Source: Alicyclobacillus sendaiensis NBRC 100866 (GTDB taxonomy: Bacteria > Bacillota > Bacilli > Alicyclobacillales > Alicyclobacillaceae). From it: a DNA stretch of 40,004 bases. The notes under the pieces were generated by a model that did not search any database, was not told where the DNA came from, and saw only the letters and a program-made list of their open reading frames with translations. Both the position numbers and the translations under genes were made by a program. Location of the stretch: positions 1 to 40,004 of the forward strand of contig NZ_BCRQ01000023.1 of NCBI RefSeq assembly GCF_001552675.1, given 5' to 3'. The number at the start of each line of letters is the position of its first letter. The first letter of the stretch is position 1. Shown in pieces: positions 1 to 40,004 of the stretch.

Positions 1-27
1 GACACGGACGGCAACCGTCCATCGCTT

Positions 28-56
28 TTGCAGCCCTATGGGACAAGGTCTATAAT
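28..56 (+). promoter_or_regulatory. SigA-type promoter of the men operon
   Basis: TTGCAG (28-33) and a perfect TATAAT (51-56) are separated by 17 bp, about 70 bp upstream of menB. No other gene start lies between, so this is the likely vegetative promoter for the menaquinone operon. An AGGAGG ribosome site follows just before the menB start. Confidence 0.75.
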
Positions 57-125
57 GAGTTCGCGTCAATCGACGAGATCGGACACGAATAGAGCCTAAA
101 CACATGGCGCGAGGAGGCTTTACTC

Positions 126-944
126 ATGGCGCTCAATTGGGAGCGAGTCAAAGAATACACGGACATCATCTATGAGCGGGCCGAAGGCATTGCGCGGGTC
201 ACCATCAACCGCCCCGAGGTCCGAAATGCGTTTCGGCCTGAGACCGTGATGGAGATGATCGACGCCTTTCAACACATCCGCGACGACAGCTCCACCGGCG
301 TCGTGCTGCTGCGCGGCCAAGGGAACGAGGCGTTTTGTTCGGGAGGCGATCAGCGTGTGCGCGGTCACGGCGGCTACGTCGGCGGCGACGGAGTCCCGAG
401 GCTGAACGTGTTGGATCTCCAGCGGCTCATTCGCACGCTGCCAAAGCCGGTCATCGCGGTGGTAGCGGGCTACGCCATCGGCGGAGGCCACGTGCTCCAC
501 GTCTGCTGCGACCTGACCATTGCGGCGGAGAACGCCGTGTTCGGCCAGGTGGGGCCGAAGGTCGGAAGCTTCGACGGCGGCTACGGCGTCTCGCTTCTCT
601 CGCGGCTCGTGGGCCAGAAGAAGGCGAAGGAGATCTGGTTCCTCTGCCGGCAGTACAACGCGCAGGAAGCCCTGCAGATGGGGCTCGTCAACGCGGTGGT
701 CCCGCTGGAGCGGCTCGAGGAGGAATCGATCCGCTGGGCGAAGGAAATCCTGGAGAAGAGCCCGATTGCCATCCGCTTCCTGAAAGCGGCGTTCAACGCG
801 GATACCGATGGCGCGGCCGGGCTGCAGCAATTTGCCGGCGATGCCACCATGCTGTACTACATGACGGACGAGGCGAAGGAGGGCGCCCGCGCGTTCCTCG
901 AAAAGCGTCCACCGGATTTCAGCAAGTTCCCGCGGTTGCCCTGA
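126..944 (+). CDS. menB: 1,4-dihydroxy-2-naphthoyl-CoA synthase
   Basis: MenB closes the second ring of the menaquinone headgroup, converting o-succinylbenzoyl-CoA to 1,4-dihydroxy-2-naphthoyl-CoA in the cytoplasm. The 272-residue protein is a full-length crotonase-fold enzyme. It shows the N-terminal [14 protein letters not shown] strand, the oxyanion-hole region CSGGDQ, and the MenB hallmark [12 protein letters not shown], which separates it from ordinary enoyl-CoA hydratases. The C-terminal tail ends in the typical [14 protein letters not shown]. The ATG at 126 has AGGAGG about 9 bases upstream. It is the first gene of menB-E-F-D-H; menC and menA are not in the window. Confidence 0.95.
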
Positions 945-1001
945 ACCGGCGAGTTCACGCCCGTGGACAACCGCGTTTGAAGGCGGGGGTGAGCGGCCAT
1001 C

Positions 1002-2534
1002 ATGAATCTAGAGAGCGCGCAGGCGCCCATCGTTTCCCTCCCGGATTGGCTGTCCATCCACGCGGAGCGCAGGCCACGGCGCGTGGCCCTTCAGTCGGAC
1101 CACCGCGCCATCACCTACGGGGAGTTGCACGCGGCGGCGACGGCGATGGCGGCGAGAGCGTTCGCGCTCGGGGTTCGCCCGGGCCATCGCGTCGGCGTGA
1201 TGTGCCATCAGGGTCTGCTGCACGCGCTCTGTCTGCACGCGCTGATGTTGCTTCGCGCCGTATTGGTGCCGCTCAACTGGCGCCTGCAGCCGACGGAATT
1301 GGCGTATCAACTCGAGGACTCCGGGGCGTCGATTGTGCTCTGCGACGAATCGGCGGCGCCCCTCGCGTCGCAAGTGGCTGACGCGGTGTCGCGCCCCGTG
1401 CAGACCGTCCTGGTGTCGGAACGCGCCTGGGAGGCCGAGGCGTCGCCGGCGGGGGCGTTCCCCGTCGCATCCGTGGACGTGTCGCTGACCTCCGTGCACG
1501 CCATCGTGTACACGAGCGGAACCACCGGCAGACCGAAGGGCGCCATGATCACCTATCAAAACCATTGGTACAGCGCGATGGCGTCGGTCCTTCAATTCGG
1601 CCTCGATCCCGACGAGCACTGGCTCGTTCCCATGCCGCTGTTCCACGTCGGCGGCATGGGCGTGCTCATGCGAAGCCTCATTTACGGGACGACAGCCGTC
1701 GTGCACGACCGATTCGACGCGGAGCGGGTCGATCGCGCCTTGGCCTCCGGCGAAATCACGCTGGTGTCGCTCGTGCCGACGATGCTCGCGCGCCTGCTGA
1801 AGCTGCGGCGCGGGCCGTACCCGTCGCGTCTGCGCGCGATGCTGATGGGCGGCGCAGGCTGTCCTCGCCCCGTCCTGGAGCGGGCGCTTGAACTCGGCCT
1901 GCCCGTCGCGCAGAGCTACGGACTCACGGAGACCAACACGCAGGTGGCCACCATCGACCTGGCGGACGCGCTGCGCAAGATGGGATCCTCCGGGCGCCCG
2001 CTCGCCAACACGCGCATTGCCGTGCAGGGGCCAAACGGCCCCACCACGGCGCCGGGTGTCGAGGGCGAGATCCTGGTGCAGGGCCCGACTGTATTCGCTG
2101 GTTATTATAACAGAAAAGAGGAGACGGAACGCGCCCTGTCCGGGGGATGGCTGCACACCGGCGACATCGGGCGCTTCGATGAAGACGGCTTTTTGTACGT
2201 GTTGGACCGGCGCGCGGACCTCATCGTGTCGGGCGGGGAAAACGTGTACCCGGCCGAGATTGAGTCGCAGATGCTCGCGCTTCCGGGTGTGGTGGATGCG
2301 GGCGTTGTGGGAAAGCCGGACGACGAGTGGGGACAGGTGCCTGTTGCATTTGTCGTGCTGGAGCCGGGCAAAGTGCTCACGGACGAGATGGCGCGCGCGC
2401 TGCGCGAAGAGCTTCGGGCGCGGCTCGCGCACTACAAGGTGCCGGCTGAAATTCGGCAAGTCGATGCACTGCCTCGCACGGCGTCCGGCAAGTTGATGCG
2501 TTACGAGATGAGAAAGTGGGTGATGCAGGGATGA
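1002..2534 (+). CDS. menE: o-succinylbenzoate-CoA ligase
   Basis: MenE activates o-succinylbenzoate with ATP and CoA, giving the MenB substrate. The 510-residue protein belongs to the adenylate-forming (ANL) superfamily. The AMP-binding P-loop YTSGTTGRPKG lies near residue 170, the adenylate motif SYGLTETN near 305, the hinge region DRRADLIVSGGENVYP near 405-420, and the C-terminal catalytic lysine motif PRTASGKLMR near 495. ANL enzymes are easily confused with other acyl-CoA ligases; placement between menB and menF makes MenE the best call. Its stop codon overlaps the next start as ATGA. Confidence 0.92.
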   Translation: MNLESAQAPIVSLPDWLSIHAERRPRRVALQSDHRAITYGELHAAATAMAARAFALGVRPGHRVGVMCHQGLLHALCLHALMLLRAVLVPLNWRLQPTELAYQLEDSGASIVLCDESAAPLASQVADAVSRPVQTVLVSERAWEAEASPAGAFPVASVDVSLTSVHAIVYTSGTTGRPKGAMITYQNHWYSAMASVLQFGLDPDEHWLVPMPLFHVGGMGVLMRSLIYGTTAVVHDRFDAERVDRALASGEITLVSLVPTMLARLLKLRRGPYPSRLRAMLMGGAGCPRPVLERALELGLPVAQSYGLTETNTQVATIDLADALRKMGSSGRPLANTRIAVQGPNGPTTAPGVEGEILVQGPTVFAGYYNRKEETERALSGGWLHTGDIGRFDEDGFLYVLDRRADLIVSGGENVYPAEIESQMLALPGVVDAGVVGKPDDEWGQVPVAFVVLEPGKVLTDEMARALREELRARLAHYKVPAEIRQVDALPRTASGKLMRYEMRKWVMQG

Positions 2535-3889
2535 GCGTGACGGCGCGTGAAGCGCTGCGACAAAGCCTCATGGCGCGAATCGTCGAGGCGTTTTCCGAAA
2601 GGTCGGCGCGCGGACCGTCCGACGCGCCCGTTCGGCTGCGCGTTCCGTTTGATCGCTCGCTTGCGTCGCTCGCGCACTGGCATCGCTGGGAGCCCGCCGT
2701 GTACAGCCGTCCGCCGAGTGGGGACGAGCGTTTTGGGGTGGGCGTGTACCGCCGGCTGGTGGCGAGTTCGGACGATGACTGGGAGGATTTGAAAGCTCGC
2801 TTTGCGGAAGAGCAGCTCCCTCCCGGCCTCCCATGGTTTGGCGCGGTTCCGTTCGACTTCCGCGCCCTTCCGCTCGGCATGTGGGCCGCTTGGCCGAAGT
2901 CCATCTGGTTTGCGCCGAGGTTGTACCTCACCAAGGCGGCTTCGTCGGACGTGGCGGAGGTGCTCTACCTCCCGCCTCGCGGCGCGGACGAGATGGACGT
3001 GCGGGCCGACGTGATGGACCTCCTCGACATCCACGGAGAGGACCAGTCATCGGAGGAACGCCCCGCGTTCGAAGCTCCTGAGGACTTTCGCCGATTTACG
3101 GACAAAATCCAGCGCGCGCTCCGGGAAATTCGCCAGGGGCGCCTCAGCAAGGTGGTGGTGGCGCGCTACGTCACGGGCCACGTGACGCGTCCGCTGGACG
3201 AGGCCCTCGAGCTCCTCGCTTCGCGGTATCCGGACAGCCACGTCTTTGCGCTCTCGTGGCAGGGTCGGTGGCTTGTGGCCGCTAGCCCCGAGCGGCTTTG
3301 CTCCGTGCATGCGCGGACCGTCGAGATCGACTGCCTCGCCGGCACGGCGCGCAGGGGGCGGAGTGACGAGGAGGACCAACAGCTTGCGGCCGAACTCGTC
3401 GCGAGCGCGAAGCATCGGCGGGAGCATCAAGCCGTGGTCGATCACGTCCTGCAAGCGGTCGCGCCGCTGTGTGAGCGCGTCGAGGCCCAACCGGAGCCCT
3501 CGGTAGTCAAGTTGGCGAACGTGCAGCATTTGCGGACGCAGGTGACGGGTCGGCTGAACCCTGGGGTGGGACTCCTCGATGTCGCAAAAACGCTCCATCC
3601 GACCCCGGCGGTCGCGGGGGCCCCACAGCGCGAGGCCACCAGTTACGTCACAGCCCACGAGGGCTGGCCGCGCGGATATTACAGCGGTGCGTTTGGCACG
3701 TACGCCGAGGGTGAGGGTCAGCTCGACGTATGCCTGCGCTCGGCCTTCGTGGCGGCTGGGGAAGCCGTGCTCTTCGCTGGGTGTGGGATTGTCGAGGGCT
3801 CGGATCCGGTCGCGGAGTGGGAGGAGAGCGAACTCAAGCTCCGGCCGATGCGCGAGGCCTTGGGCGTTCAGGAGGAGGTGGGGCCTTGA
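2531..3889 (+). CDS. menF: Isochorismate synthase
   Basis: Converts chorismate to isochorismate, the entry step of menaquinone synthesis. The protein has 452 residues from the ATG at 2531, which overlaps the menE stop as ATGA; a GTG 15 bases upstream is possible but lies inside menE. The C-terminal half is a chorismate-binding domain: KVVVARYV, the LAGTARRG segment, KHRREHQAVVDHV, the PTPAVAGAP loop, and GYYSGAFG near the end. The N-terminal half is divergent, as usual in this family. Related synthases (DhbC/EntC) serve siderophores, but the men context settles the role. The family is Mg-dependent. Confidence 0.93.
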   Translation: MSVTAREALRQSLMARIVEAFSERSARGPSDAPVRLRVPFDRSLASLAHWHRWEPAVYSRPPSGDERFGVGVYRRLVASSDDDWEDLKARFAEEQLPPGLPWFGAVPFDFRALPLGMWAAWPKSIWFAPRLYLTKAASSDVAEVLYLPPRGADEMDVRADVMDLLDIHGEDQSSEERPAFEAPEDFRRFTDKIQRALREIRQGRLSKVVVARYVTGHVTRPLDEALELLASRYPDSHVFALSWQGRWLVAASPERLCSVHARTVEIDCLAGTARRGRSDEEDQQLAAELVASAKHRREHQAVVDHVLQAVAPLCERVEAQPEPSVVKLANVQHLRTQVTGRLNPGVGLLDVAKTLHPTPAVAGAPQREATSYVTAHEGWPRGYYSGAFGTYAEGEGQLDVCLRSAFVAAGEAVLFAGCGIVEGSDPVAEWEESELKLRPMREALGVQEEVGP

Positions 3890-5571
3890 ATTCGGATCTG
3901 TGGCCTGTGCACGCGCTGGTGGACGGGTTGTACGCGAGCGGGGTGCGGCGCGCGGTCATCTCGCCGGGATCGCGCAACACGCCTGTCGTGTTTGCGCTTC
4001 TCGAGCATGGCGGCATCGGGCTCGTGTCCCATATGGACGAGCGATCCGCCGGCTTCTTTGCGCTTGGCCTCGCTCGACAGTCGGGGGAGCCGGTGGCCGT
4101 GGTCTGCACGTCGGGCACGGCGGTCGCGAATTTGTACCCCGCGGTCGTCGAGGCGTACTTCTCTCGCGTCCCGCTCGTCGTGCTGACGGCGGATCGACCC
4201 GCCGAGTTGCGCGAGGTCGGGGCCAATCAGACCATTCGCCAGCCAAATCTGTTTGGCGCGCACGTCAAGTGGGCCTGTGAAGCGCCAACGCCGGAGGACA
4301 GGGCCCACCTCGCGCTCGACTTACGCGGCCTGGCGTTGCGCGCCGGGCTCGCCGCGAGGACCGTCCCCGAGGGGCCCGTGCACATCAATCTGCCGTTTCG
4401 AGAACCTCTCCTGCCTCCCAAGAGAAGCGAATGCGCCGGGCTTGCGCAGCTTCCCGCCATTCAGGGACAGCCTGCCGCGAGTCCAGCGTGCGCGCCTGCC
4501 GCGATCGCCCAGGTGGAGGAGGCGCTCGCCCGGGCCGAGCGGCCGGTCGTCGTCGCCGGCCCCATGCGGCCTGGCCGGTTGGCGCAGGGCGTCGCTCGGT
4601 TCGCTGCCGCCTGCGGCATTCCTCTCCTGGCGGACATCTTGAGTCAATGCCGCGACAGCGAGGCGAGCGCGCCGTATTACGATCTCGTCCTCCGCGCCGG
4701 CGCTGCGCCGGAACCTCCCGATCTCGTTCTGCGGTTTGGCGGCGAGCCGACGTCCAAGGCGCTCGCCTCTTGGTTGCAAAGCGCAAAGGCCGAAGTTGTG
4801 GTGTTTGACGAGACGCCGCTGTATCGCGACAGCGGGCACCTGGCCACGCACATCGTCGTCGGAGATCCGACGCCGTGGCTCGAAGAGGTGCGCGTGTATG
4901 GCAATTGGCGCGAATACAGGGCGGCTTGGCGGCGCGCAGCCGAGGTCGCGCGGCGCGCGCTCGCGGAATTCGTGCCCTGGTTTGAGGGAGAAGCGGTGCG
5001 GCTGGCAGTCGAGTCCCTGAATGCGGGGCACGTGCTCGTGCTTGGCAACAGCCGGCCCATTCGGGACGCGGACGCCTTGGCGCGGCCGAGGGCGGGCGTC
5101 GACGTGCACGGGAATCGCGGCGCCAGCGGGATCGACGGCGTCACGTCGACGGCGCTCGGCCACGCCATCGCGTCGGGGAAGCCGACGCTCCTCGCGATTG
5201 GCGACGTGTCGTTTTACCACGACTTGAACGGGCTCGCCGCGGCTCGCGAACTGGCGTCTCCCTTCGTCGTCGTACTCGTCCACAACGGCGGCGGCGGGAT
5301 CTTTCGACACCTCGCGCAGGCGGATAGGCCCGAAGCGCTCCATTGGTTCACCACGCCGCACGAACTCGACTTCGCGCCCATCGTGCGCGCCTACGGAGGC
5401 AGGTACGTGTGCGCGAGCGGCGGCGACGACTTCCTGGCCGCGGTGGGCGAAGGCATGCGTGGATCAGGGCTCACGGTCGTGGAGGCTCGCTTTCCAAACG
5501 ACGAGAGCCCAAAGGTGTACCGGGACATTCTCGCGCGGCTCGCAAGCGCGATGGGCGTGAGTGTGCTATGA
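3886..5571 (+). CDS. menD: SEPHCHC synthase (MenD)
   Basis: Thiamine-diphosphate enzyme that adds a succinic semialdehyde unit from 2-oxoglutarate to isochorismate. The chosen start is TTG at 3886, overlapping the menF stop by three bases. GGAGGAGG sits 8-10 bases upstream and the protein then begins directly with the expected SDLWPVHALVDGLYASG; the reading frame stays open upstream only inside menF. The 561 residues show the N-terminal VISPGSRNTPVVF and MDERSAGFFALG motifs, the GTAVANLYPAVVEA segment, and the cofactor/Mg-binding GDVSFYHDLNGL near residue 445. Length is normal. The TTG start and coupling probably tune MenD level to MenF. Confidence 0.94.
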   Translation: MNSDLWPVHALVDGLYASGVRRAVISPGSRNTPVVFALLEHGGIGLVSHMDERSAGFFALGLARQSGEPVAVVCTSGTAVANLYPAVVEAYFSRVPLVVLTADRPAELREVGANQTIRQPNLFGAHVKWACEAPTPEDRAHLALDLRGLALRAGLAARTVPEGPVHINLPFREPLLPPKRSECAGLAQLPAIQGQPAASPACAPAAIAQVEEALARAERPVVVAGPMRPGRLAQGVARFAAACGIPLLADILSQCRDSEASAPYYDLVLRAGAAPEPPDLVLRFGGEPTSKALASWLQSAKAEVVVFDETPLYRDSGHLATHIVVGDPTPWLEEVRVYGNWREYRAAWRRAAEVARRALAEFVPWFEGEAVRLAVESLNAGHVLVLGNSRPIRDADALARPRAGVDVHGNRGASGIDGVTSTALGHAIASGKPTLLAIGDVSFYHDLNGLAAARELASPFVVVLVHNGGGGIFRHLAQADRPEALHWFTTPHELDFAPIVRAYGGRYVCASGGDDFLAAVGEGMRGSGLTVVEARFPNDESPKVYRDILARLASAMGVSVL

Positions 5572-6404
5572 AGCGCACGGCCTTCGTCCGAGGTGTTCGA
5601 TACGCGTACCGCTTCATCCCGGGGGACGAGCCATGCCTATTTCTGCACGGTTTCACCGGTGCCGGCGACGTGTTCGTGCCCGTGCTCGAACGGATGCTCC
5701 GCTTCGGCTGCCAGCCGTCGGCCATCCTGCCGGATCTCTTGGGGCACGGGGCGAGCGACGTGCCCGAGGACGCTGCGCGGCTTTCCATGGACGAGACGGT
5801 GCACGATCTCGACGCACTCCTGGACGAACTCGACATCTCGTCCTGCAAGGTGGTCGGCTACTCGATGGGCGGGCGGGTGGCGCTCGCATTCGCCATCCAT
5901 TTTCCTCACCGCGTGCGGGCGCTTGTGTTGGAGTCTGCCTCGCCAGGCATCCAAGATCCGCGCGAGCGCGAGGCGCGAAGGCATGAAGACGACCGCCTGG
6001 CCGACGAGATGGAAGCGCGCGGTCTTGAGTGGTTCGTCTCCGAATGGGAGCGCCGCCCCATCTTTGCAACGCACGAGGCGCTGCCCGAGGAGGCGAAGGC
6101 CCTTCAGCGCGCCGTTCGTCTCTCGGGCAGCGCGCGCGGCTACGCGCAGAGCCTGCGCGGGTTGGGGACGGGGCGGCAGCCGTCGTATTGGGACATGTTG
6201 GACCAACTTGCGATGCCTGTCGCGCTGGTCACGGGAGCGCTGGATGCGAAGTTCACCGGCATTGCCGAACGCATGCGATCCCGCCTGCGAAACGCCATGC
6301 ACGTCCGCATCGACGGCGCGGGTCATACGCCGCACCTCGAACAACCGGATCGCTTCGCCGAGTGGTTCGCGCAATTCCTCTGTGCACCGGGGCGCCTGCA
6401 TTGA
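5568..6404 (+). CDS. menH: SHCHC synthase-like alpha/beta hydrolase
   Basis: MenH eliminates pyruvate from SEPHCHC to give SHCHC. The 278-residue protein starts at ATG 5568, overlapping the menD stop (ATGA). It has an alpha/beta-hydrolase fold: the oxyanion motif LHGFTG near residue 25, the nucleophile elbow GYSMGGR with Ser99, and a C-terminal GAGHTPHLEQPDRF carrying the catalytic His. An acidic residue is expected in the VTGALDAKF strand. Hydrolases of this fold are promiscuous, so the name rests on the operon position directly after menD, which is a very common arrangement. Confidence 0.88.
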   Translation: MKRTAFVRGVRYAYRFIPGDEPCLFLHGFTGAGDVFVPVLERMLRFGCQPSAILPDLLGHGASDVPEDAARLSMDETVHDLDALLDELDISSCKVVGYSMGGRVALAFAIHFPHRVRALVLESASPGIQDPREREARRHEDDRLADEMEARGLEWFVSEWERRPIFATHEALPEEAKALQRAVRLSGSARGYAQSLRGLGTGRQPSYWDMLDQLAMPVALVTGALDAKFTGIAERMRSRLRNAMHVRIDGAGHTPHLEQPDRFAEWFAQFLCAPGRLH

Positions 6405-6416
6405 CGGAGGCGCCCT
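6389..6416 (+). terminator. Possible terminator after menH
   Basis: GGGGCGCC (6389-6396) can pair with GGCGCCCT (6409-6416) around a 12-base loop that contains the menH stop codon. The following CTCGTTTG is a poor T-tract, so termination may be partial. Confidence 0.45.
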
Positions 6417-6425
6417 GCCCTCGTT

Positions 6426-6451
6426 TGTAAACCCCGTGTAAAGTTTGTGAA
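6426..6451 (-). promoter_or_regulatory. Inverted PhoP-type hexamers
   Basis: On the minus strand this stretch reads TTCACA, TTTACA, TTTACA (5' ends 6451, 6442, 6431). The last two are 11 bp apart. They face away from the direct array at 6469-6507. No -10 element lies at the expected distance to the left, so this is more likely an extra regulator-binding cluster than a promoter. Confidence 0.4.
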
Positions 6452-6468
6452 GCTCTTTCCGACAAATC

Positions 6469-6522
6469 TTCACACCAAATTCAGCATCTCTCCAAGGCGC
6501 CTTCACATCCCCTTGCTACGCT
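6469..6522 (+). promoter_or_regulatory. PhoP-box promoter of pstSCA
   Basis: Four hexamers lie exactly 11 bp apart: TTCACA (6469), TTCAGC (6480), TCCAAG (6491) and TTCACA (6502). This matches the known Bacillus PhoP box (TT(A/C/T)ACA repeats with about 5-bp gaps). An extended -10, TGCTACGCT with hexamer TACGCT at 6517-6522, begins 15 bp after the start of the last hexamer. There is no good -35, as expected for an activator-dependent promoter. The same geometry recurs at 17010-17074 and, on the other strand, at 16886-16939. Confidence 0.8.
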
Positions 6523-6602
6523 CATCCTCGAGGGCGGCGGATGGTTTTGCTGCTTCCGCCTCAAACTTACGTAGCAAAGAAGACGATAAGGGGGACCTTT
6601 GC

Positions 6603-7730
6603 GTGAAGTTGCGTTCGAAGTGGTTTGCGGGTCTGGCGGCTGTCGCCGCAGTCGGTGTCGTGGCGGGGTGCGGAACATCGAATTCGTCTTCGTCGACGCA
6701 GAACGCTGCGCCCAGCAACTCGTCCCAGCAGGCGGCCAGCGTCGCGAATGTCACGCTCACCGAGACGGGATCGTCGCTGTTGTATCCGCTCTTCAACGCG
6801 CAGTGGATTCCTGCCTACCATAAGCTTCACCCCGACGTGCAGATGACCGCTGCGTCGACCGGGAGCGGAACGGGCATCTCCGATGCCATCGCTGGTACGG
6901 CGGACATCGGCGCGTCGGACGCGTACATGGCGGACGCTCAGATTCAGCAGCATCCCGATATGCTGAACATCCCGGTGGCTATTTCTGCGCAGCAGATCAT
7001 GTACAACCTGCCTGGCGTGAAGGGTCACCTCCACCTGAGCGGCGAAGTGCTCGCCGAGATCTATGAAGGCAAGATCCAGTACTGGGACGACGCGAAGATC
7101 AAAGCGCTCAACCCGGGCGTGAAGCTCCTGCATCAGGTTATCAAGCCCGTGGTGCGCTCGGACGGCTCCGGAGACACGTTCCTCTTTACCCAGTATCTGA
7201 GCAAGTCGAGCGCAGCGTGGAACCAGAATTACGGGTATGGCACTACCATCTCGTGGCCAGGTCTGCAGACGGAAATTGGTGCTAAGGGCAACCAGGGCGT
7301 AGTGGCCGCGCTCGCGAAGACGCCGTATTCCATCGGCTATGTGGGCATCAGCTGGTTGGACAAGGCGGTCCAACAGGGGCTTGGTTACGCGGCGCTTGAA
7401 AACAAAGCCGGCAAGTACGTGTTGCCGACCAGTGCGACCATCGAGGCCGCTGCGCAGGAGGGCGTGAAGAACGTGCCGGCCGACGAGCGGATTTCGCTCA
7501 TCGACGAGCCGGGCGCGAACTCGTACCCCATCATCAACTTCGAATACCTCATCGTGAAAGACGATCAGCCGAATGCGGCCAAAGCGGACGCGCTGAAGGC
7601 GTTCTTGAATTGGGCTATCAACCCGTCGGAAGGCAACAGCGCGAAGTTTTTGACGCCCGTGCACTTCCTGCCGCTGCCGACGAGCGTGCACGCCAAGAGC
7701 GAGGCGCAGATCGAGAAGATCAAAGGCTGA
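6603..7730 (+). CDS. pstS: Phosphate-binding lipoprotein
   Basis: PstS is the extracellular, lipid-anchored receptor that captures orthophosphate for the PstCAB ABC importer. The GTG at 6603 has GGGGGA about 8 bases upstream and gives 375 residues. The signal sequence runs VKLRSKWFAGLAAVAAVG and the lipobox VVAGC puts the modified Cys at residue 23, followed by a Ser/Asn/Gln-rich linker. Family motifs are ETGSSLLYPLF near the N-terminus, the phosphate-contacting STGSGTGISDAIAG, and RSDGSGDTFLFTQYLS in the middle. The protein is in the PstS family of solute-binding proteins and is first in pstS-C-A, behind the PhoP-type promoter. Confidence 0.95.
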   Translation: MKLRSKWFAGLAAVAAVGVVAGCGTSNSSSSTQNAAPSNSSQQAASVANVTLTETGSSLLYPLFNAQWIPAYHKLHPDVQMTAASTGSGTGISDAIAGTADIGASDAYMADAQIQQHPDMLNIPVAISAQQIMYNLPGVKGHLHLSGEVLAEIYEGKIQYWDDAKIKALNPGVKLLHQVIKPVVRSDGSGDTFLFTQYLSKSSAAWNQNYGYGTTISWPGLQTEIGAKGNQGVVAALAKTPYSIGYVGISWLDKAVQQGLGYAALENKAGKYVLPTSATIEAAAQEGVKNVPADERISLIDEPGANSYPIINFEYLIVKDDQPNAAKADALKAFLNWAINPSEGNSAKFLTPVHFLPLPTSVHAKSEAQIEKIKG

Positions 7731-7755
7731 AACCGATAGACCAGGAGGGCATGCC

Positions 7756-8754
7756 GTGCGCAAGGTTTCAAAGGCAGCCAAGGGCTGGGATCGCGGCTTT
7801 CGGGTGCTGGCGGCCATCGGGGCCGCCAGCCCCGCCGTGTTCCTGGTCTCGATTGCTGCCATCGTGTTGGTTGAATCGATTCCCACCATCCGCTTCATGG
7901 GGATACACTTTCTCACCGAAACGCGCTGGGACATGGGAAATCTGTACGGCGCCCTGACGCACAGAAACGGCATCACGGCGCCCGCCGGCGCGTCCTACGG
8001 CGCACTGGTGTTCATCGTCGGCACGCTGTTGTCGTCCGTCATCGCGCTCGTCATCGCGGTGCCGGTCTCGGTCGGAACCGCGCTGATTCTGGCGTACCGC
8101 GTGCGTGGACCGCTCGGTTTCCTGCTCAACATCTTGGTGGAGCTGTTGGCAGGCATTCCGAGTGTCGTCATCGGCCTCTGGGGCATTCTTGTGCTCGTTC
8201 CGTGGATTGCGAATGCGTTTGCGCCCTTTTTGAAATCCGTCCTCGGCTTCATCCCATTCTTCGGGGGACAGACAGGGACAGGGTACAGCCTGCTGGCGAG
8301 TGGCATCGTCCTCGCCATGATGATTGTGCCCATCATCACGGCGACTACCCGCGACCTGCTCGTGCAGGTGCCTCTGCTTGCGCGCGAGGGCGGGCTCGGG
8401 ATCGGCATGACGTCATGGGAAGTGGTCCGCTACATCGCTTTGCCGTATATCCGCGAAGGTTTTATTGGCGCCGTCGCGCTCGGTTGGGGGCGCGCGATGG
8501 GGGAGACCATGGCCGTGCTCATGGTGTCCGGCAACGCGACGAACATCCTGCCACAGAACCTGTACAGCCCCATTTCCACGATGGCCGCGTTCATTGCGAA
8601 CCAGTTGGACAGCGCGGAGACGGACGCCTCGGGCATGGCTGTCCACGCGCTCTCTGAGCTCGCACTGCTCCTTCTCGCCATCACCCTTGCCACGAACCTC
8701 GTGGCGCGATGGCTGGTTCGCCCGCGGCGCCGCGGAGGGGTGGTTGCGCCATGA
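7756..8754 (+). CDS. pstC: Phosphate ABC transporter permease PstC
   Basis: One of the two membrane subunits of the phosphate importer. The GTG at 7756 follows AGGAGGG by 6 bases, 25 bases after pstS. The 332 residues contain about six hydrophobic helices: near residues 15-40, 75-100, 105-145, 165-195, 240-260 and 295-320. The coupling-helix region that docks on the ATPase is visible as LLAREGGLGIGMTSWEVVRYIALPYIREG, with the permease EAA-type glycine. GWGRAMGETMAVLMVSGN is highly characteristic of PstC. The stop overlaps the pstA start (ATGA). Confidence 0.95.
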   Translation: MRKVSKAAKGWDRGFRVLAAIGAASPAVFLVSIAAIVLVESIPTIRFMGIHFLTETRWDMGNLYGALTHRNGITAPAGASYGALVFIVGTLLSSVIALVIAVPVSVGTALILAYRVRGPLGFLLNILVELLAGIPSVVIGLWGILVLVPWIANAFAPFLKSVLGFIPFFGGQTGTGYSLLASGIVLAMMIVPIITATTRDLLVQVPLLAREGGLGIGMTSWEVVRYIALPYIREGFIGAVALGWGRAMGETMAVLMVSGNATNILPQNLYSPISTMAAFIANQLDSAETDASGMAVHALSELALLLLAITLATNLVARWLVRPRRRGGVVAP

Positions 8755-9605
8755 GACGGCGTCGGCGCAAGTGGAAGAGTGCCTTGGGTTGGGGACTCGC
8801 GTGGCTGGCGTTTGCGCTGGTTCTCTTTGGTCTCGTTGATCTCGTCGGCTCCGTGTTGTGGCAGGGCATTCGTTCGTTTCGCTTGTCCATGCTGTTTGAA
8901 CCCACGCAGGGGATTGCGGGTGGCTTGGAAAACGCCATTCTCGGCACCTTCGAGCTCGTGTTCATCGGCGTGGTGTTCGCCGCGCCGCTCGGTATTCTGG
9001 GTGGGATTTTCACGTCGGAGTTCGCGCCGCCGCGCCTCGCCGCCGTCATCCGGTTTGTGGCCGAGGTCCTGTCCGGCGTGCCGTCCATCGTCATTGGCTA
9101 CTTCGGCTATTTGTTGTTGGTGCTTCACTTCCATTGGGGATTTTCCGCGCTGGCAGGCGGCGTAGCGCTGACGCTCATCATGTTGCCCTATATTTTGCGG
9201 ACCACAGACACGAGTCTGCAGCAGGTACCGTTGTTGCAGCGGGAAGCCGCCTGGGCTCTCGGAATGACGCGCACGCAAGCCATTTTGAAGACGGTTTGGC
9301 GTCCAGCTGCGTCCGGAATGGCCACGGGCCTGTTGCTCGCCATCGCCATTGGCCTTGGGGAGACCGCTCCGCTCCTCTACACGGCCGGATGGAATTCAAA
9401 CAATCCGTCGCTCGCGCTGACCCATTCGCAGGTGGGCTACCTGACGTACGTCGCGTACACGTACCTGGACGAGCCCTACGCGCAGGCCCGCCAGCTGGCC
9501 TATGCGGCAGGATTTGTCCTGCTCATGCTGATCCTCATCATCCAGCTTGTCGTGCGCTTTGTGGTGTGGCGGTCCGCGGCTCGGAGCGGGCGGTCTGCGG
9601 CGTAA
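8751..9605 (+). CDS. pstA: Phosphate ABC transporter permease PstA
   Basis: Second membrane subunit of the phosphate importer. The ATG at 8751 overlaps the pstC stop; the arginine/lysine-rich MRRRRRKWKS start precedes the first helix, fitting the positive-inside rule. The 284 residues hold six predicted helices, the LSGVPSIVIGYFGY segment typical of PstA, and the ATPase-docking loop QREAAWALGMTRTQAILKTVWRPA (split here for length: QREAAWALGMTRTQ then AILKTVW). IGLGETAPLLYTAG near residue 205 is a family signature. No pstB follows: the ATPase is encoded about 6.5 kb away on the other strand. Confidence 0.95.
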   Translation: MRRRRRKWKSALGWGLAWLAFALVLFGLVDLVGSVLWQGIRSFRLSMLFEPTQGIAGGLENAILGTFELVFIGVVFAAPLGILGGIFTSEFAPPRLAAVIRFVAEVLSGVPSIVIGYFGYLLLVLHFHWGFSALAGGVALTLIMLPYILRTTDTSLQQVPLLQREAAWALGMTRTQAILKTVWRPAASGMATGLLLAIAIGLGETAPLLYTAGWNSNNPSLALTHSQVGYLTYVAYTYLDEPYAQARQLAYAAGFVLLMLILIIQLVVRFVVWRSAARSGRSAA

Positions 9606-9650
9606 CGCGCATTTGGCTCGGCTATTCGGGCCGGACAACGAATACCATAA

Positions 9651-9692
9651 GCGGAGAAGGCGTTCGCCATGCCTTCTCCGCTTTGTTCTTTT
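9651..9692 (+). terminator. Rho-independent terminator of pstSCA
   Basis: GCGGAGAAGGC (9651-9661) pairs perfectly with GCCTTCTCCGC (9671-9681) around a 9-base loop, followed by TTTGTTCTTTT. This strong terminator closes pstSCA and separates it from the glycosyltransferase operon. Confidence 0.92.
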
Positions 9693-9714
9693 GGAGAACA
9701 AAAGTTGTCTTCAG

Positions 9715-9743
9715 TTGTCCGGTGAATCCTTCAAGTTTAGAAT
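9715..9743 (+). promoter_or_regulatory. SigA-type promoter of the glycosyltransferase operon
   Basis: TTGTCC (9715-9720) and TAGAAT (9738-9743) with a 17-bp spacer, about 33 bp before the first gene. No 11-bp-spaced PhoP hexamers are present at the positions where they would be expected, so this operon looks independent of the adjacent phosphate regulon. Confidence 0.6.
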
Positions 9744-9775
9744 AGAGCTGTGGAAGATTTGAGGGGGCGAGACGA

Positions 9776-10948
9776 ATGCGCCGCGTTTTGCTGATGACCG
9801 CGTCCTTTGGCTCGGGGCACAACCAGGCGGCGTACGCCGTGATGGAGGCGCTCAAGGAAAAAGATGCCGAAGTGGAAGTGGTCGACTACGTCGGGCTCCT
9901 GAATCCAGCGCTGCGCTCGTTTGCGAAGTTCAGCCTGATTCAGGGCGTGAAGCGGGCGCCGGGTTTGTACGGCCTTTTTTATAAATCCATGTCGCGCATC
10001 GACCCGGATTCCGCGCTTCAGCGATATGTCAACCACATCGGTATTGAGCGCATCGAGGAGTACATTGCGTACTACCGACCTGACTGCATCGCGAGCACGT
10101 TTCCGACGCCAATGGGGGTCGTCGGCGAACTGCGCCGCGCGGGGAAAATCGATATTCCGAATCTGGCCATCGTGACGGACTACACGGCCCATCGCCAATG
10201 GTATCACGACTTCGCGGACCACTACTTCGTCGCCACGGACGAGGTGAAGCGGGATCTCGTCTCTTACGGGATTCCGGAAGACGCGGTGGATGTCGTTGGA
10301 ATCCCGCTCAGGCGGAAGTTCAGGGAGGAAAACGTCGAGCGCCTTTTGGCGCATCGGGCTGAATTGATCCGTTCAATCGGATTTCAAGAAGACATCCCTA
10401 TCATCTTGCTCATGGGAGGCGGGAGCGGGATTCTGGCCGATCCCGGCGTGTGGGAGTCGTTCATTCCCGAGTCGGGGATGCAGTATCTCATCATCTGTGG
10501 CCACAATCGCCGACTGGAGCGCCGCTTCTCCGCCCTTCAGAGCGAGCGCGTCCGCGTGTTCGGATACACCAATGAGATCGAGAAGTACATGGCGATGGCG
10601 GATCTCATCGTCACGAAGCCCGGCGGACTCACGCTGACCGAATCCATTGCGATGCGCTTGCCCCTCCTCATCTACCGGCCCATTCCCGGTCAGGAGGAGG
10701 CTAACGCGCGCTTCGCCGAGCAGGCGGGTGTGGCGGTGTGCGTGAAGTCTCCGGCGGAAGCTCAGGCGTTCTTGCTCTCCGTGCGCGAAGATCCGTCGAT
10801 TCTGAGCCGCATGCGCGAGGCCTGTAGTGCAATGCCAAGCTGTGGTGCGGCGGAGCGCATCGCGCAAAAGATCATACTGTATGCCACGAAGAAGCTGCCG
10901 TGCCGCTCCGTGTCGCCGGAGTGGCCGCCCGAGCTTCTTCCGACGTGA
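9776..10948 (+). CDS. GT28 diacylglycerol glycosyltransferase-like protein (first copy)
   Basis: Likely transfers a sugar from a UDP-sugar to diacylglycerol or a similar lipid at the inner membrane face, as UgtP and MGDG synthases do. The 390-residue protein has an N-terminal MGDG-synthase domain, with LLMTASFGSGHNQAA near residues 5-19 and ATFPTP-like acceptor-side loop STFPTPMGVVGEL near 105. A C-terminal GT28 nucleotide-sugar domain follows: LLMGGGSGILAD near 215, TKPGGLTLTESIAMRLPLL near 277, and PIPGQEEANA. Length is normal for the family. Sugar and acceptor cannot be read from sequence. It starts the four-gene operon 9776-13430, with a GAGGGGG ribosome site. Confidence 0.8.
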   Translation: MRRVLLMTASFGSGHNQAAYAVMEALKEKDAEVEVVDYVGLLNPALRSFAKFSLIQGVKRAPGLYGLFYKSMSRIDPDSALQRYVNHIGIERIEEYIAYYRPDCIASTFPTPMGVVGELRRAGKIDIPNLAIVTDYTAHRQWYHDFADHYFVATDEVKRDLVSYGIPEDAVDVVGIPLRRKFREENVERLLAHRAELIRSIGFQEDIPIILLMGGGSGILADPGVWESFIPESGMQYLIICGHNRRLERRFSALQSERVRVFGYTNEIEKYMAMADLIVTKPGGLTLTESIAMRLPLLIYRPIPGQEEANARFAEQAGVAVCVKSPAEAQAFLLSVREDPSILSRMREACSAMPSCGAAERIAQKIILYATKKLPCRSVSPEWPPELLPT

Positions 10949-10959
10949 GAGGGAATGTC

Positions 10960-11658
10960 GTGATCGAGTGGTTGATCGCCGTGGTCCTCGCCGTTCTCGT
11001 GGTGTATGCGGGGCTGCCGTTCGTCTGGACTCGGGGCCTCGGGCGCTCGTGTATCCGCAGGACGCCGAAGCCCGGGTGTGTGGCGCTCACCTTTGACGAC
11101 GGGCCTCATCCCGTGTACACGCCCCGGCTTTTGGACGCGCTCAGGGAAGCGGGAGCAAGAGCCACGTTCTTCGTGATCGCCGAGCACGCGCTCCGCCATC
11201 CCGAGATAGTCGAGCGGATGTTGGCGGAGGGGCACGAAGTGCAGGTGCACGGGTATCGGCATTGGTTTGTGCCGCTGTTGCCCCCCGGACTCACGGCGCG
11301 CCAGTGCGTGGGGGCCAAGGACGTCTTGGCGCAGCGGTTCGGCATCGAGCCCCGCGTCTACCGGCCGACCTGGGGAGCGTGCAACCTGGCGACGCTCGTC
11401 GTGCTCAAGCGGCGCCGCATGTCGATGCTGCTGTGGAGCGTCATGGTGGGCGACTGGCGACGAACGCCGCCGGAGGAACTGGTGCGCCGGATTGTCGCCA
11501 AGCTCGACGCGCGCTCGGTCATCGTGCTCCACGACAGCGATGAGTCCCCGGGCGCAGAGCGCGGTGCGCCGGAAAGCGTGATTGCGGCCGTCCCGGCCGT
11601 GGTCGAGGAAGTGCGCAGACGCGGATACACATTCGTGCTCGCGTCGGAATGCGAGTAG
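10960..11658 (+). CDS. NodB-type polysaccharide deacetylase
   Basis: Predicted metal-dependent de-N-acetylase acting outside the membrane on peptidoglycan or another amino-sugar polymer. The GTG at 10960 (GAGAGGGA upstream) gives 232 residues starting with an uncleaved-looking membrane anchor, IEWLIAVVLAVLVVYAGLPF. Catalytic motifs are TFDDGPH near residue 45 (catalytic base and metal Asp), HGYRH near 102 as the HxxxH metal pair, YRPTWG near 130 in place of the usual RPPyG, and VLHDSDES near 190 with the C-terminal His. Motifs look intact, so it should be active. It sits 11 bases after the first glycosyltransferase stop and shares its operon. Confidence 0.82.
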   Translation: MIEWLIAVVLAVLVVYAGLPFVWTRGLGRSCIRRTPKPGCVALTFDDGPHPVYTPRLLDALREAGARATFFVIAEHALRHPEIVERMLAEGHEVQVHGYRHWFVPLLPPGLTARQCVGAKDVLAQRFGIEPRVYRPTWGACNLATLVVLKRRRMSMLLWSVMVGDWRRTPPEELVRRIVAKLDARSVIVLHDSDESPGAERGAPESVIAAVPAVVEEVRRRGYTFVLASECE

Positions 11659-11670
11659 GGAGGGGAGACC

Positions 11671-12300
11671 ATGCCTAATCGGGCAGCGCGGGCGGTCTTT
11701 GATGCATGGGAAGCGTTATTTCATCGCGCTCTGCACCTGGAGGAACTCGAGCCCGGCACAGAGCACCTGTTTTTCGTTGCCCGCCGTCGGTATCTCGGTC
11801 GGACCTTCGAGGTGGACGGGATTGTGGTTCGTCCGGGCGATCCCGTCGTGGAAATGCACATGAACAACGCGCTCATCGAACGGGCGCTTCGCGAGGACAC
11901 GAACATTGTGCGGGCCATTGTGCGGCTGCTGAGGCAAGCGCGCGTCTCACTTCCTGCGCTCGCGAGAGCGGTTCAACATGAAAAATATCGAGACGCCCAG
12001 GTGTTGTATGGCATCACCATGATCCATCGCGGCATCGAGCACTTCGGCTTTCACACGTACCCGCTCCGCAATCCGTTCGTGCGCGCGGTGACCAGCTGGC
12101 ACCTGACCAATATCCTGAGAATGGTGAATCCGGACGCGGATCATATCCTGGAGACCCATCGAGATGTGTTACAGCCGAAGCTCGTCGTCGCTTCCAAGGA
12201 GAAGATCATCGAGATGTTTGGCGAAGGCTCGCTCCCGGGCCGCGAAGGCGCAATGGCCGACGGCCAAGGCCGCGGTGAGGTTGTGTCCCTGGACTCATGA
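11671..12300 (+). CDS. YkoP-like protein of unknown function
   Basis: A 209-residue soluble protein with no signal peptide or membrane helix. From memory it resembles the Bacillus YkoP-type domain, which occurs beside or fused to NodB deacetylases and near UgtP-like glycosyltransferases; no biochemical role is established that I can cite. Visible features include ARRRYLGRTFEVDG, VVEMHMNNALIE, GFHTYPLRNPFVRAVTSWHL and a variable Gly-rich tail. Its GGGAGG ribosome site and 12-base gap after the deacetylase, and the ATGA overlap with the following glycosyltransferase, tie it to envelope glycoconjugate synthesis. The YkoP assignment is moderate. Confidence 0.6.
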   Translation: MPNRAARAVFDAWEALFHRALHLEELEPGTEHLFFVARRRYLGRTFEVDGIVVRPGDPVVEMHMNNALIERALREDTNIVRAIVRLLRQARVSLPALARAVQHEKYRDAQVLYGITMIHRGIEHFGFHTYPLRNPFVRAVTSWHLTNILRMVNPDADHILETHRDVLQPKLVVASKEKIIEMFGEGSLPGREGAMADGQGRGEVVSLDS

Positions 12301-13430
12301 GGTGTCTTCTGCTCTATGCTTCATTTGGCGACGGGCATGTCCAGGTGGCGCGAGCGCTCTCGGAAGCGCTCGCGCGGGATCTCGGAGCGGAAGTTCGCGC
12401 GGTGGACACGTTTCGGCAGACCAACGCATCGCTCGCGAGGGTGAACGAGCGAATTTTCGAATGGACCACGCGTTACGCGCCTGCGCTCTACGGCTGGAGT
12501 TACGATTGGACGAAAAACTTCTCCATTCGTCACCCTCTGTGGGCGTTTTTGGCGCGTTTTTCGCGCAAAGCGGCGTGGCGCGCCATCCGAGATTTTCATC
12601 CGGACGTGATTGTGCAACTGTTTCCGGACCACGCGCTGGCGAAGCTGCCGCCAGGTCCGCGGCCGCTGGTGGCCGTGGTGCTCACGGATTTCGCGGTGCA
12701 CAGCCGATGGGTGCATGGGAATGCGGATCTCATCGTCGTGCCGACGGAGGAAGCGGCGGCCCATGTTCGCCGCCTTCGCGCGGACGTCCGCGTGGAGGTG
12801 GGCGGCATTCCGGTGCGGGATCAGTTTCGCCGGTGTGCGCTCTCTCGCCTTGACGGTGGGCGCCGCATCGTACTCTTGACCGGCGGGCGAGGCGTGTTTC
12901 CTCAGTACGAGGGTGTACTCGAGCGGCTCATTCGCCACTTTCCCCACCACCTCATCGAGGTCATGTGCGGTCGAAACACGCGCATGCTGGAACGAGTGGA
13001 GGCTTTCGCGGGGCGAGCGGGCCGCGCGAGGATTCGGCCCATCGGTTTCACGGACGATGTGGCGAGCCATCTTCAGCAAGCGGAGTTTGTCATCGCGAAG
13101 GCGGGCGGCGTGACCATCGCCGAGTGCTTGGCCTCGGGCACGCCCATGGTGTTTTACAAGCCGCTGCCGGGGCAAGAGCGGGAAAACGCGAAGTGCATTG
13201 AGCGGCTCGGCGCCGGACGGATTGCCAACACGCTGGCTGATCTCGACCGCCTCTTCGCCTGCTGGTCTGAGGAGACGCAACCCGCCATGCGGCTGCGGGC
13301 GGTCGAGCTGGGGAAACCCGGAGCCGCGTCGTACGTATCCGCCTGTCTCGCTCGGGCGTGGGAGCGCCATCGAGCGGTGGAGGAAGGGGCACCGGCCGCG
13401 GCTCCTGTGGTGCTTCAGGAGAGAGGGTGA
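12297..13430 (+). CDS. GT28 diacylglycerol glycosyltransferase-like protein (second copy)
   Basis: A paralogue of the gene at 9776 (377 residues), with the same two-domain layout. LLYASFGDGHVQVARAL lies at the N-terminus and QLFPDHALAKL marks the acceptor-side loop. LLTGGRGVFPQ, AKAGGVTIAECLASG and PLPGQERENA form the GT28 donor site. Compared with the first copy, the SFGSGHNQAA motif becomes SFGDGHVQVA, so acceptor or step may differ, for example addition of a second sugar. The ATG overlaps the preceding stop (ATGA), implying translational coupling. Its 3' end overlaps the convergent flavin reductase gene by 16 bp. Confidence 0.75.
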   Translation: MRCLLLYASFGDGHVQVARALSEALARDLGAEVRAVDTFRQTNASLARVNERIFEWTTRYAPALYGWSYDWTKNFSIRHPLWAFLARFSRKAAWRAIRDFHPDVIVQLFPDHALAKLPPGPRPLVAVVLTDFAVHSRWVHGNADLIVVPTEEAAAHVRRLRADVRVEVGGIPVRDQFRRCALSRLDGGRRIVLLTGGRGVFPQYEGVLERLIRHFPHHLIEVMCGRNTRMLERVEAFAGRAGRARIRPIGFTDDVASHLQQAEFVIAKAGGVTIAECLASGTPMVFYKPLPGQERENAKCIERLGAGRIANTLADLDRLFACWSEETQPAMRLRAVELGKPGAASYVSACLARAWERHRAVEEGAPAAAPVVLQERG

Positions 13431-13897
13431 AACGAGCCGTACTGGCTCGCGTAGTAGAGGAGCGGTTTTCGCGATGCATCGACGGATGCCGCCTCGACTT
13501 GTCCGACGATGACACGGTGATCCCCTCCCTCCCATTCCTGAACCAGCGTGCAGACGAGGTGAGCCTGCGCGCCGGCGAGGAGGGGTTGGCCCCACGGGCC
13601 GATATCGTAGGCGACGCCTTGAAACTTGTCGGACATCTTGCTCGCAAACTGGTTGGACAGGCCGGATTGTTCGTCGGACAGAATATTGACCGCGAACGCG
13701 CCGGATCGCCGTAGAAGCGGCAGGAGGCTGGCGCGTTCGTCGATGCACGCGAGGACAAGCGGTGGGCGCAGCGACAGCGAGCAGAAGGCCGACACGGTCA
13801 TTCCGCCCATCTCGCCGTCGGCGGCCGTTGTCATGACGGTCACGCCGCTGGCGAAGCGGGCCAAGGCCTTGCGAAAATCGTTTTCGTCAATTGCCAT
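13415..13897 (-). CDS. Flavin reductase-like FMN-binding split-barrel protein
   Basis: A 160-residue protein of the flavin-reductase-like family, which binds FMN in a split barrel and commonly supplies reduced flavin from NAD(P)H to a partner monooxygenase. The start is the ATG at 13897 (MAIDENDFRKAL), with AAAGGAG 7 bases upstream; an ATG 24 bases further out lies before that ribosome site. Motifs: FASGVTVMTT, GMTVSAFCSLSLRPPLVL with the FMN-contacting TVSAF segment, and FAVNILSDEQ. No monooxygenase gene is adjacent, so the partner and substrate are unknown. It is monocistronic and overlaps its convergent neighbour. Confidence 0.82.
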   Translation of the reverse strand: MAIDENDFRKALARFASGVTVMTTAADGEMGGMTVSAFCSLSLRPPLVLACIDERASLLPLLRRSGAFAVNILSDEQSGLSNQFASKMSDKFQGVAYDIGPWGQPLLAGAQAHLVCTLVQEWEGGDHRVIVGQVEAASVDASRKPLLYYASQYGSFHPLS

Positions 13898-13930
13898 GAT
13901 GTGACTCCTTTCGTTGTTCAAACCTCTTTC

Positions 13931-13959
13931 ATTGTATCGGACTCGAGGCCCTGCGGAAA
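13931..13959 (-). promoter_or_regulatory. Candidate promoter of the flavin reductase gene
   Basis: On the minus strand, TTTCCG (13959-13954) and TACAAT (13936-13931) have a 17-bp spacer about 34 bp before the start codon. The -35 is weak. Confidence 0.45.
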
Positions 13960-14039
13960 CTTGTCAGACCCGGACAGAGGTTCGCCGGAATTGGACATCA
14001 TGGGACAAAATCGTTGTTCGCAAATCTATGAAAATACGA

Positions 14040-14068
14040 TTGTCGAACTTGCGGGCGCCCGGTATAAT
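14040..14068 (+). promoter_or_regulatory. SigA-type promoter of the NlpC/P60 gene
   Basis: TTGTCG (14040-14045) and a perfect TATAAT (14063-14068) with a 17-bp spacer, 45 bp before the GTG start of the wall hydrolase gene. Confidence 0.75.
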
Positions 14069-14113
14069 AGGCCCCGAAGCAAGCATCTCTGTGGAGCAAA
14101 GGGGCTTTGGCGA

Positions 14114-15016
14114 GTGCGCTCTCGAATCGCAGCAAGCATAGGTTGTTTGGCCGCATCCTTGGGAGGTTTCTTCCTGCCGGCCACGGCGTTGGCTTCGTCA
14201 GCGACGTACACGGTGCGCGCTGGCGATTGCCTCTACACCATCGCAGCGAAGTTTCACGTGACGGTGCATCAGTTGCAACTATGGAACCATCTTTCCTCCG
14301 ACATCATTCATCCAAGGCAGGTCCTCGTGGTCTCGCAAGGTGGCTCGAAAGCTCGCCTGTCCTCCGCGTCTTCGTCGTCTCGCATAGGCGCGTCCACGTA
14401 CGTCGTCCAGCCCGGGGATTCGCTGTGGTCCATCAGTGAAAAATTTCACATCACCGTGTCGCAGCTCGAGGCGTGGAACGGCCTCGCGTCGTCGAGCATC
14501 ATCCACCCTGGGGAGTCGCTCCGGGTTGCGAAGCCCAGTAGTTCCCCTCCTTCTTCTTTACATCATGCGGCTACTCAACAGGTTTCGCTGACAAGCCGCG
14601 GAAGTTCGCCGGGATCGTCGAATGCGTCGCTCACGCAGAGCGCGCTTGGCTTTGCCGTAGCCGATTATGCGCGGACTTTCCTCGGAGATCCGTACAAATG
14701 GGGAGGCAATGGCCCATCGGCCTTCGACTGTTCGGGCCTGATTCAGTATGTGTTCGCCCACTTTTACATTCAGCTGCCGCGGACGAGTTACGCGCAGTAC
14801 GAGGTGGGTGTGCCGGTTTCGAAGAGCTCGCTTCAGCCAGGGGATATCGTATTTTTTGATACATACGGGGACGGTCCGTCTCACGATGGGATCTACCTGG
14901 GCAATGGACAGTTCATCAATGCGGCGAGCACGTCTGTCGAGATCGACAGCTTGTCAGATCCGTATTGGGCCGGCCACTACATCGGTGCGCGCCGGGTGAT
15001 TGGGCAAAACGGATGA
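14114..15016 (+). CDS. Secreted LysM-NlpC/P60 cell-wall hydrolase
   Basis: A D,L-endopeptidase-type autolysin expected to cut peptidoglycan stem peptides outside the cell. The GTG at 14114 follows AAAGGGG by 9 bases and gives 300 residues. The signal peptide ends ATALA just before SSATYTV. LysM 1 covers about residues 32-78 (YTVRAGDCLYTIAAKFHVT) and LysM 2 about 95-140 (YVVQPGDSLWSISEKFHIT). A Ser-rich linker follows. The NlpC/P60 domain covers about 180-297, with catalytic Cys in FDCSGLIQYVF and catalytic His in SHDGIYLG. All expected elements are present. It is monocistronic with its own promoter. Confidence 0.9.
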   Translation: MRSRIAASIGCLAASLGGFFLPATALASSATYTVRAGDCLYTIAAKFHVTVHQLQLWNHLSSDIIHPRQVLVVSQGGSKARLSSASSSSRIGASTYVVQPGDSLWSISEKFHITVSQLEAWNGLASSSIIHPGESLRVAKPSSSPPSSLHHAATQQVSLTSRGSSPGSSNASLTQSALGFAVADYARTFLGDPYKWGGNGPSAFDCSGLIQYVFAHFYIQLPRTSYAQYEVGVPVSKSSLQPGDIVFFDTYGDGPSHDGIYLGNGQFINAASTSVEIDSLSDPYWAGHYIGARRVIGQNG

Positions 15017-15024
15017 ACAGACAA

Positions 15025-15057
15025 GAGGGAGGTGGCGCGGCGGAGACGCGCTCCCTC
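15025..15057. terminator. Hairpin terminator between convergent genes
   Basis: GAGGGAG (15025-15031) and CTCCCTC (15051-15057) pair, with an inner GCGCG/CGCGC helix. The plus side is followed by CCTCTTCTCC and the minus side by TTGTCTGTT, so it could serve both the NlpC/P60 gene and the small gene converging from the right. Confidence 0.5.
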
Positions 15058-15096
15058 CCTCTTCTCCATCTCGGCGGCCTCAGGCGCCGAGCGCCG

Positions 15097-15237
15097 TCAG
15101 GAGACGGCGTGTATCGTCACGTAGCCCGCGGTGCCGGCGAGGATGGCCACAGACGCGGCGAACGCGGCTTTTTCGAGGTATTGGACGAACGTCAATAGGC
15201 GCTGGACGGGATCTTGCGCGGCTTTCTTCGTTTCCAC
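15097..15237 (-). CDS. 46-residue single-helix membrane protein
   Basis: A small gene read on the minus strand from GTG 15237 to TGA at 15097. Its ribosome site AGGAGGG stands 7 bases before the GTG, as good as any in the window. The peptide begins VETKKAAQDPVQRLLTFV, an amphipathic charged stretch, and continues into a hydrophobic segment FAASVAILAGTAGYVTI that can span the membrane, ending AVS. It lies 131 bp downstream of phoU on the same strand, so it may be the last gene of pstB-phoU or have its own promoter (TAGACT at about 15280 is a weak -10). Function unknown; no homology is recognised. Confidence 0.6.
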   Translation of the reverse strand: METKKAAQDPVQRLLTFVQYLEKAAFAASVAILAGTAGYVTIHAVS

Positions 15238-15368
15238 CACAACACCCTCCTAGCCAAGATCATCTGCTTCCAGTCTACCACGTCGCTCGGCGTGGCAGGC
15301 GGAGCGAGGGCGTCCGTCTTTGACGGTTATGTCACAAGTTTCTCGCGAATCGTCGAGTTTTGTCGAGG

Positions 15369-16025
15369 TTAGTTCAGATCCGACCGCTCGCCGGTCAGGA
15401 TGTACAGAACGCTCTCGCCGATGTTGGTGACGTGATCGCCGATGCGCTCGAGGTAACGGCCGCAGAACGCGATGAGCATGCGTTCCTGCGGCGTTCCGCT
15501 AGCGTCAGGACCGTCGGCGAAGAGTCGTTCCACGAGCAGGCGGTAATCGCGGTCCACCGCGTCGTCCATCTCGGCCAGCCGGCGCGCAGCGTCCGGGTCG
15601 CTGTTCACGTAGGCGTTCAGGCCCTCCGAGACCATGCCATCGACCGCTTGCGCCATCTCCTGCAGGTGGTGCGCCACGTCGGGCGCGGGCGGCGCCGTCA
15701 GGCGCAGAGCGGTTTTGGCGAGATCCACGGCGAGATCGCCCATTCGCTCGAGATCCACGGCGAGCCGCATGCCTGCGACGATTCTGCGAAGATCGCCCGC
15801 GACGGGCTGCTGCGTGGCGATGAGGCGGATGCAAAGGTCCTCGGTTTCGTGGTCTTGGCGGTTGACCTCCCGATCTCGTTCGATGACGCGTTCTGCGAGC
15901 GCCTTGTCGTGTTTCAGCACAGCCGCCACCGCGTGGCGAATGGACTCCTGCACATCTCCACCCATGTGAAGGAGTTTCAACTTCAGTTCCTTGAGGGCGA
16001 TGTCAAAGGCCTGGCGTTGTTGCAT
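15369..16025 (-). CDS. phoU: Phosphate signalling regulator PhoU
   Basis: PhoU links Pst transporter activity to the PhoR/PhoP-type two-component system and dampens phosphate uptake. The 218-residue protein shows two PhoU helical repeats, each with the acidic metal-binding signature: ERDREVNRQDHETEDLCIR in the first (residues about 48-66) and EMDDAVDRDYRLLVERLF in the second. The ERMGDLAVDLAK and ERIGDHVTNIGE helices are diagnostic of the family. It follows pstB by 36 bp on the minus strand and shares the PhoP-type promoter at 16886-16939. Confidence 0.95.
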   Translation of the reverse strand: MQQRQAFDIALKELKLKLLHMGGDVQESIRHAVAAVLKHDKALAERVIERDREVNRQDHETEDLCIRLIATQQPVAGDLRRIVAGMRLAVDLERMGDLAVDLAKTALRLTAPPAPDVAHHLQEMAQAVDGMVSEGLNAYVNSDPDAARRLAEMDDAVDRDYRLLVERLFADGPDASGTPQERMLIAFCGRYLERIGDHVTNIGESVLYILTGERSDLN

Positions 16026-16061
16026 ACGGCTCGTCCCTTCGTTCGCGCGAGATTCGACCTG

Positions 16062-16814
16062 TCATCCAAACCGTCCCGTGATGTAGTCTTCCGTGCGCTT
16101 GTCCTTCGGCTTGGTGAACATTTGCGTCGTGTCGTCCATCTCGATGAGATGGCCCTGGTAGAAGAACGCCGTCTTGTCCGCGATGCGGGCTGCCTGCTGC
16201 ATGTTGTGCGTGACGATCACGACGGTGTACGTCTGCTTGATCTCTTCGATAAGCTCTTCGATGCGCATGGTCGAGATGGGATCGAGGGCAGAAGCGGGTT
16301 CGTCCATCAACAGGACTTCCGGCTCCACGGCAAGCGCGCGAGCAATGCACAGGCGCTGCTGCTGGCCGCCCGACAGCGCGGTCGCGGGTTTCGCCAAGCG
16401 ATCTTTCACCTCGTCCCACAGGGCCGCCATCCGCAGCGCCCGCTCCACGCGATCCCGCAATTCGCTACTGCGCCGAACGCCCGCCAGTTTTAATCCGATG
16501 GCGATGTTGTCGAAGATCGACATGGTGGGGAACGGGTTCGGCTTCTGGAAGACCATCCCCACCATGCGGCGGACGTCGACCGGATCCAAGTCAAACAGCG
16601 ATTCACCCGCGAGTCGGATGTCGCCTTCCACGCGGGCCTGGGGATGCGTTTCGTGCATGCGATTCAGACACCGAATGAAGGTCGACTTCCCGCAGCCCGA
16701 TGGGCCGATGATGGCGGTCACGCGATTTTCCTCGATGTCCATGTCAATCTCGTGCAACACCTGGTGTGCGCCGTACCACGCGTTTAAGCGGCGAACCGTC
16801 ATGGACTTGCCCAC
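16062..16814 (-). CDS. pstB: Phosphate ABC transporter ATPase PstB
   Basis: ATPase that powers phosphate import through PstC/PstA. The 250 residues carry Walker [10 protein letters not shown] at 37-45, a Q-loop in [19 protein letters not shown] (the KPNPFP stretch is PstB-specific), signature LSGGQQQR, Walker [13 protein letters not shown], and the switch His in [10 protein letters not shown]. The C-terminus ends with the typical [10 protein letters not shown]. The gene is not with pstSCA; it lies 6.5 kb away, divergently oriented, as pstB-phoU. The ATG is about 65 nt downstream of the predicted transcription start. Confidence 0.96.
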
Positions 16815-16885
16815 GACTTGTCTCCTCCCAATCCTATTCGGTTTCCCGTCTCTTTATCCTCTGGACACGCACGATTCCGCAGAAC

Positions 16886-16939
16886 ACAATACCGGGTCAA
16901 TGTTAAGGACGTGTGAGGTTTATGTAGATTTTTATGTGG
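16886..16939 (-). promoter_or_regulatory. PhoP-box promoter of pstB-phoU
   Basis: On the minus strand four hexamers recur at exactly 11 bp: CCACAT (16939-16934), TCTACA (16928-16923), CTCACA (16917-16912) and TTAACA (16906-16901). The -10 TATTGT (16891-16886) starts 15 bp after the start of the last hexamer, the same distance as at pstS. The hexamers are less perfect than at pstS. Confidence 0.68.
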
Positions 16940-17009
16940 GCCGCCGTCTCGAGAAACGGCCCGTCACGTTGTCAAATCCGCTCGGCCATCCCGCCGCGCG
17001 GCAGAGAAT

Positions 17010-17074
17010 TTCAAAGTCTTTCAACGGCGTCTTCACAATGCCCTTAACGTGCCTTTACGTTTCGGTGCTACAGT
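17010..17074 (+). promoter_or_regulatory. PhoP-box promoter facing away from pstB
   Basis: Five hexamer positions at 11-bp steps: TTCAAA (17010), TCAACG (17021), TTCACA (17032), CTTAAC (17043) and TTTACG (17054). The extended -10 TGCTACAGT (hexamer 17069-17074) starts its TG 12 bp, and its hexamer 15 bp, after the start of the last repeat; both distances equal those at pstS, where the extended -10 is TGCTACGCT. It points right, away from pstB-phoU, into the candidate small RNA. Confidence 0.72.
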
Positions 17075-17080
17075 GAGAGT

Positions 17081-17158
17081 GCGCTGGACCTGTGCTTAAG
17101 CGGTTCGTGCATGAACCCCAATCCGCGCTTGCCGCCCCTTCACGGGGCGGTTCTTTTT
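17081..17158 (+). ncRNA. Candidate phosphate-regulated small RNA, ~78 nt
   Basis: A predicted transcript runs from about 17081 (7 bases after the -10) to a strong intrinsic terminator. It contains a first hairpin, GGTTC (17102-17106) with GAACC (17113-17117) and loop GTGCAT. A single-stranded linker follows, then the terminator CCGCCCC (17132-17138), loop TTCAC, GGGGCGG (17144-17150) and TTCTTTTT (17151-17158). No start codon with a ribosome site lies inside, and frames open here run straight through the terminator. The next gene, a ferredoxin, is 260 bp further on with its own promoter, so this is unlikely to be just its leader. Transcription, size and targets are inferred. Confidence 0.58.
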
Positions 17159-17340
17159 GGCGCGTCGCCGTGCGAACGCGAGTCGGTTGTCCGCGCTTAC
17201 CTGGTTGCAAATCTATGCGCCCATCCGCGAGACACGGAGACATCCATCCAAACGGGACGAACGCTTGCAGAATCCGCGCCAATCAAGGCTTCGCGCAACA
17301 AAATGATGCAAGATGGGGCAATCGGTCAAAAAACTTTCGT
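17159..17340. other. Spacer with no recognisable gene
   Basis: Between the small-RNA terminator and the ferredoxin promoter I see no coding frame with a ribosome site, no repeat and no clear hairpin. With the flanking elements it completes the 605-bp gap between pstB and the ferredoxin gene. Confidence 0.5.
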
Positions 17341-17370
17341 TTGAGTTTTCCTATAGATTTGGTGTATATC
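17341..17370 (+). promoter_or_regulatory. Candidate promoter of the ferredoxin gene
   Basis: TTGAGT (17341-17346) and TATATC (17365-17370) with an 18-bp spacer; a TG dinucleotide directly precedes the -10. The AT-rich stretch stands out in high-GC surroundings. Confidence 0.5.
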
Positions 17371-17419
17371 TGTAAGGGGGACACCATCTACGATAAGGAT
17401 TCGAGGGAGGCTCACGCGA

Positions 17420-17659
17420 ATGCCGTTTGTCATCACGTCGCCTTGCATTGGGGAAAAGGCCGCGGACTGCGTGGAGACGTGCCCGGTGGACGCCATCCAC
17501 GAAGGTCCGGATCAGTACTATATTGACCCCGATCTGTGCATTGATTGCGCTGCGTGCGAACCGGTTTGTCCGGTCAACGCCATCTATCAAGAGGAATTTG
17601 TTCCCGAGGACGAGAAGGAGTTCATCGAGAAGAACCGGAACTTCTTCCGCAATCGCTGA
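17420..17659 (+). CDS. Seven-iron ferredoxin ([3Fe-4S][4Fe-4S])
   Basis: Small soluble electron carrier of 79 residues. Seven cysteines fit the 7Fe ferredoxin pattern known from Thermus and actinobacteria. C9, C17 and C50 would hold the 3Fe cluster (the x7 gap in CIGEKAADC replaces the usual CxxC), and C21, C40, C43 and C46 the 4Fe cluster (CIDCAACEPVC). The acidic tail EDEKEFIEKNRNFFRNR is typical. The ATG at 17420 has GGGAGG about 10 bases upstream. It is monocistronic, with a terminator directly after it. Its redox partner cannot be told from context. Confidence 0.93.
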   Translation: MPFVITSPCIGEKAADCVETCPVDAIHEGPDQYYIDPDLCIDCAACEPVCPVNAIYQEEFVPEDEKEFIEKNRNFFRNR

Positions 17660-17681
17660 GATGCGGTTGCGCCCTCCGGAG

Positions 17682-17714
17682 CCGTCGGTCCCGCTTGCGC
17701 GGGCCGGCGGTTTT
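17682..17714 (+). terminator. Terminator of the ferredoxin gene
   Basis: CCGTCGG (17682-17688) and CCCGC pair with GCGGG and CCGGCGG (17704-17710) around TTGC, followed by TTTT (17711-17714). Confidence 0.82.
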
Positions 17715-17749
17715 GACTTGTGAAGGGCTGTGAAGGGAGGGGCAGCGCT

Positions 17750-18187
17750 GTGAAACGCGGGTGGGCCATCGCGTGCGCCGTGATCAGTCTCCTCATGGTC
17801 TCCGCGTGTGACACGCCCCAGCGTGCGCCGGACTCGTCTTCCGGTCAGCGCGGGCCAAGTGGCGTCCAGATGGAAGGTCAGTCTCGGGTCGATCCGAAGC
17901 TTTATGCCGTTTGCGGCGTCATCTATCGCGGCGTGGAACAGGCCCTGAAAGAGAATCGGAACGAAAGCTTTGACACACAGCTTCAATCGGTTCAAGCGAT
18001 AGGCACGAGCGCCCCGCCCAATTCGCCGAATGGCGTATTGTTTGCGGATGCGCAGCAGGTGGTGGCGCTCTTTGATGCGTACACCGGGGAAGGGGCGCCG
18101 GCCAAGGTCTACCGTGAACTCCTGGACTCGCTCCGGACGCTGAATCAGGCCTTGGCGCAATACCGGGACCAGCTGCCGCGATCGTGA
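17750..18187 (+). CDS. Putative lipoprotein of unknown function
   Basis: A 145-residue predicted lipoprotein. The GTG at 17750 follows GGGAGGGG by about 6 bases and starts VKRGWAIACAVISLLMVSAC, a compact signal peptide with lipobox VSAC and modified Cys at residue 20. A Pro/Ser-rich linker follows, then a helical region: YAVCGVIYRGVEQALKE, LFADAQQVVALFDAYTG and LLDSLRTLNQALAQYRDQL. No family is recognised. It has no close operon partner: the ferredoxin terminator lies before it and a 280-bp gap after it. Confidence 0.7.
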   Translation: MKRGWAIACAVISLLMVSACDTPQRAPDSSSGQRGPSGVQMEGQSRVDPKLYAVCGVIYRGVEQALKENRNESFDTQLQSVQAIGTSAPPNSPNGVLFADAQQVVALFDAYTGEGAPAKVYRELLDSLRTLNQALAQYRDQLPRS

Positions 18188-18350
18188 GCGTTCTGCGCTG
18201 CGATCGCGGCCTCGTCTCGCAAGCGATTTCGGAGCGAGAAAACCCTGCAAGGTCGTGACGCGATCGAAATCTCCCTCAATTCCCTCTTGCATTCGCTTTC
18301 AACAGCGTGGCAAAATAGCGATGAGAGCGTTTGCAGCGCCTGAACGACGT

Positions 18351-18360
18351 AATCGATTTC
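18351..18360. promoter_or_regulatory. Second LacI-like operator half (upstream site)
   Basis: AATCGATTTC contains the palindromic core AATCGATT with central CG, the AANCGNTT core used by many LacI-family repressors. Its centre is 75 bp from the full palindrome at 18422-18437, close to seven helical turns, which would allow looping. Confidence 0.4.
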
Positions 18361-18421
18361 GGCGCGAAAGGCCGCGCGCGTGCGAGGAACGCTCTCCCGG
18401 AACACCTTTTTGTTGCTTGAG

Positions 18422-18437
18422 TCGAAATCGATTTCGA
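18422..18437. promoter_or_regulatory. LacI-family-like operator upstream of the transporter operon
   Basis: A perfect 16-bp palindrome, TCGAAATCGATTTCGA, ends 30 bp before the start of the solute-binding protein gene. It fits the LacI-family operator core AANCGNTT with central CG. CGATTTCG recurs at 18224 and 18354. No clear -35/-10 pair is visible, so the exact promoter overlap is unknown. No repressor gene is in the window. Confidence 0.5.
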
Positions 18438-18467
18438 GATCTTGAGATGCAGAAGGGGGCACGAAAC

Positions 18468-20177
18468 ATGAAGCGGTCGAAGGGCTATCGTGGATGGGCC
18501 GCCGCTGCAGTCGGCCTTGCCGTGGTGGGTGTCGCCGGGTGCGGCACACCGAACAGTGCAGCAAATGGAAGCCGTCATGCCTCGTCCGCGTCGGCAGGTG
18601 CGGCGAGCGCGTCCGGGAGTTCGGTGTTGACCGTCGCGCCGAATGTGACGGGTACCTTTTCGGACAATTTCAATCCGTTCAGCACCAACAGCATGCCCGG
18701 CACCTTGGGAAACATCTACGAGACGCTGTTCTACTTCGACAACACGACTGGGAAGCAGTTTAATCTGCTAGGAACGTCCTTTCATTTTTCGAACGGTGGG
18801 AAGACCCTCACGGTTTCGCTGCGCAAAAACGCGGTCTGGACAGATGGCACGCCGTTCACGGCGCAGGATGTCGTCTTCACGTTCGAGGACCTCAAGCGGT
18901 ATCCCGACGCGGACACCAACGGCGTGTGGCAGCAGTTGAAGAGTGTCCAAGCCGACGGAAAGTACACCGTGGCGTTTCAGTTCGCGCAGCCCAACATCCC
19001 GTTTGCCGAGCAGTACGTCCTCGGGGGTACGTACATCGTGCCGGCCCATCAGTGGAAGTCGCTTGGCGATCCGGCCAAGGCAAAGATCACGCACCTGAAC
19101 GCCATTGGTACCGGGCCGTTCAAGGTATCGTCCTTCACAACGCAGGACTACCAATTCACGGCCAATCCGCGCTACTACGGAGGGGCCCCCGAGGTCAAAA
19201 CCCTCAATTATCCGGCGTTCGCCAGCAACTCCAGCGCCGATCTGGCGCTTGCCAGCGGCCAGATTCAATATGGCGGCATCAACATTCCCAATGTCGAGAA
19301 GACCTTCGTGGCTGCCGATCCTGCGCACAACCACTACTTGTTCCCGCCCAACGACCCGGTCGAACTGTATCCGAACTTGCACAACTCGCTGCTCGCCATG
19401 CTCCCCGTGCGCGAGGCGATCAGCCTGGCTATCGATCGCGACGCCCTTTCGAAAATCGGAGAGACGGGCTACGAGAAGCCTGCCGTGCCGACGAGCCTCG
19501 TCTTGCCGACCCAGTCGTCCTGGCTGGATCCAAATTTGCCCGCGAGCGATCGCGCCTTCGCGGTGAACGACGCCAAGGCGATTCAGATTTTGCAGCAGGC
19601 TGGCTTCCGCAAGGATCGACACGGAATCTTTGCGCTTCACGGCAAGGAGCTGTCCTTCAACCTGCTCACGGTGAGCGGCTGGAGCGATTGGGACGAGGAC
19701 GCGCTGCTCATCAAGCAGCAGTTGGCAAAGGTCGGGATCGCGGTGAACGTGCAGGAGGAGCAGTTCTCCGCCTACTATAGCGCCATCGACCCCGGCCCGG
19801 GCCAGACGCCGCACTACGACCTCGCCATCTCGTGGACCAACGTCGGGCCCACGCCTTATACCACGTACTACGACATGTTGGATTCGCACGGATCCTTTAA
19901 TTTGGAAGGTTATCGAAACGCGCAGGTGGACCAGTGGTTCAATGAATTCGCGGCGACGACCGACACGCAGGTGCAGCACCAGGTGATGTATCGGATTGAG
20001 CGGCTCGTGGCGAGCCAATTGCCGGTCATCCCGCTGCTGGATGGGGCGCTCTGGTACGAGTACAACGACAGCCACTTCACGGGTTTCCCGACGGCCAATC
20101 ACCTCTGGATTAACCCAGCGCCGTATACGTATCAGGCGGCGGCCATCATCATGGATCACCTGAAGCCGGTCAAGTGA
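18468..20177 (+). CDS. Solute-binding lipoprotein of Opp/Dpp-type ABC importer
   Basis: Extracellular receptor of the importer encoded downstream. The ATG at 18468 has AAGGGGG about 9 bases upstream and gives 569 residues. The signal peptide ends in lipobox VAGC with Cys near residue 25, followed by an Ala/Ser-rich tether. The body is a family 5 extracellular solute-binding protein: NIYETLFYFD near the N-terminus, NAVWTDGTPFTAQDVVFTFE as in peptide-binding members, IGTGPFKV, PVREAISLAIDR, and a C-terminal QLPVIPLLDG. The family binds peptides, nickel or oligosaccharides; the operon partner beta-glucosidase favours a sugar ligand here. It is first in the 18468-25605 operon. Confidence 0.88.
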   Translation: MKRSKGYRGWAAAAVGLAVVGVAGCGTPNSAANGSRHASSASAGAASASGSSVLTVAPNVTGTFSDNFNPFSTNSMPGTLGNIYETLFYFDNTTGKQFNLLGTSFHFSNGGKTLTVSLRKNAVWTDGTPFTAQDVVFTFEDLKRYPDADTNGVWQQLKSVQADGKYTVAFQFAQPNIPFAEQYVLGGTYIVPAHQWKSLGDPAKAKITHLNAIGTGPFKVSSFTTQDYQFTANPRYYGGAPEVKTLNYPAFASNSSADLALASGQIQYGGINIPNVEKTFVAADPAHNHYLFPPNDPVELYPNLHNSLLAMLPVREAISLAIDRDALSKIGETGYEKPAVPTSLVLPTQSSWLDPNLPASDRAFAVNDAKAIQILQQAGFRKDRHGIFALHGKELSFNLLTVSGWSDWDEDALLIKQQLAKVGIAVNVQEEQFSAYYSAIDPGPGQTPHYDLAISWTNVGPTPYTTYYDMLDSHGSFNLEGYRNAQVDQWFNEFAATTDTQVQHQVMYRIERLVASQLPVIPLLDGALWYEYNDSHFTGFPTANHLWINPAPYTYQAAAIIMDHLKPVK

Positions 20178-20234
20178 TGGGGCGTTCGCTTTACGAACGA
20201 GGGGTCGGCGGCTAGGATAGAAGTAAGCGGATAC

Positions 20235-20262
20235 ACGGGCGCGGCCCATCGCTGGCGCCCGT
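20235..20262 (+). terminator. Intercistronic hairpin after the binding-protein gene
   Basis: ACGGGCGC (20235-20242) pairs perfectly with GCGCCCGT (20255-20262) around a 12-base loop, without a T-tract, in the 105-bp gap before the first permease. Such hairpins often stabilise or partially terminate the message so that the binding protein exceeds the permeases. Confidence 0.55.
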
Positions 20263-20282
20263 TCATCAAGGAGGGGAGTTGT

Positions 20283-21272
20283 GTGCGATACTTCCTAAAT
20301 CGATTTGGTTTTCTCGTCTTGTCACTTTGGGCGGCCATCACGTTGAACTTTATCCTGCCACGCCTCATGCCCGGAAATCCGGCTCAGGCCATGATCGCGA
20401 AGCAAGCCGGCAATATCAATCCTGCCGCGCTCAAGGCCATTGAGGAGCAGCTCGGGCTGTCGAACGGGCCGCTTTGGCAGCAGTACTTTCAATATCTGGG
20501 CAACTTGCTGACCGGGCACTGGGGGGCATCGTTCCAGTACTTTCCGACTCCGGTGGTCAGCATCATCGCGACGAGCCTGCCGTGGACCATCGCGTTGCTT
20601 GGCGTCGTGACCATCATCGCTGTGGTCGTCGGCACGCTGATCGGCATTCTCATCGCCTGGCGCCGCGGCGGAACCGCAGACAACGTGATCCCGGTGGCGA
20701 CGATGTTCGGTCAAGCCATTCCGACCTTCTGGCTCGGCCTCATTCTGATCTACTTTTTCGGATTTGTGCATCACTGGTTTCCGCTCGCGCACGGGTACGG
20801 CGACGACGTCACGCCTGGGCTGAACGGCCCATTTTTGGCGAGCGCGATCTACCACAGCATCCTGCCCGCGGTCGTGGTCTTTGTGGGCAGCATCAGCGGC
20901 TGGATTGTCGGCATGCGGAACAACATGATCACGACGCTCGGCGAGGATTACGTGGTGTTCGCCGAGGCCAAGGGCGTTCCCAAGCGGAGGCTGATTTTAT
21001 CGTACGCCGCGCGCAATGCACTGCTGCCACAGTTGACGTCTGTGGCCATCGCCCTCTCGTCCATCATCGGCGGGCAAATTCTCATCGAACAGGTGTTTTC
21101 CTACCCGGGCATAGGGTACGGGTTGACCAACGCGGTTGCGAGCGAGGATTATCCGCTGATTCAAGGGATGTTTCTGATCATCGCCGTGACGGCACTGGTC
21201 ATCAACTTCATTGTCGACATGCTGTACGGGCGGCTTGATCCGCGCGTGCGCAGAAGGGGGCGGCGTGAATGA
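20283..21272 (+). CDS. Opp/Dpp-type ABC transporter permease (OppB/DppB family)
   Basis: First membrane subunit of the importer. The GTG at 20283 has AAGGAGGGG upstream. The 329 residues begin with the typical RYFLNRFGFLVLSLW first helix and NFILPRLMPGNPA, then MIAKQAGNINPAALKAIEEQ as the periplasmic-side segment, and five further helices. The ATPase-docking EAA loop is EDYVVFAEAKGVPKRRLIL and the C-terminal signature is FSYPGIGYGLTNAV. It overlaps the next gene by four bases (ATGA). Confidence 0.92.
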   Translation: MRYFLNRFGFLVLSLWAAITLNFILPRLMPGNPAQAMIAKQAGNINPAALKAIEEQLGLSNGPLWQQYFQYLGNLLTGHWGASFQYFPTPVVSIIATSLPWTIALLGVVTIIAVVVGTLIGILIAWRRGGTADNVIPVATMFGQAIPTFWLGLILIYFFGFVHHWFPLAHGYGDDVTPGLNGPFLASAIYHSILPAVVVFVGSISGWIVGMRNNMITTLGEDYVVFAEAKGVPKRRLILSYAARNALLPQLTSVAIALSSIIGGQILIEQVFSYPGIGYGLTNAVASEDYPLIQGMFLIIAVTALVINFIVDMLYGRLDPRVRRRGRRE

Positions 21273-22264
21273 CCGTTGTGGCCGTCGATGTGGCGAAATC
21301 GCGTGCGAAACGCGCGACGAGGCGCAGGAATTCCGCGCTGCGCCAGTTCTTTCGGAATCCGAAGGCGCTCGCGGGCGTCGTCCTGTTTGGCATGTTTCTG
21401 GTGGTGGCCGTGTTTGCGCCTGCCATTGCGCCGTACAACCCGACGTCCACGGCGTTTGGCATGCTGCAGCCACCGTCGCACGCGCACTGGTTTGGTACGA
21501 CCAGCCTTGGGCAGGATGTGTTTTCTCAGTTCATCTGGGGCACGCGGACCACACTGATCGTCGGCGTTGGCGCCGGACTCCTCAGCACCGTCATCGCCAT
21601 TCTGATTGGCGTCACGGCGGGGTACGTCGGTGGCATCGTGGATTCCATCCTCAATGCGCTCTGCAATATCTTCCTGGTCATGCCGGGGTTGGCGCTGCTC
21701 ATCATCATCGAGTCGTACGTGCACAACTCGACGCCCTACATGAACGGCCTCATCATCGCGCTGACGGGTTGGGCGTGGGGAGCGCGTGTGATGCGGTCGA
21801 TGGCCTTGACCATCGCGAGCCGCGATTACATCGCGGCGGCCCGCCTGTCGGGGATGTCCACGCTTCGCATCATCGTGTTTGAAATTGTGCCGAACATGAC
21901 GAGCGTCATTGCGTCCAACGTGATGTACGCCTGTCTGGCGGCCGTACTCGCGGAGTCGGGACTCGCGTACCTCGGCTTCGAGAACGTCGCGTCGACCAGC
22001 TGGGGCACGATGCTGTATTGGGCGACGCAGAACAGCGCACTCATGAGCGGGGCGTGGTGGTGGTTCGTGCCGCCCGGGCTCGGCATCGCACTGCTTGGTA
22101 CGAGCTTCGCCCTGATGAACTTCGGCATCGATCAGGTGACGAACCCGCGGCTCAGGACGTCGCGCAGGCGCCGGCAGGTTGATAAACTGTTGCGCGAGCT
22201 TCGCGCGAACCAAAGCGAGGTGCATTCGGATGGCAGAGACGCGAGATCCGGTGCTTCAGATTGA
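21269..22264 (+). CDS. Opp/Dpp-type ABC transporter permease (OppC/DppC family)
   Basis: Second membrane subunit of the importer, 331 residues from ATG 21269. The N-terminus has a basic cytoplasmic tail (KSRAKRATRRRNS), then FRNPKALAGVVLFGMFL as the first helix. HWFGTTSLGQDVFSQFIWGTR is the family hallmark after helix 1, and the EAA loop is SRDYIAAARLSGMSTLRII. SGLAYLGFENVASTSWGTML near residue 230 is also typical. A charged C-terminal tail of about 40 residues overlaps the start of the next ATPase gene by 35 bp. Confidence 0.92.
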   Translation: MTVVAVDVAKSRAKRATRRRNSALRQFFRNPKALAGVVLFGMFLVVAVFAPAIAPYNPTSTAFGMLQPPSHAHWFGTTSLGQDVFSQFIWGTRTTLIVGVGAGLLSTVIAILIGVTAGYVGGIVDSILNALCNIFLVMPGLALLIIIESYVHNSTPYMNGLIIALTGWAWGARVMRSMALTIASRDYIAAARLSGMSTLRIIVFEIVPNMTSVIASNVMYACLAAVLAESGLAYLGFENVASTSWGTMLYWATQNSALMSGAWWWFVPPGLGIALLGTSFALMNFGIDQVTNPRLRTSRRRRQVDKLLRELRANQSEVHSDGRDARSGASD

Positions 22265-23225
22265 GGATCTGTCAGTCGCCTACGTGACGAACACAGGGCT
22301 CGTGCACGCGGTGAGCGACGTGAACCTGACCGTGCATCGGGGCGAGATTGTGGGATTGGTTGGGGAGTCAGGATCGGGCAAGTCGACCATGGCGTACACC
22401 ATTATGAGGCTGTTGCGAGGAGACGCGGTGGTCACCAAGGGCCGGGTGCGGGTGTTGGGCCAGGATGTGTACGCGCTGTCCGAAAAGGAGCTTAGGGCGT
22501 TTCGGTGGAGCAAGATGTCCATGGTGTTCCAGAGCGCGATGAGCGCGCTGAACCCGGTCATGACCGTGGAAACCCAGATTGTCGACACCATCTTGGCGCA
22601 TCGCCCGGACCTGTCGCGGCAGGCGGCGCGAGAGCGGGCGAAGGAGTTGCTCGATCTCGTCCGCATCGACCAAAAACACCTGCAGAGCTACCCGCACGAG
22701 CTTTCGGGCGGCATGCGCCAGCGCGTCGTCATCGCCATCGCGATTGCGCTCAATCCAGCGCTCGTGATCATGGATGAGCCGACCACGGCGCTCGACGTGG
22801 TGGTGCAGCGGTCCATTCTCGACGAGATCCGCCGCATTCAGGAGCAGGTGGGTTTCGCCATTCTGTTTGTCAGTCACGACTTCAGCCTGGTGGCTGAGCT
22901 TGCGTCCCGGGTCGCCATCATGTACGCGGGGCGCATCGTCGAACTCACGCCGAGTCACCTGTTGAAGCTGTCCGAGCGCCACCACCCCTACACGGAGGGG
23001 CTGCTGAAGGCCATCCCGCAGTTGACCGCGGACGAGGTGACCATCCAGGGGATTGGAGGATACCCGCCGGACCTACAGGACCTGCCGCCCGGGTGTGCGT
23101 TTCATCCGCGCTGCCCGTACGCCATGGACGTCTGCAAGCGCGTCCGCCCGTCGCAGGTGCTGGCCGGCGAAAAGGTGTTGGAGTGCCACCTGTTCAACGA
23201 GGCGGAGGTGAACGCCCATGTCTGA
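22230..23225 (+). CDS. Opp/Dpp-type ABC transporter ATPase (OppD family)
   Basis: First ATPase of the importer, 331 residues from ATG 22230 (GAGGTG ribosome site); an in-frame ATG 51 bases upstream has no ribosome site. Walker A is GESGSGKST near residue 42, signature LSGGMRQR near 156, and Walker B VIMDEPTTALDVVVQ with switch His in FVSHDFSLV. A C-terminal oligopeptide-transporter domain holds GCAFHPRCPYAMDVC and C in VLECHLF, the Cys set that binds an iron-sulfur cluster in related proteins. The DVVVQRSIL wording resembles, in my memory, the subgroup serving cello-oligosaccharides. Confidence 0.92.
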   Translation: MAETRDPVLQIEDLSVAYVTNTGLVHAVSDVNLTVHRGEIVGLVGESGSGKSTMAYTIMRLLRGDAVVTKGRVRVLGQDVYALSEKELRAFRWSKMSMVFQSAMSALNPVMTVETQIVDTILAHRPDLSRQAARERAKELLDLVRIDQKHLQSYPHELSGGMRQRVVIAIAIALNPALVIMDEPTTALDVVVQRSILDEIRRIQEQVGFAILFVSHDFSLVAELASRVAIMYAGRIVELTPSHLLKLSERHHPYTEGLLKAIPQLTADEVTIQGIGGYPPDLQDLPPGCAFHPRCPYAMDVCKRVRPSQVLAGEKVLECHLFNEAEVNAHV

Positions 23226-24192
23226 AGCAAAGGCGACGCTCGAGGCGACCGCCCTCGTCGACGTGCGCGATCTCGTCGTCCGCTTTCCGGTCGGCCGCGG
23301 GCGGTTCATCCGACCGGTCGATCACGTCAGTTTCTCGCTCCAGCCCGGTGAGGTGCTGGCGCTCGTCGGCGAGTCGGGATCGGGCAAGTCCACCATCGGC
23401 AAGGCGCTCGTGCGCATGATTGAGCCGTCGGCAGGCGAGATCTGGGTGGCAGGCCGAGATGTGGCGCACATCCGGGGTCGAGAGCTCAAGGCGTATCGGA
23501 AGGACGCTCAGATGGTCTTTCAGGACCCGTTTGGCTCGCTCAACCCCACGCGGACCATCGAACAGCACCTGGCGTTTCCGGTGCGGAAGTACCGCCGCGA
23601 CGGCCAGGGCCGCGTGAGCGATCTCATCGACGAATTGCTCGCCAAAGTGGGATTGACGCCCGTCAGCGAAACGCGGAGGAAGTACCCGCACGAACTGTCG
23701 GGGGGGCAGCGGCAGCGCGTCGCCATCGCCCGCGCCTTGGCGGTCAATCCGAAATTCATCGTCGCGGACGAGCCCATCTCCATGCTGGATGTGTCGATAC
23801 GCGCCGGCATTCTCAAGCTGATGAACGAACTGCGTGAGGAGATGAGTATCGCCTTTCTGTACATCACGCACGATCTCGCCTCCGCGCGCTACATCGGCAA
23901 CCGCATCATGGTGCTATACGGCGGCAAGGTCATGGAAACGGCGCCGTCCGCTGAGCTGATTCGGCACCCGGTGCATCCCTACACGCGGCTTTTGTTTGCG
24001 GCGACACCTGGCACGCGCCACCAGGGGCCGCTGCCGGAGACGTCGAACCGCCCGCCCAACCTGCTCGAGGGCCGCGTAGGGTGCCCGTTCGCGGACAGGT
24101 GTCCGCTTGTCGCCGACGTGTGCCGTTCGCAGGAGCCACCACTGGTGGAGGTGGCGCCCGGTCACTACGCGGCGTGCCACCATCCAGGATGA
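23218..24192 (+). CDS. Opp/Dpp-type ABC transporter ATPase (OppF family)
   Basis: Second ATPase of the importer, 324 residues from ATG 23218, overlapping the previous stop by 8 bases, with GGAGGTG upstream. Walker A GESGSGKST, signature LSGGQRQR, Walker B FIVADEPISMLDVSIRAG, switch His in YITHDLASARYI. The C-terminal domain has VGCPFADRCPLVADVC and a final YAACHHPG, again four cysteines positioned for a metal or FeS site. The SMLDVSIRAGIL wording is common in sugar-type members of the family. It is followed by beta-glucosidase after 51 bp. Confidence 0.92.
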   Translation: MSEAKATLEATALVDVRDLVVRFPVGRGRFIRPVDHVSFSLQPGEVLALVGESGSGKSTIGKALVRMIEPSAGEIWVAGRDVAHIRGRELKAYRKDAQMVFQDPFGSLNPTRTIEQHLAFPVRKYRRDGQGRVSDLIDELLAKVGLTPVSETRRKYPHELSGGQRQRVAIARALAVNPKFIVADEPISMLDVSIRAGILKLMNELREEMSIAFLYITHDLASARYIGNRIMVLYGGKVMETAPSAELIRHPVHPYTRLLFAATPGTRHQGPLPETSNRPPNLLEGRVGCPFADRCPLVADVCRSQEPPLVEVAPGHYAACHHPG

Positions 24193-25605
<1,413 letters not shown>

Positions 25606-25625
25606 CGTTTTCCATACTCGGATTT

Positions 25626-25651
25626 CAGGCCAGCTCGCGCTGGCCTGTTTT
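25626..25651 (+). terminator. Terminator of the transporter/beta-glucosidase operon
   Basis: CAGGCCAGC (25626-25634) pairs with GCTGGCCTG (25639-25647) around TCGC, followed by TTTT. It ends just before the convergent membrane-protein gene, and the A-rich flank is weaker for the other strand. Confidence 0.88.
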
Positions 25652-25654
25652 CGA

Positions 25655-26158
25655 TCAGGTATCGAAAGGGACGTGAAACCAGGCGAGAAAGAGGGATGTG
25701 ACGAGACCGCAGAACCCGAGCGAAAGTTGCCAGTTTTGTTCGTGCAGCCACATCACGAACAGCATGCAGGCGTCGAGCAGGATGGACCAGCCAAACGCCC
25801 AGCCGTGATAATACTCGATCTCGTGCGACATCACGAGCACAAACTCGAATGCGGTGTAGACGGCGAGAAACAGCGCGAAATGCAGGAGGCGCCGGCCCAC
25901 TGAACTGGGCATGTATCGAAGGAACAAGAGTGTGGTGCAAGGGAACAGCACGAAGATCTGGATGAGCTGCGACAGCTTGTCGGTGACGAACCACCACCTT
26001 GGGTGATACCACATCATGTATCCTCGGCACACGAGATTGTACATGAGGGCGATCACGGCGATCCAAAGCACGGTCCTACAGTACTGGGTAAGGTACGCGT
26101 GCGTGCGCGTCAAGAGGACGACGGCGAGAAACGCAGCCGAGAAACACACGACTACCAC
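25655..26158 (-). CDS. CBO0543-like multi-pass membrane protein
   Basis: A 167-residue, very hydrophobic protein with about five predicted helices: residues 1-15, 28-45, 62-82, 90-112 and 120-165 in two parts. Charged turns such as MYNLVCRGYMMWYHPRWWFVTD and EQNWQLSL lie between. From memory it resembles the CBO0543 family of Bacilli, whose function is unknown. The start used is GTG 26158; an AAGGAG lies 14 bases upstream and GAGG about 8, so the start is uncertain by a few codons. It appears monocistronic and converges on the beta-glucosidase terminator. Confidence 0.65.
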   Translation of the reverse strand: MVVVCFSAAFLAVVLLTRTHAYLTQYCRTVLWIAVIALMYNLVCRGYMMWYHPRWWFVTDKLSQLIQIFVLFPCTTLLFLRYMPSSVGRRLLHFALFLAVYTAFEFVLVMSHEIEYYHGWAFGWSILLDACMLFVMWLHEQNWQLSLGFCGLVTSLFLAWFHVPFDT

Positions 26159-26237
26159 ATGATTCGCCTCAGCTCCTTGGTGTGGGCGTCTTCGGGGCGA
26201 GGCCGTGCGGCAGGCTTATTTCAGAGTATGAGAAGGC

Positions 26238-26249
26238 GGGGCGCGCCCC
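26238..26249. other. GC-palindrome in a gene-free stretch
   Basis: GGGGCGCGCCCC is a perfect 12-bp palindrome in the 220-bp gap between the membrane-protein gene and the tRNA terminator. No promoter is clear in this gap, and I see no coding frame with a ribosome site. Confidence 0.3.
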
Positions 26250-26378
26250 ATACCGTCGAAGATTGTCGAATCGGGGCGGCTGCCGTTGTGCGCGAGGGAA
26301 TCGCCGCTTTGTGGCGCTGTCTCGCGCGGCACGTCGCACGGCCAAGGGGGCGGGCGAGCGCGACGACGCCAAAGTGAA

Positions 26379-26413
26379 GAAGCCCCAGCCTTCAGATAGA
26401 AGGCTGGGGCTTC
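26379..26413 (-). terminator. Terminator of tRNA-Leu
   Basis: A perfect 15-bp inverted repeat (26379-26393 with 26399-26413, arms beginning GAAGCCCC) around a 5-base loop. On the minus strand it is followed by TTCACTTT, placing it 7 bases after the tRNA 3' end. On the plus strand no T-tract follows. Confidence 0.85.
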
Positions 26414-26420
26414 GCATCCC

Positions 26421-26507
26421 TGGTGCGGTCGAGAGGACTTGAACCTCCACGGAGTTGCCCCCACTAGAACCTGAATCTAGCGCGTCTGCCAATTCCGCCA
26501 CGACCGC
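26421..26507 (-). tRNA. tRNA-Leu (anticodon CAG)
   Basis: On the minus strand the gene starts GCGGTCG and ends CGACCGC-A-CCA, a perfect 7-bp acceptor stem with encoded CCA. The anticodon stem CTAGA/TCTAG encloses the loop TTCAGGT, anticodon CAG, reading CUG. The long variable arm (GGGGGCAACTCC region) and GGTTCAAGTCC T-arm make it a class II tRNA, as leucine requires. Length is 87 nt with CCA. Confidence 0.95.
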
Positions 26508-26567
26508 ATGTTGAAGTTGTTGTTCCTCGCGCTGCGCTTTGGCATCAGCATCGCAGCGGACGATTAC

Positions 26568-26596
26568 ATTATACAAGGAATCTCGCAGGTTTGCAA
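26568..26596 (-). promoter_or_regulatory. SigA-type promoter of tRNA-Leu
   Basis: On the minus strand TTGCAA (26596-26591) and TATAAT (26573-26568) have a 17-bp spacer, about 60 bp before the tRNA. The dapF leader shares this region in the opposite direction; no equally good plus-strand promoter is visible. Confidence 0.8.
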
Positions 26597-26652
26597 CGAA
26601 TCATTTCATGGGTGGCCCGATTTTTTTCAACCGTGCTCAAGGAGGCGTTGGT

Positions 26653-27489
26653 ATGCAGTTCTTTAAAATGCACGCGCTCGGCAATAATTATGTGTTCGTC
26701 GATGTGGCTCGGACAACCCTCCCGACGGACGATCTCCCCTCGCTCGCGCGGCGGGTGAGCGACGTGCGCAGAGGGATTGGCTCTGATGGCCTCATTCTCG
26801 TCATGCCCTCCGACAGCGCGGATGTCGGGATGCGGATCTGGAATGCGGACGGATCGGAGGCGGAATCCTGTGGCAACGGCCTGCGCTGTGTGGCGAGGTA
26901 CGCCTACGAGCGCGGGTTGGTCGACGCCACGCACTTCTCCATCGAAACCAAGGCGGGCATTGTGGCGGCGCAGGTGCATCTGGACGTCGCGGGCCGCGTG
27001 CGCCTCGTCACCATCGACATGGGCGTGGCTCGGTTTGGCCCGGGGGCCGTCCCCTACCGCGGTGCGGATCGCAGCGAGGACGTGCGCGTGGAGGCAGCCG
27101 GCGGTTGCTACACGGGCACGCTCGTGAGCATGGGCAATCCCCACTTTGTCACACTGGTCGATCGCGTCGACGAGATCGACGTCGAACGCGTCGGGCGCGC
27201 CATCGAGTCTCATCCGGATTTCCCGGAACGCGTGAATGTCGAATTTGTCTCGGTGCTCGCCCCGGACGAGATCGACTTCCGGGTGTACGAGCGCGGCTCG
27301 GGCGTGACCTTCGCCTGCGGCACGGGGGCGTGCGCGAGTGTGGCGGCCCTCTTCAAGAAAGGCTGGGTGGGAAACCGCGTGACGGTTCACCTTTTGGGGG
27401 GCGATCTCGACATTGAGATTCGCGAAGACGGTCACGTGTGGATGACGGGGGAAGCGCACTGGGTGTGTGAAGGAACGTATTACGTGTAA
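26653..27489 (+). CDS. dapF: Diaminopimelate epimerase
   Basis: Interconverts L,L- and meso-diaminopimelate, the last step before meso-DAP enters peptidoglycan and lysine synthesis. The ATG at 26653 has AAGGAGG about 8 bases upstream and begins the typical MQFFKMHALGNNYVFVD; upstream in-frame codons lack a ribosome site. The 278 residues hold the two catalytic cysteines: C73 in ESCGNGLRC and C222 in TFACGTGACAS. RRGIGSDGLILV and MGNPHFV are further family motifs. It is alone on its strand, converging with the SMR-like gene after 24 bp. Confidence 0.96.
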   Translation: MQFFKMHALGNNYVFVDVARTTLPTDDLPSLARRVSDVRRGIGSDGLILVMPSDSADVGMRIWNADGSEAESCGNGLRCVARYAYERGLVDATHFSIETKAGIVAAQVHLDVAGRVRLVTIDMGVARFGPGAVPYRGADRSEDVRVEAAGGCYTGTLVSMGNPHFVTLVDRVDEIDVERVGRAIESHPDFPERVNVEFVSVLAPDEIDFRVYERGSGVTFACGTGACASVAALFKKGWVGNRVTVHLLGGDLDIEIREDGHVWMTGEAHWVCEGTYYV

Positions 27490-27513
27490 CGACACCGCGC
27501 GGGCGTGCGCCGC

Positions 27514-27864
27514 CTATACGGCGACCAAGGCCACGCCCGCCAGGATCACGAGCACGCCCGCCCATCGGATCCACGGGACGTGCTCGTGAAACACGAAGAT
27601 GGACACGAGAATGGCGAGGACGTACGCGAGGCTCTGCAGGGGGTACAAAAGGCTCAACGACAGCTTGTTCAGCAGGAAAATCCAGATGACCGTCGCAATG
27701 ACGTACAACACGATGCCCGCGACGACCCAGGGTGAGAACATGGCCGCGATGACGGATCGCAGGCTGTGGAGGTCTCGATGCTGCAGCCCGTATTTCCAAA
27801 GCGTCTGTCCGCCGACGAGCAGGCAGACGTTCAAAAGAATGAGGATGGCGTAGCCGAGTCGCAT
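27514..27864 (-). CDS. Four-helix EamA/SMR-like membrane protein, putative lipid-sugar flippase
   Basis: A 116-residue protein with four predicted helices (residues about 3-22, 42-62, 68-92, 97-115). It resembles the half-size DMT transporters such as ArnE/ArnF: GGQTLWKYGL near the N-terminus and LSLLYPLQSLAYVLAILVS near residue 70. EmrE's Glu-containing first helix is absent (LLVGGQTLWK instead). It is the last gene of the minus-strand operon after a GtrB/DPM-type GT2 and a GT-C protein. ArnE/F-type proteins flip undecaprenyl-phosphate sugars, so a flippase role is inferred from context. Confidence 0.7.
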   Translation of the reverse strand: MRLGYAILILLNVCLLVGGQTLWKYGLQHRDLHSLRSVIAAMFSPWVVAGIVLYVIATVIWIFLLNKLSLSLLYPLQSLAYVLAILVSIFVFHEHVPWIRWAGVLVILAGVALVAV

Positions 27865-27888
27865 GGAGGGTTCGGCGCTCCTTCGTGA

Positions 27889-28812
27889 TCAGCCTTTGAA
27901 TTCGTTCTGCAAGAGCTCGTAGTAGTCGCGGTGATGTCGGACGATGGTATCGAGAATGAAGCCGCACGTGAGGCTGTTGGTCGCCAGCACCATAAATCCG
28001 ACCGCGAGAATGGCGGACGGGATCTTCGCGATGCGGCCAAACGAGAAGAACTCGTACAACACGGGAATGCCGACGCCGAGGCCGGCCAAAAACAAAATCA
28101 AGGCGACGGCGGTGAAGAAGGCGAGCGGCTTGTAATCCTTGAAAATCCAAAACACGGTCTTCAACACCCGAATGCCGTCGCTCAGCGTGTTCAACTTGGA
28201 GTGGCTGCCTGGCGGGCGATCCCGGTATTGAATAGGGATTTCGACGATGCGAAAGCGCTTGTCCAGCGCGTGAAGGGTCATTTCCGTCTCGATTTCAAAG
28301 CCCTCGCTCTGGATGGGCATGGTCTTCGCGAAGCGGCGGCTGAACGCCCGGTAGCCGGTCATGATGTCCCGCAGATCCGCGTGAAACAGGGTGTTGATGA
28401 GCTTGCGCACCAATTGGTTGCCAAAGTTGTGAAAAGGGCGCTTGTTCTCCTTGGAGTACGAGCCGTCGGAGTGGCGGTCGCCGATGCACATGTCGGCCTC
28501 TCCTTCGATGATCGGCCGGATGAGATGGTGAACGAACTCGGCCGGATACGTGTCGTCTCCATCCGTCATGACGTAGACGTCCGCGTCGATGTCTCGAAAC
28601 ATCGAGCGCACCACGTTTCCCTTGCCCTGACGGGTCTCTCTTCGCACAATCGCGCCCGCTTCCCTCGCGACTTCCGCGGTGCGATCGCGCGAGTTGTTGT
28701 CATACACGTAGATCTCGGCGTCCGGCAGTTCGCGCCGGAAGTCCTGAACCACTTTCCCAATGGTCAGTTCTTCGTTGTAACAGGGGATGAGCACAGCGAT
28801 TCGCATGGTCAC
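27889..28812 (-). CDS. GtrB/DPM-type GT2 polyprenyl-phosphate glycosyltransferase
   Basis: Likely makes an undecaprenyl-phosphate sugar from a nucleotide sugar on the inner face of the membrane. The start is GTG 28812 with GGAGG 6 bases upstream, giving 307 residues. N-terminal AVLIPCYNEELTIGKVV, metal-binding MTDGDDTYPAEF near residue 85, MTGYRAFSRRF near 155 and QYRDRPPGSHSKLNT near 200 mark the DPM1/GtrB family. Two C-terminal helices (about 230-250 and 268-290) anchor it, as in GtrB and CsbB. Sugar identity is not readable. It sits between the GT-C and SMR-like genes in one operon. Confidence 0.85.
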   Translation of the reverse strand: MTMRIAVLIPCYNEELTIGKVVQDFRRELPDAEIYVYDNNSRDRTAEVAREAGAIVRRETRQGKGNVVRSMFRDIDADVYVMTDGDDTYPAEFVHHLIRPIIEGEADMCIGDRHSDGSYSKENKRPFHNFGNQLVRKLINTLFHADLRDIMTGYRAFSRRFAKTMPIQSEGFEIETEMTLHALDKRFRIVEIPIQYRDRPPGSHSKLNTLSDGIRVLKTVFWIFKDYKPLAFFTAVALILFLAGLGVGIPVLYEFFSFGRIAKIPSAILAVGFMVLATNSLTCGFILDTIVRHHRDYYELLQNEFKG

Positions 28813-28842
28813 GACAAGCCTCCATCATGAAAGTCGTTCGCG

Positions 28843-30093
28843 CTACGGCGCGGCCGTTTTCCTTGGCGTCGCCCTCCGCAGTCGCGCCCAAGCGGTCACG
28901 AGATAGACGACGGTTCCGACCCCCACAAACAAGAAGGGCATGGTTGGGTACGCGTACCGGTTGATGGGGATAAAGGGCAGTTGAACCACGATGAGAAAGA
29001 CCGTCAACCAGCTCAGCCACCGAACATAACGCATCCCGAAGCCTATCGCAAGGCCGATGGCTCCGACAATCACCCAGACCAGGTGAAGGTGGGCGAACGC
29101 GAACGTCCATCGCGTCAACAGGCCTGCGTGTTGCGGCAGCACCGTGTTGTACCACGGCGTGCCGAACAGCCAACCGAGTTTGTCGAGCGTGTACCACTTG
29201 AGATAGGCCAGCGGGTGCGTGCGGAAGCCCTCCTCAATTCGGTGAATGGCGAGGGCTTTTTGCTGTGCGTACGTCAGCCCGTTGGAGATGTTCGTATCCT
29301 TATAAAACGTCGGATCGGAGCCGAACAAAAGCGGATTGGCCGCGTCGAGATCGGTCGTGATCCATTGGTGCATCGCGACAAGGTTGCGCACCCACCATGG
29401 TACCATGGCAACGACAAATGTGGCGATGTACAGCGCATAATTGCGCAGCGTGGATGTCCAGGCGCGCCGCGTCTCGCGTTGCAGGAACAGGCAGGCAGGC
29501 GCTGCGAGAAGCGGCGCGACGCTCGGGCGGATGAGCGTGGTCACGGCGAGCAACAGGCCCGAGGCGACGAAGCTTTGCCAAGTCCGGTCTCTGACCAGGA
29601 CGAGGAACGACCAGACGAACGCAAGCAGAAACGGGAGGTACAAATTTTCCGTGAGCAGCTGATCGTTCGCGTAGATGACCGGGGGGTAGACCGTCCATAA
29701 AAACGCCGCGATAAAGCTCGCGTAGCGCGGCAGCCGGAAGCGAGCAATGACGTACACGAGCAGGCTCGCCGCGACGGCCAACAGGTGTTGGCATGCCTGC
29801 GCCAGGTGCATGGCCGTCTCGTGGCTCGGCGTGAAGAGAGCTGCCAGTCGATAGACGAGCGCCAGGAAGAGCGGATAGCCTGGCGTCACCTGGGCTGCGG
29901 GACCCCAGCTCCAATAGGCGTACAGGTGCAACGTGTTCAGCACGTGCGCCGAATGGTCATAATAATAGGCGTCCCCGTACAAAAGGACGGGTTGGCGCCA
30001 GGCCTTGACGACGAAATACGCGTGGTAGACCAGGGCGATCGCGGCCAAAAGCCCGATCCAAGTGCGATCTTTCGCAAACGACAAGCGGTTCAC
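28843..30093 (-). CDS. GT-C (GT39/ArnT-like) multi-pass glycosyltransferase
   Basis: A 416-residue integral membrane protein with about ten hydrophobic helices. It has the GT-C layout: after helix 1, the first outer loop carries LLYGDAYYYDHSAHVL with the acidic residues expected at the catalytic site. PGYPLFLALVYRLAALF, TENLYLPFLLAFVW and IRPSVAPLLAAP follow as in PMT_2-type enzymes. Such proteins move a sugar from a polyprenyl phosphate to an acceptor on the outer face. The start is GTG 30093, about 11 bases after GGAGGAG; a GTG at 30105 that overlaps the previous stop is the alternative. The acceptor is unknown. Confidence 0.8.
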   Translation of the reverse strand: MNRLSFAKDRTWIGLLAAIALVYHAYFVVKAWRQPVLLYGDAYYYDHSAHVLNTLHLYAYWSWGPAAQVTPGYPLFLALVYRLAALFTPSHETAMHLAQACQHLLAVAASLLVYVIARFRLPRYASFIAAFLWTVYPPVIYANDQLLTENLYLPFLLAFVWSFLVLVRDRTWQSFVASGLLLAVTTLIRPSVAPLLAAPACLFLQRETRRAWTSTLRNYALYIATFVVAMVPWWVRNLVAMHQWITTDLDAANPLLFGSDPTFYKDTNISNGLTYAQQKALAIHRIEEGFRTHPLAYLKWYTLDKLGWLFGTPWYNTVLPQHAGLLTRWTFAFAHLHLVWVIVGAIGLAIGFGMRYVRWLSWLTVFLIVVQLPFIPINRYAYPTMPFLFVGVGTVVYLVTAWARLRRATPRKTAAP

Positions 30094-30101
30094 CGGTGGG
30101 T

Positions 30102-30962
30102 TCACTCCTCCGAGCGTGCGTATCGCATGATCCAGTCCGCGGCTGACATCGCTTTGCGCACAATGCCCTGCTCCTCGAGGCGCTCGAGGTGCGCGATGAC
30201 CGTGTGGCGCGCGAACGGCACGGCACGCGGGTCGACATCTGGGTACAGGGCGGCGGTGAGTTCCGCCAGCGTCTTTGGGCTCTCCGCCAGAATGGCCACA
30301 ATCTGATCTTCTCGCATCTGACGCCTTGCACGCAGGCGTTCGGTGGAGCGCTCTGGCCGCCAGATGACCGGGCCGTGTCCTGGAAGCGCAACCTCGGCCC
30401 CGGCCTGCATCACGGCGTCGAGCGCGCGGTAGTAGTCCGCCATGTGGCCGTCGGGCGGCCCCACCCACACGGATCCCTCGTCCACCAGATGATCGCCGAC
30501 CAGGAGCGCCTTGGCGTCGGGGAGCCACAGGTGAAGGTGGCCATGGGTGTGGCCCGGCTGGTGGATGACGCAGATCTCGCGTTCGCCCGCGCGCAGGCGC
30601 TCCGGGCAAGGTTCGAACGTCCCCGCGGCATGCGGAAAATGGAGGTTAAAAGCCGGGATGTCCAACGGGTGCATGAATGCAGCGGCTTCGAGTCGGGCCT
30701 TGAGTTCCGGGATCCCCGACGTGTGATCCACGTGGTAGTGCGTCGCGACGATCCCCGTCACGCGCCGGATGCCCATCTCTCGCAGGCGTTCCGCGAGCAG
30801 CGCCAGGTGTTCGCCCGTGGCGCCCCCGTCGACAATCACGGCCTCGCTGCCGTCCTGAATTACATACAAATTGACGGTGCCGTACGGCAAGACGTTCGGA
30901 TACGGAACGCGCATGCACCATACGCCGGGGAGGACGCGCTCCCAAGTCCCTTCGCTGGCCAA
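30102..30962 (-). CDS. Metallo-beta-lactamase-fold hydrolase with C-terminal winged helix
   Basis: A 286-residue MBL-fold enzyme, probably a zinc-dependent hydrolase of a thioester, lactone or nucleic-acid-like substrate. The start is TTG 30962, with GGAGGGGG 6 bases upstream. The metal site is HYHVDH at 75-80, then His in PGHTHGHLH near 140, Asp in LLVGDHLV near 158 and His in LPGHGPVIWRP near 195. A C-terminal 80-residue winged-helix-like region (TLAELTAALYPDVDPRAV, VIAHLERLEEQGIV) matches the LACTB2-type layout. Its stop abuts the GT-C gene, so the two are likely cotranscribed, but a functional link is not evident. Confidence 0.82.
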   Translation of the reverse strand: MASEGTWERVLPGVWCMRVPYPNVLPYGTVNLYVIQDGSEAVIVDGGATGEHLALLAERLREMGIRRVTGIVATHYHVDHTSGIPELKARLEAAAFMHPLDIPAFNLHFPHAAGTFEPCPERLRAGEREICVIHQPGHTHGHLHLWLPDAKALLVGDHLVDEGSVWVGPPDGHMADYYRALDAVMQAGAEVALPGHGPVIWRPERSTERLRARRQMREDQIVAILAESPKTLAELTAALYPDVDPRAVPFARHTVIAHLERLEEQGIVRKAMSAADWIMRYARSEE

Positions 30963-30995
30963 GTCGACCCCCTCCGTCTCGCGACAATCAGTTTC

Positions 30996-31024
30996 ATGTT
31001 AAAAGTTTGTTCGGGTCGGGTCAA
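30996..31024 (-). promoter_or_regulatory. SigA-type promoter of the MBL-glycosyltransferase operon
   Basis: On the minus strand TTGACC (31024-31019) and TAACAT (31001-30996) have a 17-bp spacer about 34 bp before the TTG start. The repeat at 31026-31043 abuts the -35. Confidence 0.65.
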
Positions 31025-31025
31025 T

Positions 31026-31077
31026 TTGTCACCCGATCGTGTGTTGAGCGTCAGTGATATTGTCACTCGATCGTGTG
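31026..31077. promoter_or_regulatory. Pair of 18-bp direct repeats, likely operators
   Basis: TTGTCACCCGATCGTGTG (31026-31043) and TTGTCACTCGATCGTGTG (31060-31077) match at 17 of 18 positions, 34 bp apart. Each contains an imperfect palindrome around CGATCG. A partial third copy, CACTCGATC, starts at 31081. They lie between the divergent MBL operon and the HAD gene; the second precedes a weak extended -10 (TGTGATACA, hexamer 31077-31082) for the HAD gene. The regulator is unknown. Confidence 0.6.
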
Positions 31078-31118
31078 ATACACTCGATCTGCCATTTCGC
31101 TGGCAAGGAGGGACTGGG

Positions 31119-31979
31119 ATGTCTCGTGCGTCATCACCGGGAGGCATGTCTCCTGAACAATTCTGGCATTCGGGGTTTCGGGGTGCACTCCTGGACCTCG
31201 ACGGCACGTTGTTTCGCGGCCGAGCCGTGATCGAAGGCGCGCCCGAGTTTGTTCGCGCCCTTCGCGCAAGCGGGATTCAACCTATCTTCTTTACGAACAA
31301 TTCGTCGAGGACGCCCGCCCAGGTCGCCACCTTTTTGCGCGATCTCGGCATCGACGCTCAAGCGGAGGAAGTGGCCACATCCGCGCAGGCCGCTGCCTTC
31401 CTCATTCGGCGACGCACGTCCGCCAAACCGCATGGCGAGCCGCCTATCGTGGCGTTCGTCGGCGGCCCTGGTTTAGAAGAGGCGCTTCGCGATGAAGGGC
31501 TCGAACCGAGAAAGGCTCGAGCGGACGAGCTACGCGCAGCCTGGGTGAATCGCGCTTCTGCCGTCGCGGTGGGACTGGCGCCGGACGCATGCTACGGCGA
31601 TCTCGCGCTCGTCGCGCGCGTCGCCTACCGCATCGGCTGGATGGTCCTCACGAATCCGGACCGACGCTTGCCTGTGGAGGACGGGTTCATGCCCGGCAAT
31701 GGCGCGCTCGGCGCCTTTGTGCAGACGGCTTCGTCGGCCGATGTGTTTGTGACGGGCAAGCCCGATCCGTCGTTTGTGGACTATGCGCTCCAGCGCTTCC
31801 ATCTTCGCCGGGACGAAGTCGTCATCGTGGGAGACAACGTGGAGACGGATGTCGCGGCCGGTCGCGCAGCAGGACTCGCGACCGTGTGGGTGAAGTCCGG
31901 CTTGGACGGGGAAGTCGATCCGGCGCATACGCCGGAGTGGACGGTGGACTCCGTGGCGGCGCTTTTGTCACACCGTTGA
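31119..31979 (+). CDS. HAD-superfamily IIA (NagD-type) phosphatase
   Basis: Predicted cytoplasmic phosphatase of small phosphorylated metabolites. The ATG at 31119 has AAGGAGGG about 6 bases upstream; the frame extends further upstream without a ribosome site. The 286 residues show motif I LLDLDGTLFRG with nucleophile Asp26 and acid/base Asp28, motif II FFTNNSSRTP near residue 60, the IIA cap region, motif III Lys in VTGKPDPSFVDYAL, and motif IV IVGDNVETDVAAG. FTNNSSRTP and VGDNVETD are typical of NagD/4-nitrophenylphosphatase-like proteins; exact substrate is unknown. It is monocistronic, divergent from the MBL operon. Confidence 0.88.
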   Translation: MSRASSPGGMSPEQFWHSGFRGALLDLDGTLFRGRAVIEGAPEFVRALRASGIQPIFFTNNSSRTPAQVATFLRDLGIDAQAEEVATSAQAAAFLIRRRTSAKPHGEPPIVAFVGGPGLEEALRDEGLEPRKARADELRAAWVNRASAVAVGLAPDACYGDLALVARVAYRIGWMVLTNPDRRLPVEDGFMPGNGALGAFVQTASSADVFVTGKPDPSFVDYALQRFHLRRDEVVIVGDNVETDVAAGRAAGLATVWVKSGLDGEVDPAHTPEWTVDSVAALLSHR

Positions 31980-32005
31980 AATGGCCAAGCCGTTGAAATG
32001 CCAAG
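31973..32005 (+). repeat. Tandem 17/16-bp duplication at the HAD gene end
   Basis: CCGTTGAAATGGCCAAG (31973-31989) is followed directly by CCGTTGAAATGCCAAG (31990-32005), the same unit less one G. The first copy contains the stop codon, so the duplication does not lengthen the protein. Confidence 0.7.
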
Positions 32006-32035
32006 AATCCTCGCTGAGGTGCAACGGATTGGCCC

Positions 32036-32064
32036 TTGTTTCTCTTAGATATAGTGTTTATAAT
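32036..32064 (+). promoter_or_regulatory. SigA-type promoter of nrdR-nrdJ
   Basis: TTGTTT (32036-32041) and a perfect TATAAT (32059-32064) with a 17-bp spacer, about 96 bp before nrdR. The spacer is filled by the first NrdR box. Confidence 0.72.
32042..32057. promoter_or_regulatory. NrdR box 1
   Basis: CTCTTAGATATAGTGT matches the NrdR consensus ACACTATATATAGTGT at 11 of 16 positions, with a perfect right half. It occupies the spacer between -35 and -10, where NrdR binding would block RNA polymerase. Confidence 0.62.
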
Positions 32065-32084
32065 CGCGGTGATTCGAGTTTCCG

Positions 32085-32100
32085 ACACTACATATGGTTC
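32085..32100. promoter_or_regulatory. NrdR box 2
   Basis: ACACTACATATGGTTC matches the same consensus at 12 of 16 positions, with a perfect left half. Its centre is 43 bp from box 1, about four helical turns, as expected for cooperative NrdR binding on one face of the DNA. Confidence 0.62.
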
Positions 32101-32159
32101 GGGCGGCTTGTCGTCTGTGCCGGAAGCCGCGGAGTGCCCGGCGAACGGGGGTGAGCAGC

Positions 32160-32669
32160 ATGAAATGCCCGTACTGCGGAGCGGACAACACGCGCGTCAT
32201 CGAGTCGAGGCCCGGAGAGGACGGGACGACCATTCGTCGGCGACGCGAGTGCATTCACGAGGCGTGTGGGCGGCGTTTTACCACCTACGAGCGAGTGGAA
32301 CAGCGGCCGCTCATGGTCGTGAAAAAGGACCAGAAGCGGGAAGAGTTTTCGCGCGACAAGCTGTACCGCGGCATCATGAAGGCGTGCGAAAAGCGCCCTA
32401 TTCCGGCGGAGACGCTGGAGGCGGTCTGCGACGAAATCGAGCGAAAACTGCGGCTCGAATACGAGCGCGAGGTGCCGTCTTCCGTCATCGGGGAGCGCGT
32501 CATGGATGCGTTGAGGGAGCTCGACGGTGTCGCGTACGTGCGGTTCGCGAGTGTGTATCGGGAATTTCGCGACGTCGAGATGCTGCTGAAGGAAGTGCTT
32601 GCGCTCATCGGGGATCGGGCCCGCGCGGGGGATCGCCCGGCGCAGACGGACAAGCCTGCCAGTGAATGA
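32160..32669 (+). CDS. nrdR: Ribonucleotide reductase transcriptional repressor NrdR
   Basis: Senses ATP/dATP and represses ribonucleotide reductase genes by binding NrdR boxes. The ATG at 32160 follows GGGGGTGAG and starts MKCPYCGADNTRVIESR, the first half of the zinc ribbon; ECIHEACGRRFTTYER completes it, with four cysteines C3, C6 and a later pair. An extra residue or two in CIHEAC versus the usual short loop is worth noting. The ATP-cone follows from about residue 49 (VVKKDQKREEFSRDKLYRGI), then VMDALRELDGVAYVRFASVYREF. It has 169 residues and a charged tail. It directly precedes nrdJ and carries its own boxes upstream. Confidence 0.95.
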   Translation: MKCPYCGADNTRVIESRPGEDGTTIRRRRECIHEACGRRFTTYERVEQRPLMVVKKDQKREEFSRDKLYRGIMKACEKRPIPAETLEAVCDEIERKLRLEYEREVPSSVIGERVMDALRELDGVAYVRFASVYREFRDVEMLLKEVLALIGDRARAGDRPAQTDKPASE

Positions 32670-32702
32670 ACGCCGTCCGCGCGAGGATAGAGGGGGATGT
32701 GA

Positions 32703-35700
32703 ATGGCCATCGAACAACGGGAGAGGCCCATGTTGGACCTCAACGACGACGATTACCTGGGGCCGACGGGGGAAAAGATTGTCGCCGACCGGTATTTGCT
32801 GAAGGACATCCGCAAGGAGGCGCTCGCGCCGGGGGCGCTTGCCGTGACCGTGTTGGACAAGAAGCGGGCGTACCACGAACTTGCGCGAGTGAAGGCGGTG
32901 GATCGCGATGCGGATCGGGTGACGGTGGAGCTCCGGGACGGATCGGTCGTGGATGTCCCGGTGAGCCAGGTGGACGTGCTGCTCGAAACGTCTCCTCGGC
33001 AGATGTGGCGGCGCGTCGCGCGGGGCGCCGCAGCGGTCACCCGCCAGCCGGAGGTGTGGGAAGAGGCGTTCTACGAGCTGCAGAAGGGCTGGCGCTACGT
33101 GCCCGGCGGCCGAATCAATGCGTCGCTCGGGACGGGCATGCAGGTGACGAGCTACAACTGCTTCGTCATTCCGAACGTGGGCCCCGACCTTCGCGACTAC
33201 GCCGAGTCGTTCGGCCAGACGCTCGAGATCCAGGCGCGGAGCGGCGGCGTGGGCATGAACCTGTCGCGCATCCCGCCCCAGGGCACGCTCATTCCCGTGA
33301 GCACGGCGCCGCGCAAAGCCGAGCTCATGCTCGTCCTGGACGCCTGGCACCCGGATCTCATCGATTTTTTGGACACTCAATACCCGCATTCTACGAAGCT
33401 CGTCCGCGCGGACGCCGCATTTTGGCGCGCCGTGGAAGAGGACGACGAGTGGGTGTTTCAGTTCCCGAACACGGCGGTGGAGCGGTACGACGAAAGATGG
33501 ACGGGCGATCTCGACGCCTGGGTGCGGCAGGGCCTGCCTGTCGAGCAGCACGGGCGCATCCGCGCGCGCGAGCTGATGGAAAAGATCCTCGCCTCCGACG
33601 CGCACCTCGTTCCGCAGGCCGTCGGATTCTGCCTGAGCCCTGGGGACAGCCGCAACACCATCGCGAGGACTCTCGGGGACATGTGGGAGGCGATGCGGGA
33701 CGGCAAGCGCGTATCGGTCATCCTGTCGTCGCTTCGTCCGCGCTACAGCTATGTCCGCGGGGTGAACGGGCGCTCGTCTGGGGCTTACTCGTGGGGGCTT
33801 CTGTACGACAAAGGCAACCAGGTGTTCGGCGATGGCTTCGGCCCCGTGGGCGTGGGAGAAATCATGAGCGTCGGGTGCCAGCTCACGCTTCAAGGCGGCT
33901 CTCGCCGCGGCGCGCTCATGCTCATCTTGAACGACCGGCACGCGGATCTGCCGAAGTTCATCCGCGCGAAGCAGGTGGATGGCGTCATCACGGGGGCCAA
34001 CATCAGCGTGGGCGTGTCCGAGGAATTCATGCAGGCCAAACGCCGGGGGGAAGCGTGGGAGCTCGGATTCGTCCCGGCGTCCCACCGCGATTCGTTCGAT
34101 GGGGATTTCGGCCGTTGGCTCCAAGAAGGCAAGCCGTTTGAGGTCACGGAAACCGTGTCTGCCGCGCAGCTGTGGCGCGATATCTGCGAGTCGGCGTGGA
34201 AGTCTGCCGAGCCGGGCGTCGTCTTTTTGGGTCGAGCCAACGCGATGAGCAATTCGTGGTATTTCAACCCGCTTGTCGCGACCAACCCGTGCGGCGAGCA
34301 GCCGCTTCCGCCGTACGGCATCTGCAACCTCGGGGCGGTCGTGCTCGCTCGGTTCGCGAATGGCTTTCGCGACAGCGGCGTGCGAACCGAATTCTCGGAT
34401 CCGGAGCGAGAGGCTTACGTGCGGGCTCGCCTGCTCGAGAAGTTCCCCGCTGACGAGGCGGAGTTTCTCCTGCACCACATTCGGTGGGAGGAACTGGAGC
34501 TCACGACGCGGCGAGGGATTCGGTTTCAGGATGCCGTGATCGACGCGACCTACTATCCGTTCGAGGAAAACCGGAAGAACCAAATGTCCGAGCGCCGCGT
34601 CGGGCTTGGCATCATGGGGCTCCACGATTTGATGCTCTACTGCGGCATTCGCTACGGCTCCGAGGAGAGCGTCAAGCTGATCGACGTCGTGATGGGGCTC
34701 ATGGCGGAGTGGGCATATCTCGAGTCCGTGGAACTCGCGAAGGAGTGCGGGCCGTTCCCGAAGTTTGACGCGGACAAGTTTCTGCAGTCGGGTTTCATGC
34801 GCCATATGGCGGCCGAGCGCCCGCATGTGGTGGAAGCCATTCGCAAGCACGGCGTCCGAAATGTCACGACCATGACCATTGCGCCCACGGGAACGACGGG
34901 CACGATGGTGGGGTGTTCGACGGGGTGCGAACCGTACTACGCGTGGTCGTATTTCCGCAACTCGCGCCTCGGTCTGTTTGAGGAGCACGCGGCCATCGTC
35001 GAGGAGTATCGCCGCACACACCCGAACGAGGAGAACCTGCCGCCTTACTTCGTCACGGCGATGGAACTCACGCCCGAGGAGCACGTGCGGGTGCAGGCCG
35101 CGCTGCAGCGATGGATTGACAGCTCCATCTCGAAGACGTGCAACGCGCCCAACTCGTATACGGTGGAGGACACCGTGAAACTGTACGATCTCGCCTACGA
35201 GCTCGGATGCAAGGGTATCACCATTTACCGAGACGGTTCGCGCAGCGAGCAGGTCCTGTCGCTCAAGAAGGACGAGGAGACGCGCGATGGCCAGAGTGCG
35301 CAGGGCGCGGCGGCGTCGGCGCCGAGCGAGCAAGCGGCGCAGGCTCCGCAGACCGCCCAGGGCGGATACGTCAAACGCCGGCGCCCTGACGTGCTGTACG
35401 GGGCGACGTACCGCAAGGAGACGCCGCTCGGAAAGGCGTTCATCACCATCAACGACGATCCGGACACGCACATGGCCACGGAGGTGTTTGTGAACGTGGG
35501 CAAGGCCGGATCGGACGTGTACGCGGCGAACGAGGCCCTCGGCCGGGCCATCACGCTGTACCTGCGGGAGTCCAACAACCCGAACCGGGAGGCGGAGTTG
35601 GTGAAGCACTTCTCCGGCATCGGAGGCCAAAATGCCGTCGGGTTCGGCGCGCAGCGGATCACGTCGGTGCCGGACGCCATCGCGAAGGCGCTCATTGAAC

Positions 35701-35900
35701 ACGCCGAGACCTTCCCGCTGCGCCACATGGCGGCTCGCCAGGCGGCGACGTCTGCCCCGGATGAGGGCGATCTCGCCAAGCCGTCCGAATTACGGGCGTA
35801 TTCCATTGCGAAGGACTGGTGTCCCGAGTGTCATCAGCACACGCTGATTCGCCAGGGCGGGTGCTACGAATGTGAGGCGTGCGGCTACAGCAAATGCTGA
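32703..35900 (+). CDS. nrdJ: Adenosylcobalamin-dependent (class II) ribonucleotide reductase
   Basis: Reduces ribonucleotides to deoxyribonucleotides using coenzyme B12 rather than oxygen or an iron centre. The 1065 residues begin with a short beta-rich region (about 36-95), not an ATP-cone. The catalytic barrel has TSYNCFVIPN with Cys153, GGVGMNLSRIPP, NPCGEQPLPPYGICNLG with Cys530 and Glu532, and IAPTGTTGTMVGCSTGCEP. A flexible Ala/Gln/Ser linker lies at about residues 855-895 and a zinc-ribbon-like tail CPECHQHTL...CYECEACGYSKC at the end, with CxxC pairs that can recycle the active-site disulfide. It is 33 bp after nrdR, apparently cotranscribed. Confidence 0.95.
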   Translation: MAIEQRERPMLDLNDDDYLGPTGEKIVADRYLLKDIRKEALAPGALAVTVLDKKRAYHELARVKAVDRDADRVTVELRDGSVVDVPVSQVDVLLETSPRQMWRRVARGAAAVTRQPEVWEEAFYELQKGWRYVPGGRINASLGTGMQVTSYNCFVIPNVGPDLRDYAESFGQTLEIQARSGGVGMNLSRIPPQGTLIPVSTAPRKAELMLVLDAWHPDLIDFLDTQYPHSTKLVRADAAFWRAVEEDDEWVFQFPNTAVERYDERWTGDLDAWVRQGLPVEQHGRIRARELMEKILASDAHLVPQAVGFCLSPGDSRNTIARTLGDMWEAMRDGKRVSVILSSLRPRYSYVRGVNGRSSGAYSWGLLYDKGNQVFGDGFGPVGVGEIMSVGCQLTLQGGSRRGALMLILNDRHADLPKFIRAKQVDGVITGANISVGVSEEFMQAKRRGEAWELGFVPASHRDSFDGDFGRWLQEGKPFEVTETVSAAQLWRDICESAWKSAEPGVVFLGRANAMSNSWYFNPLVATNPCGEQPLPPYGICNLGAVVLARFANGFRDSGVRTEFSDPEREAYVRARLLEKFPADEAEFLLHHIRWEELELTTRRGIRFQDAVIDATYYPFEENRKNQMSERRVGLGIMGLHDLMLYCGIRYGSEESVKLIDVVMGLMAEWAYLESVELAKECGPFPKFDADKFLQSGFMRHMAAERPHVVEAIRKHGVRNVTTMTIAPTGTTGTMVGCSTGCEPYYAWSYFRNSRLGLFEEHAAIVEEYRRTHPNEENLPPYFVTAMELTPEEHVRVQAALQRWIDSSISKTCNAPNSYTVEDTVKLYDLAYELGCKGITIYRDGSRSEQVLSLKKDEETRDGQSAQGAAASAPSEQAAQAPQTAQGGYVKRRRPDVLYGATYRKETPLGKAFITINDDPDTHMATEVFVNVGKAGSDVYAANEALGRAITLYLRESNNPNREAELVKHFSGIGGQNAVGFGAQRITSVPDAIAKALIEHAETFPLRHMAARQAATSAPDEGDLAKPSELRAYSIAKDWCPECHQHTLIRQGGCYECEACGYSKC

Positions 35901-35936
35901 TCACGTGGGCGGCTCGAATGCTCGAGCCGCCCGTGA
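35901..35936 (+). terminator. Hairpin terminator after nrdJ
   Basis: TCAC and GGGCGGCTCGA pair with TCGAGCCGCCC and GTGA around ATGC, a long stable stem beginning right after the nrdJ stop. The following CATTTG is a weak T-tract. Confidence 0.7.
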
Positions 35937-36046
35937 CATTTGCGCCTCCGATTCTCCAGGATGGTATTGCGCGCGCGGCGAGGAACGAATATCGTGAAGG
36001 TGACCGCGGCATCAGGCTGCGGGACCATGCACGAGGAGAACGAACG

Positions 36047-37078
36047 ATGTCCCATTCGCATGAAGGCCATGCACATGGTCATCATCATCACGCGCGCGGC
36101 GGCGGGCACGCGCATGAAGACGAATGGCTGCACGTGCACGCCCCCGCCGACAAGATGCGCCTCGCGTTCTGGTTGACGGCGCTCGTGTTTCTTGCGGAAG
36201 TTCTCGGCGGCTGGGTGTCCGGGAGCCTGGCGCTGTTGTCCGACGCCGGCCACGTGCTCACGGATATGGCCGCGCTCGGGCTCTCCTGGTATGCGCTCCG
36301 GCAGGCCGAAAGGCCGTCCGACGCGCGCATGACGTTTGGCTATCATCGCGCAGGCATTTTGGCGGCGCTCTTCAACGCGCTGCTCTTGCTTGGGGTCACG
36401 GTGTGGGTGATGGTCGAGGCGTGGAATCGACTGCAGCACCCTCGGCCCGTCGAGCCGCTGTGGATGTCGCTCAGCGCGGCGGTCGGCGTCGTGGTGAACC
36501 TGGGCATGGCGCTCACCATGCGCGGCGAGGAGAACCTGAACGTGCAGAGCGCCGTGCTGCACATGGTGGGCGACATGGCGGCTTCGCTCGGCGTGATCGT
36601 GGCAGGCGCCGTGATCGCTCTGACGCACTGGGAGCCCATTGATCCGATGTTGAGCGTGGTCATCGCGCTTGCCATTGCATATGGCGCCATCCGGTTGGCC
36701 CGGCGCGCGGCGCGCATCCTGATGGAGGGCACGCCGGCTGATGTGAACGCCCGCGAGGTGGTCGACGCCATTCTTACCGTGGACGGCGTGCGCGGCGTGC
36801 ACGATCTTCACATCTGGGCCATCGCCAACGGCCACAACGCGCTCTCGTGCCACGTGGAAGTGGACGGCGTCACGACGGTGTCGGAGACCCAGGGGGTGAT
36901 CCGAGAGATTGAGCATCGGCTTCGCCACCTCAACATTGGGCACGTCACCGTGCAGGTGGAAGATCAGGGCCATCCGCACGAACCCAGCGTGTTCTGTGCG
37001 CAGGCCCATCAAGGGCTCCGCCGCGCAGGCGTCAATGAAGCGGGCGGTGAAGGTTCAGGATCACCACGCCCGCGATGA
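36047..37078 (+). CDS. Zinc-type cation diffusion facilitator (CzcD-like)
   Basis: Proton-coupled exporter of Zn and related divalent metals. The ATG at 36047 has GAGGAG about 9 bases upstream; the open frame further upstream covers the nrdJ tail. The 343 residues start with a His-rich cytoplasmic tail (SHSHEGHAHGHHHHARGGG and HAHEDEWLHVH), a metal-loading region. Six helices follow. The transport site is H69/D73 in SDAGHVLTD (TM2) and the HMVGD pair in TM5; H in TM2 marks the Zn rather than Mn type. The C-terminal domain has GVHDLHIWAIANGHNALSCHV. Its last 47 bp overlap the convergent SMR gene. Confidence 0.92.
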   Translation: MSHSHEGHAHGHHHHARGGGHAHEDEWLHVHAPADKMRLAFWLTALVFLAEVLGGWVSGSLALLSDAGHVLTDMAALGLSWYALRQAERPSDARMTFGYHRAGILAALFNALLLLGVTVWVMVEAWNRLQHPRPVEPLWMSLSAAVGVVVNLGMALTMRGEENLNVQSAVLHMVGDMAASLGVIVAGAVIALTHWEPIDPMLSVVIALAIAYGAIRLARRAARILMEGTPADVNAREVVDAILTVDGVRGVHDLHIWAIANGHNALSCHVEVDGVTTVSETQGVIREIEHRLRHLNIGHVTVQVEDQGHPHEPSVFCAQAHQGLRRAGVNEAGGEGSGSPRPR

Positions 37079-37355
37079 TGAGTGCAATTCCGAAAGCCAT
37101 GGTGGGCGTGATGGCTTGGCGGTAGAGGAGGGCGCCGAGGGCTGCGATGGCCGCGGTTCCGACGCCGGACCAGATGGCGTACGCCACGCCGATGGGGATG
37201 GTTCGAAGCGCTTGCGACAGCGCATAAAAGGAGAGCGCGTAACCCAAGATCACGGCTACCGAAGGCCAAAGCCTGGAAAAGCCTTGCGTCTGTTTGAGCA
37301 TCGAAGTGGCAAATACTTCACACGCAATGGCAGCCGCCAAGAACCAACCGTTCAC
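37032..37355 (-). CDS. EmrE/QacC-type small multidrug resistance pump
   Basis: A 107-residue four-helix SMR exporter, likely for cationic toxic compounds. E13 in AAAIACEVFATSMLK is the conserved proton/substrate Glu; RLWPSVAVILGYALSFYALS forms TM2, IPIGVAYAIWSGVGTAAIAALG TM3 (shown broken: IPIGVAYAIWSG / VGTAAIAALG) and FGIALIIAGVVILNL TM4. The wording is close to EmrE rather than the guanidine-exporter subgroup. The start is GTG 37355, about 11 bases after GAGGAG. It is a single gene; its 3' end overlaps the CDF exporter gene tail to tail by 47 bp. Confidence 0.9.
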   Translation of the reverse strand: MNGWFLAAAIACEVFATSMLKQTQGFSRLWPSVAVILGYALSFYALSQALRTIPIGVAYAIWSGVGTAAIAALGALLYRQAITPTMAFGIALIIAGVVILNLHRPLH

Positions 37356-37405
37356 AGCTTTTCACTCCTCTCCGGGGAACGTCGGAGACGGGCGACCGCG
37401 CATAC

Positions 37406-37413
37406 GCTATAGC
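37406..37413. promoter_or_regulatory. Candidate divergent -10 region
   Basis: GCTATAGC is palindromic, giving TATAGC on both strands; the minus strand reads TGCTATAGC, an extended -10 for the SMR gene. No good -35 is seen on either side, so this is weak. Confidence 0.3.
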
Positions 37414-37438
37414 ACAGACGCGGCTGGAGGTGCCCGAA

Positions 37439-37543
37439 ATGACGTATCCCACAGATCAAGCATATCTCAAATGGATGGCCATTGCGGCGTTCTGCATCGC
37501 GTTCGCGCCGCTCGTCTGGCCGGTGCTGCGGGCGCGGCCCTAA
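37439..37543 (+). CDS. 34-residue membrane peptide
   Basis: A small gene from ATG 37439 to TAA 37541-37543, with GGAGGTG ideally placed 7 bases before the ATG. The peptide begins MTYPTDQAYLKWMAI, continues hydrophobic (AAFCIAFAPLVWPV) and ends LRARP, a single membrane helix with a positive cytoplasmic tail. It sits 40 bp before the cardiolipin synthase start on the same strand, so both are probably cotranscribed. No homologue is recognised; function unknown. Confidence 0.6.
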   Translation: MTYPTDQAYLKWMAIAAFCIAFAPLVWPVLRARP

Positions 37544-37583
37544 CGCGCCTGCGCCTGGCCCCATGCCGGAATGGAGAGCCAAT

Positions 37584-39032
37584 ATGCCGTGGTTGCACAT
37601 CGCGTACTTGCTCATCTTTGCCATCGATCTCGTCACGGCCTTCGTGATCATTTTCGTCGAACGGCACAATGCCGCCGTCACGTGGGCTTGGCTCATGGTC
37701 TTGTTGTTCATCCCTGTGGGCGGCTTCGTCCTGTACGTGCTGTTTGGTCAACACATCAGCCGCTACCGCCTGGCCCGCTTTCGCGTGCGCAATGCGCCCT
37801 GGGTGGCGCGCGCAGCAGAGCGCCAGCACCGGCAGGTCGAATCGGGTCGGGTGGCCTACAAGGAGCTGGCCGCCGAGCGCCATGCGGACCTCATCGCCCT
37901 GAACCTCAAGACGGCCTACGCGGTCTACACGGAAGATAACCGGGTCGACGTGTTTGTGCGCGGGGGGGATAAGTTCGAGGCCCTCTTTGAAGACATTCGG
38001 CGGGCCAGGGATCACATCCACCTCGAATACTATATCTTCCGACCGGACGATCTCGGCGAGCGCCTTGTTCGCCTGCTGGCCGAGAAGGCGCGCGAGGGCG
38101 TGGAGGTCCGCTTGCTGTACGACGCCGTCGGTTGTGCGTGGACGCCCAAGTCGTTCTTTGAACCTCTCGTCCGCGATGGCGGCGAGGTCGCCGCTTTCTT
38201 TCCTTCCCGCATCCCGTATGTCAACTTTCGCATGAACAATCGCAATCACAGGAAAATCGCGGTGGTCGACGGGCGCGTCGCTTACGTGGGCGGTTTCAAT
38301 GTGGGCGACGAATACCTGGGCAAGGACGAGCGGTTCGGCTTTTGGCGCGATACGCATCTGCGGATCGAAGGGAGCGCCATCCTCGAGCTGCAGTCCATCT
38401 TTCTGTTGGACTGGAACTCGTCCTCCAAGCGGCCGGTCGAGTTCGAAGACCGCTATTTTCCGCGCGCAGACGGGCGCCCGGGTACGACCGGCATGCAGGT
38501 GGTGGCGAGCGGTCCGGACACCGACTGGGAGCAGATCCGGAATGCCTACATCAAAATGATCTACGCGGCCAAGGAGAGTATCTATATCCAGACGCCGTAT
38601 TTCGTTCCGGACGACAGCCTGTTGACCGCGCTCAAGATTGCGAGTCTGTCGGGGGTCGACGTCAAGGTCATGTTGCCGGGCAAGCCGGATCATCTGTGGG
38701 TGTTTTGGGCCTCGAGGTTTTATCTGGGCGATCTGCTTCAAGCGGGCGTTCAGTGCTATCTGTATCGAGACGGCTTTCTACATGCCAAAATGGTGGTGAC
38801 GGATCGGGAATTGGCGTCGGTCGGGACAGCAAACATCGATATTCGCAGTTTCAAGCTGAACTTCGAGGTGAACGCGCTGATCTTCGATCGCGACAAGAGC
38901 GGACACCTCGCCGATCTGTTTGAGCGCGATCTCGAGAAATGTGATAGATTGACGCTGGAACAATACCGATCAAGGCCGAGAGCCGAACGCATCATGGAGA
39001 GCTGCGCGAGGCTCCTGTCTCCGATCTTGTGA
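37584..39032 (+). CDS. cls: Cardiolipin synthase
   Basis: Membrane enzyme of the phospholipase D superfamily that joins two phosphatidylglycerols into cardiolipin. The chosen start is ATG 37584 (GGAGAG 8 bases upstream), giving 482 residues beginning MPWLHIAYLLIF; the ATG at 37563 lacks a ribosome site. Two N-terminal helices (about 4-22 and 31-52) anchor it. The first HKD motif is in NHRKIAVVDGRVAYVGGFN, the second in LHAKMVVTDRELASVGTANID. YIQTPYFVPDD before the second motif is typical. Length is normal. Confidence 0.94.
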   Translation: MPWLHIAYLLIFAIDLVTAFVIIFVERHNAAVTWAWLMVLLFIPVGGFVLYVLFGQHISRYRLARFRVRNAPWVARAAERQHRQVESGRVAYKELAAERHADLIALNLKTAYAVYTEDNRVDVFVRGGDKFEALFEDIRRARDHIHLEYYIFRPDDLGERLVRLLAEKAREGVEVRLLYDAVGCAWTPKSFFEPLVRDGGEVAAFFPSRIPYVNFRMNNRNHRKIAVVDGRVAYVGGFNVGDEYLGKDERFGFWRDTHLRIEGSAILELQSIFLLDWNSSSKRPVEFEDRYFPRADGRPGTTGMQVVASGPDTDWEQIRNAYIKMIYAAKESIYIQTPYFVPDDSLLTALKIASLSGVDVKVMLPGKPDHLWVFWASRFYLGDLLQAGVQCYLYRDGFLHAKMVVTDRELASVGTANIDIRSFKLNFEVNALIFDRDKSGHLADLFERDLEKCDRLTLEQYRSRPRAERIMESCARLLSPIL

Positions 39033-39045
39033 AAGGGAGTCGAGG

Positions 39046-39720
39046 ATGGAAAAGAAGCGGATGGCGGGTGAAGAGGCCGCAAAACGGATTCAACCTGGGA
39101 TGAAGGTCGGCCTCGGGACGGGATCGACCGCGTATTACACCATCGTCGAGGTGGGCAGGCGCGTGAAGGAAGGGCTCGACATCGTGGCCATCCCCACGTC
39201 GCGCGAGACGGAGCGATTGGCCCGGGAGTTGGGCATTCCTTTGACCGATTTTCGCACTTGCCCACGGCTGGATTTGACCATCGACGGCGCGGACGCGGTC
39301 ACGCCCGACCTTCAGCTCATCAAGGGCGGCGGTGGTGCGTTGCTGCGCGAGAAGTTGGTGGCGTCCATCTCCGACGAGCTCATCATTGTCGTGGATGACA
39401 GCAAGCTGTACGACCATCTGTCCGGGCTCGCCATTCCCGTCGAGGTGGTCCCTTTCGCGTGGGAGACGACGGCGCGCCGCATTGAAGCGCTCGGCGGGCG
39501 CTGGACGCTTCGCGAGCGGGACGGCGAGGTGTTCGTCACGGACAATCACAACTACATCCTCGATACCGTGTTCGATGAAGTGGTCGATCCGGCAGATTTG
39601 GCGCGGCGCCTCAAGCTGACGACCGGGGTCGTGGAGTCGGGGCTCTTCGTCGACATGGCGAACGAGGTGGCCATCGGCACGGATGACGGCGTCATTTGGC
39701 GCAAGAAGCCGGGGATTTGA
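39046..39720 (+). CDS. rpiA: Ribose-5-phosphate isomerase A
   Basis: Interconverts ribose 5-phosphate and ribulose 5-phosphate in the pentose phosphate pathway. The 224-residue protein starts at ATG 39046, 13 bases after the cardiolipin synthase stop. Motifs: VGLGTGSTAYYTI near residue 23, IPTSRETERLA near 50, LDLTIDGADAV with the catalytic Asp region near 78, and KGGGGALLREK near 92, where the Glu/Lys are catalytic. PFAWETTARRIEALGG is typical of the C-terminal lobe. The pairing with cls is probably positional only. Confidence 0.95.
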   Translation: MEKKRMAGEEAAKRIQPGMKVGLGTGSTAYYTIVEVGRRVKEGLDIVAIPTSRETERLARELGIPLTDFRTCPRLDLTIDGADAVTPDLQLIKGGGGALLREKLVASISDELIIVVDDSKLYDHLSGLAIPVEVVPFAWETTARRIEALGGRWTLRERDGEVFVTDNHNYILDTVFDEVVDPADLARRLKLTTGVVESGLFVDMANEVAIGTDDGVIWRKKPGI

Positions 39721-39780
39721 GCGCGGGCCAACGCATACATACGGTTCGACGGGGCACGGTAAGGGTGGGAGGGATGGCCC

Positions 39781-39975
39781 ATGCAAGGGGAGACGCACCG
39801 CAAGCCCGGCCCGCCGATGCGCAACTTTGGCGAACACTTGCTCGCGGAGGGCGATCGCCAAGCGCTGGAGCAGTGGGCAATTCGCGACACGCCCGAGGAG
39901 CATACCCTGGCGCCAAAGCCGGAGGATGGAAAGCGCATTGGCCAGAAGCGCACCTCGCCCATCCAGCCTCGTTGA
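39781..39975 (+). CDS. Small hydrophilic protein of unknown function
   Basis: A 64-residue protein, rich in Pro, Glu, Arg and Lys, starting MQGETHRKPGPPMRNFGEHL. A GGGAGGG ribosome site lies about 9 bases before the ATG. It has no signal, membrane helix or recognised family; the tail ENDS in RIGQKRTSPIQPR. It follows rpiA by 60 bp. A further AAAGGAG at 39975 suggests another gene starting beyond the window. Moderate support that it is expressed. Confidence 0.5.
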   Translation: MQGETHRKPGPPMRNFGEHLLAEGDRQALEQWAIRDTPEEHTLAPKPEDGKRIGQKRTSPIQPR

Positions 39976-40004
39976 AAGGAGCTTGCGGCGGCGGGCGGCG
40001 GGCG

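Follow-up and report, generated by a model that had tools for sequence, protein, structure and literature searches.

The window, a stretch of 40,004 nt from Alicyclobacillus sendaiensis NBRC 100866, a heat- and acid-loving bacterium, carries a phosphate cluster in which pstS, pstC and pstA are accompanied by two glycolipid synthase-like genes, a deacetylase, ykoP, phoU and pstB (Table 1). From pstC to pstB the cluster is syntenic in nine relatives where their stretches reach, the frames in relatives being named from a reading of the translations. The genes that follow pstSCA at 9776-13430 (two MGDG_synth glycolipid synthase-like genes, a polysaccharide deacetylase and a YkoP-domain gene) look like a set that, linked to the Pst genes, remodels membrane or wall so as to spare phosphate.

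Between pstB and a ferredoxin gene lies a short unit with a promoter and a terminator of its own. We predict that positions 17010-17158 of the forward strand are a real, Pho-controlled and non-coding small RNA with its promoter, and consider this combined reading likely. Taken separately, the existence of the RNA is in our judgement very likely, and its control by the Pho system is judged a shade less firmly.

Table 1. Positions of the features discussed, numbered from the first nucleotide of the window
Feature	Position	Strand	Remarks
pstS reading frame	6447-7730	+	True start downstream of 6447; TIGR00975 over its cut-off for 6582-7727
Pho-type promoter of pstS	6469-6522	+	Second-best site of the window; 9-nt gap to -10
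phoU	15369-16025	-	TIGR02135, over its cut-off; after pstB
pstB	16062-16814	-	TIGR00972, over its cut-off
Pho-type promoter of pstB	16886-16939	-	Third-best site of the window; 9-nt gap; divergent from the small RNA
Pho-type (PhoP) box	17010-17059	+	TTCAAA, TCAACG, TTCACA, CTTAAC, TTTACG at steps of about 11 bp; best-scoring site of the window, both strands
Extended -10	17066-17074	+	TGC TACAGT, TGCTACAGT; TGnTACnnT in six close species
Predicted small RNA	17080-17158	+	Some 79 nt; the -10 gives the inferred start, the T run the end
Conserved core	17080-17127	+	46 of 48 positions unchanged among six species
5' hairpin common to ten homologues (likely)	17083-17110	+	17083-17084 with 17109-17110; 17086-17089 with 17103-17106
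Putative pairing segment	17113-17124	+	GAACCCCAAUCC; ACCCC kept in all ten homologues
Intrinsic terminator	17131-17158	+	Compensatory changes at two stem positions
Ferredoxin	begins 17420	+	Family matches

The Pho-type promoter and its candidate regulator

The hexamers of the Pho-type box begin at 17010 (TTCAAA), 17021 (TCAACG, or TTCAAC from 17020), 17032 (TTCACA), 17043 (CTTAAC, or TTAACG from 17044) and 17054 (TTTACG). An earlier note on this DNA had described five TTCACA-like hexamers at 11-bp steps; they are present, the step being exactly 11 bp in the best register and 10-12 bp otherwise. It had also set the extended -10 at the same distance as in the pstS promoter, and 9 nt do separate the last hexamer from the -10 at both, as they do at the pstB promoter. 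The feature that marks a promoter as PhoP-type, namely 11-bp direct repeats of the TT(A/T/C)ACA type upstream of a -10, is present, in the same layout as at pstS and pstB. A sigma-70 scan (TTGACA) did not list the small RNA promoter.

To compare sites we used a score that combines four hexamers at 11-bp steps with a -10 at 8-10 nt, applied to both strands of the window. Across the whole window the small RNA promoter ranks first (24.0), followed by those of pstS (23.3) and pstB (21.0). The best score in 200 simulated windows of the same dinucleotide make-up (Markov-1) was at most 23.0, and the pstB score of 21.0 was reached or exceeded in 11 of the 200. Because the score was devised after the site had been seen, the pstS, pstB and homologous promoters are the fairer controls. 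All ten homologues of the small RNA carry a Pho-type promoter, scoring 22.5 to 26.5; within 3-kb loci it ranks first in nine and second in one (genome G003), where the higher-ranked site is the pstB promoter.

The PhoB model has 19 matches in the window's genome; none exceeds the cut-off, and the best lies on contig C18. There an OmpR-type regulator is followed by a PnpS/PhoR-like kinase, which comes closest to the PnpS family (399.1 bits against a cut-off of 400). The regulator falls below every NCBIfam cut-off, with MtrA best (255.7 of 300 bits) and PhoB third (244 of 296.2), so that calling it PhoP is an assignment by similarity. Read in this way, the two genes are the likely candidates for a PhoPR pair.

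Conservation, terminator and fold of the small RNA

The pstB genes of the six species that share the conserved core are invariant at 15 of 107 fourfold-degenerate sites, and their longest invariant run is 11 nt. Upstream of the core, 29% of 100 aligned columns are invariant, mostly in the Pho hexamers and the -10. That the core stays near-frozen while the adjoining pstB has lost most of its silent-site identity points strongly to a function, and near letter-identity amid changed surroundings suggests that the element is probably a real regulatory RNA.

A search at the DNA level found matches in six of the 15 genomes of the genus. The first covariance model, built from six sequences and read up to E = 1, had matches in 21 of the 41 genomes of the family, six of them strong. 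Three more homologues (G005, G010 and G012), which sit in the same neighbourhood as the small RNA, emerged among its weak matches, and a tenth (G001) was recognised by reading the pstB-ferredoxin interval. The element thus occurs in 10 of the 15 genomes; in the five others a laxer search (23 matches, best E 7.6e-4; loci L113 and L115 inspected) gave no convincing copy. Probably, then, the small RNA belongs to one part of Alicyclobacillus. The earlier note had proposed comparing this interval across the genus, and the comparison came out in its favour: promoter, core and terminator are kept in the ten genomes, with compensatory changes in the terminator stem.

A second covariance model included all ten homologues, which therefore match it by construction. 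In 59 genomes of the order it returned ten strong matches, none with an E above 9.4e-12, and nothing beyond these ten below 5e-5, either there or in a sample of 398 genomes of the class. At E up to 0.05 it matched 20 of the 59 order genomes, ten being the strong ones. Ten other loci were read, to the exclusion of five further weak matches, and none has the TTC-TGCA/ACCCC core; Pho scores at or near those read run from 13.8 to 18.0, L118 excepted. Of the 398 class genomes, 17 match at E up to 0.001, that is, the ten strong ones and seven at 1.4e-4 to 7.6e-4. Inspected loci of three of these seven (G006, L113; G250, L195; G185, L196) are without the core; the remaining ones are G195, G259, G361 and G397.

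Several other elements came to light in these searches. At L118, in another genus of the family (G018, about 1450-1590), a site with a Pho score of 21.0 ranks first of 4270 in its locus and has the 9-nt gap. Behind it follow, within a short and partly C-rich interval, a hairpin, GACCCCCC and a terminator, but the core is otherwise absent; a peptidase-like frame adjoins. The element may be distantly related to the small RNA or an analogue of it. A search of 30 sources, including pstB and ferredoxin loci from genomes that lack a copy, yielded besides the window's own site only L118 and the weak L022 and L084, without the core. A different small-RNA-like element, with GCGGAACCCCCCTGAACCCCC (one more A in L123) and a terminator, lies around 1501-1580 (turned) in L123, L124 and L125, which come from three genomes, and adjoins an NRAMP-like transporter frame in L124. 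It has TTCAA repeats upstream, with Pho scores that are not good (15.5-17.3), and no Rfam match. In L114 (G026), close to a weak model match, positions 1673-1757 are a c-di-GMP-I riboswitch (RF01051, 83.5 bits).

The transcript, put at about 78 nt in the earlier note, is predicted here at some 79 nt, and its closing hairpin has eight pairs, seven of them G-C, followed by TCTTTTT ending at 17158. Between 11000 and 19000 there are six terminator-like sites against 8.7 in shuffled sequence, fewer than expected, so that such a site alone means little. Over the whole structure 96.4% of cells pair, and the covariation of 0.373 against 0.192 +/- 0.023 in shuffles (none of 500 as high) comes from a control that takes no account of relatedness and a structure derived from the tested alignment itself. 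Two of the five structure measures (pairs changed and further pair types) are not above the shuffles. Given these properties of the control, we take the conservation of the terminator through compensatory changes in the aligned copies as shown, and the 5' hairpin as likely.

In that 5' hairpin 98.3% of cells are paired across the ten sequences, and one pair has changed on both sides (CG in six, AU in four); this single compensatory change, between clades, is the support for the helix. The earlier note had instead drawn a first hairpin of 5 bp with the loop GTGCAT. Such a hairpin, GGTTC(GTGCAT)GAACC, is able to form, but one of its five pairs is broken in four of the ten homologues and another in one, without covariation. 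We therefore set it aside; the hairpin at 17083-17110 fits the homologues better. Folded alone, the window copy has two near-equal 5' folds.

Neighbouring genes and reading frames

A Pho promoter and a premature terminator ahead of ferredoxin could form a leader or attenuator of that gene, which in the window lies on the same strand 261 nt downstream and is also close in G001, G003, G009, G010 and G011. A position fixed upstream of ferredoxin is, however, not seen across relatives. G014 has the ferredoxin segment inverted; in G002 a transposase-like frame separates it from the small RNA, and in G005 and G012 about 4-6 kb do so, yet the unit is kept in every case. On the other side, two genes lie between the small RNA and pstB in G005, G010 and G012; promoter and terminator persist together where the neighbours change, as those of an independent gene would. 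Ferredoxin, moreover, has a conserved upstream stretch of its own that moves with it. We find the leader reading scarcely credible, largely refuted as it is by the rearranged relatives and by this stretch; on this comparison of sequences, the unit is shown to be independent of ferredoxin.

The ferredoxin-linked stretch deserves mention in its own right. Its 44 nt (about 17330-17380 in the window) are identical in the six core species, including G002 and G014, and travel with ferredoxin even when inverted in G014. We read it as what may be ferredoxin's own strongly conserved promoter or control site.

For the clade of G005, G010 and G012, one may ask whether the RNA is mainly the 3' end of an upstream oxidoreductase-like mRNA, with the Pho-type promoter secondary, as the upstream frame shares the strand of the RNA and stops some 50 nt short of it. 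Counter to this, Pho-type promoters rank first in that clade too, and neither the core clade nor G001 has that gene at this place. We regard this origin as highly improbable.

An inverted repeat, GCCACGG...CGTGGC with a T-containing tail, lies on the pstB strand 135-178 nt upstream of pstB (L059-L066 and L069). It is found in nine of the ten genomes with the small RNA and is absent from the window (16815-17000). It could end a second short transcript directed towards pstB.

The earlier note had taken the RNA to be non-coding, with no start codon that has a ribosome site inside it. Both statements agree with what we found: in the window copy a Shine-Dalgarno-like sequence accompanies none of the start codons, and comparison of the ten copies shows no conserved reading frame. 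A small or leader peptide might still be sought in the sole frame that stops inside the small RNA, six codons opened by GTG or TTG near the predicted start in five of the six core species. This frame is, however, without a ribosome site and is absent in the four other homologues, and in G009 it overruns its stop because of a 1-nt deletion. The core also differs in length by 2 nt between clades. In G001 a start codon of another frame does have a Shine-Dalgarno-like sequence, but that frame overruns the terminator and is not kept elsewhere. With the six-codon frame lost or absent in five homologues, we reject a peptide on the reading-frame comparison and give it next to no credence.

Possible mode of action and known systems

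C-rich segments of the ACCCC type are used by pairing RNAs of Gram-positive bacteria. Each of the ten copies has GCG-TTC-TGCA and, after 3-5 nt, ACCCC. The putative pairing segment is predicted to be mostly unpaired in G001, G005, G010 and G012; in the window copy the minimum-energy fold has the C-rich segment partly paired. The opposite strand of the G001 core looks like a ribosome site and its start codon (GGGGGTAATCATG), a hint that the RNA pairs where translation begins.

These features can be assembled into a mechanism. When phosphate is scarce, phosphorylated PhoP would bind the 11-bp repeats and drive transcription from the extended -10, together with pstS and pstB-phoU. The intrinsic terminator would end the transcript, leaving an RNA of about 79 nt with a 5' hairpin, the C-rich segment and the terminator hairpin. 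Pairing of the C-rich segment with G-rich ribosome-binding sites may then lower translation of the mRNAs concerned, as a sparing arm of the phosphate response. Granted that the small RNA is real and Pho-controlled, we judge the chance that it is a base-pairing repressor to be about even. Somewhat more tentative, and short of an even chance in our view, is the idea that it forms a repressing arm of the phosphate regulon, in which ACCCC would cover ribosome-binding sites and shut off phosphate-costly functions, a counterpart of iron-sparing RNAs. The context for this idea is that the RNA is predicted to be made with the Pst transporter and lies beside what we read as a membrane-lipid remodelling cluster.

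A relaxed search for the core on either strand of 41 family genomes gave matches in 13, ten of which are the small RNA itself; the core matches in L097, L099 and L100 were judged by eye to be chance. The target pattern GATTGGGG(2-9)ATG, sought in five genomes, gave 53 listed matches, five of them the small RNA's own antisense, and 30 loci were read. The one good candidate is the copA start in the window's genome (contig C9, L160 about 1490-1520), where a 13-nt perfect complement lies over the ribosome site. We rejected copA as a conserved target, the 13-nt site being absent from eight other copies in seven genomes, a comparison that stopped short of the partial matches from G009 and G012 and of another two G001 copies. 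Overall, no conserved target appeared in these limited pattern searches (41 family genomes for the core, five for the ribosome-site pattern), and a duplex scan of the window, which had no null model, gave no match separable from chance.

The lack of a conserved target in limited searches could also mean that the RNA acts mainly by binding protein, as a decoy or as a dimer formed through the near-palindrome TTCRTGCAWGA, instead of pairing with mRNA. The invariant core (46 of 48) exceeds the length of a pairing seed, and TTC-TGCA is kept in all ten homologues. Against this, no repeated protein-binding motif was recognised by eye, and the ACCCC kept in all ten is typical of Gram-positive pairing RNAs. 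We consider a protein-binding role unlikely, and prefer base pairing at the graded strength given above.

No Rfam family matches the small RNA at gathering scores (the window's one match is a tRNA), so that no Rfam model of FsrA- or RsaE-like RNAs matches it either; nor, at E up to 0.5, did any match it in three homologous loci (L096, L088 and L095). Titles and abstracts in the open-access literature (small RNA with phosphate, PhoP, PhoB, Bacillus or Alicyclobacillus) yielded no such RNA. Iron, sugar and redox regulators are well known to have small RNAs among their outputs; in Bacillota we know of none that the Pho regulator controls directly.

Related observations come from other bacteria. 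A PhoB-induced small RNA of Escherichia coli is stated to act on rpoS with Hfq and to raise rpoS translation (PMC8829014), so that a Pho-driven small RNA is in itself no new idea. That RNA is said to be an output of the Pho regulator and is proteobacterial; the likeness drawn here is one of description. The same source reports that small RNAs of Sinorhizobium meliloti change with phosphate limitation, 14 of 45 changed RNAs being known to bind Hfq (PMC8829014); these too are phosphate-responsive, in Alphaproteobacteria, and are likened here by description. In Pseudomonas aeruginosa, sRNA1060 and sRNA1062 are reported to be activated by LasR and to repress phoB (PMC12506140). They also meet the phosphate regulon, whereas the Pho regulator appears to have the RNA described here among its outputs. 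A review (PMC4415409) whose main text contains neither 'small RNA' nor 'sRNA' describes the Pho boxes of E. coli, B. subtilis and others as direct repeats with a unit of 11 nt. Repeat units of 11 nt lie upstream of the pst genes in the window, and here they would also drive a non-coding RNA.

Looking across the entire analysis, the small RNA probably represents a new family within a kind of RNA already known, under a controller unusual for Bacillota. It raises the question of a post-transcriptional repressing arm in the Gram-positive phosphate response, and makes that question testable. The closest comparison is with FsrA and RoxS/RsaE of Bacillus and Staphylococcus, which are C-rich, trans-acting small RNAs under iron or redox control. 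Like them, the RNA is short, separately terminated and, by prediction, stress-controlled, with a C-rich segment able to cover G-rich ribosome-binding sites. It differs from them in having no Rfam match and in a control that appears to be of the phosphate type, where theirs is by iron or redox state.
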